Assembly: GCA_022841465.1 (NCBI GenBank)
Contig: JALHRL010000001.1
Location: 62,001 to 126,000 of the forward strand
Length of the DNA stretch: 64,000 nt
Source: Bacteroidia bacterium
GTDB lineage: Bacteria > Bacteroidota > Bacteroidia > B-17B0 > Aurantibacillaceae
Reading direction: 5' to 3'
Positions 1-64,000 of the stretch are shown in pieces. Numbering within the stretch: position 1 is the stretch's first letter; every line of letters starts with the position of its first letter. Under the pieces are notes generated by a model. It was not told the origin of the DNA. It ran no database searches and worked only from the letters and a program-made list of their open reading frames with translations. The position numbers and the translations under genes were made by a program.

Positions 1-349
1 CGCGTGCCAATAATTCTTCCATGCTAAAAGGCTTGGTAATGTAATCATCGGCTCCGGCATTAAAACCCTCAATCGTATCTTCTTTCATGCTTTTAGCAGT
101 TAAGAAAATAATGGGCGTGTTTTTATCGGTTAGGCGAATTTCTTTAGCAAGTGTTATACCATCTTTTACAGGCATCATTACATCTAGTAATAACAAGTCA
201 TATGATCCTTTAAAAAACAATTCAGAACCTTTTTGGCCATCTTCCGCCAGCTTGGTTTCAAAACCCTTTGCTTCTAAATATTCTTGCAATAATGGCCCTA
301 AACTTGGGTCGTCCTCCACTAGCAAAATTTTCGTTTTAACATTTTCCAT
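1..349 (-). CDS. Response regulator receiver domain (partial, runs off window start)
   Basis: This is the N-terminal 116 residues of a two-component response regulator; the C-terminal output domain lies outside the window. The receiver hallmarks are visible: the acidic pair in LVEDD (residues 10-14), the phospho-acceptor aspartate in LLLLDVMMP, the conserved Thr in FLTAKS and the Lys in ITKPFS. The ATG at 349 gives a protein starting MENVKTKILLVEDD. It lies 59 bases downstream of the histidine kinase gene on the same strand, so the two are probably cotranscribed and form a cognate pair. The family (OmpR or other) cannot be decided without the C-terminus. Confidence 0.9.
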   Translation of the reverse strand, partial: MENVKTKILLVEDDPSLGPLLQEYLEAKGFETKLAEDGQKGSELFFKGSYDLLLLDVMMPVKDGITLAKEIRLTDKNTPIIFLTAKSMKEDTIEGFNAGADDYITKPFSMEELLAR

Positions 350-408
350 GATTTCCAAGTGTTAAATTTTAACTAAAGATAATCAGAAAATGTGCCAGAT
401 TTTAACAT

Positions 409-1968
409 TTAACATTTATTTTCAAACGGAAGGTGAATTATAAAGGTGCTTCCTTTTCCTAATTCGCTTTGCACCTCTACATTACCGCCATGTTTTTCAA
501 TAACTGCCAAAACATAAGAAAGCCCTAACCCGAAGCCTTTTACATTATGCACATTTCCGGTAGGAACTCTATAAAATTTATCAAATATTTTACGTTGATT
601 TTCTTTACTGATGCCAATACCGTTATCGCTAACCGAAATTTTAATACCTGTTTGGGTGTTTTCGGTTTTTACGGTTATTTCCGGAATACCTACTGTATAC
701 TTAATGGCGTTATCAATTAAGTTAAACACAATATTGGTAAGGTGTACTTTATCGGCAAGTAATTTGTGTTTTTGCGCCAATAAAGAGGTGTTTATTTTTC
801 CGCCTCGTTGCCCAATTAACAGTTGGGTATTGTTTATGGCAGTGTTAATGATGTCGTGAATATCAAGTTCAACAGGCTTTAGCTTAAATTCTCCTTTATC
901 TAAAATAGAGGTTTGTAAAATACTTTCTACCAATACACTTAAACGTTTATTTTCATCGCGTATCATTTTTAAATAGCGATTTTGTTTATCAGGAGTTTGG
1001 CTTATGCTGCTATCACTTAACATTTCGCTTGCAAGTGAAATGGTGCTAATGGGTGTTTTAAACTCATGCGTCATGTTACTTATAAAATCATTTTTTATGG
1101 CAGACAGTTTTTTCTGTTTTAAGTTAGAGGCTAAAATATAATAATAAGAAAAAACGAAAATTAAAATAACTACAACTGACATAATAAGCAACGGGTACAT
1201 ACCTTTAAACAAATCGCGTTGTTGATTAGGAAAATGCAAAACCAAATATTTAGGGTCAATAAAATTATTTATTGGGGTTAAAGATACTTTGTAGGCCATG
1301 CCTAAAGAATCTATATCTACTTCAGCAAATTTTAAGTTAGAGTGATGGCTGCTGCCCGGAAACAAGGAGGTAATGTAATACGAGAATTTGAAATTTATAC
1401 CAAAGATTCGTAATTCGTTTTTTAATAACGAATCTAACATTAAGGTGTCTATTTTTTGTTTGTAATTATTGTAAGAGTCAAACGAGTATTCTTCTTTAAA
1501 AAAATCGTTACCTGTTTTTCCAATTCCTGCTAAATCCGTAAAATCATTAGAAACATTGTTTTTTGTTGATTTTAAACCATCTAAAAAAGCTGAGAAAAAG
1601 GGAGATAATTTTAACGAGTCTCCTTCAATATCTTTAGAGGTATATTTAATTGTTTTTCGTCCGTTACTGTCAATTGTTTGTTCTTCCGAAAACCTGAACC
1701 CGGGGGAGTTGCTTATTTTCCCATTTAAAAGAGGAGTATTAATAAATACCCCTTGCCTTTTTATTAAAACCGAGCGGCGCGATTTATTTAGTGTGTCTAA
1801 CTTTTCTAATTTTTGCGCTGTAAGATTTAGCGCTTCATTTACTTTTTGTTCAAAAACCTCTTCTCTTACGTTAAAGTCGTTTTTAATCCAATAAATTTGA
1901 ATGATAACCAGTGTTGCGAGTGCAACAGAAAATAATACAGTAATTAATACGAGTTGTTTTTTGGTCAT
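409..1968 (-). CDS. Membrane sensor histidine kinase
   Basis: A 519-residue sensor kinase. It has a membrane segment at about residues 7-27, an extracytoplasmic sensing region of about 230 residues with no recognised domain, and a second membrane segment at about 257-280. The HisKA dimerisation helix follows, with the phospho-acceptor His301 in NMTHEFKTP. The C-terminal HATPase_c domain shows an N box (LIDNAIKY), G1 box (DNGIGIS), F box (KIFDKFYR) and G2 box (GFGLGLSY). All catalytic boxes are intact. It is followed by a response regulator gene and likely autophosphorylates and passes phosphate to it. The stimulus is unknown. Confidence 0.92.
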   Translation of the reverse strand: MTKKQLVLITVLFSVALATLVIIQIYWIKNDFNVREEVFEQKVNEALNLTAQKLEKLDTLNKSRRSVLIKRQGVFINTPLLNGKISNSPGFRFSEEQTIDSNGRKTIKYTSKDIEGDSLKLSPFFSAFLDGLKSTKNNVSNDFTDLAGIGKTGNDFFKEEYSFDSYNNYKQKIDTLMLDSLLKNELRIFGINFKFSYYITSLFPGSSHHSNLKFAEVDIDSLGMAYKVSLTPINNFIDPKYLVLHFPNQQRDLFKGMYPLLIMSVVVILIFVFSYYYILASNLKQKKLSAIKNDFISNMTHEFKTPISTISLASEMLSDSSISQTPDKQNRYLKMIRDENKRLSVLVESILQTSILDKGEFKLKPVELDIHDIINTAINNTQLLIGQRGGKINTSLLAQKHKLLADKVHLTNIVFNLIDNAIKYTVGIPEITVKTENTQTGIKISVSDNGIGISKENQRKIFDKFYRVPTGNVHNVKGFGLGLSYVLAVIEKHGGNVEVQSELGKGSTFIIHLPFENKC

Positions 1969-1976
1969 TCCAAATA

Positions 1977-1984
1977 CAAATGTA
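1977..1984 (-). promoter_or_regulatory. Bacteroidota -7 box just before the histidine kinase start
   Basis: Read on the minus strand this is TACATTTG, matching the TAnnTTTG -7 consensus of the Bacteroidota primary sigma factor. Only 8 bases separate it from the ATG at 1968, so a transcript starting from it would have almost no leader. No well-spaced upstream TTG was seen. Confidence 0.35.
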
Positions 1985-2021
1985 GGCTATAAATACAAGT
2001 TGGAATCTAAAAAAACCTTAA

Positions 2022-2870
2022 TTAAATAGAAACTCCGTTAACAACCTTACTTCTTAAGCGAATAATTGCCTCATCGGCCTTTGCTATTGTTTCGTAAGTA
2101 TATTTAATATCTTTATCCGCTATTATTTCACTCATAATCCCAGAAATAACAGATAAATCATTAAACACAAACATTGCTTCAGGGCCAAGATTAGACTGGC
2201 CAAGTAAAACAATTATATTGTCTAAAGTCTCTTTATGTCTAATGATAGCACTAATAATTCCCTCAGAGGGTGTTTTTTTTGCAATTTGGCAAGAAGTATA
2301 AAACCCTTCTATCCAAACGCCGGCAATTATTAATGCAGAGGTTGCAGGCCTGCTGTTTGCCTTTAAAATTTCATCTGTTTCACGAAAGGCAATGGTAATA
2401 ATTTGTAATGTAGAATCTTTATTGTCGCGCTGTGCATCCATGCGCTCAAACATTCCTTGATCAAATGCTTTATGCACGCCAAGTTTTTGTGCAAGGGAAT
2501 TAACGCATTTTAAGTACAACAAACTTTCTTGTGTTTGATCAAAAACATTGGCAACGCTTAAATCAGAACCAAACACACCAAGGTTTAGGGCAATATAAAG
2601 TTCGGTGTTATAGTTTTTAAGATTATCCGGATTATTAAGGACTTCCGTATCGTATTCTAATTTATTTTCTGCAACTAATTTTAATAACTCACCTCTGTCC
2701 GGCAAAGAATTAAATACGTTTTGTGCACTAACTTTTGTTTGTAATATTGCTTTTTTAGTGTCTTCGTCAAGTTCATCAAATTCTTCAAGTTTCTCTCCGC
2801 TTCCGCAATTAGAAAGAAAGAAAGAAGCAATGACAATAGCAATATACTTGAAAACAGGTTTCACAGGCAT
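2022..2870 (-). CDS. Predicted lipoprotein of unknown function
   Basis: A 282-residue protein with a lipoprotein signal: a hydrophobic N-terminus ending in a lipobox-like FLSNC, then GSGEK and an acidic stretch (EEFDELDED). The rest is soluble and mainly helical, without a catalytic motif I recognise. It follows the MORN-repeat gene by 23 bases on the same strand and may be cotranscribed with it, although a TATATTTG box lies in the gap. It is likely anchored in the envelope facing the periplasm. Confidence 0.75.
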   Translation of the reverse strand: MPVKPVFKYIAIVIASFFLSNCGSGEKLEEFDELDEDTKKAILQTKVSAQNVFNSLPDRGELLKLVAENKLEYDTEVLNNPDNLKNYNTELYIALNLGVFGSDLSVANVFDQTQESLLYLKCVNSLAQKLGVHKAFDQGMFERMDAQRDNKDSTLQIITIAFRETDEILKANSRPATSALIIAGVWIEGFYTSCQIAKKTPSEGIISAIIRHKETLDNIIVLLGQSNLGPEAMFVFNDLSVISGIMSEIIADKDIKYTYETIAKADEAIIRLRSKVVNGVSI

Positions 2871-2874
2871 AGTA

Positions 2875-2882
2875 CAAATATA
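2875..2882 (-). promoter_or_regulatory. TATATTTG box 4 bases before a lipoprotein start
   Basis: The minus strand reads TATATTTG then TACT then the ATG of the lipoprotein gene. It matches TAnnTTTG, but if it is used the transcript would begin about at the start codon. There is no clear -33 TTG at the usual distance. See the finding on start-proximal boxes. Confidence 0.3.
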
Positions 2883-2893
2883 TTAAAAAAAGT

Positions 2894-4627
2894 TTACTTT
2901 TTTATACCATTTTCGTAGTTTATTCTACTAATTTCTTTTCCACTTTTGTCGTAAAAAATCCACTCTCCGTGGGCTACACTCTGGGTTTTGCCTTTACGTC
3001 GTTCTTTAATTATTTTATAGGAGGTGCTACTTTGCAATTTATTGTTGCTATAATAACTAAAACAGGTGCCACTAAGTTTACCGTTTTTAAAATGTTGAAT
3101 TTTGTTTATTCCTCCTGTTTCGTAATAATATTTCCACTCCCCGTGCTGATGCCCTTTTTTGTAATTGCCTTGCGAGTCAATAAACGAGCCCTTTTCAAAC
3201 CATTGAATAAATTTACCATGTTTAATTCCGTTTACATAACTGCACAATTCTCTTGGTTGTCCGTTTTGGTACCAATAGTTCCACTTGCCCTGTTTTTTAC
3301 CTTTTGAATTATATTTACCACTATAATTGGGCTTACCGTTGTAGTGCCAACCATTCCAATTACCGGTAATAAGGCCCTCAGTAAAGGTTCCTTCATCTTT
3401 TTTGTTTTTATTATCCCACCAACTTACCCATAAACCATTCTCTTTTCCTTTCAAATACTCGCCCTCTTGTAAAGTGTTTCCGTTTTCAAACCAAGTTGTC
3501 CATTTGCCCGTTTTAAAATCTGATTCGTAATTTCCTTGGCGCCATAATTCTCCGGTTTTGTAGTAAAATTTCCAGGAGCCCGTTTTTTTATCGTTTAAAA
3601 AATTTCCTTCACTTTCAACTTTACCGTTGTTGTAATAATAAACCCATTTATCTTCACGAATGTTATTCGTTAATGTCCCCATCATTTCTAAACCACCTTC
3701 TTTGGTATAAAATTTCCAAACACCATTTTTTGCATTGTTTGTAAAATTTCCTTCACTTTTAACTTTGTGATTAGGGTAAAAGCTGGAGTAATATCCGTTT
3801 AAAGCGCCTGATTCATACACTGCTTCGTAATCCAACTCACCGTTTGGGTGAAAAAAACGCCATACACCATCTTGCAAACCGTTTTTGTATTTGCCCATGG
3901 CTTTAATAATTCCGTTATCGTAAGTGGCGGTTATGCTGCCGTTTCCATTACTTACCAATAACTCGCCTTTAGGCCCCCACAAATTAATTAAATGTAAAAC
4001 ACTGTCTTTGTATTCTTTTTCGTATTTAGGTTTTCCGCTTTCGTATTGTTCTGTCCAGTAACCGCAAGGCTTGCCTCCACAATAATTTTCTTTGCCTTTT
4101 ATTTTGCCATTTTTAGTATAAACTAAAACTTCTCCTTCTTTTTTATCTTTTTCAAACTTCCCTATGCTTTCTATTTGGCCATTGTTGTAGTAATATATCC
4201 AGTCGCCTTCTTTTTTACCGGAAACAAAAGTTTCAATACTTTTTATTTTTCCGTTCTCGTGATAGCTGGTCCACGTACTATCGGGTAAATTATTGGTAAA
4301 CCTTGTTATTTGGGCAGTTTGGCCGCTTTTGTATTTGTAAACATTGGTTCCCCATTTTTTACCTTGAAAAAATTTTTCGGTGGCTTTTACATTTCCATCT
4401 TCGTAATAAAACACCCAAACACTATCTTCTTTGCCATAATTATAAAAACCTTTTCTATTGTATTTCCCGTTTTTATAATACTCAAAAAAAGCGCCATGAG
4501 GCATGCCTTTGTAATAATCTATTTCTGATTTTAGCTGAGTTTGTTCGCGGTCGTAAAATTCTTTTTTAAGTTGAGATGAGCCTAAAAAAGACAGTAGAAT
4601 AAATAGGAATAAAAAAGGATAACGCAT
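2894..4627 (-). CDS. Large exported MORN-repeat protein
   Basis: A 577-residue protein with a signal peptide (MRYPFLFLFILLSFLGSS, then Gln) followed almost entirely by repeats of about 22-24 residues of the MORN / YwqK-antitoxin type. Typical units read YYNNGKVESEG, G.W.FYY.NG or FENGNTLQEGEY, and I count roughly twenty. Such repeats form an elongated beta-hairpin stack. Family members often occur as exported or surface proteins in Bacteroidota, and their molecular role is usually unknown. No catalytic domain is present. It shares the repeat type with two smaller proteins at 33.6-35.6 kb. The Gln after the cleavage site suits the Bacteroidota signal-peptide pattern. Confidence 0.85.
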   Translation of the reverse strand: MRYPFLFLFILLSFLGSSQLKKEFYDREQTQLKSEIDYYKGMPHGAFFEYYKNGKYNRKGFYNYGKEDSVWVFYYEDGNVKATEKFFQGKKWGTNVYKYKSGQTAQITRFTNNLPDSTWTSYHENGKIKSIETFVSGKKEGDWIYYYNNGQIESIGKFEKDKKEGEVLVYTKNGKIKGKENYCGGKPCGYWTEQYESGKPKYEKEYKDSVLHLINLWGPKGELLVSNGNGSITATYDNGIIKAMGKYKNGLQDGVWRFFHPNGELDYEAVYESGALNGYYSSFYPNHKVKSEGNFTNNAKNGVWKFYTKEGGLEMMGTLTNNIREDKWVYYYNNGKVESEGNFLNDKKTGSWKFYYKTGELWRQGNYESDFKTGKWTTWFENGNTLQEGEYLKGKENGLWVSWWDNKNKKDEGTFTEGLITGNWNGWHYNGKPNYSGKYNSKGKKQGKWNYWYQNGQPRELCSYVNGIKHGKFIQWFEKGSFIDSQGNYKKGHQHGEWKYYYETGGINKIQHFKNGKLSGTCFSYYSNNKLQSSTSYKIIKERRKGKTQSVAHGEWIFYDKSGKEISRINYENGIKK

Positions 4628-4706
4628 GCTTAAATTTAGTTGCCATAACGCAAGCTTTATTGTTTAGTTACAGAATTTGTGAACATTAAATTATTAGCAA
4701 CAAAAA

Positions 4707-4725
4707 AGGCGCCAATTAGGCGCCT
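4707..4725 (-). terminator. Intrinsic terminator after trigger factor gene
   Basis: AGGCGCC, a five-base loop AATTA, then GGCGCCT: a perfect 7-bp GC-rich stem. On the minus strand it is followed by a TTTTTT run. It sits 22 bases downstream of the trigger factor stop codon. Confidence 0.85.
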
Positions 4726-4746
4726 AAAGATTTTAATTTTTAAACA

Positions 4747-6084
4747 TTAGTTGGCTTTAAAAAACTCATCGTAGCTTACTTCTTTAGTGTCTAAAGAACA
4801 ATTAGATTTAATTAAATCTAACACTTTTCTGCTATAAACCGATTCGTAAATTTTTTGCGCTTCTTTTTCTTTGCTTAATAAAGTGGCACTTATTTTTGCT
4901 AAATCTTCATCTGAGGCTTGTTGGCCATAGCGCGCATATTCAGAACGAATATAGTTTTTTGCCTCTTCCATTGCTTCATCTGAGGTAACAGTAATGCTGT
5001 TGTCTTTTATAATTTTATTTTCAATTAATTTCCATTGCATCGATTTTGCATACATTGGATATTCTTGATCAATTTGTTCTTGTGTTAAAGGCTTTTCATT
5101 TACTGTTTTTAACCAGCGTTTTAAAAACGAATCAGGTAACTGTAAGTTTAATTTTTCAACCAATTTCTTTTCAATTTCTTGATGTAAAAACCTATCCGCA
5201 TCTACATTAAACATTAAGCCCAATTCTGTTTTTATTTTTTCTCTGAACGAGGTCTCATCAGTAACTACGCCAGGGCCATAAATTTTATCAAACAATTCTT
5301 GATTTAATTCCGCATCTTCTAAGCGCGCAATGTTTTTTACGGTTAATTGTATGTTTGAATTAAAGTTTTCTGCAGCTTCTTTATCAATACCAAGAGAAAC
5401 GCTTTTGTCTAACGCAGTTTCATACAATTCGTTTACATTAATGGTGAGTTTGTCTTCTTTTTTAATTCCAATTAATTTGGCTTTGGTGGCTTCGTTTTTT
5501 AAACGGTCAATTCCAACACTTGTGCTTTTGTAAACGCCGCCGGCTTTAATCTCACCGGCTTCATCTAATTCATTAATATCAACAAACACAACGTCTTTAT
5601 CCGATGCTGTTTCTGGATTTATGGGTTTACCATAATTCTTTCTTACATCTTTCAGATATTTTTCAACCAACTCTTCATCAATTTTTACAGTTTTGTAATC
5701 AAACTTAAGATTATTGTTAATGTCTACCTTAAACTGTGGAGCTAAACCTAACTCGTATGTAAATTCAAACTCTTTTTGTGATTCAAAATCAACCGGTGTT
5801 TCTGCTTTAGGCATTGGGTTACCCAAAATATCCAATTTATTTTCTTCAATAAATTTATAAATAGCATCATTTAAGAGTTTATTTATTTCATCAACTAAAA
5901 CTTGAGTACCGTATTGCTTTTTTATTAGCCCTTCAGGTACTTTTCCTTGTCTAAAACCGGGCATCACTACTTGACGCTGAACTTTTTTTAATCCTTCTTT
6001 AAATTTACTTTCATAATCTGCGGGTACAATTGAAATTGTAATTTCTGCATTTAACGAATCAAGTTCTTTCTTTTTAATATCCAT
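4747..6084 (-). CDS. tig: Trigger factor, ribosome-associated chaperone
   Basis: A 445-residue trigger factor, close to the family's usual length. The N-terminal ribosome-binding signature GFRQGKVP is at residues 43-50 and is followed by the typical EGLIKKQYG stretch. The C-terminal helical chaperone arms are recognisable (LQLPDSFLKRWL, EKPLTQEQIDQEYP). The middle region occupies the place of the FKBP-like prolyl isomerase domain, but I do not see the usual FKBP signature there, so isomerase activity is doubtful. The protein binds nascent chains at the ribosome exit tunnel. It has its own promoter-like sequence upstream and a strong terminator downstream, so it is probably monocistronic. Confidence 0.93.
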   Translation of the reverse strand: MDIKKKELDSLNAEITISIVPADYESKFKEGLKKVQRQVVMPGFRQGKVPEGLIKKQYGTQVLVDEINKLLNDAIYKFIEENKLDILGNPMPKAETPVDFESQKEFEFTYELGLAPQFKVDINNNLKFDYKTVKIDEELVEKYLKDVRKNYGKPINPETASDKDVVFVDINELDEAGEIKAGGVYKSTSVGIDRLKNEATKAKLIGIKKEDKLTINVNELYETALDKSVSLGIDKEAAENFNSNIQLTVKNIARLEDAELNQELFDKIYGPGVVTDETSFREKIKTELGLMFNVDADRFLHQEIEKKLVEKLNLQLPDSFLKRWLKTVNEKPLTQEQIDQEYPMYAKSMQWKLIENKIIKDNSITVTSDEAMEEAKNYIRSEYARYGQQASDEDLAKISATLLSKEKEAQKIYESVYSRKVLDLIKSNCSLDTKEVSYDEFFKAN

Positions 6085-6108
6085 GATACCTAAAAATTAA
6101 TTGGGCTG

Positions 6109-6137
6109 CAAAAATAAGGATTTTTCTGCAAATACAA
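6109..6137 (-). promoter_or_regulatory. Promoter of trigger factor gene (TTG-N18-TATTTTTG)
   Basis: On the minus strand a TTG (6135-6137), an 18-base spacer and TATTTTTG (6109-6116) match the Bacteroidota -33/-7 promoter form TTG-N17-23-TAnnTTTG. It lies 24 bases before the tig ATG. The lepA promoter has the same -7 sequence and spacer. Confidence 0.6.
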
Positions 6138-6188
6138 GCAGGTGGTGTAATAAAACGAATTTAAGAAAAAAGAGGGAAGTAAAAATGA

Positions 6189-6635
6189 TTAGTCATCTGA
6201 AGGATCAGGCGCTGCAATAGGCTTTGCTCTTTTGGCTTTCATACTAGAGGGCCAAATAATGGTAACTACTTCGTTGTGCACAGTAGTCATGGCTTTACTC
6301 ATTCCGTTTACAATATTTACATTTTCGTTTGATTTGTTTTTCCAGGTTCTTTTTACCTCTTCATACGTTCCATCACTTAATAAAATATAAAACTTTACAA
6401 CCTTACCTTTCATTACTTCCGCTTTTCCTGTATTGCATACAGCTTTATTGCCCATTCGGCTCGTTATAATAACATCGGTATAAACACCATCCTTTACCTC
6501 ATCGGCACCTCTGTCTTCAAACTTCATGGCCCATTTGTTGTAGCAGTTTAGTTCGGCTTTTTCTTCTTTTACTTGAGCGAAGGCGGTACTAATAGTTAAT
6601 ACCGAAAATAATAATGCGTAATTAATGTATTTCAT
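6189..6635 (-). CDS. Small exported protein, function unknown
   Basis: A 148-residue protein with a signal peptide (KYINYALLFSVLTISTAFA, then Gln) and a predicted mature part of about 128 residues. It contains two cysteines (in LNCYNKW and AVCNTG) that could form a disulfide, and a Pro/Lys/Asp-rich tail ending PDPSDD. No family is recognised. It is upstream of tig on the same strand but separated from it by the tig promoter, so it is probably transcribed on its own. Confidence 0.7.
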   Translation of the reverse strand: MKYINYALLFSVLTISTAFAQVKEEKAELNCYNKWAMKFEDRGADEVKDGVYTDVIITSRMGNKAVCNTGKAEVMKGKVVKFYILLSDGTYEEVKRTWKNKSNENVNIVNGMSKAMTTVHNEVVTIIWPSSMKAKRAKPIAAPDPSDD

Positions 6636-6921
6636 AATCTATTGTTTAGCATTTAAATTTCAACAACTGTGCCGAAAATGGGCAAGCATTGTCTTTACTT
6701 TGTTATTAGCGCAACAGCTTTATTAAAAGATGTTAAACAGTAATGTAAAAGTTTTTAAATATAGAAAAAAACATCAAAACAAAATAATAATTAATAGAGT
6801 GTTTTGATAATTAAGATAAGCGATTTTCTGCTTTAACCAGCACTAATTTAGTGGTTTGCTACAAAACATGGCAAGCAATTGCTTTTTTATGTAGTTATTT
6901 TGTTGGCTTAAAATACAAAAA

Positions 6922-8466
6922 ATGCTTATTAAAACTTTTGGATACACTGTGCAAGGGGTAGACGCCACACGTGTTATAGTTGAAGTAAATATTTCACAAG
7001 GAATTAATTTTTACTTAGTTGGTTTACCCGATAATGCCGTTAAAGAAAGCCAACAACGCATTAGTGCCGCTTTAAAAAACCACGATTTTAAAATACCGGG
7101 TAAATTAATTACGGTAAATATGGCTCCTGCCGATATTAGAAAAGAGGGCTCTGCTTACGACTTAACAATTGCCATTGGTATACTTGCCGCTTCAGAACAA
7201 ATAGTAAAAGAAAATGTACACGAATATGTTATTATGGGAGAGCTAGCTTTAGACGGCCAAATAAGGCCTATACGGGGCGCTTTACCAATTGCCATTAAAG
7301 CAAAGCAAGAAGGTTTTAAAGGAATTATTTTACCAATAGAAAATGCTGCTGAGGCCGCAGTGGTAGATGGTTTAAATGTGTATGGAGTTAATTCAATTAA
7401 AGAAGTAATTGATTTTTTTTCAAATGATTGCAGCGGATTAGAAAAAACAAACATTAATATAAGCGAATCCTTTTTACATTTAGTAGATGAAGTTAATTTT
7501 GATTTTGCAGACGTGAAAGGGCAAGAGAGCATAAAACGCTCTTTGGAAATTGCTGCTGCGGGCGGACACAATTTAATTTTAATTGGACCTCCCGGTGCAG
7601 GTAAAACCATGCTAAGTAAAAGGTTACCTTCTATTTTACCCCCACTTACAATAGATGAAGCCTTAGAGGCAACAAAAATACATAGTGTTGCCGGAAGAAC
7701 GGGGAAAAACAAAACAGGTTTAATTACGCAACGCCCTTTTAGAAACCCACACCACACTATTTCCGATGTGGCGCTTGTGGGTGGAGGCAATCATCCACAG
7801 CCCGGCGAAATTTCTTTAGCACATAACGGGGTTTTATTTTTAGATGAATTACCCGAGTTTAAAAGAACAGTTTTAGAGGTAATGCGTCAACCGCTAGAAG
7901 ACAGGGTTGTTACTATTAGCAGGGCAAAATTTAGTGTTGAATATCCGGCAAGTTTTATGTTGGTTGCAAGTATGAATCCTTGTCCTTGTGGGTATTACAA
8001 CCATCCGGAAAAAGAATGTGTATGCTCGCCAGGAATTGTACAAAAGTATTTGAATAAAATTTCAGGACCATTATTAGATAGAATTGATTTGCATGTTGAG
8101 GTAACCCCTGTTTCTTTTAATGAGTTAAGCGCTAATTCTAAAGCAGAATCAAGTAAAAGCATTAGAGAAAGAGTTATTAAAGCGAGGGAAATTCAAACAA
8201 AACGATTTAGAAGTTTTGGAGGTATTTATTGCAACGCTCAAATGCGCAGTAGTGATATTAAAAAGCACTGTGATTTAGATGACTCAGGAAAAACCATTTT
8301 AAAAAATGCCATGGAAAAGTTAGGATTATCGGCCCGAGCTTACGACAGAATATTAAAGGTTGCCCGTACTATTGCAGATTTAGATGCTTCTAAAGAAATT
8401 GCAACGCAACATATTGCGGAAGCCATTCAGTTTAGAAGTTTAGATAGAGAAAATTGGGCGGGATAA
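6922..8466 (+). CDS. comM: ComM/YifB-type Mg-chelatase-like AAA+ ATPase
   Basis: A 514-residue protein of the ComM (YifB) family. It has an N-terminal ChlI-like/Lon-protease-like fold with [10 protein letters not shown] (about 34-43), Walker A GPPGAGKT (222-229), Walker [10 protein letters not shown] (about 304-312), a cysteine cluster NPCPCGY...CVC (352-368) and a C-terminal Mg_chelatase_C region ([15 protein letters not shown]). In naturally transformable bacteria ComM is a hexameric helicase that drives branch migration during integration of incoming DNA. The family is also widespread in species not known to be competent. The next gene starts 31 bases later and may be cotranscribed. Confidence 0.93.
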
Positions 8467-8497
8467 AAATTGTTTGTATTTTTAAGTAAACAATCAA

Positions 8498-10477
8498 TTG
8501 AGAAGAACAATAAATAATTTAGTAATACTGCTTCTTTTCACGACAAAGAGCCATGTTTTTTCTCAAATAAATCAGCAACAATTTTTAAAGGAGTTTAATA
8601 GCGCAAATTTTAAAGAGAAAGTGAGATTGACTTCTTCTGTTAACTACGCTCAAATAAAAGATGTTTATCCTTTAATTGAGGATACATTAAATAAAATAAA
8701 ACTAAAGGTTTATAATAATACCAGCAGCTCTGAAGCAAAATTTTTATTTGAAAAAATTGAATCAAGTAAAGCGGTTTATTTTAATCAGTTTACCAAGGCC
8801 GTTTTTGTTTTAGAAAACGCCTTAAACAACCACGCCCAAAACATTTATGATTCTTTGTATTGCTTAAATGGCTTAAAGAATATTTATATAAAATTAAGCA
8901 ACTTAAATAAGGCTGTTGAAGCAAATGAACTTTACGACAAACTGGCTAAACGAAGCGGTGACCAAAAATATTTATCTGAAAGGATGAAAAAAAGCTCCAT
9001 GTGTAATGCTTTTGGCTTAATGAATCAGGCAATTTTGGAAAGGAGAAAAGAGTTTAATGAAGAATTTGCAACCAGAAGGCACGACACAGATTTTATTGCC
9101 GGATATCATAACGACTTAGCCGTTTATTACAACAAACAAAAAAATCCAGACAGCTCTCTTTTTCATTTAAATATCGCAGAGCGTTATCTAACAGCAAAGC
9201 TAAAGTACACTAAAAACTTAGAGTATTATCAGTTTTTTAAAGGATTAATTCAAGGAAACAAAGCCTTAGCATATACCAATAATGGTGATTATAAAAATGC
9301 CATACCACTTCTTAAAATAGACATATATTACAGTTTAAAGCACAACAACACAGAGAGCGCTTTAAACAGTTATGTATTAATTTCGGAATGCTTTATTAAG
9401 TTAAAAGATTTTCGGAATGCAGTTTTGTATGCCGATTCTGCTAAAATGTACGCTCAAAAATCTGATCAAATTCGCCAAAAATTAAATTATATTTTGCTTG
9501 ACGCCGATTTGCTTTACGCACTTGGGAAACATGACAAGGCGGCAAACAGGTTTCGTGAATATATCATGTATAAGGATTCTGTAAACAATCATGACAAAGA
9601 AGTGCAGTTAATAAACCAACAAGTTGCATTGGATATTCAGAAAAAAGACATAGAGTTAGCAGAGAAAAATGATTTTATACAAAGTGCAAAAGTAGGGGAA
9701 GCAAAACAAAAAACATTTAGAGCCTATTTAATGGCAGGCATTGTTATATTGATTTTATTAATTGGAATTTTGTTTTACAACAATAATTTATCAAAAAAGA
9801 GAGAATACGAATTGTCTGTTAGAAATGATCAAATTCAAAATCAAACCAAGTTAATTGAAAACTCATTAAAAGAAAAAGAAATACTGCTAAAAGAAGTGCA
9901 TCATAGGGTTAAAAACAACCTCCAAATTATTAGCAGCATTATTAACATTCAAAACGATAAAACAAAAGACACTAAGACGAAGGAAATTCTAGACGAATTA
10001 AAACTTAGAATATCATCCATTGCGCTTACACACCAAATGCTTTACCAGAAAGGAAGCATGAGCGAAGTGTTGTTAAATGAGTATATAAATAATCTGGTGA
10101 ATCAAATTAATACTAGCTTTGATAATCAAACTGTAAAAATTGAAACAGCATACGTTTCCCCAGACATTAAGTTAAACATTGATTTAGCAATTCCTTTGGG
10201 CCTTTTAGTGAACGAAATTATTACCAATGCTTTTAAACATGCATTTAAAGAAAAAGAAAGCGGTTTAATAAAGGTTAAGGTTTCCATTGAAGGAAATAAT
10301 ATAAAAATTAATGTAAAAGATAATGGTGTTGGTTTACCTGCTAACTATAAAGATTTACTGGAAGAAAAGCAAAGTTTAGGCTTTGAATTAATTGCCATTT
10401 TAGCAGAGCAAATAAACGCTCATTTGAGTTTTAAAAACAATACCGGTACCGAAATTGAAATTTCTTTTAAAGCTTAG
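8498..10477 (+). CDS. TPR-containing histidine kinase (HisKA_2 type)
   Basis: A 659-residue protein with a signal peptide (then SQINQQQ), a TPR-like helical region at about 100-380, a coiled coil, one membrane segment (about 409-428) and a cytoplasmic kinase. The kinase has the HisKA_2 motif KEVHHRVKNNLQII (phospho-acceptor in the His467/468 pair) and an HATPase domain (LLVNEIITNAFKHAF, DNGVGLP). The start is TTG: the in-frame stop at 8483-8485 excludes an upstream ATG, and the first internal ATG would remove the signal peptide. No adjacent response regulator is present. The stop overlaps the convergent kup stop by four bases. Confidence 0.88.
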   Translation: MRRTINNLVILLLFTTKSHVFSQINQQQFLKEFNSANFKEKVRLTSSVNYAQIKDVYPLIEDTLNKIKLKVYNNTSSSEAKFLFEKIESSKAVYFNQFTKAVFVLENALNNHAQNIYDSLYCLNGLKNIYIKLSNLNKAVEANELYDKLAKRSGDQKYLSERMKKSSMCNAFGLMNQAILERRKEFNEEFATRRHDTDFIAGYHNDLAVYYNKQKNPDSSLFHLNIAERYLTAKLKYTKNLEYYQFFKGLIQGNKALAYTNNGDYKNAIPLLKIDIYYSLKHNNTESALNSYVLISECFIKLKDFRNAVLYADSAKMYAQKSDQIRQKLNYILLDADLLYALGKHDKAANRFREYIMYKDSVNNHDKEVQLINQQVALDIQKKDIELAEKNDFIQSAKVGEAKQKTFRAYLMAGIVILILLIGILFYNNNLSKKREYELSVRNDQIQNQTKLIENSLKEKEILLKEVHHRVKNNLQIISSIINIQNDKTKDTKTKEILDELKLRISSIALTHQMLYQKGSMSEVLLNEYINNLVNQINTSFDNQTVKIETAYVSPDIKLNIDLAIPLGLLVNEIITNAFKHAFKEKESGLIKVKVSIEGNNIKINVKDNGVGLPANYKDLLEEKQSLGFELIAILAEQINAHLSFKNNTGTEIEISFKA

Positions 10478-12426
10478 TAAATTCTTTTTAGGTTTAAATC
10501 TTCAGGAACTCTTAACACCATTGGAAATTTCTCAACTTTTACAGAACTACTGTCTAACCCAAAAGCACGCGATTCGGTTAAACTCATCCTCTTTAAAAAG
10601 AAATAAGCGTTTAAAATAAGCTTTTCAAAAAATGGTAATTCATTGTCAAACGATAAGAATTTCTCAATAACCACAAATTTAAAGTCGCCAATAATATTGT
10701 TTTTACTTAAAGATTCATAACGACTGGTAATATCCACCTCCTTGTTTTTAACCAAATCCTCCACCACACTTCTAAACATGTAATTAATTCTAGGCGCTAC
10801 TCTAAATCCTAATTTAAAATCAACACGAATAATGTCATCAATTGCAACATGCGTAACTTTATATTCCATTCTGTAAGGCTCGTCCATTACATCCACATGC
10901 ACAAACCAATAAATGTCTGCTCGTTTAGGGCGTTTTTGTAAAATAGAATAAATAATTTTCGATTCAATTTCTTCCGGATTGTTTGCGCCCGTCATGTAAA
11001 CCAAATGCGTTGCATATTTTGGTATGGTTTCGTCTCGGCTTAAATCTACTAATTTACTTTGGTGTTCGGCAAGCTTTACCACATCAACATATCTTTTTCT
11101 AATTTGCTTAGCCAAATACCAAACTGCCATAATAGATATTAAAATCATTGAAATAATTAAAGTTATATAACCTCCCTTTGGAAATTTTTCAAGATTAGCA
11201 ATTAAAAAAGCCGACTCAATTATTACATAAACAACAATAAATAAATAAATAAACCACAAAGGATATTTTTTTATACGCATAAAAAAGGCTAGTAACCGAG
11301 AAGACATAAACATACCCAGAATAATGGTTAAGCCATAAGCAGCCTCCATGTTTGAAGATTCTTTAAAAAACAAAACAATAGCAACACACCCTAAATAAAG
11401 CAACCAATTAATAGAAGGAATGTATAACTGACCCTTTAACTCGGTAGGATATTTAATTTTAACTTTAGGCCAAAAATTTAATCGCATGGCTTCGTTTATT
11501 AAAGTAAACGAACCGCTAATTAATGCTTGTGAAGCTACTACGGTTGCAACAGTGGCAATACCAATTCCTATAGGCAAAAACCAATGAGGCATTATAGAAT
11601 AAAACGGATTAGAACCATTTAATGTTTTTCCTTCCATAGAAATTAACCAAGCCGTTTGCCCCATGTAATTTAACACCAACATCGATTTTACAAAAATCCA
11701 ACTTATTCTAATGTTTTTTCTACCGCAATGCCCCATGTCTGAATACAATGCTTCTGCCCCGGTAGTACATAAAAAAACAGCGCCTAATAACCAAAAAGCT
11801 CCAGGGTAATTGATTAATAAATTTATTCCGTAATATGGGTTTAAAGATTTTAGCACGGTATAGTCGTGGCTTAGGCCCATTATACCCAGTACGCCAAGCA
11901 TTAAAAACCAAATAAACATTACGGGACCAAAATATTTACCAATAAAATTGGTTCCAAATTGTTGAATAAAAAATAAAACCGATAAAATGGCAATTACAAT
12001 AGGAATAGTATGTAAATCACTAAAACGAGGAATTAATCTTAATCCTTCAATTGCCGAAGAAACAGAAATAGGCGGGGTAATTATTCCTTCACCTAAAATA
12101 CAACACCCACCAATAATTGCAGGAAAAATAAGCCACTTAACACGTGCTTTTTTTACCAAGGTATATAACGAAAAAATTCCTCCCTCACCTTTGTTATCTG
12201 CTTTTAATGTAAATACAACATATTTTATTGTTGTTTGAAGTGTAATGGTCCAAAACACCAACGACATGCCCCCAATTATTAAAGTAGAGTTTATTGGCTT
12301 TTCACCAACAATTGCTTTCATTACGTATAAAGGAGATGTACCAATATCACCATAAATAATGCCTAAAGTAACTATTAAGCCGGCTAAAGTAACTTTGTTT
12401 AGTTGGCCGGATTGATGAGATGCCAT
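10474..12426 (-). CDS. kup: Kup/Trk-D family potassium uptake transporter
   Basis: A 650-residue KUP (HAK/KT) transporter, close to the usual length. The N-terminal signature GIIYGDIGTSPLYV is at about residues 18-31, and GGIFSLY and GEGIITPPISV follow in the next helices. About twelve membrane helices fill residues 15-450, followed by a cytoplasmic C-terminal domain of about 200 residues. The family takes up K+ with protons across the inner membrane. It is monocistronic with its own promoter-like element. Its stop codon overlaps that of the convergent histidine kinase gene (shared TTAG). Confidence 0.95.
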   Translation of the reverse strand: MASHQSGQLNKVTLAGLIVTLGIIYGDIGTSPLYVMKAIVGEKPINSTLIIGGMSLVFWTITLQTTIKYVVFTLKADNKGEGGIFSLYTLVKKARVKWLIFPAIIGGCCILGEGIITPPISVSSAIEGLRLIPRFSDLHTIPIVIAILSVLFFIQQFGTNFIGKYFGPVMFIWFLMLGVLGIMGLSHDYTVLKSLNPYYGINLLINYPGAFWLLGAVFLCTTGAEALYSDMGHCGRKNIRISWIFVKSMLVLNYMGQTAWLISMEGKTLNGSNPFYSIMPHWFLPIGIGIATVATVVASQALISGSFTLINEAMRLNFWPKVKIKYPTELKGQLYIPSINWLLYLGCVAIVLFFKESSNMEAAYGLTIILGMFMSSRLLAFFMRIKKYPLWFIYLFIVVYVIIESAFLIANLEKFPKGGYITLIISMILISIMAVWYLAKQIRKRYVDVVKLAEHQSKLVDLSRDETIPKYATHLVYMTGANNPEEIESKIIYSILQKRPKRADIYWFVHVDVMDEPYRMEYKVTHVAIDDIIRVDFKLGFRVAPRINYMFRSVVEDLVKNKEVDITSRYESLSKNNIIGDFKFVVIEKFLSFDNELPFFEKLILNAYFFLKRMSLTESRAFGLDSSSVKVEKFPMVLRVPEDLNLKRIY

Positions 12427-12443
12427 GTGTGAAATTAAAGGAA

Positions 12444-12471
12444 CAAAAGTAGCACAAAAAACTATTTACAA
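12444..12471 (-). promoter_or_regulatory. kup promoter (TTG-N17-TACTTTTG)
   Basis: On the minus strand a TTG (12469-12471) is followed after 17 bases by TACTTTTG (12444-12451), matching the Bacteroidota TTG/TAnnTTTG form. It lies 17 bases before the kup ATG. Confidence 0.55.
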
Positions 12472-12558
12472 GTAAAAAATAGATTAAAGTATAAAATTTA
12501 AAGCTTAAATTTTTAGAAGCACTTAAATTAACGGCTGTTTTAACGTGATTTAATACAA

Positions 12559-12566
12559 TAAATTTG
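12559..12566 (+). promoter_or_regulatory. -7 box TAAATTTG upstream of the CHU_C protein gene
   Basis: TAAATTTG matches TAnnTTTG, 45 bases before the preferred ATG at 12612. A clear -33 TTG was not found, so this is a weak call. Confidence 0.35.
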
Positions 12567-12611
12567 TGGCCTTGCGTTAAATAAATTAACTTTAAAGTGC
12601 TAATGGTATCA

Positions 12612-15350
12612 ATGAAGAGGGCCTTATTATATCTGTTTCTGTTTATTTCTTTTTTCTCACACTCTACTCATAATAGAGCCGGAGAAATTTTATATAAAAG
12701 AATAGCACCTTTTACGGCTACTGTAAATGGATTGGTTGTACCCATTTATCGTTATCAGTTTCAAATAAACACCTATACAGAAATTAATAGCCCGGGAGGA
12801 AATGCGGATAGATGTAAACTTACTTTACATTTAGGAAATGGAGATAGCATTATAATGCCGCGTGTTAATGGTTCGCCGGCAGGGCCTTCAGGCGATTGTG
12901 GCGGTACTTTTAACGGAGTAGACATAAATTTCACAACGCGCTACAACAAATATTTGGGAGAGTATCAATTTACAAATGCTGGAATTTATAAAGTATATAT
13001 GTTTGACCCCAACAGAAACGCAGGTATAATAAACATTGTAGGTGGAAATTCTGTTAACCAACCTTTTTATCTTGAATCTTTATTAATTATAAATAATTTT
13101 ACAGGCGCTAATTCAGCACCCGACTTTACCTCGCCCCCTTTAGATAATGCCTGCAGAGACATTTGTTTTTTTCATAATCCTGGGGCATTTGATGCAGATG
13201 GCGATAGTTTAAGTTATGAATTAACTTTTTCAAGAGGGATAGATCAAAGCGGCAACATTGGTGCAACTATACCCGGGTATGTTTATCCCGCAACCGGCGC
13301 AGGCGGTTCTTATAGTATTGATCCTATTTCCGGCACTTTAACTTGGTGCACTCCGCAATTAAATGGCGAATATAATTTGGCGTTTATTGTAAAAGAATGG
13401 CGAAAAAACACCGACAATAAATTTACCATGGTAGGGTATGTATTACGCGATATGCAAGTTGTGGTAGAAAGTTGCCCCGGAAACAATCCGCCTGTTTTAA
13501 TAGTGCCTAATGATACTTGTGTTGAAGCAGGAACATTGGTAACTAAAAACATTCAAGTTTCTGATCCAAATACCGGCAATTTCCTTCAACTATATGGTTA
13601 TGGCGGGCCATTTACTTCTACCAGTCCGTTTGCTTCACTAGTTCCAACTTCAGGAACTACTTCTTTTACCTCGGTGTTTAATTGGCAAACAAATTGTAAC
13701 TTAATTCGCTTACAACCTTATCAAATAACGTTAAAAGCAGAAGATCAGCAATCGCCTGTAAAATTAGTGGTATTTAAATCGTTTAATATTAAAGTTGTTC
13801 CTCCTTCGGTAAAAAATGTAACCGCAAATCCTGTGGGTACTTCTATTCATGTTTCATGGCTTCCGAGCACATGCAGTGGGCCTGCAAACCCAATTATTAA
13901 ATACGAAATTTATAGAAAAAACGATTGTACACCCGTTACCTATAACCCATGTTCTCCGGGTGCACCTCAAGGATATGGTTTTGCATTAACCGGAACAACT
14001 TCCCCTAATACTTCTACTTTTATTGATAACAATAACGGACAAGGATTAATTGTTGGACAAGATTACAGCTATATGGTTGTTGCGGTTTATTTAGACGGTT
14101 CAATTAGCTATGGATCGTCATTGGTTTGCGCTAAGTTAAAAAGAGATATTCCAATTTTACTGAATGTAGATATTGAAAGCACCGCTGTAAATACAGGAAG
14201 TGTTTTTGTGAGATGGACAAAGCCACTTACTAATTTAGGGAATTTAGATACACTTGTAATTACCGGACCGTATACTTTTAATTTAAGATATAAACCACTA
14301 ACAGCAACAACATTCAGTACAGTATATACTGTTACAAAAAATAATTTTTACGAATTAAATCAGTTAAGCGATACTACTTTTTTACATACAAACATTAATA
14401 CAGTTAACAATGCGTTAGAATATAAAGTAGAGTTTGTAACCAATACCTTTACCGTAGGAACATCTCAAAGAGCAACCTCTGTTTTTTTAACGGCAACTGG
14501 CGGCGAGCGTAAAGTAAAACTAAACTGGAGCGCAACTACACCGTGGGAAAATTACAGCTATGAAGTGTATAGAAAAGACCCTAGCCAAATTACCTTTACA
14601 GCAATAGCAACTGTAACAAATAATTTTTATACTGATTCCATTAATGTTGCTAATGGCACCACCTATTGTTATTATGTTAGAGCAGAAGGAGAATATTCTG
14701 ACAATAGTGTACCCGGCCCGCTATTTAATAAATCACAAGAAGCGTGTGCAAAAGCAGAAGATATTACTCCACCTTGTGCGCCAACATTAACTATTACCTC
14801 TGATTGTTTAACCGGGTTTGTACAAATAAATTGGAATAATTTAAGTACCGTTTGCGCCAACGATGTTGTAAAATACGTGTTATATAAAAAAGAAACCGTT
14901 GAAGAAAATTATTTTGTAATTGACACGCTTGAAGGAGCAAACTCAACCATTTTTGTTTTTGACGGCCTTGAGCAAATTGCCGCTTGTTACGCTGTTTCAG
15001 CAATTGATTCTGCTGGCAATGTTGGACCCAAAAGCGAAGACAATTGTGTTGATAATTGCCCGGAGTTTGAATTACCAAACATAATTACATTAAATGGAGA
15101 TGGTGTAAACGATTTCTTTAAGGCCAGAAAAGTGAGGCAGATAAAAGAAATTGATATGCATGTTTATGATAGATGGGGCACCCTGGTTTATAAAACAAAA
15201 GACCCTTATTTTAAATGGGATGGCACTAGCATTTTTAGTAAGCAAGTGGTTAGCGACGGAACATTATTTTACATATGTGATGTTTACGAAAGCCGCGTTA
15301 AAGGACCTAAGAAATATACATTAAAAGGCTGGGTACAAGTTGTAAATTAA
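12612..15350 (+). CDS. Secreted FN3-repeat protein with gliding-type (CHU_C) C-terminal domain
   Basis: About 912 residues, probable type IX secretion cargo. I chose the ATG at 12612 because it places a clean signal peptide (MKRALLYLFLFISFFSHS) at the N-terminus; GTG 12597 or ATG 12603 are possible. After cleavage comes THNRAGEI, common at the start of this Bacteroidota family, then cadherin-like and about four fibronectin-III-like domains (segments such as IHVSWLPST, VKLNWSAT and VQINWNN). The C-terminal gliding-type sorting domain reads NIITLNGDGVNDFF then MHVYDRWGTLVYK. Likely a large cell-surface or adhesin protein. The next gene begins 6 bases after it. Confidence 0.85.
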   Translation: MKRALLYLFLFISFFSHSTHNRAGEILYKRIAPFTATVNGLVVPIYRYQFQINTYTEINSPGGNADRCKLTLHLGNGDSIIMPRVNGSPAGPSGDCGGTFNGVDINFTTRYNKYLGEYQFTNAGIYKVYMFDPNRNAGIINIVGGNSVNQPFYLESLLIINNFTGANSAPDFTSPPLDNACRDICFFHNPGAFDADGDSLSYELTFSRGIDQSGNIGATIPGYVYPATGAGGSYSIDPISGTLTWCTPQLNGEYNLAFIVKEWRKNTDNKFTMVGYVLRDMQVVVESCPGNNPPVLIVPNDTCVEAGTLVTKNIQVSDPNTGNFLQLYGYGGPFTSTSPFASLVPTSGTTSFTSVFNWQTNCNLIRLQPYQITLKAEDQQSPVKLVVFKSFNIKVVPPSVKNVTANPVGTSIHVSWLPSTCSGPANPIIKYEIYRKNDCTPVTYNPCSPGAPQGYGFALTGTTSPNTSTFIDNNNGQGLIVGQDYSYMVVAVYLDGSISYGSSLVCAKLKRDIPILLNVDIESTAVNTGSVFVRWTKPLTNLGNLDTLVITGPYTFNLRYKPLTATTFSTVYTVTKNNFYELNQLSDTTFLHTNINTVNNALEYKVEFVTNTFTVGTSQRATSVFLTATGGERKVKLNWSATTPWENYSYEVYRKDPSQITFTAIATVTNNFYTDSINVANGTTYCYYVRAEGEYSDNSVPGPLFNKSQEACAKAEDITPPCAPTLTITSDCLTGFVQINWNNLSTVCANDVVKYVLYKKETVEENYFVIDTLEGANSTIFVFDGLEQIAACYAVSAIDSAGNVGPKSEDNCVDNCPEFELPNIITLNGDGVNDFFKARKVRQIKEIDMHVYDRWGTLVYKTKDPYFKWDGTSIFSKQVVSDGTLFYICDVYESRVKGPKKYTLKGWVQVVN

Positions 15351-15356
15351 TTTTTA

Positions 15357-16574
15357 GTGGAATCGGTAATACTCGCGCATCAAATAAAACTTCATAAAGT
15401 TATTTTAAACGGAATTGCTTCTGCTTTATCGCAAATTTTTAAAGAGAAAAGGTATTCAGATAAAGTATTAGAAAAGGTATTTAAGCAAAACAAACAATGG
15501 GGTTCGCGCGATAGAAAGTTTATTGCCGAATCGGTTTACGATATTGTTAGGCATTTTCGTTTGCTGTCACACTTGGCACAATCACAAAACAATTATTGGT
15601 TTATAACTTCTGTTTATTTAGTAATTAAGGGATACGAGTTGCCTCAATGGCCCGAGTTTAAAGACCTGAATAAAGAGTTTGTTTTAAAAGAATTTGAGAA
15701 AGCTAAAACAAATTTTCTTTTATTTAATTCATACAGTAATGATATGAATGAAGTTTGTGTGAAAGAATTAGGAGAAGAAAAATGGCAGCAAGAAGCCATT
15801 GCCATGAATAAGCAGGCTCCTGTAGTTATTAGAGTGAATACTTTAAAAACCAATTTGCAAAAACTAAAACAAAACTTATTAAATGATAATATTGAAACAA
15901 GTGAAATAAATGGATTGAACAACGCATTAGTGCTAAATAAACGCAGCAATATTTTTACAAATGCAAACTTTAAAGAAGGTTGTTTTGAGTTGCAAGACGC
16001 CGGCTCACAATTAATAGGAAATTTTGTTGTCGCAAAAGAAAAAGACTTGGTAATTGATGCTTGCGCAGGCGCCGGAGGGAAAAGCTTACAACTTTCGGCT
16101 TTAATGAATAACAAAGGAAAAATTGTAAGCATGGATGTAGCGCAGTGGAAATTGGATGAATTAATGAAACGCGCCAAACGTTCTGGTGCAAATAACATTG
16201 AAACTTGTTTGATAGAAAATGGAAATTTCCCAACGAAGTATAAAGAAAAAGCAGATGTTTTATTGCTAGATGTTCCATGCTCAGGAATAGGAGTAATTAA
16301 AAGAAATCCGGACACCAAATGGAAATTTAATGTAGAGATGTTTGAAAAAACAAAGGTGTTGCAACGCGAAATAATTAATACTTATGCTGGAATGCTGAAA
16401 CCCGGTGGTCGCTTAATATACAGCACCTGTAGTATTTTACCTTCAGAAAACAGAGAACAAGTAAATTGGTTTTTAGAAAAAAATTCTAACTTTACGTTCA
16501 GCAAAGAAAAAACCATATTTCCAAGCGAAGGATACGATGGGTTTTATATGTGCGAATTAATAAAATCAAATTAA
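15357..16574 (+). CDS. rsmB: RsmB/NOL1-type RNA m5C methyltransferase
   Basis: A 405-residue RNA cytosine-5 methyltransferase. An N-terminal NusB-like helical domain (SDKVLEKVFKQNKQWGSRDR) is followed by a SAM-binding domain with motif I VIDACAGAGGKS and the two conserved cysteine motifs DVPCSGIG and STCSILPSENREQV. The PCS cysteine normally aids release and the TCS cysteine is the nucleophile. RsmB methylates C967 of 16S rRNA, but assignment to RsmB rather than a paralogue is by overall layout only. The start is GTG at 15357, six bases after the preceding stop; no ATG is available upstream in frame. Confidence 0.82.
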   Translation: MESVILAHQIKLHKVILNGIASALSQIFKEKRYSDKVLEKVFKQNKQWGSRDRKFIAESVYDIVRHFRLLSHLAQSQNNYWFITSVYLVIKGYELPQWPEFKDLNKEFVLKEFEKAKTNFLLFNSYSNDMNEVCVKELGEEKWQQEAIAMNKQAPVVIRVNTLKTNLQKLKQNLLNDNIETSEINGLNNALVLNKRSNIFTNANFKEGCFELQDAGSQLIGNFVVAKEKDLVIDACAGAGGKSLQLSALMNNKGKIVSMDVAQWKLDELMKRAKRSGANNIETCLIENGNFPTKYKEKADVLLLDVPCSGIGVIKRNPDTKWKFNVEMFEKTKVLQREIINTYAGMLKPGGRLIYSTCSILPSENREQVNWFLEKNSNFTFSKEKTIFPSEGYDGFYMCELIKSN

Positions 16575-16582
16575 ATAGGAAA

Positions 16583-16972
16583 ATGAAAAACGCAATTATT
16601 TTATTGTTTACTTTTTTTTGTGGGTTTTTAAATGCCCAAACAAATCAAAATTTAGATGCAACTTCATTTAAAAAAATGATGCAAGAAAAAAACGTGGTAG
16701 TGATAGATTTAAGAACCCCCGATGAAATTAATTCTAAAGGAAAAATTAAAGGAGCAGTGGAAATTGATTTTTTAGCAAAGGATGCCGAGGAAAAAGTTTT
16801 AAAACTAGATAAAAATAAAACATATTTATTGTATTGCGCGGGCGGCGGAAGAAGCGGGGAGTGCTTAACTTTAATGGCAAACAAAGAGTACAAAAATATT
16901 TATCACTTAACAAAAGGTTTTGGCGATTGGGTAAAAGCAGGATACGAAACAGAAAATAAAAACAAAAAATAA
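16583..16972 (+). CDS. Exported single-domain rhodanese
   Basis: About 129 residues. The ATG at 16583 is preceded by AGGAA and gives a signal peptide (MKNAIILLFTFFCGFLNA, then Gln); a longer upstream reading overlaps the methyltransferase and lacks a signal. The rhodanese fold shows the cysteine loop YCAGGGRSGEC, whose Cys is the expected persulfide carrier, and the region VIDLRTPDEI. It is likely a periplasmic sulfurtransferase or sulfide-handling protein. It starts 8 bases after the preceding stop and ends 3 bases before the next gene, so it is in an operon. Confidence 0.85.
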   Translation: MKNAIILLFTFFCGFLNAQTNQNLDATSFKKMMQEKNVVVIDLRTPDEINSKGKIKGAVEIDFLAKDAEEKVLKLDKNKTYLLYCAGGGRSGECLTLMANKEYKNIYHLTKGFGDWVKAGYETENKNKK

Positions 16973-16975
16973 ATC

Positions 16976-17689
16976 ATGGAAAATAATTTTAGAAACACAC
17001 CTATTAACCAGTTTGAAACGGTAACGGTAGTAAATCAGAATGTTTTATTGCGCAACTCCTTTGCATGGATGAGCCTTGCATTGGTGCTTACAAGTTTAAC
17101 TTCGTTGGCTTTTGGCTTTGTACCATTTTTAGCAGAGTTTTTAACGCAAAACAAATTAACTTTTTATGTAGCTATGTTTGCCCCATTAATTTTTGTGTTT
17201 ATTATTGGTGCACGATTCGAAAAAATGTCATTTCCTGCATTAGCCGGAACATTTGTAGCCTATTCTTTAGTTAACGGAATAAGTTTATCTTTTGTTTTTT
17301 GGGTGTTTCAATTGGGCTCTATTTTAAATGTGTTCTTAAGCACCGCTGCTTTGTTTGGCGTAATGGCAGTTGCGGGTTATGTAACTAAAACAGACTTAAC
17401 CAAACTGGGAAGCATTTTAGTTATTGGCTTAATAGGAATTTTAATTGCTTCGGTTATTAATTGGTTTATGGGAAGCGAAAAAATGGGGTTTATTATTAGC
17501 ATTTTAGGTGTTATAATTTTTACCGGCTTAACCGCTTACGATGTGCAAAAAATTAAAAACTTAGGTCAGCAATACAATGATGGGTCGGCGATAACACAAA
17601 AATTAGGTGTTATGGGGGCTTTAACCTTGTATTTAGATTTTATAAACTTGTTTTTGTTTTTGCTTCGTTTATTTGGAGGCAGAAAATAA
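16976..17689 (+). CDS. Bax inhibitor-1 / YccA family membrane protein
   Basis: A 237-residue integral membrane protein of the BI-1 (UPF0005, YccA/YbhL) family with about seven membrane helices. Typical features are the N-terminal NSFAWMSLALVLTSLTS helix, GAVINW-like GILIASVINWFMGS, the motif IIFTGLTAYDVQKIK and the C-terminal ALTLYLDFINLFLFLLRL. Bacterial members have been linked to FtsH protease control (YccA) and to pH-sensitive calcium leak (BsYetJ); which applies here is unknown. It is the last gene of a cluster that starts at 12.6 kb and is followed by two hairpins. Confidence 0.9.
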   Translation: MENNFRNTPINQFETVTVVNQNVLLRNSFAWMSLALVLTSLTSLAFGFVPFLAEFLTQNKLTFYVAMFAPLIFVFIIGARFEKMSFPALAGTFVAYSLVNGISLSFVFWVFQLGSILNVFLSTAALFGVMAVAGYVTKTDLTKLGSILVIGLIGILIASVINWFMGSEKMGFIISILGVIIFTGLTAYDVQKIKNLGQQYNDGSAITQKLGVMGALTLYLDFINLFLFLLRLFGGRK

Positions 17690-17700
17690 TTTTAAATTAA

Positions 17701-17755
17701 AAATCACGCATTAAAAGCGATTAAATTTTAAACCAATTGCTTTTATGCGTGATTT
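17701..17755. terminator. Long inverted repeat after the Bax-inhibitor gene
   Basis: The left arm AAATCACGCATTAAAAGC (17701-17718) pairs with GCTTTTATGCGTGATTT (17739-17755) with a single-base bulge around a 20-base AT-rich loop. On the minus strand it is followed by a TTTTTAATTT run, so it may end transcription from the THX gene. A structured RNA is an alternative. Confidence 0.55.
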
Positions 17756-17760
17756 AGTGG

Positions 17761-17787
17761 AAAAGAATCGTAGTTTACGATTCTTTT
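17761..17787. terminator. Bidirectional terminator overlapping the THX stop codon
   Basis: AAAAGAATCGTA, loop GTT, TACGATTCTTTT: a perfect 12-bp inverted repeat followed on the plus strand by TTTTTT. It can terminate the Bax-inhibitor transcript on plus. It also contains the last codons and stop of the THX gene on minus. Confidence 0.7.
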
Positions 17788-17936
17788 TTCTTTGCAGCCT
17801 TTTTTGCAGGAGCCTTTTTTGTGGCAGCCTTTTTGGTGCTTGCTTTTTTAGCACTTTTCTTTTTCTTTGGTCTTTTAACACCGGTTGAGCCGATATGTCT
17901 TTTGCCCTTTTTGGTTTTTTTGTCGCCTTTTCCCAT
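17775..17936 (-). CDS. 30S ribosomal protein THX with Lys/Ala-rich tail
   Basis: A 53-residue protein found by reading the minus strand. The start MGKGDKKTKKGKRHIG, then VKRPKKKK, matches the short THX (bS-Thx/Thx) family of Bacteroidota and Thermus, which binds 16S rRNA in the head of the 30S subunit. From about residue 28 to the end it continues as a Ser/Thr/Ala/Lys tail (SAKKAS, TKKAATKK, APAKKAAKKK) resembling histone-H1-like DNA-binding tails. The ATG at 17936 and the stop at 17775-17777 are unambiguous. It lies alone on the minus strand between the Bax-inhibitor gene and rnpA. Confidence 0.8.
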   Translation of the reverse strand: MGKGDKKTKKGKRHIGSTGVKRPKKKKSAKKASTKKAATKKAPAKKAAKKKES

Positions 17937-18015
17937 ATAAATTAATTTAATTGCATAAATGTATAAAAATATCTGCTAACAAATTACAGAAACGTATCTT
18001 TACATTAAAAACCAA

Positions 18016-18402
18016 TTGTTGAAAAACACCCTCCATAAACAAGAGCGACTTTGCAGTAAAAAGGAAATGGATGTTTTGTTTAAAAAAGGCGTTTCATCAG
18101 TTAAAAGCCCGGTTAAAATAATCATTTTTAAAACTACTAGCCCACAACAGGTTTACCCAAACCGCATGATGTTTGTAGTGCCCAAAAAAATATTTAAAAG
18201 AGCAAACAAACGCAATCTTTTAAAAAGAAGAATGAGGGAGGCTTTTAGATTAAATAAGCAATTGTTTTATGAAAGAATAAACGAAAGAGAGATTAAATGT
18301 ATAAGCGCGTTAATATATACAGGCAATCAACTAAGCGATTATTCTGAAATTGAAAAAGCAGTAGTTTATTTGTTAAGTAATGTTGTAAACAAAATTAAAT
18401 AA
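18016..18402 (+). CDS. rnpA: Ribonuclease P protein component
   Basis: A 128-residue RnpA with the family signature RNLLKRRMREAFR (about 69-81) and the N-terminal LHKQERLCSKKEMDVLFKKG. It is the protein subunit that helps RNase P RNA bind precursor tRNA for 5' processing. There is no ATG: it starts with one of two consecutive TTG codons (18016 or 18019). An element TATCTTTA lies shortly upstream and may act as a -7 box. The following gene is a CtpA-type protease, 48 bases later. rpmH is not visible nearby. Confidence 0.9.
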   Translation: MLKNTLHKQERLCSKKEMDVLFKKGVSSVKSPVKIIIFKTTSPQQVYPNRMMFVVPKKIFKRANKRNLLKRRMREAFRLNKQLFYERINEREIKCISALIYTGNQLSDYSEIEKAVVYLLSNVVNKIK

Positions 18403-18450
18403 AGCTCAAAAACAAAAATTATTGTTTAATTTTAAAGAAGAATTTTGAAA

Positions 18451-20145
18451 ATGAAATTAAAAAATATAAAGAGTAAACTTTTAATCTTTTTTGTAGTTGT
18501 TTTTTTAGGCTTTGCAGGCATTTCCTTTACACAAGATTATTTTGAAATTAGTAAGAACCTCGACATTTTTAATGCCGTTTACCGAGAATTAAATGTTGCT
18601 TACGTTGATGAAACAAAACCTGGGCAGTTAATGAAAACAGGTATTGATGCCATGTTAAATTCTTTAGACCCTTATACTGTTTATTATCCCGAGAATGATA
18701 TAGAAGATTATAAACTGTTAGTTACCGGAGAATACGGAGGTATTGGAGCCTCTGTTTATGATATTGACGGAAAAATTATTATTTCAGATCCGGCAGAAGG
18801 TTTTGCTGCATACAAAGCCGGATTAAGGGCAGGCGATCAAATTGTAGGAGTTAACAACACAAATGTAGAAGGAAAAAGAAGCGATCAAATTTCAGGATTA
18901 TTAAAAGGGCAGGCAGGTACACCAATAAAATTAAAAGTAAAAAAAGCCGGCCAATCAACTGTTACAGAATTAAATTTAATTAGAGAAGATATAAAGTCTA
19001 AAAGCGTTACCTACTTTGGAATGTTAGACGATAAAAAAACCGGAATTATTAAACTTTCTGTTTTTACTGATAATTGCGGACAAGAAGTAAAAAAAGCGTT
19101 TTTAACTTTAAAAGAACAAGGGTGTAATAAGTTAATATTGGATTTGCGCAGTAACCCCGGAGGCTTAATGCACGAGGCGGTAAATATTGTAAATCTTTTT
19201 GTTGATAAAGGGCAAGAAGTAGTTTATACAAAAGGACGAACTGCAGATTGGGATAAAATGTATTTAGCAGTTAACAATCCTGTGGATTTACAAATTCCAT
19301 TAGCCGTTTTGGTTGATCAAAATTCTGCTTCTGCTTCCGAAATTGTTTCAGGGGCAATTCAAGATTTTGATAGAGGTGTTATTATAGGGCAGCGTACATA
19401 CGGTAAAGGTTTAGTGCAGGTGACCAAAGATGTAGTTTACAACTCTAAAGTAAAAATTACGGTTGCAAAATATTATATTCCTAGCGGTAGGTGTGTTCAA
19501 GCGCTTGATTATACGCATAAAGACGATGAGGGACGTGTAGAAAAAGTTCCGGATAGTTTAGTAACCGCATTTAAAACAAAAGGAGGCAGAATTGTTTATG
19601 ATGGAGCAGGAGTAACGCCCGATATTAAAACTCCGGTTGTAAATGATATAAACATATTACTTTCGCTTAATAATAAATATCATATTTTTAATTTTGCTAC
19701 AGAATACGTTTTAAAACACAAAGAAATTGCCGCTGTTAAAGATTTTAAACTAGCGGAAGAAGAATATCAGGAGTTTATAAATTATTTAAAAGATAAAGAT
19801 TATACCTATAAAACCAAAAGTGAAGTTGAAATAATGGAACTTCAAAAAAATGCGGAGGCAGAAGACATGAGTTTTTTAAAACCCGAACTAAAAGCACTAA
19901 GCGATAAAATTAATGCCAATAAAAAAGATGATTTGATAAAACATAAAGCCGCAATAAAAACGTATTTAGAAGAAGAAATTATTAGCAGGTATTATTTTCA
20001 AACCGGAAGAATTGAATTTAACATACGAAGCGATAAGGAAATAAAAAAAGCCGTAGATGTTTTAAGTGATGAGGCAACATTAAAAAATATTCTTACCCAA
20101 ATAGATAAGCCTACTAAGCCGTTTAATTCTAAAAAACGCTTTTAA
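18451..20145 (+). CDS. ctpA: C-terminal processing peptidase, S41 family (CtpA/Prc)
   Basis: About 564 residues from the ATG at 18451, which has AAAGAAG upstream; TTG 18445 is a less likely start. One N-terminal membrane segment or uncleaved signal (about 10-26) is followed by a PDZ domain (GEYGGIGASVYDIDG to AGLRAGDQIVGVNN, about 94-136). The S41 catalytic core has Ser294 in NSASASE and Lys319 in TYGKG, 25 residues apart as in the Prc family. It is a periplasmic protease that trims or degrades proteins from the C-terminus. The C-terminal 170 residues are helical and charged. It is probably cotranscribed with rnpA and the next gene. Confidence 0.92.
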   Translation: MKLKNIKSKLLIFFVVVFLGFAGISFTQDYFEISKNLDIFNAVYRELNVAYVDETKPGQLMKTGIDAMLNSLDPYTVYYPENDIEDYKLLVTGEYGGIGASVYDIDGKIIISDPAEGFAAYKAGLRAGDQIVGVNNTNVEGKRSDQISGLLKGQAGTPIKLKVKKAGQSTVTELNLIREDIKSKSVTYFGMLDDKKTGIIKLSVFTDNCGQEVKKAFLTLKEQGCNKLILDLRSNPGGLMHEAVNIVNLFVDKGQEVVYTKGRTADWDKMYLAVNNPVDLQIPLAVLVDQNSASASEIVSGAIQDFDRGVIIGQRTYGKGLVQVTKDVVYNSKVKITVAKYYIPSGRCVQALDYTHKDDEGRVEKVPDSLVTAFKTKGGRIVYDGAGVTPDIKTPVVNDINILLSLNNKYHIFNFATEYVLKHKEIAAVKDFKLAEEEYQEFINYLKDKDYTYKTKSEVEIMELQKNAEAEDMSFLKPELKALSDKINANKKDDLIKHKAAIKTYLEEEIISRYYFQTGRIEFNIRSDKEIKKAVDVLSDEATLKNILTQIDKPTKPFNSKKRF

Positions 20146-20160
20146 TAAATAGTTTTTAGG

Positions 20161-22056
20161 TTGCGCCTTATTCTCCAAATAATAAAACCTCAACTTGTAT
20201 TTTTGGTTGGAGCCATTGCACTTTTTTATTACTATAATAAAGCTACACCTCCACTGCAAGTGCCCGATGAAAACAATCATTTTTATCGCGCGTTTCAAAT
20301 TTCTGAAGGACAATTTTTGCCATACAAACTAAATAAGCGATTAGGTGGAAATATTCCCCTGTCTATTCGTGAATTTGTTTACGCTTACGAAGATGTTTCT
20401 TTAAATAAAAAACACATAGTAAGCGAAGAGTTTATAAACCAAAAATTTAATTTAAAATATACAGATACTGCCCGAAAGTTTGTAGATTTTCCTAATACTT
20501 CTTTATACGCTCCCATTTCCTATGCACCTCAGGCTTTTGCAATGTATTTAATGAGAAAAAATGATTACTCTATCTCACATCAATATTACGCGGGAAGATT
20601 GTTTTCTGTAATTATTTGGATAATTGGAATATTTGTGGCAATTAGTTTGTTGCCATTCGGAAAATGGATATTTACTGCTCTGGCATTGCTGCCAATGAAC
20701 ATTTATATTGCTAATTCGTTTAGTGCCGATGTAGTTACAAATATTCTTGCACTGCTTTTTGTAAGTATTACACTTCATATTGCATTTACTAAAAAGCGGT
20801 TCACCTACAATCATTTTATTGTGCTAGCTGTTTTACTTACTTTTTTAGCATTGGCAAAAGTTGTTTACATAGCAATTGTACTACTTGTTTTAATAATTCC
20901 GAAAGACCATTTTAAAAGTAAAACACATTATGTAAGCGGCATTGGACTTTTATTTCTAGTAGCATTTATTGCGGCGTATTATTGGTCGGGGGTAATTATG
21001 AATTATTACACGCCTTTTACCGAGTATAATCCTAAATTTAGAAAAGGCATTTGTTTATCTAGTTGCGCAAATTATTTTGTACAAAAGCAAATTATTTTAA
21101 ACGATAAATTTTATTTTGTAAACCTTGTTTTCCGAAGTTTATTCGATCACCCATTTACGTATTTAAACAGCTACATTGGTATTTTTGGAAACTCCGATGT
21201 TTTTTTACCTAAAAAAACATCGGCTTGGGCATATTATGCTTTACTATTAATTGCATTGTTTGACTTTACAGATAAAAAAATAAAACTTACAACGAAATTA
21301 CTTTTTATTTTGGCAGCACTCTCTTCGTTTTTGTTGCTACTGTTATCTCAACACCTCACTTGGGATTGTGTTGGTGAAGGGGTTGTAGATAATATTCAGG
21401 GGCGTTATTTAATACCGTTATTTCCCGTTTTGTTTTTAATTTTAATTAATAATAAAATAAAGTATCCGCTAGCTGCCCCGGTGTTGGTAATTACCTTTCT
21501 TGTTTTAATACACACGTTAGCATATAATACAATTTATACCAGATATTTTGTTGATACGAGTTACGAAAAAACTTCATTTTATTGTGGAGCAGAAACCGCG
21601 GATTCAAGCGGGTATATGCTTACTTCGCATCCGCAAATAAAGCTGAATACTTTTGGAAACAGAACAAATAAGCAAAAATATTCCGGTTTATATTCGGTAA
21701 TGTTATCGCCAAAATCTCCCTATTCTTTCAGTTATAAATTTAAAAATGTAGGTAAAGGCGATTTGTTTGAAATCTCGGCCATGCAAAAAGGAAAAGGAGC
21801 TTTACTTGTTGTATCGGGTAAAGGAGCGAAATGCGAAGACTTTTTTTATTCGTATGGACGTGTTACAGATTACAATAAAAATGGATGGGGAAAAATGAAA
21901 ATGGTGTTTACATTTTTAAGTAGTTGTGACAGCTCTAATGTTACATTTTTTACCTGGAATCCTGATAGTTCAGAAGTATATTTAGATAATGTAAATTTTA
22001 AATGGAGAAAGTTTAAAGAAAATTATGTTGATACAGGATTTTTACGCCTTAAATAA
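20161..22056 (+). CDS. DUF2142 membrane protein with C-terminal beta-sandwich-like extension
   Basis: A 631-residue polytopic membrane protein. The motif VPDENNHFYRAFQISEG after the first helix is typical of DUF2142, a family related to GT-C glycosyltransferases and often found near polysaccharide genes. About ten membrane helices run to about residue 455. A C-terminal region of about 170 residues follows, rich in Ser, Tyr, Lys and Phe (YSGLYSVMLSPKS, FTWNPDSSEVYLDNVNFKW), and looks like a jelly-roll carbohydrate-binding domain. The start is TTG; a stop lies just upstream in frame. It begins 15 bases after ctpA. Function is inferred, probably envelope glycan transfer. Confidence 0.72.
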   Translation: MRLILQIIKPQLVFLVGAIALFYYYNKATPPLQVPDENNHFYRAFQISEGQFLPYKLNKRLGGNIPLSIREFVYAYEDVSLNKKHIVSEEFINQKFNLKYTDTARKFVDFPNTSLYAPISYAPQAFAMYLMRKNDYSISHQYYAGRLFSVIIWIIGIFVAISLLPFGKWIFTALALLPMNIYIANSFSADVVTNILALLFVSITLHIAFTKKRFTYNHFIVLAVLLTFLALAKVVYIAIVLLVLIIPKDHFKSKTHYVSGIGLLFLVAFIAAYYWSGVIMNYYTPFTEYNPKFRKGICLSSCANYFVQKQIILNDKFYFVNLVFRSLFDHPFTYLNSYIGIFGNSDVFLPKKTSAWAYYALLLIALFDFTDKKIKLTTKLLFILAALSSFLLLLLSQHLTWDCVGEGVVDNIQGRYLIPLFPVLFLILINNKIKYPLAAPVLVITFLVLIHTLAYNTIYTRYFVDTSYEKTSFYCGAETADSSGYMLTSHPQIKLNTFGNRTNKQKYSGLYSVMLSPKSPYSFSYKFKNVGKGDLFEISAMQKGKGALLVVSGKGAKCEDFFYSYGRVTDYNKNGWGKMKMVFTFLSSCDSSNVTFFTWNPDSSEVYLDNVNFKWRKFKENYVDTGFLRLK

Positions 22057-22378
22057 ATTCCTGGCTTTTAAAATAATCAAGAATAGCATCAATCATTAAT
22101 TTGTTTTGCTGCTTTTCATCTAAATGAGGCAGTTGATCTTTTATTTTCCAGTGCGGCCAGCCATCGGCATCTTTCCCCTCAAATTCATAAAAACCAAAAG
22201 GCTCTAATAAAGTGCAAATGGCCACATGCATAATTTCCAACTTTTCATCTTTTTTATATTTTTGAAAGGGCTTACCTAATTCTTGTAATCCAATCAAAAA
22301 AATTACTGCGTCAATATCCGGCTCTACTTCAAAACGGGCTTTAAGCTTTTCAAGCAATATTTGCCATTCACTTTTCAT
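22049..22378 (-). CDS. Conserved small cytoplasmic protein, function unknown
   Basis: A 109-residue acidic, Trp- and Lys-rich protein without signal or membrane segment. It starts with an ATG that overlaps the engB stop (ATGA) and so is translationally coupled to it. Its stop overlaps the convergent DUF2142 gene by eight bases. The phrase FGFYEFEGKDADGWPHWK suggests a folded domain, but no family is recognised. Confidence 0.75.
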   Translation of the reverse strand: MKSEWQILLEKLKARFEVEPDIDAVIFLIGLQELGKPFQKYKKDEKLEIMHVAICTLLEPFGFYEFEGKDADGWPHWKIKDQLPHLDEKQQNKLMIDAILDYFKSQEFI

Positions 22379-22965
22379 TTTAAAAAACCTTGTATAAATG
22401 AAAGAATTTCTTCTTTTCCAATGTGTTTTTCTGCTGAACTAATAAAGCAGTTGGGTAATTCATCAAAAATTAAAAAAAGTTTTTCTTCTATTTTTTTTAT
22501 GTTTTTTTGAAGTTCAGTTTTAGAGTTTTTATCTGTTTTTGTGAAAATAATACTAAACGGAATTTCTTCTTCTCCGCACCATTGTAAAAACTCCGCATCA
22601 ATTTGCTGCAAAGGTAGGCGGCTATCAATTAATATAAATAAACAAACCAAACTATCACGTTTACTGCAATAATCAATAATCAGCGATTCAAATTCGGCTT
22701 TTTGGGTTTTAGAAGTTTTAGCATATCCATAACCGGGTAAATCTACCACAAACCACTGGTCGTTAATTTTAAAATGATTAATAAGTTTTGTTTTCCCCGG
22801 AGATGCTGAGGTTTTTGCAAGTTTGTTATTGTTGCACAACATGTTTATTAAGGAAGATTTCCCAACATTACTTCTTCCAATAAATGCAAACTCAGGTAAT
22901 CCCGGTTTAGCGCATTCACTAAGCTTTGAGGAGCTTTTAAAAAACTCAGCTTTTCTTACAATCAT
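22375..22965 (-). CDS. engB: Ribosome biogenesis GTPase EngB (YsxC/YihA)
   Basis: A 196-residue TrmE-Era-EngA family GTPase. G1 is GRSNVGKSS (about 30-38), G3 DLPGYGYAK, G4 TKTDK and G5 SSAE. The family is involved in assembly of the large ribosomal subunit. It has overlapping ATGA junctions with the genes on both sides, so the three minus-strand genes from 22049 to 23903 are tightly coupled. Confidence 0.95.
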   Translation of the reverse strand: MIVRKAEFFKSSSKLSECAKPGLPEFAFIGRSNVGKSSLINMLCNNNKLAKTSASPGKTKLINHFKINDQWFVVDLPGYGYAKTSKTQKAEFESLIIDYCSKRDSLVCLFILIDSRLPLQQIDAEFLQWCGEEEIPFSIIFTKTDKNSKTELQKNIKKIEEKLFLIFDELPNCFISSAEKHIGKEEILSFIQGFLK

Positions 22966-23903
22966 AACAACCCTTTTTCTTGCAAATAAGAATTTACGTG
23001 TCTTTCTTTTTTGCTTTCGTAAATATCGCTTATGGTTACTAAAATTCCGGTTTCTTCAACGCCTCCAAAACCGGGATTAATTGCAGTTCCAAAAGACTTC
23101 ATAGTGCTGCTTAAATTCATATAGGCGTTTACCAACGGCGGAATATTTTCACCTAAACTTCGCACGGTTTGGTTTAAATGCGCATGCCCTTCTTTAAAAG
23201 GTTTATCTTTTAATTGATTTACAAAGGCGCTAACATCTGTTTTGTTATTTAAACCGTGTATTGGATAAACCAATTTATCAGGGTCAGGAAAATAAAAATT
23301 TAAAAATGCTAAAATACAATCGCGTGCTTCCACATTAAAATCGGTATACATGGTAACTTTTCCGTAAAAGTATTTTTGAGAAGGATTATCAATAACCAAA
23401 GCCCCTAAACCATCCCATAAATTATCTAAGCTAAATAAACCTTTTCTGAATTGTTCGCTGGGTTGGTATTGCGGCTGTATAAAACTTCGCCCTAACTCAA
23501 TGGTATAAGGCACGTATTCTTTGTAAAACTGTGGGCTAAAATGAAAGAGTTCTGTTGTTGCTAAATTTACTTTTCCGTTAATAAACTCGGCATTTTTACA
23601 TAAAATGTAACGATATGCACCAACAATTTCTTTATCCGCCGGATTCCAAACTAAAAGTTGTTCATAGGGATGTGTGCCTATATCAAACTCATCAATGTCA
23701 ATTTCCTTACCGGTGCCACCGCCTGCGTGCCTAAAGGTAACTTCGCGTAAGCGACCAATTTCTCGCATTACATTGGGCGAGTTAAGGTTGTTTATGATAT
23801 AAATTTCGTTATTACCATTGTTGGTTTTACGCACGTAACGCTCCTTGTTTAATTCATCTAGCAAGGCTTCTCTGCTAACTTTATCAATTATATCAACCAT
23901 CAT
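22962..23903 (-). CDS. OlsB/GlsB-like N-acyltransferase (GNAT fold)
   Basis: A 313-residue soluble protein of the putative-hemolysin/OlsB group (Acetyltransf_5). Typical motifs are RLREVTFRHAGGG near residue 50, IDIDEFDIGTHPYEQLLVW and ELGRSFIQPQYQ. Homologues acylate ornithine or glycine to make aminolipids (OlsB; GlsB in Bacteroides), but the substrate here is not provable from sequence. A GlsA-type O-acyltransferase partner is not in the window. Two consecutive ATGs start the gene (23903 or 23900). It heads a three-gene operon with engB. A TAAAGATA element (reverse TATCTTTA) lies just upstream. Confidence 0.7.
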   Translation of the reverse strand: MMVDIIDKVSREALLDELNKERYVRKTNNGNNEIYIINNLNSPNVMREIGRLREVTFRHAGGGTGKEIDIDEFDIGTHPYEQLLVWNPADKEIVGAYRYILCKNAEFINGKVNLATTELFHFSPQFYKEYVPYTIELGRSFIQPQYQPSEQFRKGLFSLDNLWDGLGALVIDNPSQKYFYGKVTMYTDFNVEARDCILAFLNFYFPDPDKLVYPIHGLNNKTDVSAFVNQLKDKPFKEGHAHLNQTVRSLGENIPPLVNAYMNLSSTMKSFGTAINPGFGGVEETGILVTISDIYESKKERHVNSYLQEKGLL

Positions 23904-24002
23904 AGTAATTGGTAAAGATAAATGATTAACATGGAAAAAGAAGCGAATTTAATAACTAAAATTGATTATAAACCGTGAAATTTCTGTTGAAAAACCCCTT
24001 TT

Positions 24003-24029
24003 TTTGGCAAGTTTTTAATGCTAATTTTG
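24003..24029 (+). promoter_or_regulatory. Possible purQ promoter (TTTG and TAATTTTG)
   Basis: TTTG (24003-24006) and TAATTTTG (24022-24029) match -33 and -7 forms, but the spacer is 15 bases, shorter than usual. The -7 box is 17 bases before the preferred purQ ATG at 24047. Confidence 0.35.
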
Positions 24030-24046
24030 AGCATAATTTATTTGAA

Positions 24047-24745
24047 ATGAAATTTGGTGTTGTAGTATTTCCGGGCTCTAATTGTGATGAAGACATGGCC
24101 TATGTTTTAAGAGATATTTTAAAACAAGAAACAGTTAAACTTTGGCATAAAAATACAGACTTGGAAGGTTGTACGCATATTGTGCTTCCAGGCGGTTTTT
24201 CTTACGGAGATTATTTAAGAAGTGGGGCAATTGCCAGATTTTCTCCAATTATGCAAAGCGTTATAAAACACGCCGAAAAAGGAGGCTTTGTTTTTGGAGT
24301 TTGCAACGGTTTTCAAATTTTATGCGAAAGCGGTTTATTGCCCGGCGCATTGTTGCACAACAACAGCCGTAAATTTATTTGCAAGAATGTTTTTATAAAA
24401 GCGGAAAACAATAATACCATTTTAACCAACGCTGTTCCTCAAAGCAAAGCATTAAAAATTCCTATTGCGCATGGTGAGGGGAAGTTTTATACTGATGAAA
24501 ACACTTTAAAACATCTAAAGGAAAACGGTCAAATTTTATTCAGATACTGTGATGAAAATGGAAATGTTACCGAAGCAGCTAACCCAAATGGCGCCATGGA
24601 AAACATTGCCGGAATATGCAACGCTACTAAAAACGTGTTTGGAATGATGCCACACCCGGAGCGCGCAGCAGATAAAGAACTTTTTAACGAAGATGGAAAA
24701 GCCCTTTTTGAGAGCATTTTAAAAAGTGAACTGGTTGCAAAATAA
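24047..24745 (+). CDS. purQ: Phosphoribosylformylglycinamidine synthase subunit PurQ
   Basis: A 232-residue glutaminase subunit from the ATG at 24047, chosen because the family begins MKFGVVVFPGSNCD; an upstream start would add 24 unrelated residues. Class I glutamine amidotransferase features are present: nucleophile Cys86 in GVCNGFQ, and His203 and Glu205 in MPHPERA. It releases ammonia from glutamine for the fourth step of purine synthesis, together with PurL and PurS. No other purine gene lies nearby. It is followed 76 bases later by a TolC-family gene. Confidence 0.95.
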   Translation: MKFGVVVFPGSNCDEDMAYVLRDILKQETVKLWHKNTDLEGCTHIVLPGGFSYGDYLRSGAIARFSPIMQSVIKHAEKGGFVFGVCNGFQILCESGLLPGALLHNNSRKFICKNVFIKAENNNTILTNAVPQSKALKIPIAHGEGKFYTDENTLKHLKENGQILFRYCDENGNVTEAANPNGAMENIAGICNATKNVFGMMPHPERAADKELFNEDGKALFESILKSELVAK

Positions 24746-24821
24746 GTCCTTTTAAGTTAACCTTCCTCCATTCATGTAGTTTTTAAGCCGGGGGCTCTAA
24801 AAATCCTTACTTTTACTTCCG

Positions 24822-26228
24822 ATGTTTAAAAGGTTGGCAATATTACTTTCAATTTCATTTTCTATGAATGCCCAAAATAATTGGGATTTAAAATCGTGTA
24901 TAGATTATGCGGTAAAGCACAACATTCAATTAAAGCAAAGCGAAATTAGCAAAAGCATAAATAAAAATAATTTAGACCAAACGAAGGCAAACATTTTACC
25001 TACTTTAAACTTAGGAGCATCGCATACCTATAACTTTGGTAAAACAATTGATAGATTTACAAACACCTTTGCAAACACACAGGTATTATCGCAAAACTTT
25101 TTTGTAAGCAGTAATTTGGTTTTATTTAATGGTTTTAGTCAGTATAACAATATTAAAGCAAACGAATATAATTACTTAAGCAGTTCTGAAAATATAAAAA
25201 AGCAACAAAACGATTTAGCCTTAAATGTTGCCAATGCGTATTTAAATGTAATATTTACCGACGAGCTTTTTATAATTTCAAAAAACCAGTTTGATATTAC
25301 CAAAGAACAATTAGAACGCACTAAAAAAATGGTAGATGCCGGCGCATTGGCCAAAACAACCCAGCTTGATATAGAGGCACAGTTAGCGAACGAAGAAGTT
25401 AATGTAATTAATGCAGAAAACAATAATAAGTTAGCATTGCTTACCTTAATGCAGTTAATGAATATTGATAGCGTAAATGCTTTTAATATTGTGAAACCAA
25501 ACATTGAAGTAAGCGGTGAGAATTTATTAAACAAGAGCGTTGACGAAATTTATGAAACAGCCGTTAGAACAATGCCGGATGTTAAAGTTTCTGAATACAG
25601 CTTAATGAGTTCTGAAAAAAATTTAGCAGCTGTGCGTGGCCGCAGAGCGCCAACTTTAAGTTTAAACGGATCGTTAGGAACAGGTACTTCTGAATTAGCA
25701 AAAAAAGTAAATGGTTATACCATTACCGGATACGATACAACTGCTGTAACTACCGGAGGTGATTTTGTATTAAGTCCGCGCGGGGAAGTAAACACATCGC
25801 CCATACCTTTTGCCGACCAGTTTAAAGATAATGTGAATAAAAGTTTTGGTTTAACTTTAACGGTTCCGCTATTTAACGGATTACAAACACATACCGGAGT
25901 AAAAAACGCCAAGTTAAATTTATTAAACGCAAAATTAAATGAAGATTTAGTAAAACAAAATTTGTACAAAAACATTGCACAAGCATACACCAGCGCCAAA
26001 GGAGCCTTGGCGAAGTATTTAGCAAATAAAAAAAGCGTTGAAGCTTCAGAAGAATCTTTTAAATATGCCGATCAAAAATTTAACGTTGGTGCAATAAGCG
26101 CCTTTGATTACAATACTGCAAAAAACCGCTTATTAAATGCGCAAAGTAATTTGCTGCAAAGTAAATACGAATATATTTTACGATTAAAGGTGCTTGATTT
26201 TTATCAAGGAAAAGAATTAGGGTTTTAA
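24822..26228 (+). CDS. TolC-family outer membrane efflux protein
   Basis: A 468-residue outer-membrane factor of the TolC family. A signal peptide (MFKRLAILLSISFSMNA, then Gln) is followed by two long coiled-coil repeats. The repeats carry the characteristic LKSCIDYAVKHNIQLKQ start and the later segments NVANAYLNVIFT and QKFNVGAISAFDYNTAKNRLLNAQSNL. It is expected to form trimeric channels that connect to an inner-membrane pump and adaptor, but neither is encoded nearby, so the partner is unknown. A TACTTTTA element just before the ATG may be a promoter box. Confidence 0.9.
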   Translation: MFKRLAILLSISFSMNAQNNWDLKSCIDYAVKHNIQLKQSEISKSINKNNLDQTKANILPTLNLGASHTYNFGKTIDRFTNTFANTQVLSQNFFVSSNLVLFNGFSQYNNIKANEYNYLSSSENIKKQQNDLALNVANAYLNVIFTDELFIISKNQFDITKEQLERTKKMVDAGALAKTTQLDIEAQLANEEVNVINAENNNKLALLTLMQLMNIDSVNAFNIVKPNIEVSGENLLNKSVDEIYETAVRTMPDVKVSEYSLMSSEKNLAAVRGRRAPTLSLNGSLGTGTSELAKKVNGYTITGYDTTAVTTGGDFVLSPRGEVNTSPIPFADQFKDNVNKSFGLTLTVPLFNGLQTHTGVKNAKLNLLNAKLNEDLVKQNLYKNIAQAYTSAKGALAKYLANKKSVEASEESFKYADQKFNVGAISAFDYNTAKNRLLNAQSNLLQSKYEYILRLKVLDFYQGKELGF

Positions 26229-26251
26229 TTATTTCTTTTTCAGAGATTTTT

Positions 26252-27145
26252 TTACAGGTTATACCTTACTCCAAATGAACTTATAATAGTGAATCTTGTT
26301 TGTGATGTATTTATGTTATCGTTGGTGTAAAGTAATCCTGGAGCAACTCCTAACGACAAATTCAGGTGTTTTAAAAACGGAACCTTTTTAGCCATACGTA
26401 AGTTAGCAGTTAACGGAAGTGCAGCATAACAAACAAAACCAGTTTTTTTTATTTTTTTAGACTGACGATAAATTTCTCCTTGAAAAATTGAACTGGGAAA
26501 CATAGCAGAGTTGGGAAACGAAGTGTTCTCAGGGGCAAGATATTCATACACATTTAAGTAATTGGATGAATGATAGCTGTAATTGTAAATTATTCCGGGT
26601 GAAATTTCAGCACCGGCAGTAAACCAAAACCATTTATTTTGATTAGTGCTAATAGCGGCTCCTATTAAAACATTTATACGGTTAGCAGAAATGCCAAAAT
26701 AGTATTCGTCATACTTCGATTGTATTTTATATAGTTTTTCATTTGAGCTATTTGTATAAACACTAATGGTATCTAAATCATTTTTGTAATATCTTAAACT
26801 ACCAATATCCATACCGCCAAAACCAATTCCGGCATAAACGTTTAAATGCTTTAATTTAGTTGTATTGTAATCCCAGTATGCTCTTAAAGCGAACGAGCCA
26901 TTATATGAGCTGCTTCTTCCGTGCTTAAAGAAAGAACTACTATCGTATCCGGCAAAACTTTGATTTAAAAGATTATCAGTATTATTTGCCTTAAAAACAT
27001 CGGCTTTGGTTAAAAAATTTGTGGCAAAAGTAGTAAGTCCGTAAAGTTCTATTTGCGCACCACTAAATTTTATTTTTTTTAATGAGTCGTTTTGTGAAAT
27101 AACAGAATTGCAACAAAACAAAGGTAACAAAGCAAAATATTTCAT
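26252..27145 (-). CDS. Predicted outer-membrane beta-barrel protein, unknown
   Basis: A 297-residue protein with a signal peptide (MKYFALLPLFCCNSVIS, then Gln). The mature part alternates hydrophobic and polar residues in barrel-like strands and ends in a strand with a terminal aromatic (IISSFGVRYNL), as in outer-membrane barrels. No specific family is recognised. It follows polA on the minus strand after a 60-base gap and is convergent with the TolC gene. It may be a small porin or an assembly protein. Confidence 0.65.
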   Translation of the reverse strand: MKYFALLPLFCCNSVISQNDSLKKIKFSGAQIELYGLTTFATNFLTKADVFKANNTDNLLNQSFAGYDSSSFFKHGRSSSYNGSFALRAYWDYNTTKLKHLNVYAGIGFGGMDIGSLRYYKNDLDTISVYTNSSNEKLYKIQSKYDEYYFGISANRINVLIGAAISTNQNKWFWFTAGAEISPGIIYNYSYHSSNYLNVYEYLAPENTSFPNSAMFPSSIFQGEIYRQSKKIKKTGFVCYAALPLTANLRMAKKVPFLKHLNLSLGVAPGLLYTNDNINTSQTRFTIISSFGVRYNL

Positions 27146-27205
27146 AGCTCTACTTTTTGTACTAACGGCGTACTACTTAAAATATTGTAAAAGCTTTAAT
27201 AAAAT

Positions 27206-30049
27206 TTAATGCGCTTCTAACCAATTATTACCAATACCAATTCCTACTTCAACGGGTATATCCAGTAATAGTGCAGTTTTCATGTGCGTTTCAACCAAAT
27301 GTTTTAATTCATCCATTTCAGGTTTGTATACATCAAAAACCAACTCATCGTGCACTTGCAGTAACATGCGCGATTTAAATTGTTTTTCGTTTAACTCTTT
27401 GTGAATTTTAATCATGGCCACTTTTATCATATCAGCAGCACTGCCTTGTATAGGAGCATTTATAGCGTTACGCTCTGCAAAACCCCTTACGGTTGCGTTT
27501 TTAGAATTAATATCGCGCAGCCAACGTTTACGGCCCAGTAGCGTTTCCACATAGCCTTTTTCACGTGCCAAATTTATTTGATTATCCATGTATCCTTTAA
27601 TGGCAGGATATTGTTTAAAGTAGTTATCAATTAATTCTTTTGCCTCTGTTCTAGAAATGTTTAAATTTTCTGCTAAACCAAATGCGCCTTGTCCGTATAT
27701 AATTCCAAAGTTTACGCTTTTTGCTTTATAGCGCATTTCTTTAGAAACTTCATTTTCAGGAACACCAAATACTTTGGCGGCGGTAGCAGTATGAATGTCT
27801 TTTCCTAATTTGAACGCCTCACACATGTTTGGGTCGGCACTTATATTAGCAACAATTCTTAATTCTATTTGCGAATAATCGGCACTTAATAAAGTATAAT
27901 CGTTGTTTTTTGGAATAAATGCTTTCCTAATTTGTCGGCCACGCTCTGTTCTTATAGGAATGTTTTGCAAGTTAGGGTTATCGCTGCTTAAACGCCCTGT
28001 TACTGCAACTACCTGATTAAAGGAAGTGTGAATACGTTTTGTTTTTGCATTTACCAATTCGGGCAAAGTGTCTACATAAGTATTTTTTAGTTTTACCAAT
28101 TCGCGGTAGTCTAAAATTTTTGCAACCATTGGATGGGCGTGTTGTAGTTTTAAAAGCACATCTTCGCCGGTGGCATACTGACCCGTTTTTGTTTTTTTAG
28201 CTTTATCAGAAATTTTAAGCACATCAAATAAAACTTCACCAACTTGTTTGGGCGAAGAAATATTAAATTTAAAACCCGCTAAAGAATAAATATCTTTTTC
28301 AAAAATTTCAATGTCTTTTGAAAGTTCTTCAGAAATAGTTTTTAAAACAGAAACATCTAACTGAATTCCTTCTCTTTCCATATCAGCTAAAACAGTAATT
28401 AATGGAACTTCAACTTCATTAAATAGTTTCTCGGTTTCCGTTTCTTTTAATTTTGGAGCAAAAACTTCTTTTAATTGTAAAGTAATATCTGCATCTTCTG
28501 CAGCATACTCTTTTATTTGTTCAACAGGCACATCGCGCATACTTGTTTGGTCTTTACCTTTTTTGCCAATGAGGGTTTCTATACTAACCGGCGCATAGCT
28601 TAAATAGGTTTCGGCCAGCACATCCATCCCGTGACGCATTTCGGGTTGAATTAAAAAATGAGCGACCATGGTGTCAAACATTTTATTTTTTATTTGAACG
28701 CCGTAATTCCTTAAAATATGATAGTCGTATTTTATGTTCTGCCCAATTAATGTTTTTTTCTCATCACTAAACAATGGAACAAATTTTTCTAACAATACAG
28801 TTGCTTCCAATTTGTTTTCCGGAAAGGGAACGTAGTATGCTTCGTGTGGTTTAATAGCAAATGATAAACCCACTAATTCTGCCTCTAGTGAATTTAAACC
28901 GGTTGTTTCAGAATCAAAACAAAATTCAAAAGCAGAATTAAGTTTTAATAATAATTCATTTATTTTTTCAGCAGTATCAACCAACAAATAGTTGTGTTCA
29001 ACATCAGCAATGGTTTTAAAAACAGTTGGCTCTTCAACTACTTCTTCTGTTTTATTGTTGTGCCCGTTAAAAAACTCGGCAGTACTAAATAAATCTGTTT
29101 GGCCATTTGATGATTTTGGCTGAAAGGCTTTTTCGTTTGGTAAACTTTCTGCTCCGCCAATATCTTCACCTAAAATGTTTTGTGCAATTCTTCTAAATTC
29201 AAGTTCTTTAAACAACTCACGTAATGCGGGTTTATCAACAGGCTTTAAAGCCAAATCTTTTTCATCAAATTCAATTGGGCAATCAAGAATAATGGTTGCA
29301 AGCTTTCGCGATTGAAAGGCAAGATCTTTATTGTTTTCAACTTTTTCTTTTAGTTTTCCTTTTAATTTATCGGTATTTTGATATAGATTTTCAATGGTAC
29401 CATAATCTTTTACCAATTGTATGGCGGTTTTTTCTCCTACGCCCGGAATACCCGGAATATTATCTACCTTATCTCCCATTAAGCCTAATATTTCTATTAG
29501 TTTATTTACATTATCTATTTCCCATTTTTTGCAAATTTCTTGTTGACCTAATATTTCGGCGCCATTGCCCATTCGTGCAGGTTTGTAAATAAAGGTATTG
29601 TTATCTACTAATTGTCCGTAATCTTTATCGGGCGTCATCATGTAAGTAGTGTATCCTAAGTTTTCTGCTTTACGCGCCAATGTGCCAATTACATCATCTG
29701 CTTCAAAACCCGGAAGACCAATTACCGGAATATTAAAGCCTTTTATTAAATCAATAATATACGGAATGGCAATGCGTAAATCTTCAGGCATTTCTTCGCG
29801 ATTGGCTTTGTATGTTTCAAATTCTTCGTGTCGCTGTGTGGGTGCATCGGTATCAAAAACTACGGCAATGTGGCTGGGTCTTTCTTTATTTAAAATTTCA
29901 AGTAGGGTATTGCAAAAACCAAAAATAGCAGAAGTGTTTAAGCCTTTTGAGTTTACGCGCGGATTGTTGCTAAATGCAAAATAAGCGCGATAAATTAAAG
30001 CAAAGGCATCTAGAAGAAATAATTTTTTATCGGTATCTTTTGTAATCAT
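27206..30049 (-). CDS. polA: DNA polymerase I
   Basis: A 947-residue Pol I with all three domains. The 5' nuclease domain has LLDAFALIYRAYFAF, the DTDAPTQRHE helix and DKVDNIPGIPGVGEKTA. The 3'-5' exonuclease keeps its acidic residues (DSETTGL, NIKYDYHIL and YAAEDADIT), so proofreading appears active, unlike in some lineages. The polymerase motifs are DYSQIELR, KSVNFGIIYGQGAFG and QVHDELVF. It fills gaps in replication and repair. Length is normal. It is probably transcribed alone or with the barrel gene downstream. Confidence 0.97.
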   Translation of the reverse strand: MITKDTDKKLFLLDAFALIYRAYFAFSNNPRVNSKGLNTSAIFGFCNTLLEILNKERPSHIAVVFDTDAPTQRHEEFETYKANREEMPEDLRIAIPYIIDLIKGFNIPVIGLPGFEADDVIGTLARKAENLGYTTYMMTPDKDYGQLVDNNTFIYKPARMGNGAEILGQQEICKKWEIDNVNKLIEILGLMGDKVDNIPGIPGVGEKTAIQLVKDYGTIENLYQNTDKLKGKLKEKVENNKDLAFQSRKLATIILDCPIEFDEKDLALKPVDKPALRELFKELEFRRIAQNILGEDIGGAESLPNEKAFQPKSSNGQTDLFSTAEFFNGHNNKTEEVVEEPTVFKTIADVEHNYLLVDTAEKINELLLKLNSAFEFCFDSETTGLNSLEAELVGLSFAIKPHEAYYVPFPENKLEATVLLEKFVPLFSDEKKTLIGQNIKYDYHILRNYGVQIKNKMFDTMVAHFLIQPEMRHGMDVLAETYLSYAPVSIETLIGKKGKDQTSMRDVPVEQIKEYAAEDADITLQLKEVFAPKLKETETEKLFNEVEVPLITVLADMEREGIQLDVSVLKTISEELSKDIEIFEKDIYSLAGFKFNISSPKQVGEVLFDVLKISDKAKKTKTGQYATGEDVLLKLQHAHPMVAKILDYRELVKLKNTYVDTLPELVNAKTKRIHTSFNQVVAVTGRLSSDNPNLQNIPIRTERGRQIRKAFIPKNNDYTLLSADYSQIELRIVANISADPNMCEAFKLGKDIHTATAAKVFGVPENEVSKEMRYKAKSVNFGIIYGQGAFGLAENLNISRTEAKELIDNYFKQYPAIKGYMDNQINLAREKGYVETLLGRKRWLRDINSKNATVRGFAERNAINAPIQGSAADMIKVAMIKIHKELNEKQFKSRMLLQVHDELVFDVYKPEMDELKHLVETHMKTALLLDIPVEVGIGIGNNWLEAH

Positions 30050-30214
30050 ACGGTTTGTTTGAAAGAAATTCTAAAACTTTTTTAAGCGAATTAAAGAACG
30101 CTAATTTTTAAGAATATAGAAAGGTTTGTTAGCACAGTGTGAACAATTAATAGTGCTGGAATACAGGCCATACAGAACAAAGTATCGTTTTTTAGTTAAT
30201 AACGTTATTTGATT

Positions 30215-31057
30215 ATGAAACAAGGGCTAATAATTGCTTTTATACTAAGCACAAAAGTATTTTACACGCAAACAGAGGACGATACGTTACAAAGTGTAAT
30301 AAACCCATGCGCTGTGTTTAATAAGCAAAATATAAAGTACAAAAAACCTGTTTCTTACCCTTGTTTAAGAGAAAGCGATGCCGTTTGGGAAAAGCGTGTT
30401 TGGCGCGATATTGATTTGCGCGAAAAACAAAACCATAAATATTATTATCCCTTAGAATTTAATCCTTGTGTTCAATCTTTTTTTCAAACAGTAACTTATC
30501 ATTTATTAAAGGGAAATATAGTTGCATTTAAAGACGAGCATTTTTTTATACCTATTTCAAAAAGCGAAATAAAAAAGATGCTCATAAAAAAAGATTCTAT
30601 AACACAGTTTGCGGTGAATGAGAGCGGAGATGAAGTTGAAAAGAAAGTTTTGCTTGTTGATTCTATAAGTTTAAACAGAAGAATTTTAAAACTAAGATTA
30701 AAAGAAGATTGGTTTTTTGATAAGCAAAGAAGTGAAGTGAATGTAAGAATTATTGGAATGGCGGTATTTGAATATGTTGAAGAAAAAGAGGCGTACCAAG
30801 AATTATTCTGGATTTATTTTCCGGCAAGCAGAAACATATTGGCAAATTCGTACGCGTTTAACTCACGAAACGATAATGAGTACAGGAGTTTTGACGAACT
30901 TTTTCATAAACGAGATTTTAGCAGTGTAATAATTAAAGAATCTAACGTATATGACCGTTACATTGGTGAGTATGCAAATGGAATAGATGCATTAACGGAG
31001 GCAGAAGAGATTAAAACCGATTTATTTAATTGGGAACATGATTTATGGAATTATTAA
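30215..31057 (+). CDS. gldN: Gliding motility / type IX secretion protein GldN
   Basis: A 280-residue GldN-type (PorN) protein from the ATG at 30215. A short signal peptide (MKQGLIIAFILSTKVFYT, then Gln) is followed by EKRVWRDIDLREKQN, YYPLE and the terminal signature RYIGEYANGIDALTEAEEIK then FNWEHDLW, all typical of GldN. In the type IX system GldN is periplasmic and forms ring-like assemblies with the lipoprotein GldK at the outer membrane. It normally sits in a gldKLMN operon. Here neither gldM nor gldK is adjacent: polA lies divergently upstream and a minus-strand peptidase gene downstream. Confidence 0.85.
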   Translation: MKQGLIIAFILSTKVFYTQTEDDTLQSVINPCAVFNKQNIKYKKPVSYPCLRESDAVWEKRVWRDIDLREKQNHKYYYPLEFNPCVQSFFQTVTYHLLKGNIVAFKDEHFFIPISKSEIKKMLIKKDSITQFAVNESGDEVEKKVLLVDSISLNRRILKLRLKEDWFFDKQRSEVNVRIIGMAVFEYVEEKEAYQELFWIYFPASRNILANSYAFNSRNDNEYRSFDELFHKRDFSSVIIKESNVYDRYIGEYANGIDALTEAEEIKTDLFNWEHDLWNY

Positions 31058-31063
31058 CCCCAA

Positions 31064-32065
31064 TTACTCTTCGTTATAAATAACTTCCAATAAAGTTTGA
31101 CCCACCGCTTTTAGGGTGTTTTTATCAATGTTACTTAAATCGTCGGTTGTTTTATGGTGATGTTCAAAAAACGAATTGTTGTAAACATCGTAGTGTAAAA
31201 TATCTATGGTAGGAATGTTGGCAATTTTGTTAATGAAGGCATGGTCGTCTGTCATTTCTCCGGTTTCATCTTCAATAAAATATCCATTTGCTTTATTTAA
31301 TTTTGCTGCTTTCCAAACTTTATCTACCACTTCTTTGGCATAAAAGGTAGAGAACTCTTCTTTCGGAAATTTAGCATCTTTTGCGCCAACCATGTCTAAC
31401 AAAATCCCATACTTTGCTGTATATCCGGGTTTATGAGGGTTTTTACTCCAGTATTGCGAACCCAAACACCACGTATCGGGCATGCCACCATTATCACCAT
31501 AGTCTTCTAAATCAAATAAAACAATATCTACACCTATGGCGGGTAATTTATCTTTAAAAACTCTGGCTAACTCAATTAAAACTCCGGCGCCGCTTGCCCC
31601 ATCGTTAACACCGGGGCAGGCTTGTGTTTTTAATTTCGGGTCTGTTTCTTTTTCGCAAAAAGGTCGGCTATCGTAATGGGCGCACAATAAAATTCTGTTT
31701 TTATTTTCCGGATTAAAAGAAGCAATTACATTTTTTAATAACCAGTTTTTGCCATCGAACGTTTTTATATTACCGGTTTGAATAATTACTTGCGCCCCGT
31801 ATGCTTTAAATTTTTCTTCGTAATATTTTACTGCTTTTGCATGCGCTTGGCTTCCGGGTGTACGCGGACCTAAATCTGCCTGAAATTTTATAGATGCATA
31901 AGCACTATCGCTATTAAAATCAGGAGGTACAATTCTAGGCTTTGTTTCAACAACAGTGCCGCCGGTTGATGTGTTATTATTAGTGATGTTTTCTACTGTT
32001 TTATCATCTTCACAGGAAAATAAAAAAACAAAAGAAAAAACAATGAATAAGATTTTAATTTTCAT
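31064..32065 (-). CDS. M28-fold lipoprotein, probable glutaminyl-peptide cyclotransferase
   Basis: A 333-residue lipoprotein (lipobox ending in Cys18, FLFSC) with an M28 metal-dependent fold. It shows the metal and active-site motifs AHYDSRP, VNDGASGAGV, DLEDYGD, DTWCLGSQYW, LLDMVG and TDDHAF, and ends KAVGQTLLEVIYNE. This motif set resembles the animal-type glutaminyl cyclases of Bacteroidota rather than aminopeptidases. Such enzymes convert N-terminal Gln of exported proteins to pyroglutamate in the periplasm. It starts 10 bases after the cysS stop and is likely cotranscribed with it. An aminopeptidase role is the main alternative. Confidence 0.75.
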   Translation of the reverse strand: MKIKILFIVFSFVFLFSCEDDKTVENITNNNTSTGGTVVETKPRIVPPDFNSDSAYASIKFQADLGPRTPGSQAHAKAVKYYEEKFKAYGAQVIIQTGNIKTFDGKNWLLKNVIASFNPENKNRILLCAHYDSRPFCEKETDPKLKTQACPGVNDGASGAGVLIELARVFKDKLPAIGVDIVLFDLEDYGDNGGMPDTWCLGSQYWSKNPHKPGYTAKYGILLDMVGAKDAKFPKEEFSTFYAKEVVDKVWKAAKLNKANGYFIEDETGEMTDDHAFINKIANIPTIDILHYDVYNNSFFEHHHKTTDDLSNIDKNTLKAVGQTLLEVIYNEE

Positions 32066-32075
32066 TTGAATTGTT

Positions 32076-33542
32076 TTATAAGGTCCAGTTACTGCCTTCC
32101 TTACTGTCTTTAATTTTAATTCCAGATTCTGTTAGTTTGTTTCTAAGTTCATCACTTAAAGCAAAATTTTTATCTGCTTTTGCTTTTGCGCGCATTTCTA
32201 AAACTACTTTTACAATTTTATCTAAAACAGTTAAGGCCTCGCCACCTTCTTCTTCAAATTTTAAACCGCAAACATCAAGAACAAAATCGGAATAAATTTT
32301 ATTCAGTAAATCAATATCGGCTTGTGTTAATTTGGTTTTACCATCGTTGGCAGAGTTAATTATACGAACCGTTTCAAACAAGTGTGCAATTAAAACAGAG
32401 GTGTTAAAATCGTCGTTCATTGCATCGTAACATGCCTTTTGAATTTCGGGAATATTTTCTGATGAAGAATCATTTGCTTTTAAACCTTTTAATGTTTTAA
32501 ATGCTTCTGCAATTCTATTAAAGCCTTTTTCTGCAGCACCCAATGCTTCGTTACTAAAATCAAGTGTACTGCGGTAATGTGTTTGAAGCATAAAGAATTT
32601 TACCACCATTGGGTTAAACCCTTTACTTAGTAATGAATGATTACCTGTAAATAATTCTTGTGGTAAAAAACTATTTCCTAAACTCTTGCTCATTTTTTGT
32701 CCGTTTACTGTTAGCATATTGGTATGCATCCAATAATTAGCCGGTTGTTTGCCACAGTAAGCAATGTTTTGGGCAATTTCATTGGTGTGATGGGTAGGGG
32801 CAAGATCCATTCCGCCACCGTGTATATCAAAATTTTCTCCCAGGTATTTTGTGCTCATGGCACTGCATTCAATATGCCAGCCCGGAAAACCTTGACCCCA
32901 ATTACTTCGCCACTGCATTAAGTGTTCGGGCTTTGCTTTTATCCACAAAGCAAAATCTAATCTTCCTTTTTTTTCTTCTTGCCCATCTAATTCACGTGTG
33001 TTTTCTAAAAGCTCTTCTAATTTTCTTCCGGTTAGCGCGGTATAGTTGTGTTCTTTTGCAAATTTTTCTACATCAAAATACACGGTTCCATTTACTTCGT
33101 ATGCGTAACCGTTTTTAATAATTTGTTCTGCAATTATTTGTTGTTCTATTATATGTCCGGTTGCAGTAGGCTCAATACTTGGCGGTAAAGTATTAAATAG
33201 GCGCATTACTTCTCTAAAACCAAAAGTGTATTGCTGCACAATTTCCATTGGTTCCAGTTGTTGTAATTTAGCTTTTTTAGATATTTTATCTTCCCCTTGA
33301 TCTCCGGCTTCTCCTTCTAAATGCCCTGCGTCCGTAATATTTCTAACGTATCTTACTTTGTAACCAATATGTGTTAGATATCTGTAAATTAAATCAAACG
33401 AAATAAATGTTCTGCAATTACCTAAATGCACATCGCTGTATACGGTAGGGCCACACACATACATTCCAACAAAAGGCGGATTAATGGCTTTAAATTCTTC
33501 TTTTTTTCTACTAAGCGTATTGTATAAAAGTAGTTTTTGCAT
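32076..33542 (-). CDS. cysS: Cysteinyl-tRNA synthetase
   Basis: A 488-residue class I synthetase. The ATG at 33542 gives the family start [17 protein letters not shown]; a longer reading adds a hydrophobic stretch with no family support. Features are the zinc ligand Cys30 in YVCGPTVY, the HIGH-type motif HLGN, the [10 protein letters not shown] segment with a second zinc ligand, and KMSKS in [11 protein letters not shown]. It charges tRNA-Cys. It is followed by the M28 lipoprotein gene 10 bases later. Confidence 0.97.
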
Positions 33543-33579
33543 AGGAAATGTAAAGATTGGAAAAAATAAACAATAAAAA

Positions 33580-33599
33580 AAGGCGGAGAACACCGCCTT
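33580..33599 (-). terminator. Terminator after the first MORN-repeat gene
   Basis: AAGGCGG, loop AGAACA, CCGCCTT: a 7-bp stem. On the minus strand it is followed by TTTTTTATTG. It lies between the MORN gene stop (33623) and cysS. Confidence 0.75.
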
Positions 33600-33622
33600 A
33601 AGATAATTTATATATGGGAAAA

Positions 33623-34531
33623 TTAATTTTCTACTTGCCCATCGCCAACGTAGACTCCATTTTTATATACGGCAACACGTTTAAGCAAACCGTTTTCGTT
33701 ATAGATGTATGATTTTCCTTCCATTAAACGACTTTCTTTAAAAACCCCATCTTTACTCACTTGTTTGTTTTTGTTGTACAAAACATGTTTACCATTTAAG
33801 GTAGTTGGCGCTGCTTTTGCGGTTGAAGTGCTTGCGCTGGCCAATTCTTCTTTTTTAATTTCTACTTCTGCTTTACTAGGTGCAAAAGCAACAGCATCGT
33901 TTGTTTTTGGTAATTCTTTTTTAGGCTGAAATGTTTTAATAGAAGCAACATCAACATCTCCATTAGCAAAGTTTTTTGTAGCCTTTAAATCACCGGTTTC
34001 GTAAAACTCTTTAATTTGTCCGCTTTCTTTTCCGTTTGCAAAATTGCCTTGCACGGCAACTTGTCCGTTATCGTAATTATAAGTTTGTAAACCTTCTCGT
34101 TTACCGCCTTGGTTAAATTTAAAATCGTGTTGTACTTGCCCGTTTTCGTAATATAATTTATAATTACCTACCCATTTATTGTTTTTCCAATCGCCTTCTT
34201 CTTTTTTGTTACCATTTTCGTAAAACATAATAGCATAACCATCGGGGCGGCCATTAATAAATGTTAGCTGGCTTTTTGTGTTGTTATTGCAATAATATTC
34301 TAGCCATTGCCCAACTTTGCGATTTACTTTATAGGCCCCTTCTTCAATTTTTTGTTCAGATTTATAACAATCGCCGGGTTTATGTTTACCTAATACTACC
34401 CATTTGCCTTGCTTTTTACCGGTGGCATCTATTAAATTTATAGTGTCTTTGCCGTTATTTAATAATTCAAAACTTTGACTACTAGCAGTAAAAAAAATAG
34501 TCAGCAAAAAAATACTTGTAAAAATTTTCAT
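33623..34531 (-). CDS. Exported MORN-repeat protein, copy 1
   Basis: A 302-residue protein: a signal peptide (MKIFTSIFLLTIFFTASS, then Gln), about six MORN/YwqK-type repeats (ENGNKKEEGDW, YYENGQVQHDF, YDNGQVAVQGNF and others), a low-complexity Ala/Ser/Lys/Glu-rich linker and a C-terminal unit ending VYKNGVYVGDGQVEN. It is a clear tandem paralogue of the next gene upstream (34718-35620), with the same length and domain order but a divergent linker. Role unknown, probably an envelope or surface structural protein. Confidence 0.85.
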   Translation of the reverse strand: MKIFTSIFLLTIFFTASSQSFELLNNGKDTINLIDATGKKQGKWVVLGKHKPGDCYKSEQKIEEGAYKVNRKVGQWLEYYCNNNTKSQLTFINGRPDGYAIMFYENGNKKEEGDWKNNKWVGNYKLYYENGQVQHDFKFNQGGKREGLQTYNYDNGQVAVQGNFANGKESGQIKEFYETGDLKATKNFANGDVDVASIKTFQPKKELPKTNDAVAFAPSKAEVEIKKEELASASTSTAKAAPTTLNGKHVLYNKNKQVSKDGVFKESRLMEGKSYIYNENGLLKRVAVYKNGVYVGDGQVEN

Positions 34532-34670
34532 TTGTCTTTAATTGTTGTGTTAAGTACAATTTAAGTTCAGGTTAATTTTTGTTAAGAAACTAAGCATTCC
34601 AAATCTATCTTTAATCGTCGTTTAAACAAAAATTTTTATCGATTTAAATAGGCTGTTTATCTAAAATAAA

Positions 34671-34692
34671 AAACCCGCTTAAAAGCGGGTTT
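34671..34692 (-). terminator. Terminator after the second MORN-repeat gene
   Basis: AAACCCGCTT, loop AA, AAGCGGGTTT: a 10-bp stem followed on the minus strand by TTTATTTTAG. It is 26 bases downstream of the stop at 34718 and separates the two paralogues. Confidence 0.85.
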
Positions 34693-34717
34693 AAAAAATA
34701 TTTTGTTTTAAGTAAGG

Positions 34718-35620
34718 TTAATTTTCTACTTGAGTATCACCAACATATACTCCGTTTTTGTATACTGCAACTCGTTGTAGGATACCATTATCGTCGTAGA
34801 TATATGCTTTTCCTTCCATTAGGCGGTTATCCTTAAATACTCCGTCTTTGGTAATTTGCTTGCTTTTGTTGTACAAGGTATGTTGGCCATTTAAAACTAT
34901 TGGTCCTTTTCCTTTTGTTGCAGCCTCATTTGGTTTTTCATCCGGTTTCAGCACAATTTTAGGAGCGTTTTCTGCAGGATTATCAGATTTAGGCTTAATT
35001 GGTTTTTTAGGTTGATATTCCTTAATGGAAGCAACATCAACATTTCCATCGGCAAAGTTTTTTTCTGCTTTAACATCTCCATTTTCGTAAAACTCTTTAA
35101 TTAAACCGCTTTCTTTTCCGTTTGCAAAATTCCCTTCAATTGCAATTTGTCCGTTATCATAAAAATATTTTTGAGCACCATCTCTTTTTCCTGCTTGGTT
35201 AAAAACAAACTCGTGTTGTACTTGTCCGTTTTCATAATATAATTTATAGTTACCAACCCATTTATTTGCTTTCCAGTTTCCTTCTTCGCTAATTTTTCCA
35301 TTTTCGTGATACATAATAGCGTATCCATCAGGCCTGCCATTAACAAAGGTTAATTTGTTTTTCATATTTCCATTACAGAAATATTCAATCCAAATTCCTT
35401 TTTTACGATTGTTTTCGTACAAACCCTCTTCTACTTTTCCCTCAGGTGGATAACAAGTACCGGGCTTATCTTTGCCTCTAACAATCCATTTCCCTTGTTT
35501 TTTTCCGGTAATATCAATTTTATTTATGGTGTCTTTACCATTTGTATCCATCTCGGAGCTCTGAGATTGAGCAGTTGAAATGAAGGATATCAATAAAAAA
35601 ATATATAAAAGTTTTTTCAT
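34718..35620 (-). CDS. Exported MORN-repeat protein, copy 2
   Basis: A 300-residue protein from the ATG at 35620; TTG 35626 would add two residues. Signal peptide (MKKLLYIFLLISFISTA, then Gln), MORN-type repeats nearly parallel to those of copy 1 (YYENGQVQHEF, YDNGQIAIEGNF, YENGDVKAEKNF), a Pro/Lys/Glu-rich linker and an almost identical C-terminus (VAVYKNGVYVGDTQVEN). Each copy has its own terminator, so the duplicates are separately transcribed. Confidence 0.85.
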   Translation of the reverse strand: MKKLLYIFLLISFISTAQSQSSEMDTNGKDTINKIDITGKKQGKWIVRGKDKPGTCYPPEGKVEEGLYENNRKKGIWIEYFCNGNMKNKLTFVNGRPDGYAIMYHENGKISEEGNWKANKWVGNYKLYYENGQVQHEFVFNQAGKRDGAQKYFYDNGQIAIEGNFANGKESGLIKEFYENGDVKAEKNFADGNVDVASIKEYQPKKPIKPKSDNPAENAPKIVLKPDEKPNEAATKGKGPIVLNGQHTLYNKSKQITKDGVFKDNRLMEGKAYIYDDNGILQRVAVYKNGVYVGDTQVEN

Positions 35621-35628
35621 TCTCAAGT

Positions 35629-35636
35629 CAAATATA
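35629..35636 (-). promoter_or_regulatory. TATATTTG box 8 bases before the MORN copy 2 start
   Basis: The minus strand reads TATATTTG, then eight bases, then the ATG at 35620. It matches TAnnTTTG, but the implied leader is nearly absent. Confidence 0.35.
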
Positions 35637-35776
35637 ATAATTGTTTAACAATAAGAAATTAATTTTAGCCAAATCTTGTGTTTTTATCGATGAGAATTTC
35701 TCAATCCTGCATCTATCTAACTTTTACGGCATAAAACGCTTTAGGTTGCAATAGCAGCAAGAATTTTACAAATTTT

Positions 35777-36727
35777 CTATGTTTTAGTTTTTAGGTTATC
35801 AAGCATTGCTTTTACTAACGCTTCTAAATTATATTTTTCTTTCCATCCCCAATCTATGCGCGCCGACGAATCGTCGATGCTTTTTGGCCAACTGTCGGCA
35901 ATTTGCTGTCTAAAGTCGGGCTTGTAACTCATTTTAAAATTTGGAATATGCTTACGAATTTCATCTGCAATTTCTTTCGGGCTAAATGAAAGTCCCGATA
36001 AATTATAGCTGCTTCTTATTTTAATTTTTTCGGCAGGGGCGTGCATAATCTCTAAAGTAGCTCTTATGGCATCTTCCATGCACATCATGGGCAGTGTTGT
36101 GTTTTCACTTAAAAACGATTCGTAGGTTCCGGTTTTTAAAGCTTCATAAAAAATATGCACTGCATAATCGGTTGTACCTCCTCCAGGAGCGCTTTTCCAG
36201 CCAATTAAACCGGGGTATCTAATACTTCTTACATCTACGCCAAATTTTTTAAAATACCATTCGCACCAGCGTTCGCCTGCTTGTTTACTAATTCCATAAA
36301 TGGTGCTGGGCTCCATAACAGTATATTGTGGGGTGTTTATTTGAGGTGTAGTTGGACCAAACACCGCAATAGAACTTGGCCAGTAAATTTGCTTAATGTG
36401 TTTTTCTTTTGCTAAATCTAAAACATGAAACAAACTTTCCATATTTAATTTCCAAGCAAACATAGGGTTTTGTTCGCCCGTTGCAGATAGTAGAGCCGCT
36501 AAATGATAAACGTGTGTTATACCATGTTTTTTAACGATTTCAAACAATGCATTTTTATCTAATGCATCTAATATTTCAAAGGGATTATTGGGTAAATATG
36601 GTGAAACTTTTAAATCGGAGGCAATAACATTACTGCTGCCATAAATTGTAGAAAGATTTTCTGTTAATTCTACGCCTATTTGTCCACCGGCGCCAATTAT
36701 TAAAATTTTATCATTACTAGCCGACAT
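35777..36727 (-). CDS. tdh: L-threonine 3-dehydrogenase, SDR type
   Basis: A 316-residue extended short-chain dehydrogenase. The ATG at 36727 is chosen because the NAD-binding GAGGQIG motif follows closely; a longer frame upstream is unrelated. Features are VYHLAALLSATGEQNP, WPSSIAVFGPTTP, the catalytic Tyr/Lys in YGISKQAGERW, RYPGLIGWKSAPGGGTTDYAV and SIDDSSARIDWGW. These match the SDR-type threonine dehydrogenase of Flavobacteria, not the zinc-type Tdh. It oxidises L-threonine to 2-amino-3-ketobutyrate with NAD+. The kbl gene that would cleave this product to glycine and acetyl-CoA is not in the window. Confidence 0.88.
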   Translation of the reverse strand: MSASNDKILIIGAGGQIGVELTENLSTIYGSSNVIASDLKVSPYLPNNPFEILDALDKNALFEIVKKHGITHVYHLAALLSATGEQNPMFAWKLNMESLFHVLDLAKEKHIKQIYWPSSIAVFGPTTPQINTPQYTVMEPSTIYGISKQAGERWCEWYFKKFGVDVRSIRYPGLIGWKSAPGGGTTDYAVHIFYEALKTGTYESFLSENTTLPMMCMEDAIRATLEIMHAPAEKIKIRSSYNLSGLSFSPKEIADEIRKHIPNFKMSYKPDFRQQIADSWPKSIDDSSARIDWGWKEKYNLEALVKAMLDNLKTKT

Positions 36728-36773
36728 GTTGTGCAAATAAATTGAAGGGTTGTTAAACAATTTTGTACCTTCG

Positions 36774-36781
36774 CAAACGTA
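36774..36781 (-). promoter_or_regulatory. tdh -7 box (TACGTTTG)
   Basis: TACGTTTG followed by C on the minus strand fits TAnnTTTG. It is 46 bases before the tdh start. No good -33 TTG was found. Confidence 0.4.
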
Positions 36782-36851
36782 AGTATTTAAAAGTATTTTT
36801 AAAACTTTTATTTGCTTAATGATAATATAAACTGCAATTATTTTTATCGTT

Positions 36852-37916
36852 ATGGCATTATTAGTAAACCGTATTGACAAAAACATTCTTAAGCAAAGGC
36901 TTAAAGAAGAAAGGTTTCAACGTAAAACAATTTCGTTTTACCGTTATGTAAACATCAAAAATCCGCAAGAACTACGCGATGATTTATTTAAAAAATGGGA
37001 TGAGCTGAATTGTTTTGGCCGAATTTATTTGGCAAATGAAGGCATTAATGCACAAATGAGTGTGCCCGAGCAAAATTGGGAAAACTTTAAGGAGCATTTG
37101 TTTAGTTTGCCCTATTTTAAAGAGATTCCGTTTAAACACGCTGTAGATGGCAACGGAAAGTCGTTTTACAAATTAATAGTGAAAGTGCGCAATAAAATTG
37201 TGGCCGATGGTATAAACGATTCGGGTTTTGACCCATCTAATACCGGCAAGTACATGAATGCCGAACAATTTAATGAAGCAATTAGTCACCCCGATACCAT
37301 TGTAATTGATATGCGCAACCACTACGAAAGTGAAGTGGGAAGATTTGAAAGAGCATACTGCCCGGATGCAGATACTTTTAGAGAAGAATTACCCTTAGTA
37401 ATTGAACATTTAAAAGGACAGGAAAACAGAAAAGTATTAATGTATTGTACCGGTGGAATTAGATGCGAAAAAGCCAGTGCTTATTTTAAGTACAAAGGTT
37501 TTAATGAGGTGTATCATTTACATGGTGGAATTATTCAGTACGCAAAAGAAATAAAAGAAAAAAACTTAGAAAGTAAGTTTAAAGGAATAAATTTTGTTTT
37601 TGACGAACGAATTGGAGAACGAATAACCGAAGATGTAATTAGCAACTGTCACCAATGTGGTAAACCAAGCGACAGACACGTAAACTGTAAAAACGACGAC
37701 TGTCATTTGTTATTTATTCAATGCGAAGAGTGCGATACAAAAATGGAAGGATGTTGCACACCAAAATGCCAAGATATAATTCATTTGCCAATTGAAGAAC
37801 AAAGAAAATTAAGAAAAGGAAGAGTTAAAAACGGACCTGAATGCCTTTCTGTTTATAAAAGCAGATTGAGACCGAATTTAGCAGAAATATTAAAAACAGA
37901 AATACAAATTAAATGA
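36852..37916 (+). CDS. trhO: tRNA uridine(34) hydroxylase TrhO (YceA-type rhodanese)
   Basis: A 354-residue TrhO/YceA. An N-terminal ferredoxin-like region (YANEGINAQMS-like LANEGINAQMS) is followed by a rhodanese domain with Cys199 in MYCTGGIRCEKAS. A cysteine-rich C-terminal zinc-like segment follows: NCHQCGKPSDRHVNC, then CEECDTKMEGCCTPKC. It hydroxylates U34 of certain tRNAs using molecular oxygen. The stop overlaps the ATG of the next gene (ATGA), so the two are coupled. It runs divergently from tdh. Confidence 0.92.
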   Translation: MALLVNRIDKNILKQRLKEERFQRKTISFYRYVNIKNPQELRDDLFKKWDELNCFGRIYLANEGINAQMSVPEQNWENFKEHLFSLPYFKEIPFKHAVDGNGKSFYKLIVKVRNKIVADGINDSGFDPSNTGKYMNAEQFNEAISHPDTIVIDMRNHYESEVGRFERAYCPDADTFREELPLVIEHLKGQENRKVLMYCTGGIRCEKASAYFKYKGFNEVYHLHGGIIQYAKEIKEKNLESKFKGINFVFDERIGERITEDVISNCHQCGKPSDRHVNCKNDDCHLLFIQCEECDTKMEGCCTPKCQDIIHLPIEEQRKLRKGRVKNGPECLSVYKSRLRPNLAEILKTEIQIK

Positions 37917-38443
37917 AAAAAATAATTTCTTTATTGTTGATTATAGTAGCTATTGCTTCTTGCAAAAAAACAAAAGAAACTGTTGATGAGTTCACTCAGT
38001 TTGATTTGAGCTACACTACAAATTTTACGGTTCCTGCATCAGGTGCAACTATTAATGTTCCCGCAGATTTTATTACACCTGACATACCTACAAATACAAG
38101 CTCATCCTATCCTAATAATAAAACAGCAGTTAGTTTAATAGATGAGGTAAAACTTACAAAATTTAATGTTAGTGCTGATACTAGTAATTTCGATTATTTA
38201 AAATCACTTAGCATTTTTATTCAAGCGAGCGGATTGCCGGAAGTGCAAATAGCCACAAACACAATGGTTCCAACCGGCGTTACAAATTTTGATATGGCAT
38301 TAAATGATGTGAATATAAAAGATTATCTTTCAAAAAGTAATTTTAAATTGCGTATGAATGTTACTATTGACGGAGCAATAACTACTGATCAAAAAATGAA
38401 GTTAAACCAAACCATGCATGTGGTTGCAAAACTATTAAAATAA
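37913..38443 (+). CDS. Predicted lipoprotein, unknown
   Basis: A 176-residue lipoprotein: MKKIISLLLIIVAIASC with the lipobox cysteine at residue 17, then KKTKE. The mature part is Thr/Ser/Asn-rich and beta-like, without a recognised family. It starts inside the trhO stop (ATGA overlap) and ends 1 base before hmgA, so it is embedded in an operon with them. Function unknown. Confidence 0.75.
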   Translation: MKKIISLLLIIVAIASCKKTKETVDEFTQFDLSYTTNFTVPASGATINVPADFITPDIPTNTSSSYPNNKTAVSLIDEVKLTKFNVSADTSNFDYLKSLSIFIQASGLPEVQIATNTMVPTGVTNFDMALNDVNIKDYLSKSNFKLRMNVTIDGAITTDQKMKLNQTMHVVAKLLK

Positions 38444-38444
38444 T

Positions 38445-39602
38445 ATGCCAATCTATCATAAACTTGGAGAGTTTCCACAAAAAAGACACGTAGTGTTTCA
38501 GGATAAAAATCAGAAACACCGCTACGAACAATTATTCGGAACCGAAGGGTTTAGCGGATTTTCTTCGCTACTTTACCATGTGAATCGCCCAACTCAGGTA
38601 AAAGAAATTTTACGCAGTTATGATGTAAAACCAAAAATTGCCATAGATAAAAACATCAAGGCCTTATTACTAAAAGGTTTTCAAATTAAACCAACTGCCG
38701 ATTTTTTAGAGAGCAGAAAAACAGTTTTAATAAACAGCGATTGTTCTATTGGTTTAGCGGCACCGCAAGAAAGCATGAAAAATTATTTCTACAAAAATGC
38801 CGATGCCGATGAAATGATTTTTATTCATAAAGGAAAAGGAACCCTACGAACATTTATGGGAAATATTCCTTTTGAGTATGGCGATTATTTAATTATTCCT
38901 AGAGGAATGATTTATCAAATGGATTTTGAAACAAAAGATAACCGTATTTTTTATGTAGAAAGTTTTGCGCCATTTTATACACCTAAACGATATAAAAACG
39001 CATCAGGGCAGTTACTGGAACATTCTCCTTTTTGCGAACGCGATTTTAAATTGCCTCAGGAATTGGAAACGCACGATGAGAAAGGTGATTTTTTAATTAA
39101 AATAAAAAAAGAAGGAATGATGCACGACGTAGTTTATGCAACTCATCCTTTTGATGTGGTTGGTTGGGACGGCTATAATTTTCCTTGGGGATTTTCTATT
39201 CATAATTTTGAACCTTTAACCGGCCGTGTGCATCAACCACCTCCGGTACATCAAACTTTTGAAACTTCTACCTTTGTGGTTTGTTCATTTTGTCCGCGTT
39301 TATACGATTATCACCCACAAGCAATTCCGGCTCCATACAATCACAGCAACATTGATAGCGATGAGGTATTGTATTATGTTGACGGAGATTTTATGAGCAG
39401 AAATAATATTGAACAAGGCCATATTACTTTACATCCAAAAGGCATACCTCACGGGCCTGCACCGGGAGCAATGGAAAGAAGCATTGGCCAAAAAGAAACA
39501 CAAGAACTGGCAGTAATGGTAGATACTTTTAAACCTTTAATGGTAACGGAAGATGCGATGGCAATTGACGACGGGAAATATTACAAGAGTTGGGTAGAGT
39601 AG
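38445..39602 (+). CDS. hmgA: Homogentisate 1,2-dioxygenase
   Basis: A 385-residue protein of the homogentisate dioxygenase (cupin) family. It begins MPIYHKLGEFPQKRH and has the iron-site region GRVHQPPPVHQTFETS and the C-terminal LHPKGIPHGPAPG. It opens the ring of homogentisate to maleylacetoacetate in tyrosine and phenylalanine breakdown. Immediately upstream are the lipoprotein gene and trhO; downstream, after 151 bases, is hpd, which makes its substrate. Maleylacetoacetate isomerase and fumarylacetoacetase are not in the window. Confidence 0.93.
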   Translation: MPIYHKLGEFPQKRHVVFQDKNQKHRYEQLFGTEGFSGFSSLLYHVNRPTQVKEILRSYDVKPKIAIDKNIKALLLKGFQIKPTADFLESRKTVLINSDCSIGLAAPQESMKNYFYKNADADEMIFIHKGKGTLRTFMGNIPFEYGDYLIIPRGMIYQMDFETKDNRIFYVESFAPFYTPKRYKNASGQLLEHSPFCERDFKLPQELETHDEKGDFLIKIKKEGMMHDVVYATHPFDVVGWDGYNFPWGFSIHNFEPLTGRVHQPPPVHQTFETSTFVVCSFCPRLYDYHPQAIPAPYNHSNIDSDEVLYYVDGDFMSRNNIEQGHITLHPKGIPHGPAPGAMERSIGQKETQELAVMVDTFKPLMVTEDAMAIDDGKYYKSWVE

Positions 39603-39753
39603 AAGGGATGAATTTTGAATTGAGTAGGAAATGACATCGAAAGTTTTAAAAAATAAATTAGAATTAAAAGCTATCGCAATGGCAATGTTTTCTTCGAAAC
39701 ACTTTCTCTATTCACTTTAAAAAAATAAATTATCAAATTAACTAATTAAAAAA

Positions 39754-40914
39754 ATGGCAAAAGAAATAAAAAATGTAGAATACGGTTTAGAAAAAATATT
39801 TGAAGGAGCGCAAGATTTTCTTCCCTTATTAGGAACCGATTATGTAGAATTTTATGTGGGTAACGCAAAACAATCGGCCCATTATTATAAAACTGCTTTT
39901 GGCTTTCAGTCTTTTGCTTACGCAGGATTAGAAACCGGATTAAAAGACAGAACATCTTATGTTTTAAAGCAAGATAAAATTAAATTAATATTAACCACTG
40001 CTTTAAAAAGCGATTCGCCTATAGGTGAACACGTAAAAAAGCACGGCGATGGTGTTAAAGTAATTGCATTGTGGGTTGAAGATGCGCGTAAAGCTTTTGA
40101 GGAAACCACCAAACGTGGCGCAAAGGTATATATGGAGCCAACCGTTGAGAAAGATGAAAATGGAGAAGTGGTTCGTGCCGGAATTTATACTTATGGAGAA
40201 ACCGTACACATGTTTGTAGAGCGTAAAAATTACAAAGGAACTTTTTTACCGGGCTTTAGAGAGTGGAAGAGTGATTACAACCCAACACCGGTTGGTTTAA
40301 AGTTTATTGACCACATGGTGGGTAACGTAGGTTGGAACCAAATGAACCCAACCGTTAAGTGGTACGAAGAGGTGATGGGCTTTGTAAATTTTTTAAGTTT
40401 TGACGATAAGCAAATTCATACGGAATACTCTGCTTTAATGAGTAAGGTGATGAGCAACGGAAATGGCCGCATAAAATTCCCGATTAACGAACCTGCAAAA
40501 GGAAATAAAAAATCGCAAATTGAAGAGTATATTGAATTTTACGAAGGCGCAGGAGTACAACACTTAGCTTTGGCAACAGATGATATTATTAAAACCGTAG
40601 GCGAATTAAAAGCGCGCGGTGTGGAGTTTTTACCACCTCCGCCACAAGCGTATTACGATGATATCCCGAAGCGTTTAGGCGTTCATAAAGACATGATGAA
40701 GGAAGACATTAAGGAATTGCAAAAACTTTCCATATTGGTTGATGCAGATGAAGAAGGATATCTGTTACAAATATTTACCAAACCGGTGGAAGACAGACCA
40801 ACCTTGTTTTATGAAATAATACAACGTATGGGTGCAAAAGGTTTTGGTGCCGGAAATTTTAAAGCTTTGTTTGAAAGTATAGAAAGAGAGCAGGCATTGA
40901 GAGGAACATTGTAG
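39754..40914 (+). CDS. hpd: 4-hydroxyphenylpyruvate dioxygenase
   Basis: A 386-residue HPPD with two vicinal-oxygen-chelate domains. The Fe(II) ligands appear to be His187 (FIDHMVGN), His270 (VQHLALATDD) and Glu354 (LFYEIIQRMG), in family-like spacing, and the C-terminal GFGAGNFKALFESIE is typical. It converts 4-hydroxyphenylpyruvate to homogentisate. With hmgA it provides two consecutive steps of tyrosine catabolism. A hairpin terminator follows the stop. Confidence 0.96.
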   Translation: MAKEIKNVEYGLEKIFEGAQDFLPLLGTDYVEFYVGNAKQSAHYYKTAFGFQSFAYAGLETGLKDRTSYVLKQDKIKLILTTALKSDSPIGEHVKKHGDGVKVIALWVEDARKAFEETTKRGAKVYMEPTVEKDENGEVVRAGIYTYGETVHMFVERKNYKGTFLPGFREWKSDYNPTPVGLKFIDHMVGNVGWNQMNPTVKWYEEVMGFVNFLSFDDKQIHTEYSALMSKVMSNGNGRIKFPINEPAKGNKKSQIEEYIEFYEGAGVQHLALATDDIIKTVGELKARGVEFLPPPPQAYYDDIPKRLGVHKDMMKEDIKELQKLSILVDADEEGYLLQIFTKPVEDRPTLFYEIIQRMGAKGFGAGNFKALFESIEREQALRGTL

Positions 40915-40959
40915 AAGCAGTGATAAGACAAAAGGATTTAATATCTGTCTATTATATTT

Positions 40960-40987
40960 AAGAAGTCATCCTTAAGGATGGCTTCTT
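40960..40987 (+). terminator. Terminator after hpd
   Basis: AAGAAGTCATCC, loop TTAA, GGATGGCTTCTT: a 12-bp stem with one G-U pair, then TTAGTTTTTT on the plus strand. It touches the stop of the convergent lipoprotein gene and may serve both. Confidence 0.85.
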
Positions 40988-41739
40988 TAGTTTTTTATAA
41001 CCACCTTTTTGGTGAAGTTTAATTCTTGACTAAACTTAAAATCTTTGCCCTCAATTTTTACACCGTGTGCGTTCTCAATAATTAATGAAACATAAGCGGT
41101 GCTAGAGGTACTAAGCGCTAGTAAATTACTATTGGTAAAGGCAACTGTATCTGAGCCAACACCTAATGACTTAGTGAAAATTTTTGGACCAAGCGGCATA
41201 CCGTCTGAAATAAAAACAGTAGCGCCAGTAGCATTGGCAATTTCATTTATATACATTGTAAATCCTATGGCTTTACTAACAGTATCGGGCACACCCATGA
41301 AAGAAGTGTAAGTGGGTTTATCTTTTAAATTTTTGTAGTTAAACGATGGAATATCGTTTGCACCAACTACTACCCAACTTTCTGTTGAAATACTTACCGG
41401 CGTTTTGGTATAGTAATAAGGCGCACCAAAAAACAGAAGTGTATCGGTTTTATTAAACACTACATTACTTACTGTAACCGATTTTGCTGCATCTGCTATT
41501 GCAACCGGTTGATTTGAAAAGTACGCACTTGCTCTTACTACGTTTATTGTACCGGTGTTAGAAACCGTTGTAGAAAAACTTGTTTTTAATATTCCATTAA
41601 AGATAGTTGCCGCACTTGCAGAACAATTAGTGCAGCCGGTGTTGGGGTCAATATCCGGATCTTCCGCTTCTTTTTTACAAGCAATAAATGCTACAACCAA
41701 AACAAAGGCAACAACAACTTTATTTGATAAAATTTTCAT
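40987..41739 (-). CDS. Predicted lipoprotein, unknown
   Basis: A 250-residue lipoprotein from the ATG at 41739. A signal of the form MKILSNKVVVAFVLVVAFIAC is followed by KKEAEDPDIDPNTGCTNC, placing a second and third cysteine close to the lipid anchor. The rest is Thr/Ser/Val-rich with a beta pattern. No family is recognised. It is downstream of the amidase gene (24-base gap) and may be cotranscribed, although a TACCTTTG box lies just upstream. Confidence 0.72.
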   Translation of the reverse strand: MKILSNKVVVAFVLVVAFIACKKEAEDPDIDPNTGCTNCSASAATIFNGILKTSFSTTVSNTGTINVVRASAYFSNQPVAIADAAKSVTVSNVVFNKTDTLLFFGAPYYYTKTPVSISTESWVVVGANDIPSFNYKNLKDKPTYTSFMGVPDTVSKAIGFTMYINEIANATGATVFISDGMPLGPKIFTKSLGVGSDTVAFTNSNLLALSTSSTAYVSLIIENAHGVKIEGKDFKFSQELNFTKKVVIKN

Positions 41740-41748
41740 GTATACCAA

Positions 41749-41756
41749 CAAAGGTA
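41749..41756 (-). promoter_or_regulatory. TACCTTTG box 9 bases before a lipoprotein start
   Basis: On the minus strand TACCTTTG matches TAnnTTTG and is nine bases before the ATG at 41739. It lies in the 24-base gap after the amidase stop. No clear -33 TTG. Confidence 0.35.
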
Positions 41757-41762
41757 GTTAAT

Positions 41763-43259
41763 TTATTGGTTCTGCGGTTTGTTTTCAGATAGGCGTTTGG
41801 CCTCGTTAACATCTATACGTTCGCCATCTTTAAATGCTACCACAAAGCAATCGGCAAAACCATTTTGCCTTAAATAGTTTTGATGTGTTATGGCTTCTGC
41901 AATAGTGGTAAAACTACCGGATGTGTATTTTAAAGTTGAGTTTACTTTGTAGTAAGATCCGTTTACAATAGGGTTAAATTTATTTTCTTTTAAGTTTAGT
42001 TCGGCTATACTGCTTGCAAACTGAACCTTAAACAAAACTTCTTGTTTTATTTTGCTTTCCGGTTTTTGTGGTTCAGTTTCAAATTGCTTTACAACCTGCG
42101 TTACTGTATCTTTTGCTTTTTCAGTTTGTTTAAGGGGCTCTGTTGTTTTTGTTTCAACAGCAACAATTGTTTCTTTTTTTACTTCGGTTGGTTTTACCTC
42201 ATTTGTTTTTACTATCGAATCTTTTTTTACTTCTTCTTCCGGCTCCTCTTCATCGTTATTCTTTTTTTGTCCGGGAATATTTCCTGCTTTAATATTTTCA
42301 TTTTCTAAAGGCTCTTGATTTTCTATATCATCGTCGTAATTTCTTTTATTCCCTTCTACTTCATCCTTGTATTTTCTTAATCCCCTGTAAATTGCTTTCG
42401 ATATATAATCTTGTCCTTTTCCACTTGCTAAAAACTCTTCTTCTAAAGGGTTGGTTAAGTAACCAATTTCGGTTAATATACTGGGCATTGCGGTGCGCCA
42501 CAAAACCCAAATACTTTGGCGGTGCACCCCTTTATCAACTCTGCCTGCTTTTGATTTGTATTCTTCTTGAATTTTAAGTGCAAGATTGGCGCTTTGTATT
42601 ACGTAAGCACTGGTGTAATTGCTCATAATAATGTAACTTTCTTCACTATCCGGGTCAAAACCTTCGTATTTAGTTTGGTAATCATCTTCTAAATAAATTA
42701 CGGAGTTTTCACGGGTGGCTACCTTCATTTTTCCCTCTTCGTTTTTTAACCCCATTACATAGGTTTCAGAACCAAAGGGAATGGGGTTGGTGGTTTCAAC
42801 AGGCACCAATTTTCCTTTGGTGTTTTTACGCATTTTTACTTTTTTCTTACCTGTTTTAGGATCTTTATACATCACTACTTTACCAGCAGCATTGCAGTGT
42901 ATAGAAATAAACAAATCTGCTTTTGCCTTATTGGCTATTTGGGCACGCTCTTCTAAATCAACAAAAATATCGGTAGTTCGGGTATAAATTACCTTTACAT
43001 CTTTCATGTTTGCCTCTATAAGCTTACCTAATTTTAATGCAACGCTAAGGGAAATATCTTTTTCTTTACTGTGCACACCATTACAACCGGGGTCTTTTCC
43101 ACCATGCCCGGCATCAATAACAATAATTTTTATTGCGCCCGTTTTAGCTTTAGCAACTTTGGATGTAAAGGCATATAGTGCTGTAAATAAGGGAATTAAT
43201 AACAGCAGGTATTTAATATTTTTAACCTTTAATAGCACAATTTGTAGAGGCTTTATCAA
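41763..43259 (-). CDS. N-acetylmuramoyl-L-alanine amidase with C-terminal SPOR-like domain
   Basis: A 498-residue amidase_3 protein. A hydrophobic N-terminus (YLLLLIPLFTALYAF) acts as signal or anchor. The zinc amidase domain has IDAGHGGKDPG (about 48-58), LFISIHCNAA and the later Glu-containing SILTEIGYLTNP. A long Glu/Lys/Thr/Pro linker follows, then a C-terminal SPOR-like region (LFKVQFASS, FADCFVVAFKDGERI) that could bind denuded peptidoglycan. It cleaves peptides from glycan strands, for example in daughter-cell separation. The start is TTG, since no ATG is present upstream of the amidase core. It is divergent from lptD. Confidence 0.9.
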   Translation of the reverse strand: MIKPLQIVLLKVKNIKYLLLLIPLFTALYAFTSKVAKAKTGAIKIIVIDAGHGGKDPGCNGVHSKEKDISLSVALKLGKLIEANMKDVKVIYTRTTDIFVDLEERAQIANKAKADLFISIHCNAAGKVVMYKDPKTGKKKVKMRKNTKGKLVPVETTNPIPFGSETYVMGLKNEEGKMKVATRENSVIYLEDDYQTKYEGFDPDSEESYIIMSNYTSAYVIQSANLALKIQEEYKSKAGRVDKGVHRQSIWVLWRTAMPSILTEIGYLTNPLEEEFLASGKGQDYISKAIYRGLRKYKDEVEGNKRNYDDDIENQEPLENENIKAGNIPGQKKNNDEEEPEEEVKKDSIVKTNEVKPTEVKKETIVAVETKTTEPLKQTEKAKDTVTQVVKQFETEPQKPESKIKQEVLFKVQFASSIAELNLKENKFNPIVNGSYYKVNSTLKYTSGSFTTIAEAITHQNYLRQNGFADCFVVAFKDGERIDVNEAKRLSENKPQNQ

Positions 43260-43264
43260 TTAGG

Positions 43265-43295
43265 TTTGTAGCTTTGTGAGTTCTGTATAAATTTA
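43265..43295 (+). promoter_or_regulatory. Possible lptD promoter with palindromic -7 region
   Basis: TTTG (43265-43268), a 19-base gap and TAAATTTA (43288-43295) fit TTG-N19-TAnnTTTA, with A instead of G at the last position. The -7 region is part of a perfect palindrome TATAAATTTATA (43286-43297) and could also serve the divergent amidase gene. It lies 10 bases before the TTG start of lptD. Confidence 0.4.
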
Positions 43296-43305
43296 TATCA
43301 AACCT

Positions 43306-45846
43306 TTGAATTGGGGCAGGCATACTTTTTTATTTTTCTTATACGCGGTGTTAATATCTTATGCCCGTGTATACGGCCAAACCGCCCCGGCCGATACCAT
43401 AAAAAAAGTTAATGCAGATACTTTAAGCGAATCACAAACATTAGAAGCTAAAATAGAATACAAAGCAAACGATTCTATTGTGTATTTATCGGAAAAGAAA
43501 ATTGCCCTGTTGTATGGCGAAGCAAATGTGTTGTATGAAAGCATGAACATGACCGCTGAGGTTATTGAAATTGATTACTCCACTAATTTAATAACAGCGT
43601 ATGGCTTAAAAGACACAACCGGAAAGTTATATGGAACCCCTGTTTTTAAAGATGGTGAGCAAGAAATGAATGCCGAAAAAATAATGTTTAACCTTAAAAC
43701 TAAAAAAGGAAAAATATACAATGCACTAACCAAACAAGGTGAATTATTGGTATATGGAAGTGAAATTAAACGCGATAGTAACAATGTAATTTACATGAAG
43801 AACATGAAGTGTATACCTTGTGAACATGCAGATGGACGAACTGTTTTTAGAGCTACGAAGGCAAAAATTATTCCGAATGATAAAATTATTACCGGCCCTG
43901 TTTATTTAGAAGTAGGAGGTGTGCCAACTCCACTAGGCTTGCCATTTGGGTATTTTCCGAATACTAAAAAGCGACACAACGGAATATTAATTCCGTTTTT
44001 TGGAAACAGCCCTAACCAAGGTTTTAACTTAAGAGACGGAGGCTTTTACGTGGGAATAAACGATAAAACCGATTTAATAATTAGAGGAGATATTTATTCT
44101 AACGGAAGTTGGGCCATTAGAACAACTAATAATTACAATGTTATTTATAAAGCAGTAGGTTCTGTAAACCTTGGTTTTAGCCAGTTTAACATTGGTGATA
44201 AAGATATACCCGATCAGTTTTCTAAGCAAAATTCGTATAGCATTAGTTGGGTTCATAAGCAAGACAATAAAAATAACCCCACCATCAATTTTGGAGCCAA
44301 TGTAAATTATCAAAATCAAAAATATAATAAATTTAACGCCATAAATACCGGGCAATATTTAACTAACACTTTTCAATCAAACATTAATTTCAGTAAATCG
44401 TTTAAGTTTGGCTCACTAAACACCAATGCAACACATAACCAAAACACCAACACAAGCCAGGTAGACATTTCATTTCCGCAATTAACTTTTAACGTAAACC
44501 GTTTTTTCCCTTTTAAACGAGAAAACGCAGTAAGACAAAATATATTCGATAAAATTGGAGTAAATTATTTATTTGAAGCACGCAATACCTTAAGTGGAGC
44601 CGATTCAACTTTGTTTAAAGGAGATATTGAAAAGAAAATGAAATATGGCATTAGGCACAGTTTACCAATTTCAACAAACTTTAATTTGTTTAAATACATT
44701 ACCATTACACCGGCATTAAATTTAACTTCGGTAATGTATACCAAAAGCATTAATAAACGATTTATTGCAAATGCACCAATTGACCAGCGAATTCAAACAG
44801 ATACCATTAATGGTTTTGTTGCCGGTTACGATGCAAACTTTAGCACATCTATGAACACGAAGGTGTTTTTTGATTATTCGTATAAGCGAGGAAAAGTAAA
44901 ACAAATTCGTCATTTATTAATACCCACATTAACGTATGTTTTTAGACCCGATTTAGGAGAAGAGCAATATGGCTTTTGGAAGAAAGTACAAACGGATACA
45001 TTAGGAAATACAACAAATTACAGTATTTTTCAAAACAGCTTGTTTCAAGGGCCGGCGGCAGGAAAGCAAAACAGTTTAAATTTCAATTTAAATAATAATT
45101 TAGAAGCAAAGGTAAAACAACAAACCGATACCGGTGTAATTTATAAAAAGGCAGTGCTTATTCAAAACCTTGGCATAAGCGGAGGCTACAATTTTGCGTT
45201 AGACAGCATGCATATGAGCCAAATTGGTGTTACTGCAAGGAATAAAATTTGGAAATTTTTTGATTTAGTTGTGGCCGCTAATTTTGATCCATATGGATAT
45301 AAAATTAATACAGAAACCAATCAAGTTATTCGGGTGAAACAATATGCTTATAATTACAACAATGAGCTAATGCGATTTTTAAATGCAAATTTTGCGGTTA
45401 ATGCTACCTTTGGAAGTAACGATTTGGTAATTGCAAAAAAAGCAAAAGAAGCACCTAATTTAACTAATGCTGCAGAACGTGGGGCAACAATTGATCCCAA
45501 GACGCCGGAAGAGAAACTAGCCTGGAATTTATCGATGTTTTATAATTTAACTTTAGACAACCAAGACCCCCGAAATTTAAAAACCATACAAACATTAAAC
45601 TTTAATGGCGATTTTAAACCAACAAAGTATTGGAAAGTTGGAATAACTAGCGGATATGATTTTGTAAACAAGCAATTAAGCTATACCAGTTTTGATATTT
45701 ACCGCGATTTAAAATGTTGGGAGGCACGCATTGGTTGGGTGCCTTTTGGGTTCAGAAAAAGCTATACCATAACGCTAAATTTAAAATCATCTATGTTTAG
45801 CGATATTAAAATCCCTCGTCAAAGACAGTGGTATGATAATAATTAA
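43306..45846 (+). CDS. lptD: LptD-family LPS assembly outer-membrane protein
   Basis: An 846-residue LptD/OstA homologue of the Bacteroidota type. A signal peptide (ending VYG, then Gln) precedes an N-terminal beta-jelly-roll (YEANDSIVYLSEKK-like KANDSIVYLSEKKIALLYGEA). A two-cysteine segment MKCIPCEHADG follows, then GVPTPLGLPFGYFPNTKK, then a C-terminal barrel ending WEARIGWVPFGFRKS. LptD inserts lipopolysaccharide into the outer leaflet. The start is TTG (in-frame at 43306), close to the promoter. It runs divergently from the amidase gene across 46 bases. Confidence 0.85.
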   Translation: MNWGRHTFLFFLYAVLISYARVYGQTAPADTIKKVNADTLSESQTLEAKIEYKANDSIVYLSEKKIALLYGEANVLYESMNMTAEVIEIDYSTNLITAYGLKDTTGKLYGTPVFKDGEQEMNAEKIMFNLKTKKGKIYNALTKQGELLVYGSEIKRDSNNVIYMKNMKCIPCEHADGRTVFRATKAKIIPNDKIITGPVYLEVGGVPTPLGLPFGYFPNTKKRHNGILIPFFGNSPNQGFNLRDGGFYVGINDKTDLIIRGDIYSNGSWAIRTTNNYNVIYKAVGSVNLGFSQFNIGDKDIPDQFSKQNSYSISWVHKQDNKNNPTINFGANVNYQNQKYNKFNAINTGQYLTNTFQSNINFSKSFKFGSLNTNATHNQNTNTSQVDISFPQLTFNVNRFFPFKRENAVRQNIFDKIGVNYLFEARNTLSGADSTLFKGDIEKKMKYGIRHSLPISTNFNLFKYITITPALNLTSVMYTKSINKRFIANAPIDQRIQTDTINGFVAGYDANFSTSMNTKVFFDYSYKRGKVKQIRHLLIPTLTYVFRPDLGEEQYGFWKKVQTDTLGNTTNYSIFQNSLFQGPAAGKQNSLNFNLNNNLEAKVKQQTDTGVIYKKAVLIQNLGISGGYNFALDSMHMSQIGVTARNKIWKFFDLVVAANFDPYGYKINTETNQVIRVKQYAYNYNNELMRFLNANFAVNATFGSNDLVIAKKAKEAPNLTNAAERGATIDPKTPEEKLAWNLSMFYNLTLDNQDPRNLKTIQTLNFNGDFKPTKYWKVGITSGYDFVNKQLSYTSFDIYRDLKCWEARIGWVPFGFRKSYTITLNLKSSMFSDIKIPRQRQWYDNN

Positions 45847-45941
45847 ATCAGAAAAAACAAATCGCTTTATTATAATAGCGATAAGTTTAGCAAGGAAAAA
45901 TCAATGCACCACTTAACGAAGAGTAATTAAGAGAAATAAAT

Positions 45942-46556
45942 TTACTCTAAGCGCTTAATGGTACAACCAATAGATTTGGTTTCTTGAGTTTTTGGCGTAT
46001 CGCCTTTAACAACAGCTACTAACGCATCTTTTAAATAAAAAGTTTTTACGGCAGCAGCATCTTTCACATTATCATCGATGGCGCCTTTATATGCTAAACC
46101 TTTTGCGTTAAATAAAAAACATTGAGGTGTACGGGTAGCACCAAACGCATCGGCTAATTTACTTTTTTCATCAACCGTATAAGGGCATTTTAAACCTTGT
46201 TTTTGATAGTATTTTGTCATTTCCTCAAAACTATCCTCTTCTGTACGTTGTGCTTCATTGCTATTTATAATAACACAACCAATGCCATTTGCTAAACAGT
46301 AATCAGAATATTCCTTAATTCTTTTTTCACTAAGTTTTACATACGGACAAGTATTGCAACTAAAAATCACTAATAAACCCTTAGCGGTTTTGCTTTCTGC
46401 CAGTGAAATAGATTTTCCTGAAACATCTTTCATTTTATAATCAGCCATTGGTATGGAAGCATTAATAGCAATTTCTTCACCCGAAAGTGATTTAACAAAT
46501 GAAAACAAACCTAAGCTAATAATTCCTGCAGAAGCAAATAATAATAGTTTTTTCAT
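45942..46556 (-). CDS. Exported thioredoxin-like (AhpC/TSA-type) protein
   Basis: A 204-residue protein with a signal peptide or anchor (MKKLLLFASAGIISLGLFSF) and a thioredoxin-like fold. The active site CNTCPYVKLSE carries a CxxC pair, followed by GIGCVIINSNEAQRTEEDS and GATRTPQCFLF, with the cis-Pro (TP) of the fold. It is expected to act in the periplasm as a thiol-disulfide exchange or peroxidase-like protein. Its partner is unknown. A weak TAACTTTG box lies 26 bases before the ATG. Confidence 0.8.
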   Translation of the reverse strand: MKKLLLFASAGIISLGLFSFVKSLSGEEIAINASIPMADYKMKDVSGKSISLAESKTAKGLLVIFSCNTCPYVKLSEKRIKEYSDYCLANGIGCVIINSNEAQRTEEDSFEEMTKYYQKQGLKCPYTVDEKSKLADAFGATRTPQCFLFNAKGLAYKGAIDDNVKDAAAVKTFYLKDALVAVVKGDTPKTQETKSIGCTIKRLE

Positions 46557-46582
46557 AACAGTAACAATTTAAATGATTACCT

Positions 46583-46590
46583 CAAAGTTA
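46583..46590 (-). promoter_or_regulatory. -7 box TAACTTTG before the thioredoxin-like gene
   Basis: TAACTTTG on the minus strand matches TAnnTTTG; 26 bases before the ATG. No clear -33 TTG. Confidence 0.35.
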
Positions 46591-46819
46591 AGGAAACGCT
46601 TAGTTAATTTACATATTTAACATATTTAAGTTATAAATCAATAACCCGATTTTAACAAAATGGTTTGTATGTAAAGTTTTCATTAAAAACCTTATAAAAC
46701 CTCAAAAAAAACCTTATTTTAGTAGCACATTGTTTAAACATCGCCTTAAACTGAAGGATAAGTTAATGCCTTGCCATGGTTGAAACAAATTCTTTTTTGG
46801 CACTAAATGTATTTGTTAG

Positions 46820-47803
46820 TTGAAACAATTAACTAAAAATAGTAGTGTGTATGCAAAAAGTAAATTTCTGCTTTTTGTTTTCTTTTTTATTGTTGTAAGT
46901 GATTCATCTTCTCAAAACTTTATGCGAAGTAACGAGTGGAAAAAGTATAAAAACGAATTTACTGTCGGGCTTGGCCCATCTAACTTTTTGGGCGATTTAG
47001 GTGGTTTAAACAGAGAAGGCACTCATTTAAGTCCTGTAGATCTTGAACTTAATCTCACTACCATGTCGGTTGCTTTAGGCTATAAATACAAATTGCAAAA
47101 GTGGCTAAATTTTTGTTTTGATTTAACGTATTTAAAAGTAAAGGGCGATGATAAATTAACAAAGGACATATACAGAAACAATCGTAATTTAAATTTCAGG
47201 TCAAGAATTTTTGAAGCAGATATAAGGTTAGAATTGCTTTACATGCACAACGCGGTTGGAAATCGATATAAAATAAAAAGAACTAAAAGGAATAGAATGA
47301 AAACAAAATCGTGGGACATTACCGGTTTTATTGGCATTGGAGGTTTTTATTTTAATCCGGAAGGAATGGATAAAAATGGAAAATGGCATAAATTAAAACC
47401 ACTGCGTACAGAAGGGCAGGGCTTACCGGGCGGACCAAAACCTTATTCTAATTATGCAATTTGTATTCCAATGGGCATAGGGTATCATTATTATATTGAT
47501 AGAAAATGGTCGGTTGGTTTAGAGTTTAACTTCCGCAAAACATTTACAGATTATATAGATGATGTTAGCACCGTTTATTATGATAAAACACAGTTAAAAA
47601 ATCTTGTTGGGCCAAAAGCCGCTGAAATGTCTGACCCCAGCAAGGGAGCTATACCCGGAGCAACAATGCCCGATGCCTCAGGCGGCTCTGCTCAGCGAGG
47701 AGATATATATAAGGATTCGTATATGTCGCTACAGGTGAAAGTAGGTTATATTTTAAAGAAAAGCAGAAAACGTAAAAAAGTGAAACTGCGAAGCAAGTTT
47801 TAA
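46820..47803 (+). CDS. Outer-membrane beta-barrel protein (DUF6089/PorG-like)
   Basis: A 327-residue protein. A hydrophobic N-terminal signal (FLLFVFFFIVVSDSSS, then Gln) precedes a segment typical of small Bacteroidota barrels: EFTVGLGPSNFLGDLGG, then VALGYKYKLQKWL and GIGYHYYIDRKWSVGLEFNFRKTFTDYIDDV. It ends in a basic tail (KKSRKRKKVKLRSKF). The start codon is TTG at 46820, or possibly GTG 46847. It is similar in outline to PorG-type barrels of the type IX system, but this is by appearance only. Confidence 0.6.
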   Translation: MKQLTKNSSVYAKSKFLLFVFFFIVVSDSSSQNFMRSNEWKKYKNEFTVGLGPSNFLGDLGGLNREGTHLSPVDLELNLTTMSVALGYKYKLQKWLNFCFDLTYLKVKGDDKLTKDIYRNNRNLNFRSRIFEADIRLELLYMHNAVGNRYKIKRTKRNRMKTKSWDITGFIGIGGFYFNPEGMDKNGKWHKLKPLRTEGQGLPGGPKPYSNYAICIPMGIGYHYYIDRKWSVGLEFNFRKTFTDYIDDVSTVYYDKTQLKNLVGPKAAEMSDPSKGAIPGATMPDASGGSAQRGDIYKDSYMSLQVKVGYILKKSRKRKKVKLRSKF

Positions 47804-48016
47804 TTTTGTTTTTCTTTCCTATTGTTCTTCTCATTAAATGTTAGGTGTTTGTTCAAAATATCTTAATACACATTTAACATTAAAATTCTCTTTTCACAAT
47901 CAAATTAAATAACTTTATTACTCGTTAAGCGAATACCCTAATGGAAATTATTTTCTTTTTCTTGAAAATAAAAAATCCCTAACCGCTTAAAGTTTCTTCA
48001 ATATTTTAAATAAAAA

Positions 48017-49336
48017 ATGTGTTTAAAAAAAATAATTGCAATTTTAATTTTGTTTTTTCATGGTAGTTCTTTTTTATTTCCGCAGGCACAATTTGTAAAT
48101 AGTGTTTATTCTCAAGATTTTGGCACAGCAAATATTGCAACATGGACTAATAATTCAACTTTTTTAGGATGGTATTTAGATAATAATAATTTTCAGGGAA
48201 CAATAAATATTACTGCAGCTGCTCCCAGTAATAATGGTGGGCAGTATATGTATACTTGCAGTGGTGGAACTGACATGAAATTAGGGACACGTCCTTCTAA
48301 TGGTTCTGAATCGGGTAGTGGGCCTTGTGCAAATTTAGCAACAAGTACTTGTGGTCATGGTATAGGCTTAAGGTTGGTAAATACTTTTGGTAATACAATA
48401 GTTGCCCTAACTGTTCAATACGATTGGTATCAGTTTTCGTTAGCGGAAAACGGAGGTAACGCGAACGGTATGTTTTTTAGTTATAAGCAAGGAGCTACTG
48501 TAACAAGCGTAACTGGCACTGGATGGACCAATGTAGCATCGCTTGACTTTTTGGCACCACAAAGCTCTGCTGTAGGAGGAGGGAATCAATTAAATGGCTA
48601 TCCTTGTACACAAACAGGCACCAAAGTCGATTGTTTTCTTGTAACAGTACCTCACGGGGAGGAAGTAATGTTACGCTGGTGGGATCCAAATAATAGTAAC
48701 AACGACCCACATTTAGGGATTGATAATGTTATTGTAACGGCTTATGCAGATAATATTTGTAACGTAGTTTTATTTAATAACGATTATAAATTTAAAGCCA
48801 TAAAAAACAATAGTAGTTATCATTTCAATTGGAAAAACCTTCCTCAACAAAATATTATGAAGTATTTTATTGAACATTCTTCTGATGGAAAAATCTTTAG
48901 GCCTATAGACAGCCTTTTTTTCTCTCCTGATAGCAATGAGGAATTGTATATCGACAGGCTTGTTGAGAAAAAGTTTGATGAAAAAGTAAGTTTATTTAGA
49001 TTAAAGGCAGTAAATGAGTTTCAAGAAATATCTTATAGCAAAATGGTTGTGGTAAACAATTATAGCATAAATGAGACGGTTAAAGACGCTTTTTATTTTT
49101 ACAAATACGCCCAAATGGAGAATGGCGCCGTTTATTTTAAATTAAACACTCCAAGGCAAATTAACGTTAGTATTTTGGATTTATCCGGGATGTCTGTTTT
49201 TAGTCAAACTAATAATTTGCTGAAGGAAGGGGAGTATCAAATGACAATTCCAAAACTTAATAAGGGAGTTTATATACTTGCCGTTAGCGGTCTTGCCGAT
49301 AAAACCCAATATAAAAAAATTATCATAAGCGAATAG
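48017..49336 (+). CDS. Secreted protein with type IX C-terminal sorting domain
   Basis: A 439-residue protein with an N-terminal signal (MCLKKIIAILILFFHGSSFLFP, then Gln) and a Gly/Asn-rich N-terminal half that looks like a beta-sandwich domain (VRW-like MLRWWDPNNSNNDPHLGIDNVIVTA). A short region of FN3 type precedes a C-terminal Por-type sorting domain (INVSILDLSGMSVFSQ, KGVYILAVSG, KKIIISE). The sorting domain is the signal read by the type IX machinery. Function of the body is not recognised. Confidence 0.75.
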   Translation: MCLKKIIAILILFFHGSSFLFPQAQFVNSVYSQDFGTANIATWTNNSTFLGWYLDNNNFQGTINITAAAPSNNGGQYMYTCSGGTDMKLGTRPSNGSESGSGPCANLATSTCGHGIGLRLVNTFGNTIVALTVQYDWYQFSLAENGGNANGMFFSYKQGATVTSVTGTGWTNVASLDFLAPQSSAVGGGNQLNGYPCTQTGTKVDCFLVTVPHGEEVMLRWWDPNNSNNDPHLGIDNVIVTAYADNICNVVLFNNDYKFKAIKNNSSYHFNWKNLPQQNIMKYFIEHSSDGKIFRPIDSLFFSPDSNEELYIDRLVEKKFDEKVSLFRLKAVNEFQEISYSKMVVVNNYSINETVKDAFYFYKYAQMENGAVYFKLNTPRQINVSILDLSGMSVFSQTNNLLKEGEYQMTIPKLNKGVYILAVSGLADKTQYKKIIISE

Positions 49337-49347
49337 CTTCGTGTATC

Positions 49348-49375
49348 TTAATTAATTTCCCCCATTATTAATTAA
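49348..49375 (+). terminator. Weak AT-only hairpin after the T9SS cargo gene
   Basis: TTAATTAAT, an 11-base spacer, ATTAATTAA: a 9-bp AT-only stem, 12 bases after the stop. There is no T run, so it is only a possible terminator. Confidence 0.3.
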
Positions 49376-49440
49376 ACCCCATTTGTTAACATTCGGTTTA
49401 TGAAGACATTTTTACTAGTTAAATTTTCAGGAAATTTACA

Positions 49441-52029
49441 TTGGTGGAAAATAGCCTTCATACAAACGAATCCATTAAACCAAAAAAGAGTCTTTTTAGA
49501 AAGTTTCTGAAATTTTTATTTTGGTTAATTTTTATTTTCATTTTATTGTTATCAACGGCTGTTGTTCTTGTGTTTGTTTATGAAGACGATGTAAAAGCTG
49601 TTATAATAAAAGAGTTAAATAAAAACTTAAACGCAGAGGTTAGAATTAATCCGGATGATATTGATTTAACCATTGTAAAAACTTTTCCCGATTGCGCCTT
49701 AGAATTTAAAAACATTACCTGTATGGAAGCAGTAAAGCGTAAAAATAAAGACACGCTGTTATTTGCAAAAACAATACAGTTAAAGTTTGATGTAAAAGAT
49801 TTGTGGAATGGAAAATACGATATTAAAAAAATAGCTGTTCACGATGCTTTTTGCAGAATGAAAATAGATAAAAAAGGGAACCCGAATTATGTTGTCTGGA
49901 AATCAAGCGGAAAGGAAACAAATAAAAACGATAGCTTAACCTTTAATCTCGAAAAGATTGAAATTAAAAACACCAATTGGAGTTTTAAAAAAGGAAAGGA
50001 AGAATTAGAAATAAATTTATTTGTAAAACAAATGGATTTTATGGGCGCATTTAATGAAACGAATTATGATTTAAAAGGGAACGGTAATCTACAAATAAAT
50101 AGTTTTTTAAGTAACGGGCAAACATTTATAAAAAACAAAAATCTTAATATAAATGCAGCTTTAATAATTAACGAAAACAAATACGCCATTAGTAATTGCA
50201 ATTTGATGCTAAATGACATGGAAATTGATGCAACGGGAAACATGTTGTATAACGACAGTTTATCGGGCCTTGCACTAAATTTTAAAGGCAAGAATTTAGA
50301 CATTCAATCAATGCTTTCCTTATTACCCGAAAAATATAAAAGCAAAATAAATAATTACAAAAGCGAGGGCACCATATACGCAGAAGGAAACGTTAACTAT
50401 AACAAAAACTGGAGCACTGAAGTTGATTTTGGAATTGTAAATACGCAAGTTGTGTACGTTCCGGAAAACACCGCCCTCAACAATTTAAATTGTAAAGGGA
50501 AATTAATCAGCAATCAAAAACTAACTTTTTTTCAACTAAAAGAAATTAACGCGGGTTTAATGAATGATCATTTTTCAGGAAATTTCTCCTTAACTAATTT
50601 TACCGACCCTGTGTTAAATGTAGAAGCTTCAGGCAACCTTAATTTAGGGAACATCATTAAATTTTGGCCAATTGACACCTTAGCCGTATTAAGCGGAAGT
50701 GTAAATTTTAATTCTAAAATAAGCGGCAAAATAAATGAATTAAAAAAGAATGTACTATCTGAGAGCGCTTTAATAACTTTAAATGCTGCATTTAAAGATT
50801 TAATCATTGGGTTTAAGGGACAAATAGATTCTACAAAAGTAGCCACCTGCGATTTAAGCGCCGTAGATAGAATTATTGAAGTAAAAAATCTACAGATAAA
50901 TAAAGGGCAGTCAGACGCCTTAATTAACGGCAAATTAGAAGGTGTTTGGAATTATATTACCGATAAAACAAAAGTTTTAAAAATAAACGGTTCGCTAAAA
51001 AGTAATTTGTTGCATGCAGAAGATTTTATTTTAGTAGACAATGGAAACGCTTCTGCAAAAAAGGAACTAGATATTGCCGACAATTTACACTTTACTTTAG
51101 ATGCCACCATTAAAAAGTTTACGTTAGGCAAATTTATTGCACAAAATATTTCCGGTGGTTTAGAGTTAAAAAACAAAAAAATTCTGGCAGAAAGCATTGA
51201 AATGGAAACCATGGACGGTAAGGCAAGTCTTGATGCTTTGTTTGATTTTACCGGAAGCAACTTAAACGTTTCATCTGTTAGCCACCTTAGCAATATTAAT
51301 GTAAATAAACTTTTTACTCAGTTTAATAATTTTGGCCAAGCTACCTTGCAAGATAAAAATATTGCCGGAGTGTTAACTGCATCTATTGACTTTAGCGGAA
51401 GCTGGACAAAGTTTTTAGAACCCGATTTAAACTCTATTAAAAGTGTTGCCAATATTATTATAAACAATGGCGCATTAAATGAGTTTAAACCACTTGAAAG
51501 TTTATCGAAGTTTGTTGATATAAATGACTTAAAAAACATTAAGTTTTCTACCATGCAATCGCAAATAGAAATAAGGAAAGGTTTAATTATCATTCCTAAA
51601 ACAGCTATAAAAAATTCAGCTTTAAATATTGATTTCTGGGGTACACACAGTTTTAATAACGATATTGATTATCATATTCAGCTTTTAATTTCTGAGCTAA
51701 TGGCTAAGAAAAGAAAGAACAAAAGCGATGAGGAATTTGGCCCTATTGAAAACGACCCCGAAAACAGAAGAAGCGCTTTTGTGTTAATGACAGGCACAGT
51801 AGATAAACCAATTATTAAATACGATAAACAAGGCCTAAAACAAAAAATAAAAGAGGATATTAAGCAGGAAAAACAAAACTTAAAACAATTATTAAAAGAA
51901 GAGTTTGGTTTGTTTAAAAAAGATAGCATTAAAGTAAATGAAAAAAACAAAGCAGATCAAAATTTTAAATTAGAAACAGAAAACAAGAAAGACAAAAAGA
52001 AAGAAGAAGAGGACGAGGATGATTTTTAA
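49441..52029 (+). CDS. AsmA-family envelope protein
   Basis: An 862-residue protein with one N-terminal membrane segment (FLKFLFWLIFIFILLLSTAVVLVFV, about 20-46) and a large periplasmic region of beta-strand character. The family start VKAVIIKELNKNLNAEVRI and internal AsmA_2-like segments (GSVNFNSKISG, NLHFTLDATIKKF, FSTMQSQIEIRKGLI) match AsmA/TamB-type bridge proteins implicated in lipid transport to the outer membrane. The C-terminus is highly charged, ending in a Lys/Glu/Asp-rich tail. The start is TTG or the adjacent GTG (49444). Its stop overlaps the convergent PorT-like stop (TTAA). Confidence 0.8.
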   Translation: MVENSLHTNESIKPKKSLFRKFLKFLFWLIFIFILLLSTAVVLVFVYEDDVKAVIIKELNKNLNAEVRINPDDIDLTIVKTFPDCALEFKNITCMEAVKRKNKDTLLFAKTIQLKFDVKDLWNGKYDIKKIAVHDAFCRMKIDKKGNPNYVVWKSSGKETNKNDSLTFNLEKIEIKNTNWSFKKGKEELEINLFVKQMDFMGAFNETNYDLKGNGNLQINSFLSNGQTFIKNKNLNINAALIINENKYAISNCNLMLNDMEIDATGNMLYNDSLSGLALNFKGKNLDIQSMLSLLPEKYKSKINNYKSEGTIYAEGNVNYNKNWSTEVDFGIVNTQVVYVPENTALNNLNCKGKLISNQKLTFFQLKEINAGLMNDHFSGNFSLTNFTDPVLNVEASGNLNLGNIIKFWPIDTLAVLSGSVNFNSKISGKINELKKNVLSESALITLNAAFKDLIIGFKGQIDSTKVATCDLSAVDRIIEVKNLQINKGQSDALINGKLEGVWNYITDKTKVLKINGSLKSNLLHAEDFILVDNGNASAKKELDIADNLHFTLDATIKKFTLGKFIAQNISGGLELKNKKILAESIEMETMDGKASLDALFDFTGSNLNVSSVSHLSNINVNKLFTQFNNFGQATLQDKNIAGVLTASIDFSGSWTKFLEPDLNSIKSVANIIINNGALNEFKPLESLSKFVDINDLKNIKFSTMQSQIEIRKGLIIIPKTAIKNSALNIDFWGTHSFNNDIDYHIQLLISELMAKKRKNKSDEEFGPIENDPENRRSAFVLMTGTVDKPIIKYDKQGLKQKIKEDIKQEKQNLKQLLKEEFGLFKKDSIKVNEKNKADQNFKLETENKKDKKKEEEDEDDF

Positions 52030-52796
52030 CCCTCAAATGTAACTGTAAAAGTCACCATTCGGCTACGTACTTTTTCTAAACTGTTTGAAAAAACACTGTT
52101 TTCTGTTCTGAGTAAGTTTTTTGTTCCGGTGTGTAATTTTAATTCAAAACCAAGTTTAAAATACATCAAATAAAAATCAACCCCGGCCCCGCCACTGTAA
52201 TAAAAATCATCGCGCTTAAGCTTAACGTTATCATCTAATTGGTTAGCTCCTCCACTGCTAACTCCTGCCGCCTTTTTTCGCGAAGCTAAATCTAACATGT
52301 AGCCACCACCACCAATTACATATGCACTAAAATTGCCTTGCCGTTTCGATTGTATTTTAAGCTCTAATGGAAAAATTAAAAAAGTTGATTCAACTGTTTT
52401 CTCAAAATATTTGCTGGTATCGCGTGTGGCGTTAGACATAAAATATTCTATTTTGCGGGAAGCAAAACTTATGCTTGGGGTAGTTCTTAAACGTATGTAT
52501 TCGTGTAATCTAAAATCAGTTACTAAGCCAATGGCAAAACCCGGCCCGGGCCTTGTGTAAACAGATTTAATGCGATAGCGTGTTTCTACTCCGTTACTTA
52601 AAATTACCGTATCCGGAAAAGCAGAATTTTTTACGGTGTTTAATCTAAAATCGGTTTGGTTATAAGCTATGGTAAACCCAAAATGCAATTGTTGTTTGTA
52701 AAATTTGGGCAAATTTACACTGTATCCATCATGTTCTTGGGCAATTGCATTATGAGCCAAAAAAGTAAAAAGGAGTATGTTTCTTAGTAGCTTCAA
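52026..52796 (-). CDS. porT: PorT-family outer-membrane protein of the type IX system
   Basis: A 256-residue protein with a signal peptide (MKLLRNILLFTFLAHNAIA, then Gln) and the PorT pattern: NLPKFYKQQLHFGFTIAYNQTDFR near the N-terminus, then PGPGFAIGLVTDFRLHEYIRLRTTPSISFASRKIEY, and a terminal strand RMVTFTVTFEG. PorT (SprT) is an outer-membrane barrel needed for type IX secretion in Porphyromonas and Flavobacterium. The start is TTG; no ATG is available in frame. The ubiE gene often found beside porT is not seen here. It is convergent with the AsmA gene with a four-base stop overlap. Confidence 0.72.
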   Translation of the reverse strand: MKLLRNILLFTFLAHNAIAQEHDGYSVNLPKFYKQQLHFGFTIAYNQTDFRLNTVKNSAFPDTVILSNGVETRYRIKSVYTRPGPGFAIGLVTDFRLHEYIRLRTTPSISFASRKIEYFMSNATRDTSKYFEKTVESTFLIFPLELKIQSKRQGNFSAYVIGGGGYMLDLASRKKAAGVSSGGANQLDDNVKLKRDDFYYSGGAGVDFYLMYFKLGFELKLHTGTKNLLRTENSVFSNSLEKVRSRMVTFTVTFEG

Positions 52797-53196
52797 TGGT
52801 ACGAATATAACGCTTTTCGAGGAGAAATATTTTGTATGTATTATCGGTTAATTGTTTTTATTTAAAAAGACACAGATAAAAAGCGCTTTAGAGCAACAAT
52901 TGTAGTCGATTAAAGTTTACGGAGTATATTCTTTTATTTGTCAGAACAATACTTTTAGGACTATTTCTTTTTGTAGAGTATTATTACACTTAGCCGTTGT
53001 TTAAGTTTTTAAAGCATCTCAAGCAGGGATAAATTTCTACACTACCACTACAATAAAAATCACCGCACTTAATTTACATTATTAGTGAATAGAGACACTA
53101 TATTTAACTTAAAAAGGTTAAGTTGTTAATTTAAGATAGTAGGGGGTGACACAGAAGAACCTAAAACCCTAAAAACATGAAATAGTATTGATTTGA
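52797..53196. other. Intergenic region with no gene recognised
   Basis: About 400 bases between the PorT-like gene and the first GH16 gene, both on minus. I see no ORF with family support, no tRNA and no convincing promoter. A small AT-only hairpin (AACTTAA, loop AAAGG, TTAAGTT) lies at 53106-53124 and could be a weak terminator of the GH16 gene, but there is no T run. Confidence 0.6.
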
Positions 53197-54957
53197 TTAT
53201 TCCTTTATAAAGGTCTTAACCACAATGTGCCCGAAAGTAAAAGTAAATTTAATTTGATATAAGCCAGATTTAAGATCTTTCACATCAATTTTATCTGATT
53301 TATCAATAGACTGTTTTCTCCCTAATAAATCAATAATCTCAATTGAACTAATATCGTTATAATCCTCTTCATGCATATCAATAATTAAGAATTCTTTAGT
53401 TGGATTGGGGAACAACGAGATTGCATTGTTATCTACAAGGGAAAAATGTTCGATTTGATTTTTTTCGGAATTGTATTTTATTAAGCTCTCTGCATAGTTA
53501 AGGTCAGTTTTTATTAAACTATCAATTCGACGGTCTTCTATAACCCTTAACTCCTCTTCACTTATTTCGGCGTACGAGGGATATGAATTGGTTTCAGAAT
53601 TTTTTTGAGCAAGGGGGACACCATTACAGTTGATAATTTCAGCTCGAAGATAAGCTCCTTCATTAATAATAACATCATCTAGAAAAGTAATTTCATCAAT
53701 TGCAAGAAATTGAAAGTTTTCTTTTGTTGTCATAACACCAGGTGCAGGCCATGAATCAAATGGTGAAGAACCTCCGCCTACTGTAATTTTGTTACCACTC
53801 AAAAAGTTGGTATTACCAGTGATGTTTTTAAAATCAGTTTGCGTATATACGTTTTGTGCTGCTGTACAATTTATTGGTTGCCAAATAACGAATTGATCTA
53901 CTTCTATCCGTTTATTGATGTCGGAATAATTATTCCATGAATTGACTAGCATATCTCTTTGAACTTGTTTGAAAATTGAACATGAAATGAAAACTTCCAT
54001 TGGTGTATTATCTTCAATAAAGCTAAGGTCTTTATGTACTTTATTATATAATATACAATTGCCGTTAATAGGATTTGTTATATTACAACCTGTTAAATTA
54101 CTCATTGAGGTACACCAGTAAGATTTGTTTGGAACACCATTCCCAGCTTTGTTACATATATCATCTATCTGAAAAATACCGTCATAAAATTTAGTTGCAT
54201 AACCTACAGGGATGTTGTCTAAAAAGATTTCATATTTATAGTTAGTCCAGGTTAATTGATATTTATGGGACTGATTAAAGAAATTTGTGTTAACGGGGAA
54301 CTTTCTTCCGCGCGAACATCTATCTGAATCAGTAACGTCTTTATGTGCAGTCATTCGCATACTGTGATACACATCACAACCGAATTGTGTAACATTACCA
54401 TCGTAGAACTCAAAAATATCGATTTCAGCTTTCCCTTCTCTAAGCCAATATGCAGGCCATAAAAGGTTATTTTCAGGAAGTTTCATATTACAAGTGAATA
54501 TCCCTCCTTTTGTATTAAATAATGTCCTTAAGTCAGCAAATGTAAAAGGATAACTTTTGGGCCCGGAAGAAGGGAAAGGATATTTATTGGAATTAAGTTC
54601 TTTTTTAAGGGTTAAATAACATTTACCATTAGAGACGGACAAATTATTATAATAAGCCTCTAAATCAGGACCAGACCAAATGTTAAAATCACCATCCATT
54701 CCATAATCATCATCAAGAGTGTAACTCATGTTAAAACCGAAATTATTTGGAAGATCTTCTTTATAATCAAAGTTTTCAATAAGCACTGGGTATAGGACAG
54801 AAGCATAAGTACAACTTGCGGGTCTATTGTCAACTACTTTAACCTTATCTTCACATTTATTTGGTTTGATTCTTGTGAACTGGTAGGGAGGAACTATCTG
54901 TGAAAAGACCATGTTTGTAACCAAAAGGGCGAAAACAATGAATTTATTAATCCTCAT
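53197..54957 (-). CDS. Secreted GH16-type glycoside hydrolase with type IX sorting domain
   Basis: A 586-residue protein: signal peptide (MRINKFIVFALLVTNMVFS, then Gln), a GH16-like beta-sandwich at about 60-350 and a C-terminal Por-type sorting domain (SLFPNPTKEFLIIDM, IEIIDLLGRKQSI, LKSGLYQIKF, KTFIKE). The GH16 active-site motif is EIDIFE with Glu178, Asp180 and Glu183, and LLWPAYWLREG precedes it, as is usual for the family. It probably cleaves a beta-1,3/1,4-linked glycan; the substrate cannot be told. Eight or more cysteines suggest disulfides. It follows the tail-fibre-like gene by 24 bases and is likely cotranscribed. Confidence 0.85.
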   Translation of the reverse strand: MRINKFIVFALLVTNMVFSQIVPPYQFTRIKPNKCEDKVKVVDNRPASCTYASVLYPVLIENFDYKEDLPNNFGFNMSYTLDDDYGMDGDFNIWSGPDLEAYYNNLSVSNGKCYLTLKKELNSNKYPFPSSGPKSYPFTFADLRTLFNTKGGIFTCNMKLPENNLLWPAYWLREGKAEIDIFEFYDGNVTQFGCDVYHSMRMTAHKDVTDSDRCSRGRKFPVNTNFFNQSHKYQLTWTNYKYEIFLDNIPVGYATKFYDGIFQIDDICNKAGNGVPNKSYWCTSMSNLTGCNITNPINGNCILYNKVHKDLSFIEDNTPMEVFISCSIFKQVQRDMLVNSWNNYSDINKRIEVDQFVIWQPINCTAAQNVYTQTDFKNITGNTNFLSGNKITVGGGSSPFDSWPAPGVMTTKENFQFLAIDEITFLDDVIINEGAYLRAEIINCNGVPLAQKNSETNSYPSYAEISEEELRVIEDRRIDSLIKTDLNYAESLIKYNSEKNQIEHFSLVDNNAISLFPNPTKEFLIIDMHEEDYNDISSIEIIDLLGRKQSIDKSDKIDVKDLKSGLYQIKFTFTFGHIVVKTFIKE

Positions 54958-54981
54958 ATTATTAACTTTTGAAAAAACTAT

Positions 54982-56148
54982 TTACTTTGAATTCTTTAGC
55001 GCTTTTTTTAATATATCTATTTCTTCTTGCTGTTTAATAATATAGAGATAAAGATTTTCTATTTTCTCAAGTAATTTTGCGTCCATTTCATTCACATCAT
55101 AGCCATTTTCTATTATTTCTTTTTCAGAAGGTAAGCCCGGTAAATGTTTGTTTGTTTTAATAAACTGTTCAACTTTTTTTAACTCCATTAATTTGTAGGA
55201 GCTTGTAAAAACACGGTCTTGCCAAGTAGTGGGTTTTAATACATAAAATGATTTACATGCAGCTTTGCCAGCTACTTGTAACTTGGCATCGGCATGTGTA
55301 CCAACAACTTTTTCAGTTCCTATAATTGTTTTGCCATCACCATAAACAGTAAATGGTGATAAACCCGGAGTAGCTGCAAAATCTAAACTAATTAATTTTA
55401 CTGAACCATTCCAAGTTTTAAAAACTAATCCTTTTCCGTCGTTTGCATGAATTTGTAATGCAGTATTATTCGGGTCATTTATTCCATTTATTGGGTCTCC
55501 AATTTCCACATGTTTGTCCATGCTTACCTGAGTCCCCATCCGTACCCAGCCTCCACCATTAGATAAACTAGAATTTTTGTTTATGTGTGTGTTTCTTCCG
55601 CAGAAATAATTTATTTCAAGCGCGTTATTACCCATACCAACTTCATTTACTCCTTCTACTTCTATAAATCCAAAACCATTCCATGGTGCTGAATATATTT
55701 TTAAGCCTGCATTAACCTGATTATTAGGGTTGGTTGCCGTTGAAATAAAACCTCCACTTGTAGCAAACCAAGGGTTAAGCCCTGGTGTAGGGCAATTTTG
55801 CACCCACGGAGTGTTTTGCCCAATAGTTTTGCCTAGACTTAATATTGGAAATGGGTTATTTATGGTGTTTGGGGCAATATATTTTAACCCTTCGGAGTTA
55901 ACTCCGTCAAAAACCAAGCTGCCTGAAAGATTTATATCGCCTACAACGCGCATATTATCATTAGAAACTACGCCTAGATCTGCAACTATTGTATCAGTTG
56001 CATGAATACAGTTTGCCTGTAACCTACCACTTGAAATTAATGTATCAGTAATTTGCGCGTTAGCCGCAGTAAATGTATTAGCTATTTGCGCATTATTGTT
56101 AAATGAATTCAATAATATGACTAAAAAAATGAAAACTCTATTTCTCAT
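54982..56148 (-). CDS. Exported tail-fibre-like protein
   Basis: A 388-residue protein with a signal peptide (MRNRVFIFLVILLNSFNNNA, then Gln). A beta-rich, Asn/Gly-rich middle is followed by a C-terminus common in Bacteroidota tail-fibre-like or S74-remnant proteins: KLQVAGKAACKSFYV, YKLMELKKVEQFIK, NKHLPGLPSEKE, YDVNEMDAKLLEKIE and a final coiled coil. No S74 catalytic dyad is evident. The family is often multi-copy in gliding Bacteroidota and its function is unknown. It is separated from the downstream GH16 gene by 24 bases. Confidence 0.75.
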   Translation of the reverse strand: MRNRVFIFLVILLNSFNNNAQIANTFTAANAQITDTLISSGRLQANCIHATDTIVADLGVVSNDNMRVVGDINLSGSLVFDGVNSEGLKYIAPNTINNPFPILSLGKTIGQNTPWVQNCPTPGLNPWFATSGGFISTATNPNNQVNAGLKIYSAPWNGFGFIEVEGVNEVGMGNNALEINYFCGRNTHINKNSSLSNGGGWVRMGTQVSMDKHVEIGDPINGINDPNNTALQIHANDGKGLVFKTWNGSVKLISLDFAATPGLSPFTVYGDGKTIIGTEKVVGTHADAKLQVAGKAACKSFYVLKPTTWQDRVFTSSYKLMELKKVEQFIKTNKHLPGLPSEKEIIENGYDVNEMDAKLLEKIENLYLYIIKQQEEIDILKKALKNSK

Positions 56149-56379
56149 GAGGTATGATTTTAAACTAAGTTAAGATATTAAATTCTGTGAAAAGAAAGAA
56201 AAATAGACAAAGTCATAAAATATATCGACAAACAATTATGTTACAACACCCTTTTTAGGAGTTAAACAATTATTTAAGGGTTAATTTAGTGAAGTTGAAC
56301 ATACGTTTAAGGCCAAAAGCTAAATTACAGAAACATAGCCTTTGTTTTTTAGTCAAAAACATGATGTTTCTAAGACCAA

Positions 56380-57780
56380 CTAATTTATTTTTTGTAATCG
56401 TGAGTTTTCCTCATCTAGTCGGAAAAGAGAATAACCTAATTTTGTAATCCTATAAATTTCGTTATTTGATATCTCGTTATTTGAATATGCAGTACAATTT
56501 GTATAAAACATAAGCTCGATTGGATTCTTTACATTTATTACAACACATCTACTATCTAGTTTTTCATCAAGCTTTTTATAAAACTTAATATTTTCGGTTT
56601 CACTATTTGTTTTAAAACCAAAATGTGTTCTTTCATAGCAATAGCGAATTGGCAAAAGAATAATTGCGAATAGTAACAACCAACAAAAAAACAAATTAAA
56701 CGTATTTTTCAAAGATTTGATTTTAGACGTCAGGAAAAAGAAAAACTCAGAGGTGATAATAAATAAAGCAGGACATATGAAAGCAATATAGCCTTGCATT
56801 TTAGTTTTAGCTAGTGAAAAGAAAATAACAGGAATAAAAACCCAAATTAGCAAGCTTAATAACTTATAGTCTTTGAATTTATTTTTAAATATTTTGTAAA
56901 TGAAAAACCCTAAAGGGATATAAATAATTTCTGAGTAATTGATCCTTAGTTTTTCTATGTAGTAGAATCTACCACCACCTTGTTCGTCAAGTACTGTTGT
57001 AAAATGAAGCAAATTATATTTATATTCCCAATTAGCTTCTATCGGATAATGATTTAAAATAAATAACTGCCATGGCAATATTATTGCTAGAACGACTAGT
57101 AAACTTGAAACTATTTGGAATGCAATATTTTTTAAACTGGATTTGTAATGAAGTAAGAGTAATACATGTATTGGAATCACAATTAGTGCCGGCAGCCATT
57201 TCGTTAGAATAGCAAATCCTATGAAAGCCCCTGAGAGAATTGCATAAATTAATTGCTGTCTAGACGCATTTAAAAAAGAAAATAAAACTGCAATTTCAAC
57301 AAAAACAATAAATAATGAGTCATAATGATCAGTCGCAATTCGGCCAGAGGCAAGTTCGACGACTAATCCATTAATTGCCATAAAAAATGCGCTTAACAAT
57401 CCAACTTTTTTATTAAAAAAAAGCATACCAATTAGATAGGTTATAACAATTGCACAAGTCGAGAAAATAAGTGAGGGGATGCGTGTGGAAAATTCTGTTA
57501 TTCCAAAACACTTGTAGCTAAACATTATAAACCAAAGCGGTAGAGGTTGTTTATGTAACCATATATTATTTGAATACCATTTTTTATAATCATAAGGTAA
57601 AATAGGACTTTTATACAAAGTAGGTTTTAACGGATTACTAATAAGGTTTTTTGCAACTAAGGCGTGAAAACGTTCATCCCAATTATGTAAAACCGGGTCT
57701 TTTGACAGATTGAAACGCAGAAAAAACCCAATAATGGAAATAATGAGAATTAGAATTAGGTATTTGTGTTTTATAATCAC
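56380..57780 (-). CDS. ArnT/PMT-like GT-C glycosyltransferase (GT39/GT83)
   Basis: A 466-residue polytopic protein with about ten to twelve membrane helices. The first periplasmic loop carries WDERFHALVAKNL, whose Asp-Glu pair is the usual catalytic or metal motif of the PMT_2/ArnT superfamily, and LHKQPLPLWFIM follows. Such enzymes transfer a sugar from a polyprenyl-phosphate donor to a lipid, glycan or protein at the periplasmic face. The acceptor is unknown. Its ATG overlaps the stop of the upstream GH16 gene by four bases, so the two are translationally coupled. Confidence 0.8.
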   Translation of the reverse strand: MIIKHKYLILILIISIIGFFLRFNLSKDPVLHNWDERFHALVAKNLISNPLKPTLYKSPILPYDYKKWYSNNIWLHKQPLPLWFIMFSYKCFGITEFSTRIPSLIFSTCAIVITYLIGMLFFNKKVGLLSAFFMAINGLVVELASGRIATDHYDSLFIVFVEIAVLFSFLNASRQQLIYAILSGAFIGFAILTKWLPALIVIPIHVLLLLHYKSSLKNIAFQIVSSLLVVLAIILPWQLFILNHYPIEANWEYKYNLLHFTTVLDEQGGGRFYYIEKLRINYSEIIYIPLGFFIYKIFKNKFKDYKLLSLLIWVFIPVIFFSLAKTKMQGYIAFICPALFIITSEFFFFLTSKIKSLKNTFNLFFCWLLLFAIILLPIRYCYERTHFGFKTNSETENIKFYKKLDEKLDSRCVVINVKNPIELMFYTNCTAYSNNEISNNEIYRITKLGYSLFRLDEENSRLQKIN

Positions 57781-58994
57781 TTTATTTCTATTATTTCTTC
57801 AATAAGTTGATTGTTAACTGCGGCCTTAAGTTTAATAACTTTTGTTTTATTAGTTACAATAATATATTCGGAATTAGAAGTTGTTTTTTTATTGAAAAGA
57901 GATACTTCATTTGATGAAATTTCAACACTAACTTCATCGGTATTTTTAACTCCAAGTATACGTAAAGATATTTCATTTAATGACAACTGATTTAAAGAAA
58001 TAGTTATAATTTTCGACGTACTAATTTTGTTGTTATAAAAACCTTTTCTTTCCACTTTTAAATTTCCTTCAACGTTCTTGTGTTTGCTTTTATTGGAAAG
58101 TGTTAAATTTTTTGATATTTCATTATAACTAGAAAGCGAATCCAGATTATATATCCTAATATAATCTACATAAAAATTGTTTGGGAAAGGAGTATATTTA
58201 TCAGGGCCTGGTTTAAATGGCCCACCATTTTTTGCAATTCCTGTTCCAGCAGTTAAACACATGGGTATTTCAAATGAATGATTAGAATAGGCTATTAATT
58301 TCCCATTTAAAAACCATTTAATATATTCTTTTGTCCATTCGCCGGCAATTACATTATAACTTTCATTTAACTTTTTATCTACTTTTAACCAATGACCCCA
58401 ACCTTTTCTGTAACCAAACCAACCTTCTTTATAATTAGAACAGCCATTAGGGCAATGTATATCAACGTGAATTGCCTTTTCCTTTTCTCCTTTTAATTCA
58501 AAAAAATCAATTTCATTATTTGGTTTTCCTCCGTACAACCAGAAGGCTGGCCAAATGCCTTTACCTGTTGGCGCTTTAAATTTTATTTCAAAGTAACCAT
58601 ATAAATATTCTTTGTGAGAGTAAAGTAATCCCCCCGAGTATTTAAATAAAAAAGTTTTTGAATCTTTTTTTTGAAGTTTATTTTTAGCAAGTGCGGCCGA
58701 ATCAATTTCCCAGTCGGCCAGTGTAACCCAGCTTTCTTCATTTTTAATAGCGAATTGGATAACTCCATCATTGAAAGTTATGTTACTATCAGTATAAACA
58801 ATATCCTGACTTATTACTGCTCTGCTCCATGGAAGTGTAGTTCTCCATTTGCTCTTATCTACTTTGTCATTGTTAAACTCATCACCATCAAAATAATTCC
58901 ATTTGGTAATTTTTTCACCATCAATTTGCCACAGATATTGAGATTTTAGGATACAAGAAAAAAGTAAGAGTAATAGAAAATAAGGTTTTTTCAT
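57777..58994 (-). CDS. GH16-family glycoside hydrolase
   Basis: A 405-residue protein with a signal peptide or lipoprotein-like N-terminus (MKKPYFLLLLLFSC; the Cys14 is a possible lipid site). The GH16 domain covers about 30-290. It includes the lead-in GIWPAFWLYGG and the catalytic motif EIDFFE (Glu161, Asp163, Glu166), and IRIYNLDSL at its end. A C-terminal region of about 110 residues has beta character and no Por domain, so the protein may be periplasmic or lipid-anchored rather than type IX-secreted. It starts three bases after the lepA stop (TAAGGAATGA), and its stop overlaps the GT gene. Confidence 0.85.
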   Translation of the reverse strand: MKKPYFLLLLLFSCILKSQYLWQIDGEKITKWNYFDGDEFNNDKVDKSKWRTTLPWSRAVISQDIVYTDSNITFNDGVIQFAIKNEESWVTLADWEIDSAALAKNKLQKKDSKTFLFKYSGGLLYSHKEYLYGYFEIKFKAPTGKGIWPAFWLYGGKPNNEIDFFELKGEKEKAIHVDIHCPNGCSNYKEGWFGYRKGWGHWLKVDKKLNESYNVIAGEWTKEYIKWFLNGKLIAYSNHSFEIPMCLTAGTGIAKNGGPFKPGPDKYTPFPNNFYVDYIRIYNLDSLSSYNEISKNLTLSNKSKHKNVEGNLKVERKGFYNNKISTSKIITISLNQLSLNEISLRILGVKNTDEVSVEISSNEVSLFNKKTTSNSEYIIVTNKTKVIKLKAAVNNQLIEEIIEIK

Positions 58995-58997
58995 TCC

Positions 58998-60788
58998 TTA
59001 ATCATTTAATTTTAAAACCGCCATAAATGCGCTTTGCGGAATTTCTACATTTCCCACCTGCTTCATGCGTTTTTTACCTTCTTTTTGTTTTTCCAATAAT
59101 TTACGTTTACGCGAAATATCACCACCGTAACATTTTGCAGTTACATCTTTACGCATGGCGCTTATGGTTTCGCGTGCAATAATTTTTGAACCAATTGCAG
59201 CTTGAATAGGAATTTCAAATTGTTGTTTCGGAATTAATTCTTTTAATTTCTCGCATATTTTTTTTCCGAAGTTATACGAATTGCTTCTGTGTATTAAACA
59301 CGATAAAGCATCTACAGGATCTCCTTTTAAAAGTATATCTAACTTCACCAAATCAGAATCGCGCATACCAATTGGATGATAATCAAACGAAGCATATCCT
59401 TTAGAAATAGATTTTAAACGATCAAAAAAATCAAACACCACTTCTCCTAAAGGCATTTCAAATACAAGTTCAACTCTATCTGCCGTTAAATAATTTTGTG
59501 TTACAATTTGTCCGCGTTTTTCAATACACAAACTCATCACCGGGCCAATAAATTCTGATTTGGTAATAATGTTTGCCTTAATATATGGCTCTTCAATATT
59601 TTCTATTAATACCGGATCTGGCAAATCACTTGGGTTGTTTACGGTAATAACATCTCCATTTGTTTTATGCGCAAGGTACGATACGTTGGGTACGGTAGTA
59701 ATTACCGTCATGTTAAACTCACGCTCTAAACGTTCTTGCACAATTTCCATGTGCAACATTCCTAAAAAGCCACATCTAAATCCAAAACCTAAGGCTAAAG
59801 AAGATTCGGGTTCCCAGGTTAATGATGCATCGTTTAACTGCAACTTCTCCATGCTGTAACGCAACTCTTCAAAATCTTCTGTATCTACCGGATAAATACC
59901 TGCAAACACCATGGGTTTTACTTCTTCAAAACCGTGTATGCCTTCGGTGCATGGTCTGTCAAAATGCGTAATGGTATCGCCTACTTTTACTTCTTTAGCG
60001 CTTTTAATTCCTGAAATAATATAACCTACATCGCCGGTGCTAAGCACAGGGCGCGGCTCGGGTTTTAATTTTAGCACACCAATTTCATCGGCATTGTAAA
60101 CAGAACCGGTATTTACAAATTTTACTTTATCGCCTTTTTTAATGGTACCGTTGGTAATTTTAAAATAAGCAATAATACCGCGGAACGAATTAAAAATACT
60201 ATCAAAAATTAATGCTTGCAAAGGTGCTTCCGGATCGCCAACAGGCGGTTTTACTCTTTCAATAATTGCCGCTAAAATTTCTTCAATACCCATACCGGTT
60301 TTTCCGCTGGCAGGAATAATAGAATCTCTTTCGCAACCAATTAAATCAATAATTTGATCTTTCACTACTTCAGGCTCTGCGCTTGGCAAATCCATTTTAT
60401 TTAAAATAGGAATAATGGTTAAATCATGCTCTAAGGCCAAATATAAATTAGAAATAGTTTGCGCTTGTATACCTTGTGCAGCATCAACAATTAATAGGGC
60501 ACCTTCGCATGCAGCAATAGAACGAGAAACTTCGTAACTAAAATCAACGTGGCCGGGAGTATCAATTAAGTTTAAAATAAATTTTTCGCCTTTGTAGGTG
60601 TACTCCATTTGAATAGCATGGCTTTTAATGGTAATACCGCGTTCTTTTTCCAAATCCATATCATCCAGCACCTGTGCTTCCATTTCTCTGCTGGTAATGG
60701 TTTTGGTAAACTCTAAAAGGCGATCGGCAAGGGTGCTTTTACCGTGATCAATATGTGCAATAATACAAAAGTTGCGAATGTGCTTCAT
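58998..60788 (-). CDS. lepA: Elongation factor 4 (LepA)
   Basis: A 596-residue translational GTPase from the ATG at 60788, which gives the family start [19 protein letters not shown]; the upstream TTG would add five residues. G1 is AHIDHGKST, the DTPGHVDF G3 and NKMDLPSA G4 follow, and the C-terminal LepA-specific domain ends [16 protein letters not shown]. It binds ribosomes and affects initiation or back-translocation under stress. A promoter of the TTG-N18-TATTTTTG type precedes it. There is no terminator between it and the GH16 gene directly downstream, implying shared transcription. Confidence 0.97.
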
Positions 60789-60811
60789 CTCTCTAAATCT
60801 CAAATAGAGTG

Positions 60812-60840
60812 CAAAAATAGCAATTTTAAGGCTGCAACAA
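60812..60840 (-). promoter_or_regulatory. lepA promoter (TTG-N18-TATTTTTG)
   Basis: The minus strand has a TTG at 60838-60840, 18 bases, then TATTTTTG (60812-60819), followed by CAC. The same -7 sequence and spacer occur before tig. It lies 23 bases before the lepA ATG. Confidence 0.6.
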
Positions 60841-60854
60841 AGCAGTTAAAGGTA

Positions 60855-61937
60855 TTAAAGGCGCTTAAACAAGCCTTTTATATAATCAATGGTCGCAATT
60901 TCTTTGTAATTATCTCCAAAGGCATGGTTCCACATAAAGGGTAGGTTGTAGCTAACCGTTGCCATGGCGGTTAAGGTAGCATCATCCCAGTCTTTGTTTA
61001 AATTTTGAGGAAGCTCAATCTGGTGTTTTTTAATCATTTGCTTAAACTCTGCTACACCTGTTGGGTAAATATCTTCCAGGTGCTGAAAAATAACGCAATT
61101 GGCGTAGCAATGGCGTGTGCCGTGTATTTTAGAGAGGCCATAACTTAAGGCATGGCAAACTCCAACTTCGCTATAAGTTAAACTTAAGCCACCCATTAAA
61201 GAGGCCACCATTAATTTATCATCGTTATCGGGTGTTTGTCCGCTTTTTTCGTTTAAATAAACTTCGCGACAAAGCTCCAGGGCTTTATCGCCATAGGCTA
61301 AACTAAAGGCATTGTTTCTAATTCCGTTGTGTGATTCAATGCAATGGATGTAGGTATCCATACCGGTATAAAACCACCAATCGCGGGGTACGGAGGTAAT
61401 TAATTCGGGGTCTAAAATAACCTGGTTAAAAACGGTCCAATCGCACTTTAAGCCTAATTTTTTTTCGGGGCCGGTTAAAACGGCTGTCATAGATACCTCT
61501 GCGCCGGTACCGCTAATGGTGGGCACGCCCAGGTGGTAAATGCCCGGTTTTTTTATAAGATTTAAACCTTGGTATAAGGTTGATGAGCCTTCGTTGGTAA
61601 GCATTAACGATAAAGCTTTGGCAATATCCATAATACTTCCGCCGCCAATACCAATAACGCCACTAGGCAAACCTTTTTTAGCAAGAATTTCATCGCGTAA
61701 TAAATCTATTTGTTCGGTGGTAGGTTCGTGCGGGTCAACATCAATGTAGTAAATTAAATCTTCGGCTTTGTTTTGTAATTTATTGCTTAAAGTTTTTCCT
61801 TTAAAGTAATTATCTACCACGTAAACAAAATAGTTTTTATTTTCTTTGCGAATGGGTTCAACAGTTTCTGCTAATTGGTTAAAGGCACCTCGGCCGTAAG
61901 TAACCTTATCAATATTTTTAAAATTTTTGTGTTGCAT
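60855..61937 (-). CDS. kdnB: KdnB-like iron-type dehydrogenase (probable 3-deoxy-octulosonate 8-oxidase)
   Basis: A 360-residue dehydrogenase of the DHQ-synthase-like/iron alcohol dehydrogenase fold. NAD-binding GIGGGSIMDIAKA (about 96-108) is followed by PTISGTGAEVS and likely metal ligands Asp194, His198, His262 and a His in IHGTRH. The motifs YQGLNLIKKPGIYHLG, TGPEKKLGLK, WWFYTGMD, IHCIES and SEVGVCHALSYGLS resemble KdnB of Shewanella. KdnB oxidises Kdo at C8 before KdnA aminates it to 8-amino-Kdo. No kdnA is next to it. lepA follows 66 bases later under its own promoter. Confidence 0.72.
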   Translation of the reverse strand: MQHKNFKNIDKVTYGRGAFNQLAETVEPIRKENKNYFVYVVDNYFKGKTLSNKLQNKAEDLIYYIDVDPHEPTTEQIDLLRDEILAKKGLPSGVIGIGGGSIMDIAKALSLMLTNEGSSTLYQGLNLIKKPGIYHLGVPTISGTGAEVSMTAVLTGPEKKLGLKCDWTVFNQVILDPELITSVPRDWWFYTGMDTYIHCIESHNGIRNNAFSLAYGDKALELCREVYLNEKSGQTPDNDDKLMVASLMGGLSLTYSEVGVCHALSYGLSKIHGTRHCYANCVIFQHLEDIYPTGVAEFKQMIKKHQIELPQNLNKDWDDATLTAMATVSYNLPFMWNHAFGDNYKEIATIDYIKGLFKRL

Positions 61938-61954
61938 GGTTTTTATTGAAGCAG

Positions 61955-61962
61955 CAAATTTA
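61955..61962 (-). promoter_or_regulatory. -7 box TAAATTTG before the KdnB-like gene
   Basis: TAAATTTG on the minus strand matches TAnnTTTG, 17 bases before the ATG at 61937. The nearest TTG is only 13 bases further upstream, so the pair is imperfect. Confidence 0.35.
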
Positions 61963-62012
61963 CGAATATTTAATGCAAGAGCATCTTGATTTGTAAAATG
62001 GCGGGTTAAAAC

Positions 62013-62390
62013 TTAAACAAACGTTTTCAACCACTCAATTGCTTTTTCTTTTTCCGTAAAAATCCGTGTAGGCACAAGTGGCCTATTAAATTTAATGTAA
62101 AACTGAATTAAAATTTTTTGCGCTAAGGTATTTACCAAGAAGGCCTCGGCTTTAGAGTATTCTAGCGATTCTTCGCTTGCCATAAATTCTCGTGCTTCTG
62201 GTGTAACTGAAGTAAAAGCACCACCTATAATTAATACCGGAACTTTTTTTCCACCGCTTAATTCACCAAATGCTTTTACGTTTTCTTTGGTACAATCTAT
62301 GGTGTACTCATGCTCATCACTCGTGTATAATTCTAAAATGCCATCGTCTCTTAAAATAATGGTAGAGTGACTTAAAACTATTTTGTTCAT
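62013..62390 (-). CDS. STAS/SpoIIAA-like small protein
   Basis: A 125-residue soluble protein with the pattern of small STAS/SpoIIAA-like domains: IILRDDGILEL near the start, then PVLIIGGAFTSVTPEAREF, and the C-terminal phrase PTRIFTEKEKAIEWLKTF. Bacteroidota often carry such short proteins of unknown role. There are 75 bases between its stop and the KdnB-like gene. Confidence 0.55.
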   Translation of the reverse strand: MNKIVLSHSTIILRDDGILELYTSDEHEYTIDCTKENVKAFGELSGGKKVPVLIIGGAFTSVTPEAREFMASEESLEYSKAEAFLVNTLAQKILIQFYIKFNRPLVPTRIFTEKEKAIEWLKTFV

Positions 62391-62481
62391 TTAATAAAAC
62401 TATTTTAGAGTTGCAGAACAGGTAAATAATTAAAAGGGCAAAAACAAAATTTTACTTTTGTTTTAGGGGTAAGTGCAAATA

Positions 62482-63225
62482 TTATTTTGTATAAAGTTCT
62501 TCTACCTTATTCCAGTTGATAAGGCTCCACCAATTTTCTATGTACTCAACGCGTTTGTTTTGATACTTAAGGTAATATGCATGTTCCCATACATCAAGCG
62601 CCAATAAAGGAGTTCCGCGTTCGTAATCTAATTGCATTAAGGGGTTATCTTGGTTAGCCGTTGTTACAATTTTTAATTTGCCTTCTTTAGTTTTTATTAA
62701 CCAACACCAACCGCTGCCAAATATTTTTAAAGATTTATCAGAAAATTCTTTTTTAAAATTTTCAAACGATTTAAATTCAGCAACAATTGCCTTTGCAATG
62801 TTTCCTTCAGACAGGTTAGCGTAACCTTCGGGGTTGGGGCGTAACATTGTCCAGAATAAAGAGTGATTATAATGTCCCCCTAAATTATTTCTTATAACTG
62901 CCGATGTAAATTTATCTACATGGGTACACTTTATTTCATCAGGGCTTAAGTAATCAATATTGGTAGATGGAGTTTCGTTCAGTTTATTTACGTATGCCTG
63001 ATGGTGTTTTGTATGATGAATTTCCATCGTTTGTTTATCAATAAATGGCTCTAAGTCTCCATAGCCATAAGGTAACGCTGGCAAAGTAAATTTTTCAGAA
63101 AGATTTAAAGAAGAAGAAATTTTTTCAACGGCATTTATTTTTTCTTCGCCAATTAATCCTTTGCCAAGGCCAATTAAACCAAGCAAGGCACCTTTTTTTA
63201 AAAAATCTCTTCTGTTATTGCTCAT
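62482..63225 (-). CDS. Exported Fe/Mn superoxide dismutase with Tat signal
   Basis: A 247-residue SOD. The N-terminus carries a twin-arginine signal (RRDFLKK, then GALLGLIGLG), unusual for this normally cytoplasmic family. The likely metal ligands are His70 (MEIHHTKHH), His121 (GGHYNHSLFW), Asp211 and His215 (DVWEHAYYLKYQN). Gln192 in the ANQDNPL segment is the Mn-type signature, and GSGWCWL is present; Fe or cambialistic use cannot be excluded. It converts superoxide to peroxide, here probably in the periplasm. Its ATG follows directly on the BCCP stop, without any gap. Confidence 0.9.
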   Translation of the reverse strand: MSNNRRDFLKKGALLGLIGLGKGLIGEEKINAVEKISSSLNLSEKFTLPALPYGYGDLEPFIDKQTMEIHHTKHHQAYVNKLNETPSTNIDYLSPDEIKCTHVDKFTSAVIRNNLGGHYNHSLFWTMLRPNPEGYANLSEGNIAKAIVAEFKSFENFKKEFSDKSLKIFGSGWCWLIKTKEGKLKIVTTANQDNPLMQLDYERGTPLLALDVWEHAYYLKYQNKRVEYIENWWSLINWNKVEELYTK

Positions 63226-63735
63226 TTAAAACTGAATTAGCAATTGGTTTTTTTCTACTGCATTTCCTTTTTGCACAGCAATTTTTTTTACAATACCATC
63301 TGCGGGGCTCTTTAGCATGTTTTCCATTTTCATGGCTTCTAACACTAATAGCACATCGCCTTTTTTCACTTCGCTACCTTCGTTCACCAAAATATTTAAA
63401 ACCATACCGGGCATTGGTGCTTTTATTTGGTTTATTTTTTTACTTGCGCTAGAATCCATTCCAAGGCTTTGTAAAAGGGTATCGTATTTATCTTTTAATT
63501 CAAGCGTGTACTTAATAGAATTTATTTTAAGTACCATTGTTTTTTCGGCAGCATTTAATTTAACCACATCAATATTGTAAGAACTATTGTTGTAAATTAA
63601 ATGGTATTGATAATCGTTTATCTTAATAAAATCGCCTTTTATTAATTGTTCGTTTAAACTTCCTTCAAATAATGTGTCGTTTAATTTAATATCTGTTTTA
63701 AACGAATTGCTGTTGTTAACCTTTACATTATACAT
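63226..63735 (-). CDS. Biotin carboxyl carrier-type protein
   Basis: A 169-residue protein with a C-terminal biotinyl/lipoyl domain. It begins at KAPMPGMV, carries the biotinylation site Lys136 in EAMKM and ends VEKNQLLIQF. The N-terminal half has no recognised domain but is common in acyl-CoA carboxylase biotin-carrier subunits of Bacteroidota. Partner carboxylase subunits are not in the window. It is immediately followed by the SOD gene and preceded by a TAAATTTG box four bases before the ATG and by a terminator of the next gene upstream. Confidence 0.82.
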   Translation of the reverse strand: MYNVKVNNSNSFKTDIKLNDTLFEGSLNEQLIKGDFIKINDYQYHLIYNNSSYNIDVVKLNAAEKTMVLKINSIKYTLELKDKYDTLLQSLGMDSSASKKINQIKAPMPGMVLNILVNEGSEVKKGDVLLVLEAMKMENMLKSPADGIVKKIAVQKGNAVEKNQLLIQF

Positions 63736-63739
63736 GACA

Positions 63740-63747
63740 CAAATTTA
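63740..63747 (-). promoter_or_regulatory. TAAATTTG box 4 bases before the biotin carrier gene
   Basis: The minus strand reads TAAATTTG, TGTC, ATG. It matches TAnnTTTG, with an almost absent leader. The nearest TTG is 11 bases further upstream. Confidence 0.35.
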
Positions 63748-63762
63748 GCACTAATATGCAAT

Positions 63763-63790
63763 AAAAAACCCCCGGTGTTTTACCGAGGGC
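63763..63790 (-). terminator. Terminator of the partial secreted protein gene
   Basis: On the minus strand CCCTCGGT, loop TAAAAC, ACCGGGGG with a G-U pair, then TTTTTTATTG. It lies 22 bases beyond the stop at 63812 and separates that gene from the biotin carrier gene. Confidence 0.8.
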
Positions 63791-63811
63791 TTCTTTTTAA
63801 TATCTTTTAGG

Positions 63812-64000
63812 TTACTTCTTTACAAATTCACCCATTTTGTTGTCGTAATTCAGAAAATAACCACCTTTAGGTAAATTGCTAACATCTATTTTATCGCCAA
63901 ATCCTTTTTTAACCACGTTACCATATTGGTCGTAAATTTCGTACATGGTTTCAATTGGTTTTCCTTTTGAAACAAAGTTAATATCTGTTTTAGCTTTTAT
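63812..64000 (-). CDS. C-terminus of a secreted protein with Por-type domain (partial)
   Basis: The last 62 codons of a gene that enters from the right edge on the minus strand. The segment MYEIYDQYGNVVKKG then IDVSNLPKGGYFLNY resembles the type IX C-terminal sorting domain of Bacteroidota. The stop is followed by a strong terminator. The rest of the protein lies outside the window. Confidence 0.6.
   Translation of the reverse strand: MKAKTDINFVSKGKPIETMYEIYDQYGNVVKKGFGDKIDVSNLPKGGYFLNYDNKMGEFVKK

Follow-up and report, generated by a model that had tools for sequence, protein, structure and literature searches.

The 64-kb stretch of DNA analysed here (the window; contig 1, 62001-126000, of a 3.77-Mb genome in 125 contigs with a completeness of 100) carries a second, solitary gldN, designated gldN2. 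On the evidence of sequence comparison, gldN2 is an intact, anciently duplicated and vertically inherited GldN that coexists with a full gldKLMN operon in the same genome. On balance we favour, at slightly better than even chances, the reading that its product serves as a specialised alternative subunit of the GldK/GldN ring or track, sharing GldK, GldL and GldM with the canonical protein, with its GldK-facing arm held by a disulfide.

A solitary gldN and the operon copy of the same genome

The features of the window are collected in Table 1. gldN2 is an intact, ATG-started open reading frame of 280 codons, and its product scores 176.6 bits against the GldN/PorN equivalog model (cut-off, 85.9) and 195.1 bits against the Pfam GldN family (cut-off, 23); judged by these two scores, its membership in the GldN family is beyond doubt. 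The N-terminus is hydrophobic, with a helix at residues 3-17 in the AF2 model, and was read by eye as a likely signal peptide. Since polA and the M28 peptidase gene are both encoded on the minus strand, gldN2 is alone on its own strand. The initial annotation, which had described a complete gldN standing alone between polA and a minus-strand peptidase gene, is thus confirmed by the reading frame, by TIGR03523 and PF19841, and by the PF04389 match of the neighbour. Its mention of PorT at 52.0 kb and of type IX cargo in the window also holds: PorT was recognised by NF052311 (181.6 bits; cut-off, 125), and three T9SS C-termini were identified, one by TIGR04131 and two by TIGR04183.

Table 1. Features of the window, in window coordinates.
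Feature	Position	Strand	Basis
gldN2, second, solo GldN/PorN, 280 aa	30215..31057	+	TIGR03523, PF19841, AF2 model against PorN chains
Putative Sec signal peptide of gldN2, residues about 1-19	30215..30271	+	By eye
Cys32 codon, N-terminal arm, NPC motif	30308..30310	+	Asp at this position in 19 of 19 canonical GldNs
Cys50 codon, third Cys, private to the window copy	30362..30364	+	Column comparison among aligned rows
Cys85 codon, loop directly before first core helix (89-99)	30467..30469	+	Alignment; helix from AF2 model
polA, divergent neighbour	27206..30049	-	ORF list, named by eye
M28 peptidase, convergent neighbour, 6-bp gap to gldN2	31064..32065	-	PF04389, 115 bits
T9SS cargo C-terminus	12597..15350		TIGR04131
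T9SS cargo C-terminus	48017..49336		TIGR04183
T9SS cargo C-terminus	53197..54957		TIGR04183
PorG-like protein	46820..47803	+	NF052316, 78.5 bits, under the cut-off of 130

No gldK, gldL or gldM was found in the ORF list of the window when read by eye, and genome searches gave no further GldN or GldK match within its 64 kb. A Flavobacterium-type promoter consensus is absent upstream of gldN2 from both strands of positions 29901-30260. The PorG-like protein of the window has a C-terminal tail without Cys; the GldK of this genome retains its KGCF motif. Passages of PMC12635249 report that the cysteines of the PorG C-terminal tail are important and that PorG bonds GldK.

The suggestion that gldN2 might be the only gldN, moved from its operon, is refuted. 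A search of the whole genome for GldN recovered a second copy on contig 9, located directly after gldM and 49% identical to gldN2, within an intact row porP-gldK-gldL-gldM-gldN (locus L003). Each gene of this row is over its family cut-off: porP (TIGR03519, 216.8 bits), gldK (TIGR03525, 546.6 bits), gldL (TIGR03513, 215.1 bits), gldM (TIGR03517, 307.9 bits) and gldN (TIGR03523, 183.3 bits). The core operon is therefore normal and the window copy additional, which rules out gldN2 as a relocated core gene. GldJ is probably also present in this genome: a 558-codon frame on contig 3 gave a match of 373.7 bits together with pieces of 61.9 and 20.9 bits, no single piece reaching the cut-off of 458.2 bits.

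Distribution, descent and constraint of class B

GldN matches were found in 39 of the 40 genomes of the genus and in 84 of the 87 genomes of the family. For phylogenetic comparison of the window copy with the canonical ones, as had been suggested, a tree of 119 GldN rows was used, limited to fetched rows from 74 of the 87 family genomes that reached 180 aa and scored above 50 bits, with one row per identical C-terminal 150 residues. In this tree gldN2 falls within a clade of 17 rows (SH-aLRT 100), which we named class B. Class B is present in 17 of the 87 family genomes (by genus code, 3 of 40 in g1, 6 of 8 in g7, 7 of 20 in g10 and the single genome of g5), and all 17 also possess a gldM-adjacent canonical gldN. 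The search of the order, which comprises these same 87 genomes, yielded 16 Cys-type copies at 117.2 bits or more, all other listed matches being at 111.7 bits or less. Class B is dispensable, because it was not seen in 70 of the 87 family genomes, incomplete ones included.

Both copies are represented in the tree for 16 genomes, and for these class B and canonical gldN gave the same shape in 1618 of 1820 quartets; in 200 label shuffles the agreement averaged 34% and never exceeded 61%. The quartets were taken from the quick 119-row tree, and weak-branch shapes were counted too. From this agreement, class B was most likely inherited vertically beside the operon copy and lost often. One GldK over the cut-off was found in 16 of the 17 class-B genomes, none in G081 and two in no genome. 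A second, parallel gldKLM serving gldN2 was rejected on this basis, GldK having been searched genome-wide and GldL and GldM viewed in the fetched loci only. The number of PorP/SprF-family proteins shows no clear link to class B (in g10, means of 16.6 in 7 carriers and 13.9 in 13 non-carriers, with incomplete genomes among them).

The location of class B differs from genus to genus. The g1 copies lie inside a polA-M28-cysS-MORN block. Part of the g10 copies adjoin a purL-like gene, with a gene resembling der in the vicinity at two loci (both named by eye), and four g7 loci place class B next to the same 1,156-1,159-aa protein. In the basal carrier, G049, class B is situated about 1.9 kb beyond the genome's own gldKLMN operon, which suggests that the duplicate gldN originated next to the operon; with this exception, no gld core gene was found adjoining class B. 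Four genomes of the genus (G006, G011, G028 and G012) exhibit the empty site, cysS-M28-c30-polA without gldN2, and tblastn detected no trace of gldN2 beyond chance in these loci.

Several other arrangements were encountered in the fetched loci. In the relative L161 (2554-16758), the neighbours of the canonical gldKLMN operon are trhO, epimerase, MORN, cysS and polA genes (trhO and epimerase named by eye); in the window, gldN2 is located within this same block. A third class of solo GldN-like genes, much more divergent, is represented by 16 rows in one clade, at about 105-144 Pfam bits (L061-L070, L072-L074, L103, L106 and L107), and in 12 loci it adjoins an 807-aa protein, pheT-like in appearance. 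Two loci, L071 (1296-3130) and L113 (4449-6333), have a gene with weak GldK similarity (35 and 27 bits, respectively) followed immediately by a highly divergent GldN-like one, a pair that possibly constitutes a separate small ring system.

Pairwise dN/dS (NG86) for five class-B pairs was 0.056, 0.052, 0.123, 0.051 and 0.076, compared to 0.051, 0.039, 0.011, 0.064 and 0.107 for the canonical copies of the same genome pairs; these values are rough, since dS exceeds 1 in several pairs, and in two further class-B pairs, the window's own included, dS was saturated. On these values class B is clearly under purifying selection, and its evolutionary constraint is evident. It nevertheless evolves faster than the canonical copies, with a median path ratio of 1.37 over 120 pairs.

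The cysteine pair within and beyond the family

When 17 class-B sequences of the family were aligned with 19 canonical ones, two columns proved to be Cys in 16 of the former and in none of the latter, the basal G049 being the sole class-B member to lack both. In the window copy, C32 and C85 each lie within an NPC motif; the C85 column holds Gly (7) or Ser (12) in the canonical sequences. Four residues that are invariant in the 19 canonical rows (D33, Y97, H213 and E214) are replaced across class B, and K163, E164, D165 and W166 are among the 27 columns invariant in 55 sequences. An unrelated Cys pair occurs in 12 of the 19 canonical copies, belonging to some of the genera, and in no class-B copy. 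The canonical GldN of the window's genome (L003, 9917-10762) has such a pair at residues 127 and 149; this pair is found in the canonical GldN of the sampled g1, g5, g7 and g8 genomes and is missing in the 7 sampled from g10.

In all, 263 distinct GldNs were collected, 230 of which were anchored and scored, with 33 lacking an anchor. Among the 165 gldM-adjacent GldNs, 157 have neither Cys, one has both and 7 are without anchor, such that 157 of the 158 anchored ones lack both residues; the exception is the second gldM-gldN of G403. The 95 extra or solo GldNs comprise 21 with both Cys, 41 with neither, 7 with the first site only and 26 without anchor, and two of the three GldNs whose upstream region was not seen have both Cys and one has neither. 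Because the rows are related, these tallies are counts and not independent tests. Within the narrow position limits used, no copy among the 230 anchored GldNs has the second Cys without the first, and in several of the first-site-only cases the Cys lies, by eye, in or beside the signal peptide. A few copies are borderline: L308 and L043, which belong to the 23 copies with both Cys outside the gldM-adjacent set, fit the motif loosely; L210 has no anchor and was therefore unscored, the pair being present by eye; and L322, the canonical copy of G129, has one Cys just past the narrow second-site limit.

The class search covered 395 genomes, about 109 of which show at least two GldN matches by hand count, and in many families the extra gldN copies are without the Cys pair. 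In a scan of 80 loci, L199 and L210 were found to carry the pair in tandem second copies outside class B, the preceding gldN being without it. The class search and 40 further regions placed a Cys-pair copy in tandem after the canonical one in four f21 genomes (G429, G274, G410 and G106), a solo one on the same contig as the operon in G129 (f44), and one in the second gldM-gldN of G403 (f5), where the ORF is split; the second copy of G325 (f21) lacks both Cys. The phylum search gave matches in 92 of 395 genomes, and the 29 further loci from this search, beyond that of the window, hold no GldN with the pair. One gldM is followed by a run of three or four gldN genes in L308, L310 and L295, and L320 has a second gldM-gldN with the gldN ORF split in two.

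In a tree of 126 rows, class B falls into one group with the canonical GldNs of f1, its own family (36 rows, 100), the second copies of f21 form a separate clade (7 rows, 100) and the solo copy of G129 groups with its own canonical copy (98). In a more careful tree of 48 rows, the G129 solo copy is located instead beside the second copy of G104, and both join the f21 second copies with a weaker support of 85/79; the starred branches of this tree require at least three changes of Cys state. A single clade of all 18 Cys-type copies was rejected by the AU test (dlnL 218.5, p-AU 6.7e-10, tree without the split G403 copy), a p-value that flatters because the group was defined only once the first tree was known. 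Each of the three changes may represent a gain or a loss; the simplest account is that the pair arose repeatedly in extra copies, and the extra GldN copies of several lineages thus seem to have acquired the Cys pair more than once. One gain followed by several losses is formally conceivable.

Predicted structure and possible roles of GldN2

The AF2 model of the gldN2 product, derived from 55 sequences, has a pLDDT of 77.6 and a pTM of 0.67; an earlier model from 6 sequences (pLDDT 64.7) was set aside. In VIA-align 2 comparisons the model exhibits the PorN fold, with Z 16.2-19.8 and rmsd 3.5-4.2 over 178-183 residues of the PorN chains (P. gingivalis PorN 9mzu_B, Z 19.8 with rmsd 4.0 over 183 residues; 7pvh_A, Z 19.2; 9ots_D, Z 17.6; 9myj_A, Z 16.2). 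Foldseek placed the same PorN entries first, the best with an E of 8.9e-14 (whole-model rmsd 12.1 for that row), and superposing the whole model on PorN gave a loose fit, with rmsd 6.9-12.2 and TMq 0.51-0.55. The alignment to 9mzu_B sets model residues 42-243 on PorN residues 53-256. Because model residue 42 pairs with PorN 53, C32 is extrapolated to lie near PorN residue 43, just before Thr47, which is given as the first resolved residue in the ring (passages of PMC12635249). According to the same passages, the N-terminus of PorN becomes ordered upon assembly of the PorKN ring and packs on PorK, and the tip of PorM was modelled, at low confidence, in the cleft separating adjacent PorN copies. 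The pLDDT of our model averages 55 for residues 31-40 and stays under 50 from residue 16 to residue 30, which leaves the model uninformative on the putative C32-C85 bond.

gldN2 thus resembles GldN/PorN in its equivalog score, fold and length, and probably in carrying a signal peptide, and differs in its position away from gldM, in the replacement of the N-arm Asp by Cys, in the second Cys before the first core helix and in the loss of several residues invariant in the canonical copies of the family. Its nearest known analogue is GldO of Flavobacterium johnsoniae, likewise a second GldN in a genome that keeps gldKLMN, and described in passages of PMC9127263 and PMC10202324 as a partially redundant GldN paralogue next to gldN. 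Two-hybrid tests reported contacts of GldM with GldK, GldN and GldO (passages of PMC8986121), which shows that an additional GldN can make contact with the machine in Flavobacterium. Unlike GldO, which adjoins gldN, gldN2 is on contig 1 and the operon on contig 9. Moreover, the tandem copies of the apparently Flavobacterium-like f54 (two genomes), which are likely GldO counterparts, have neither Cys and cluster with the canonical GldNs of their own; f54 forms its own clade (6 rows, 100) and class B falls in f1, a topology without shared descent of the two. Cysteine chemistry within the same ring or track is also known from the disulfides of GldK Cys343 (passages of PMC12635249), but the GldK bond joins the track to SprF/PorG, whereas the gldN2 pair lies in GldN and is probably internal.

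In the reading we favour, GldN2 would be exported to the periplasm, would assemble on rows of operon-encoded GldK in place of some GldN copies and would be pushed by the shared GldLM motors. A disulfide between C32 and C85 would hold the N-terminal arm in place, the region which in PorN gains order against PorK during assembly. Because the gene stands apart from the operon, the share of GldN2 in the ring could be set separately, and the outcome would be rings or tracks that differ in stability or choice of partner. Our confidence falls from the periplasmic location, through the C32-C85 disulfide and assembly on the operon GldK, to the altered behaviour of ring or track. To the extent that sequence can tell, the initial proposal of a specialised second copy is supported, the copy being old, conserved, under purifying selection and marked by a diagnostic Cys pair. 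A broader version, which we consider quite unlikely, would make Cys-type GldN a repeatedly evolved disulfide clamp in Bacteroidia, the covalently locked subunit capping or stiffening the polymer, or setting closed ring versus open filament and thereby secretion versus gliding.

GldN2 could also be a GldO-like backup, an interchangeable spare for dosage or other conditions whose cysteines aid stability only. The partial redundancy of GldO and GldN in Flavobacterium (passages of PMC9127263) and the retained core, K163 to W166 included, agree with such a role, but an interchangeable spare accords poorly with the replacement of the four canonical-invariant residues across class B, with its roughly 1.4 times faster evolution and with the recurrence of the same two Cys in the extra copies of other families, and we regard it as rather unlikely. 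The cysteines might instead bond between molecules, either in a covalent GldN2-GldN2 chain round the ring or to an outer-membrane partner. GldK does form disulfides with the outer-membrane proteins SprF and PorG (passages of PMC12635249), yet the two Cys vary together, with no second-only copy within the narrow position limits and both absent in G325 and G049, as expected of a bonded pair; this co-variation is also compatible with a bond between neighbouring subunits. Intermolecular bonding is, in our view, unlikely.

A departure of GldN2 from the T9SS to serve another periplasmic complex would suit a solo gene whose neighbourhood changes by genus, with a gld core gene adjoining in G049 only, and which has lost the canonical His-Glu at 213-214. 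It seems very improbable in view of the PorN fold, of the canonical gldN kept in every one of the 17 carriers and of a score still over the GldN equivalog cut-off, as in L117 and L083 (186.2 and 192 bits). A degenerate paralogue drifting to loss is scarcely credible. Class B was not found in most relatives, and the end branch of gldN2 in the 119-row tree measures 0.60 versus 0.15 for its own canonical copy, but this reading is contradicted by the intact frame, by dN/dS of 0.05-0.12 and by the Cys pair retained in 16 of 17 copies. Of the combination envisaged in the initial annotation, a normal gldKLMN elsewhere together with a degenerate window copy, the former part therefore stood and the latter did not.

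No account of a Cys-type second GldN was found in the full-text literature, subscription papers being mostly outside the search. Among the matches listed, no title concerned GldN paralogues or a second non-tandem GldN, and PMC12635249 was the only one, by abstract, on disulfides in the gliding/T9SS machine; its passages on GldN treat the protein as a track component and are silent on GldN cysteines. The same source describes the GldK/GldN ring of P. gingivalis, solved at high resolution in 2025, the gliding track being still a model. The same GldK/GldN subunits make both ring and track, and gldN2 may offer a concrete handle on ring composition, one that rests on carriers with one GldK and on a Cys pair apparently gained in the GldK-facing arm. 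The annotation "gldN" in genomes also conceals at least two kinds of subunit.
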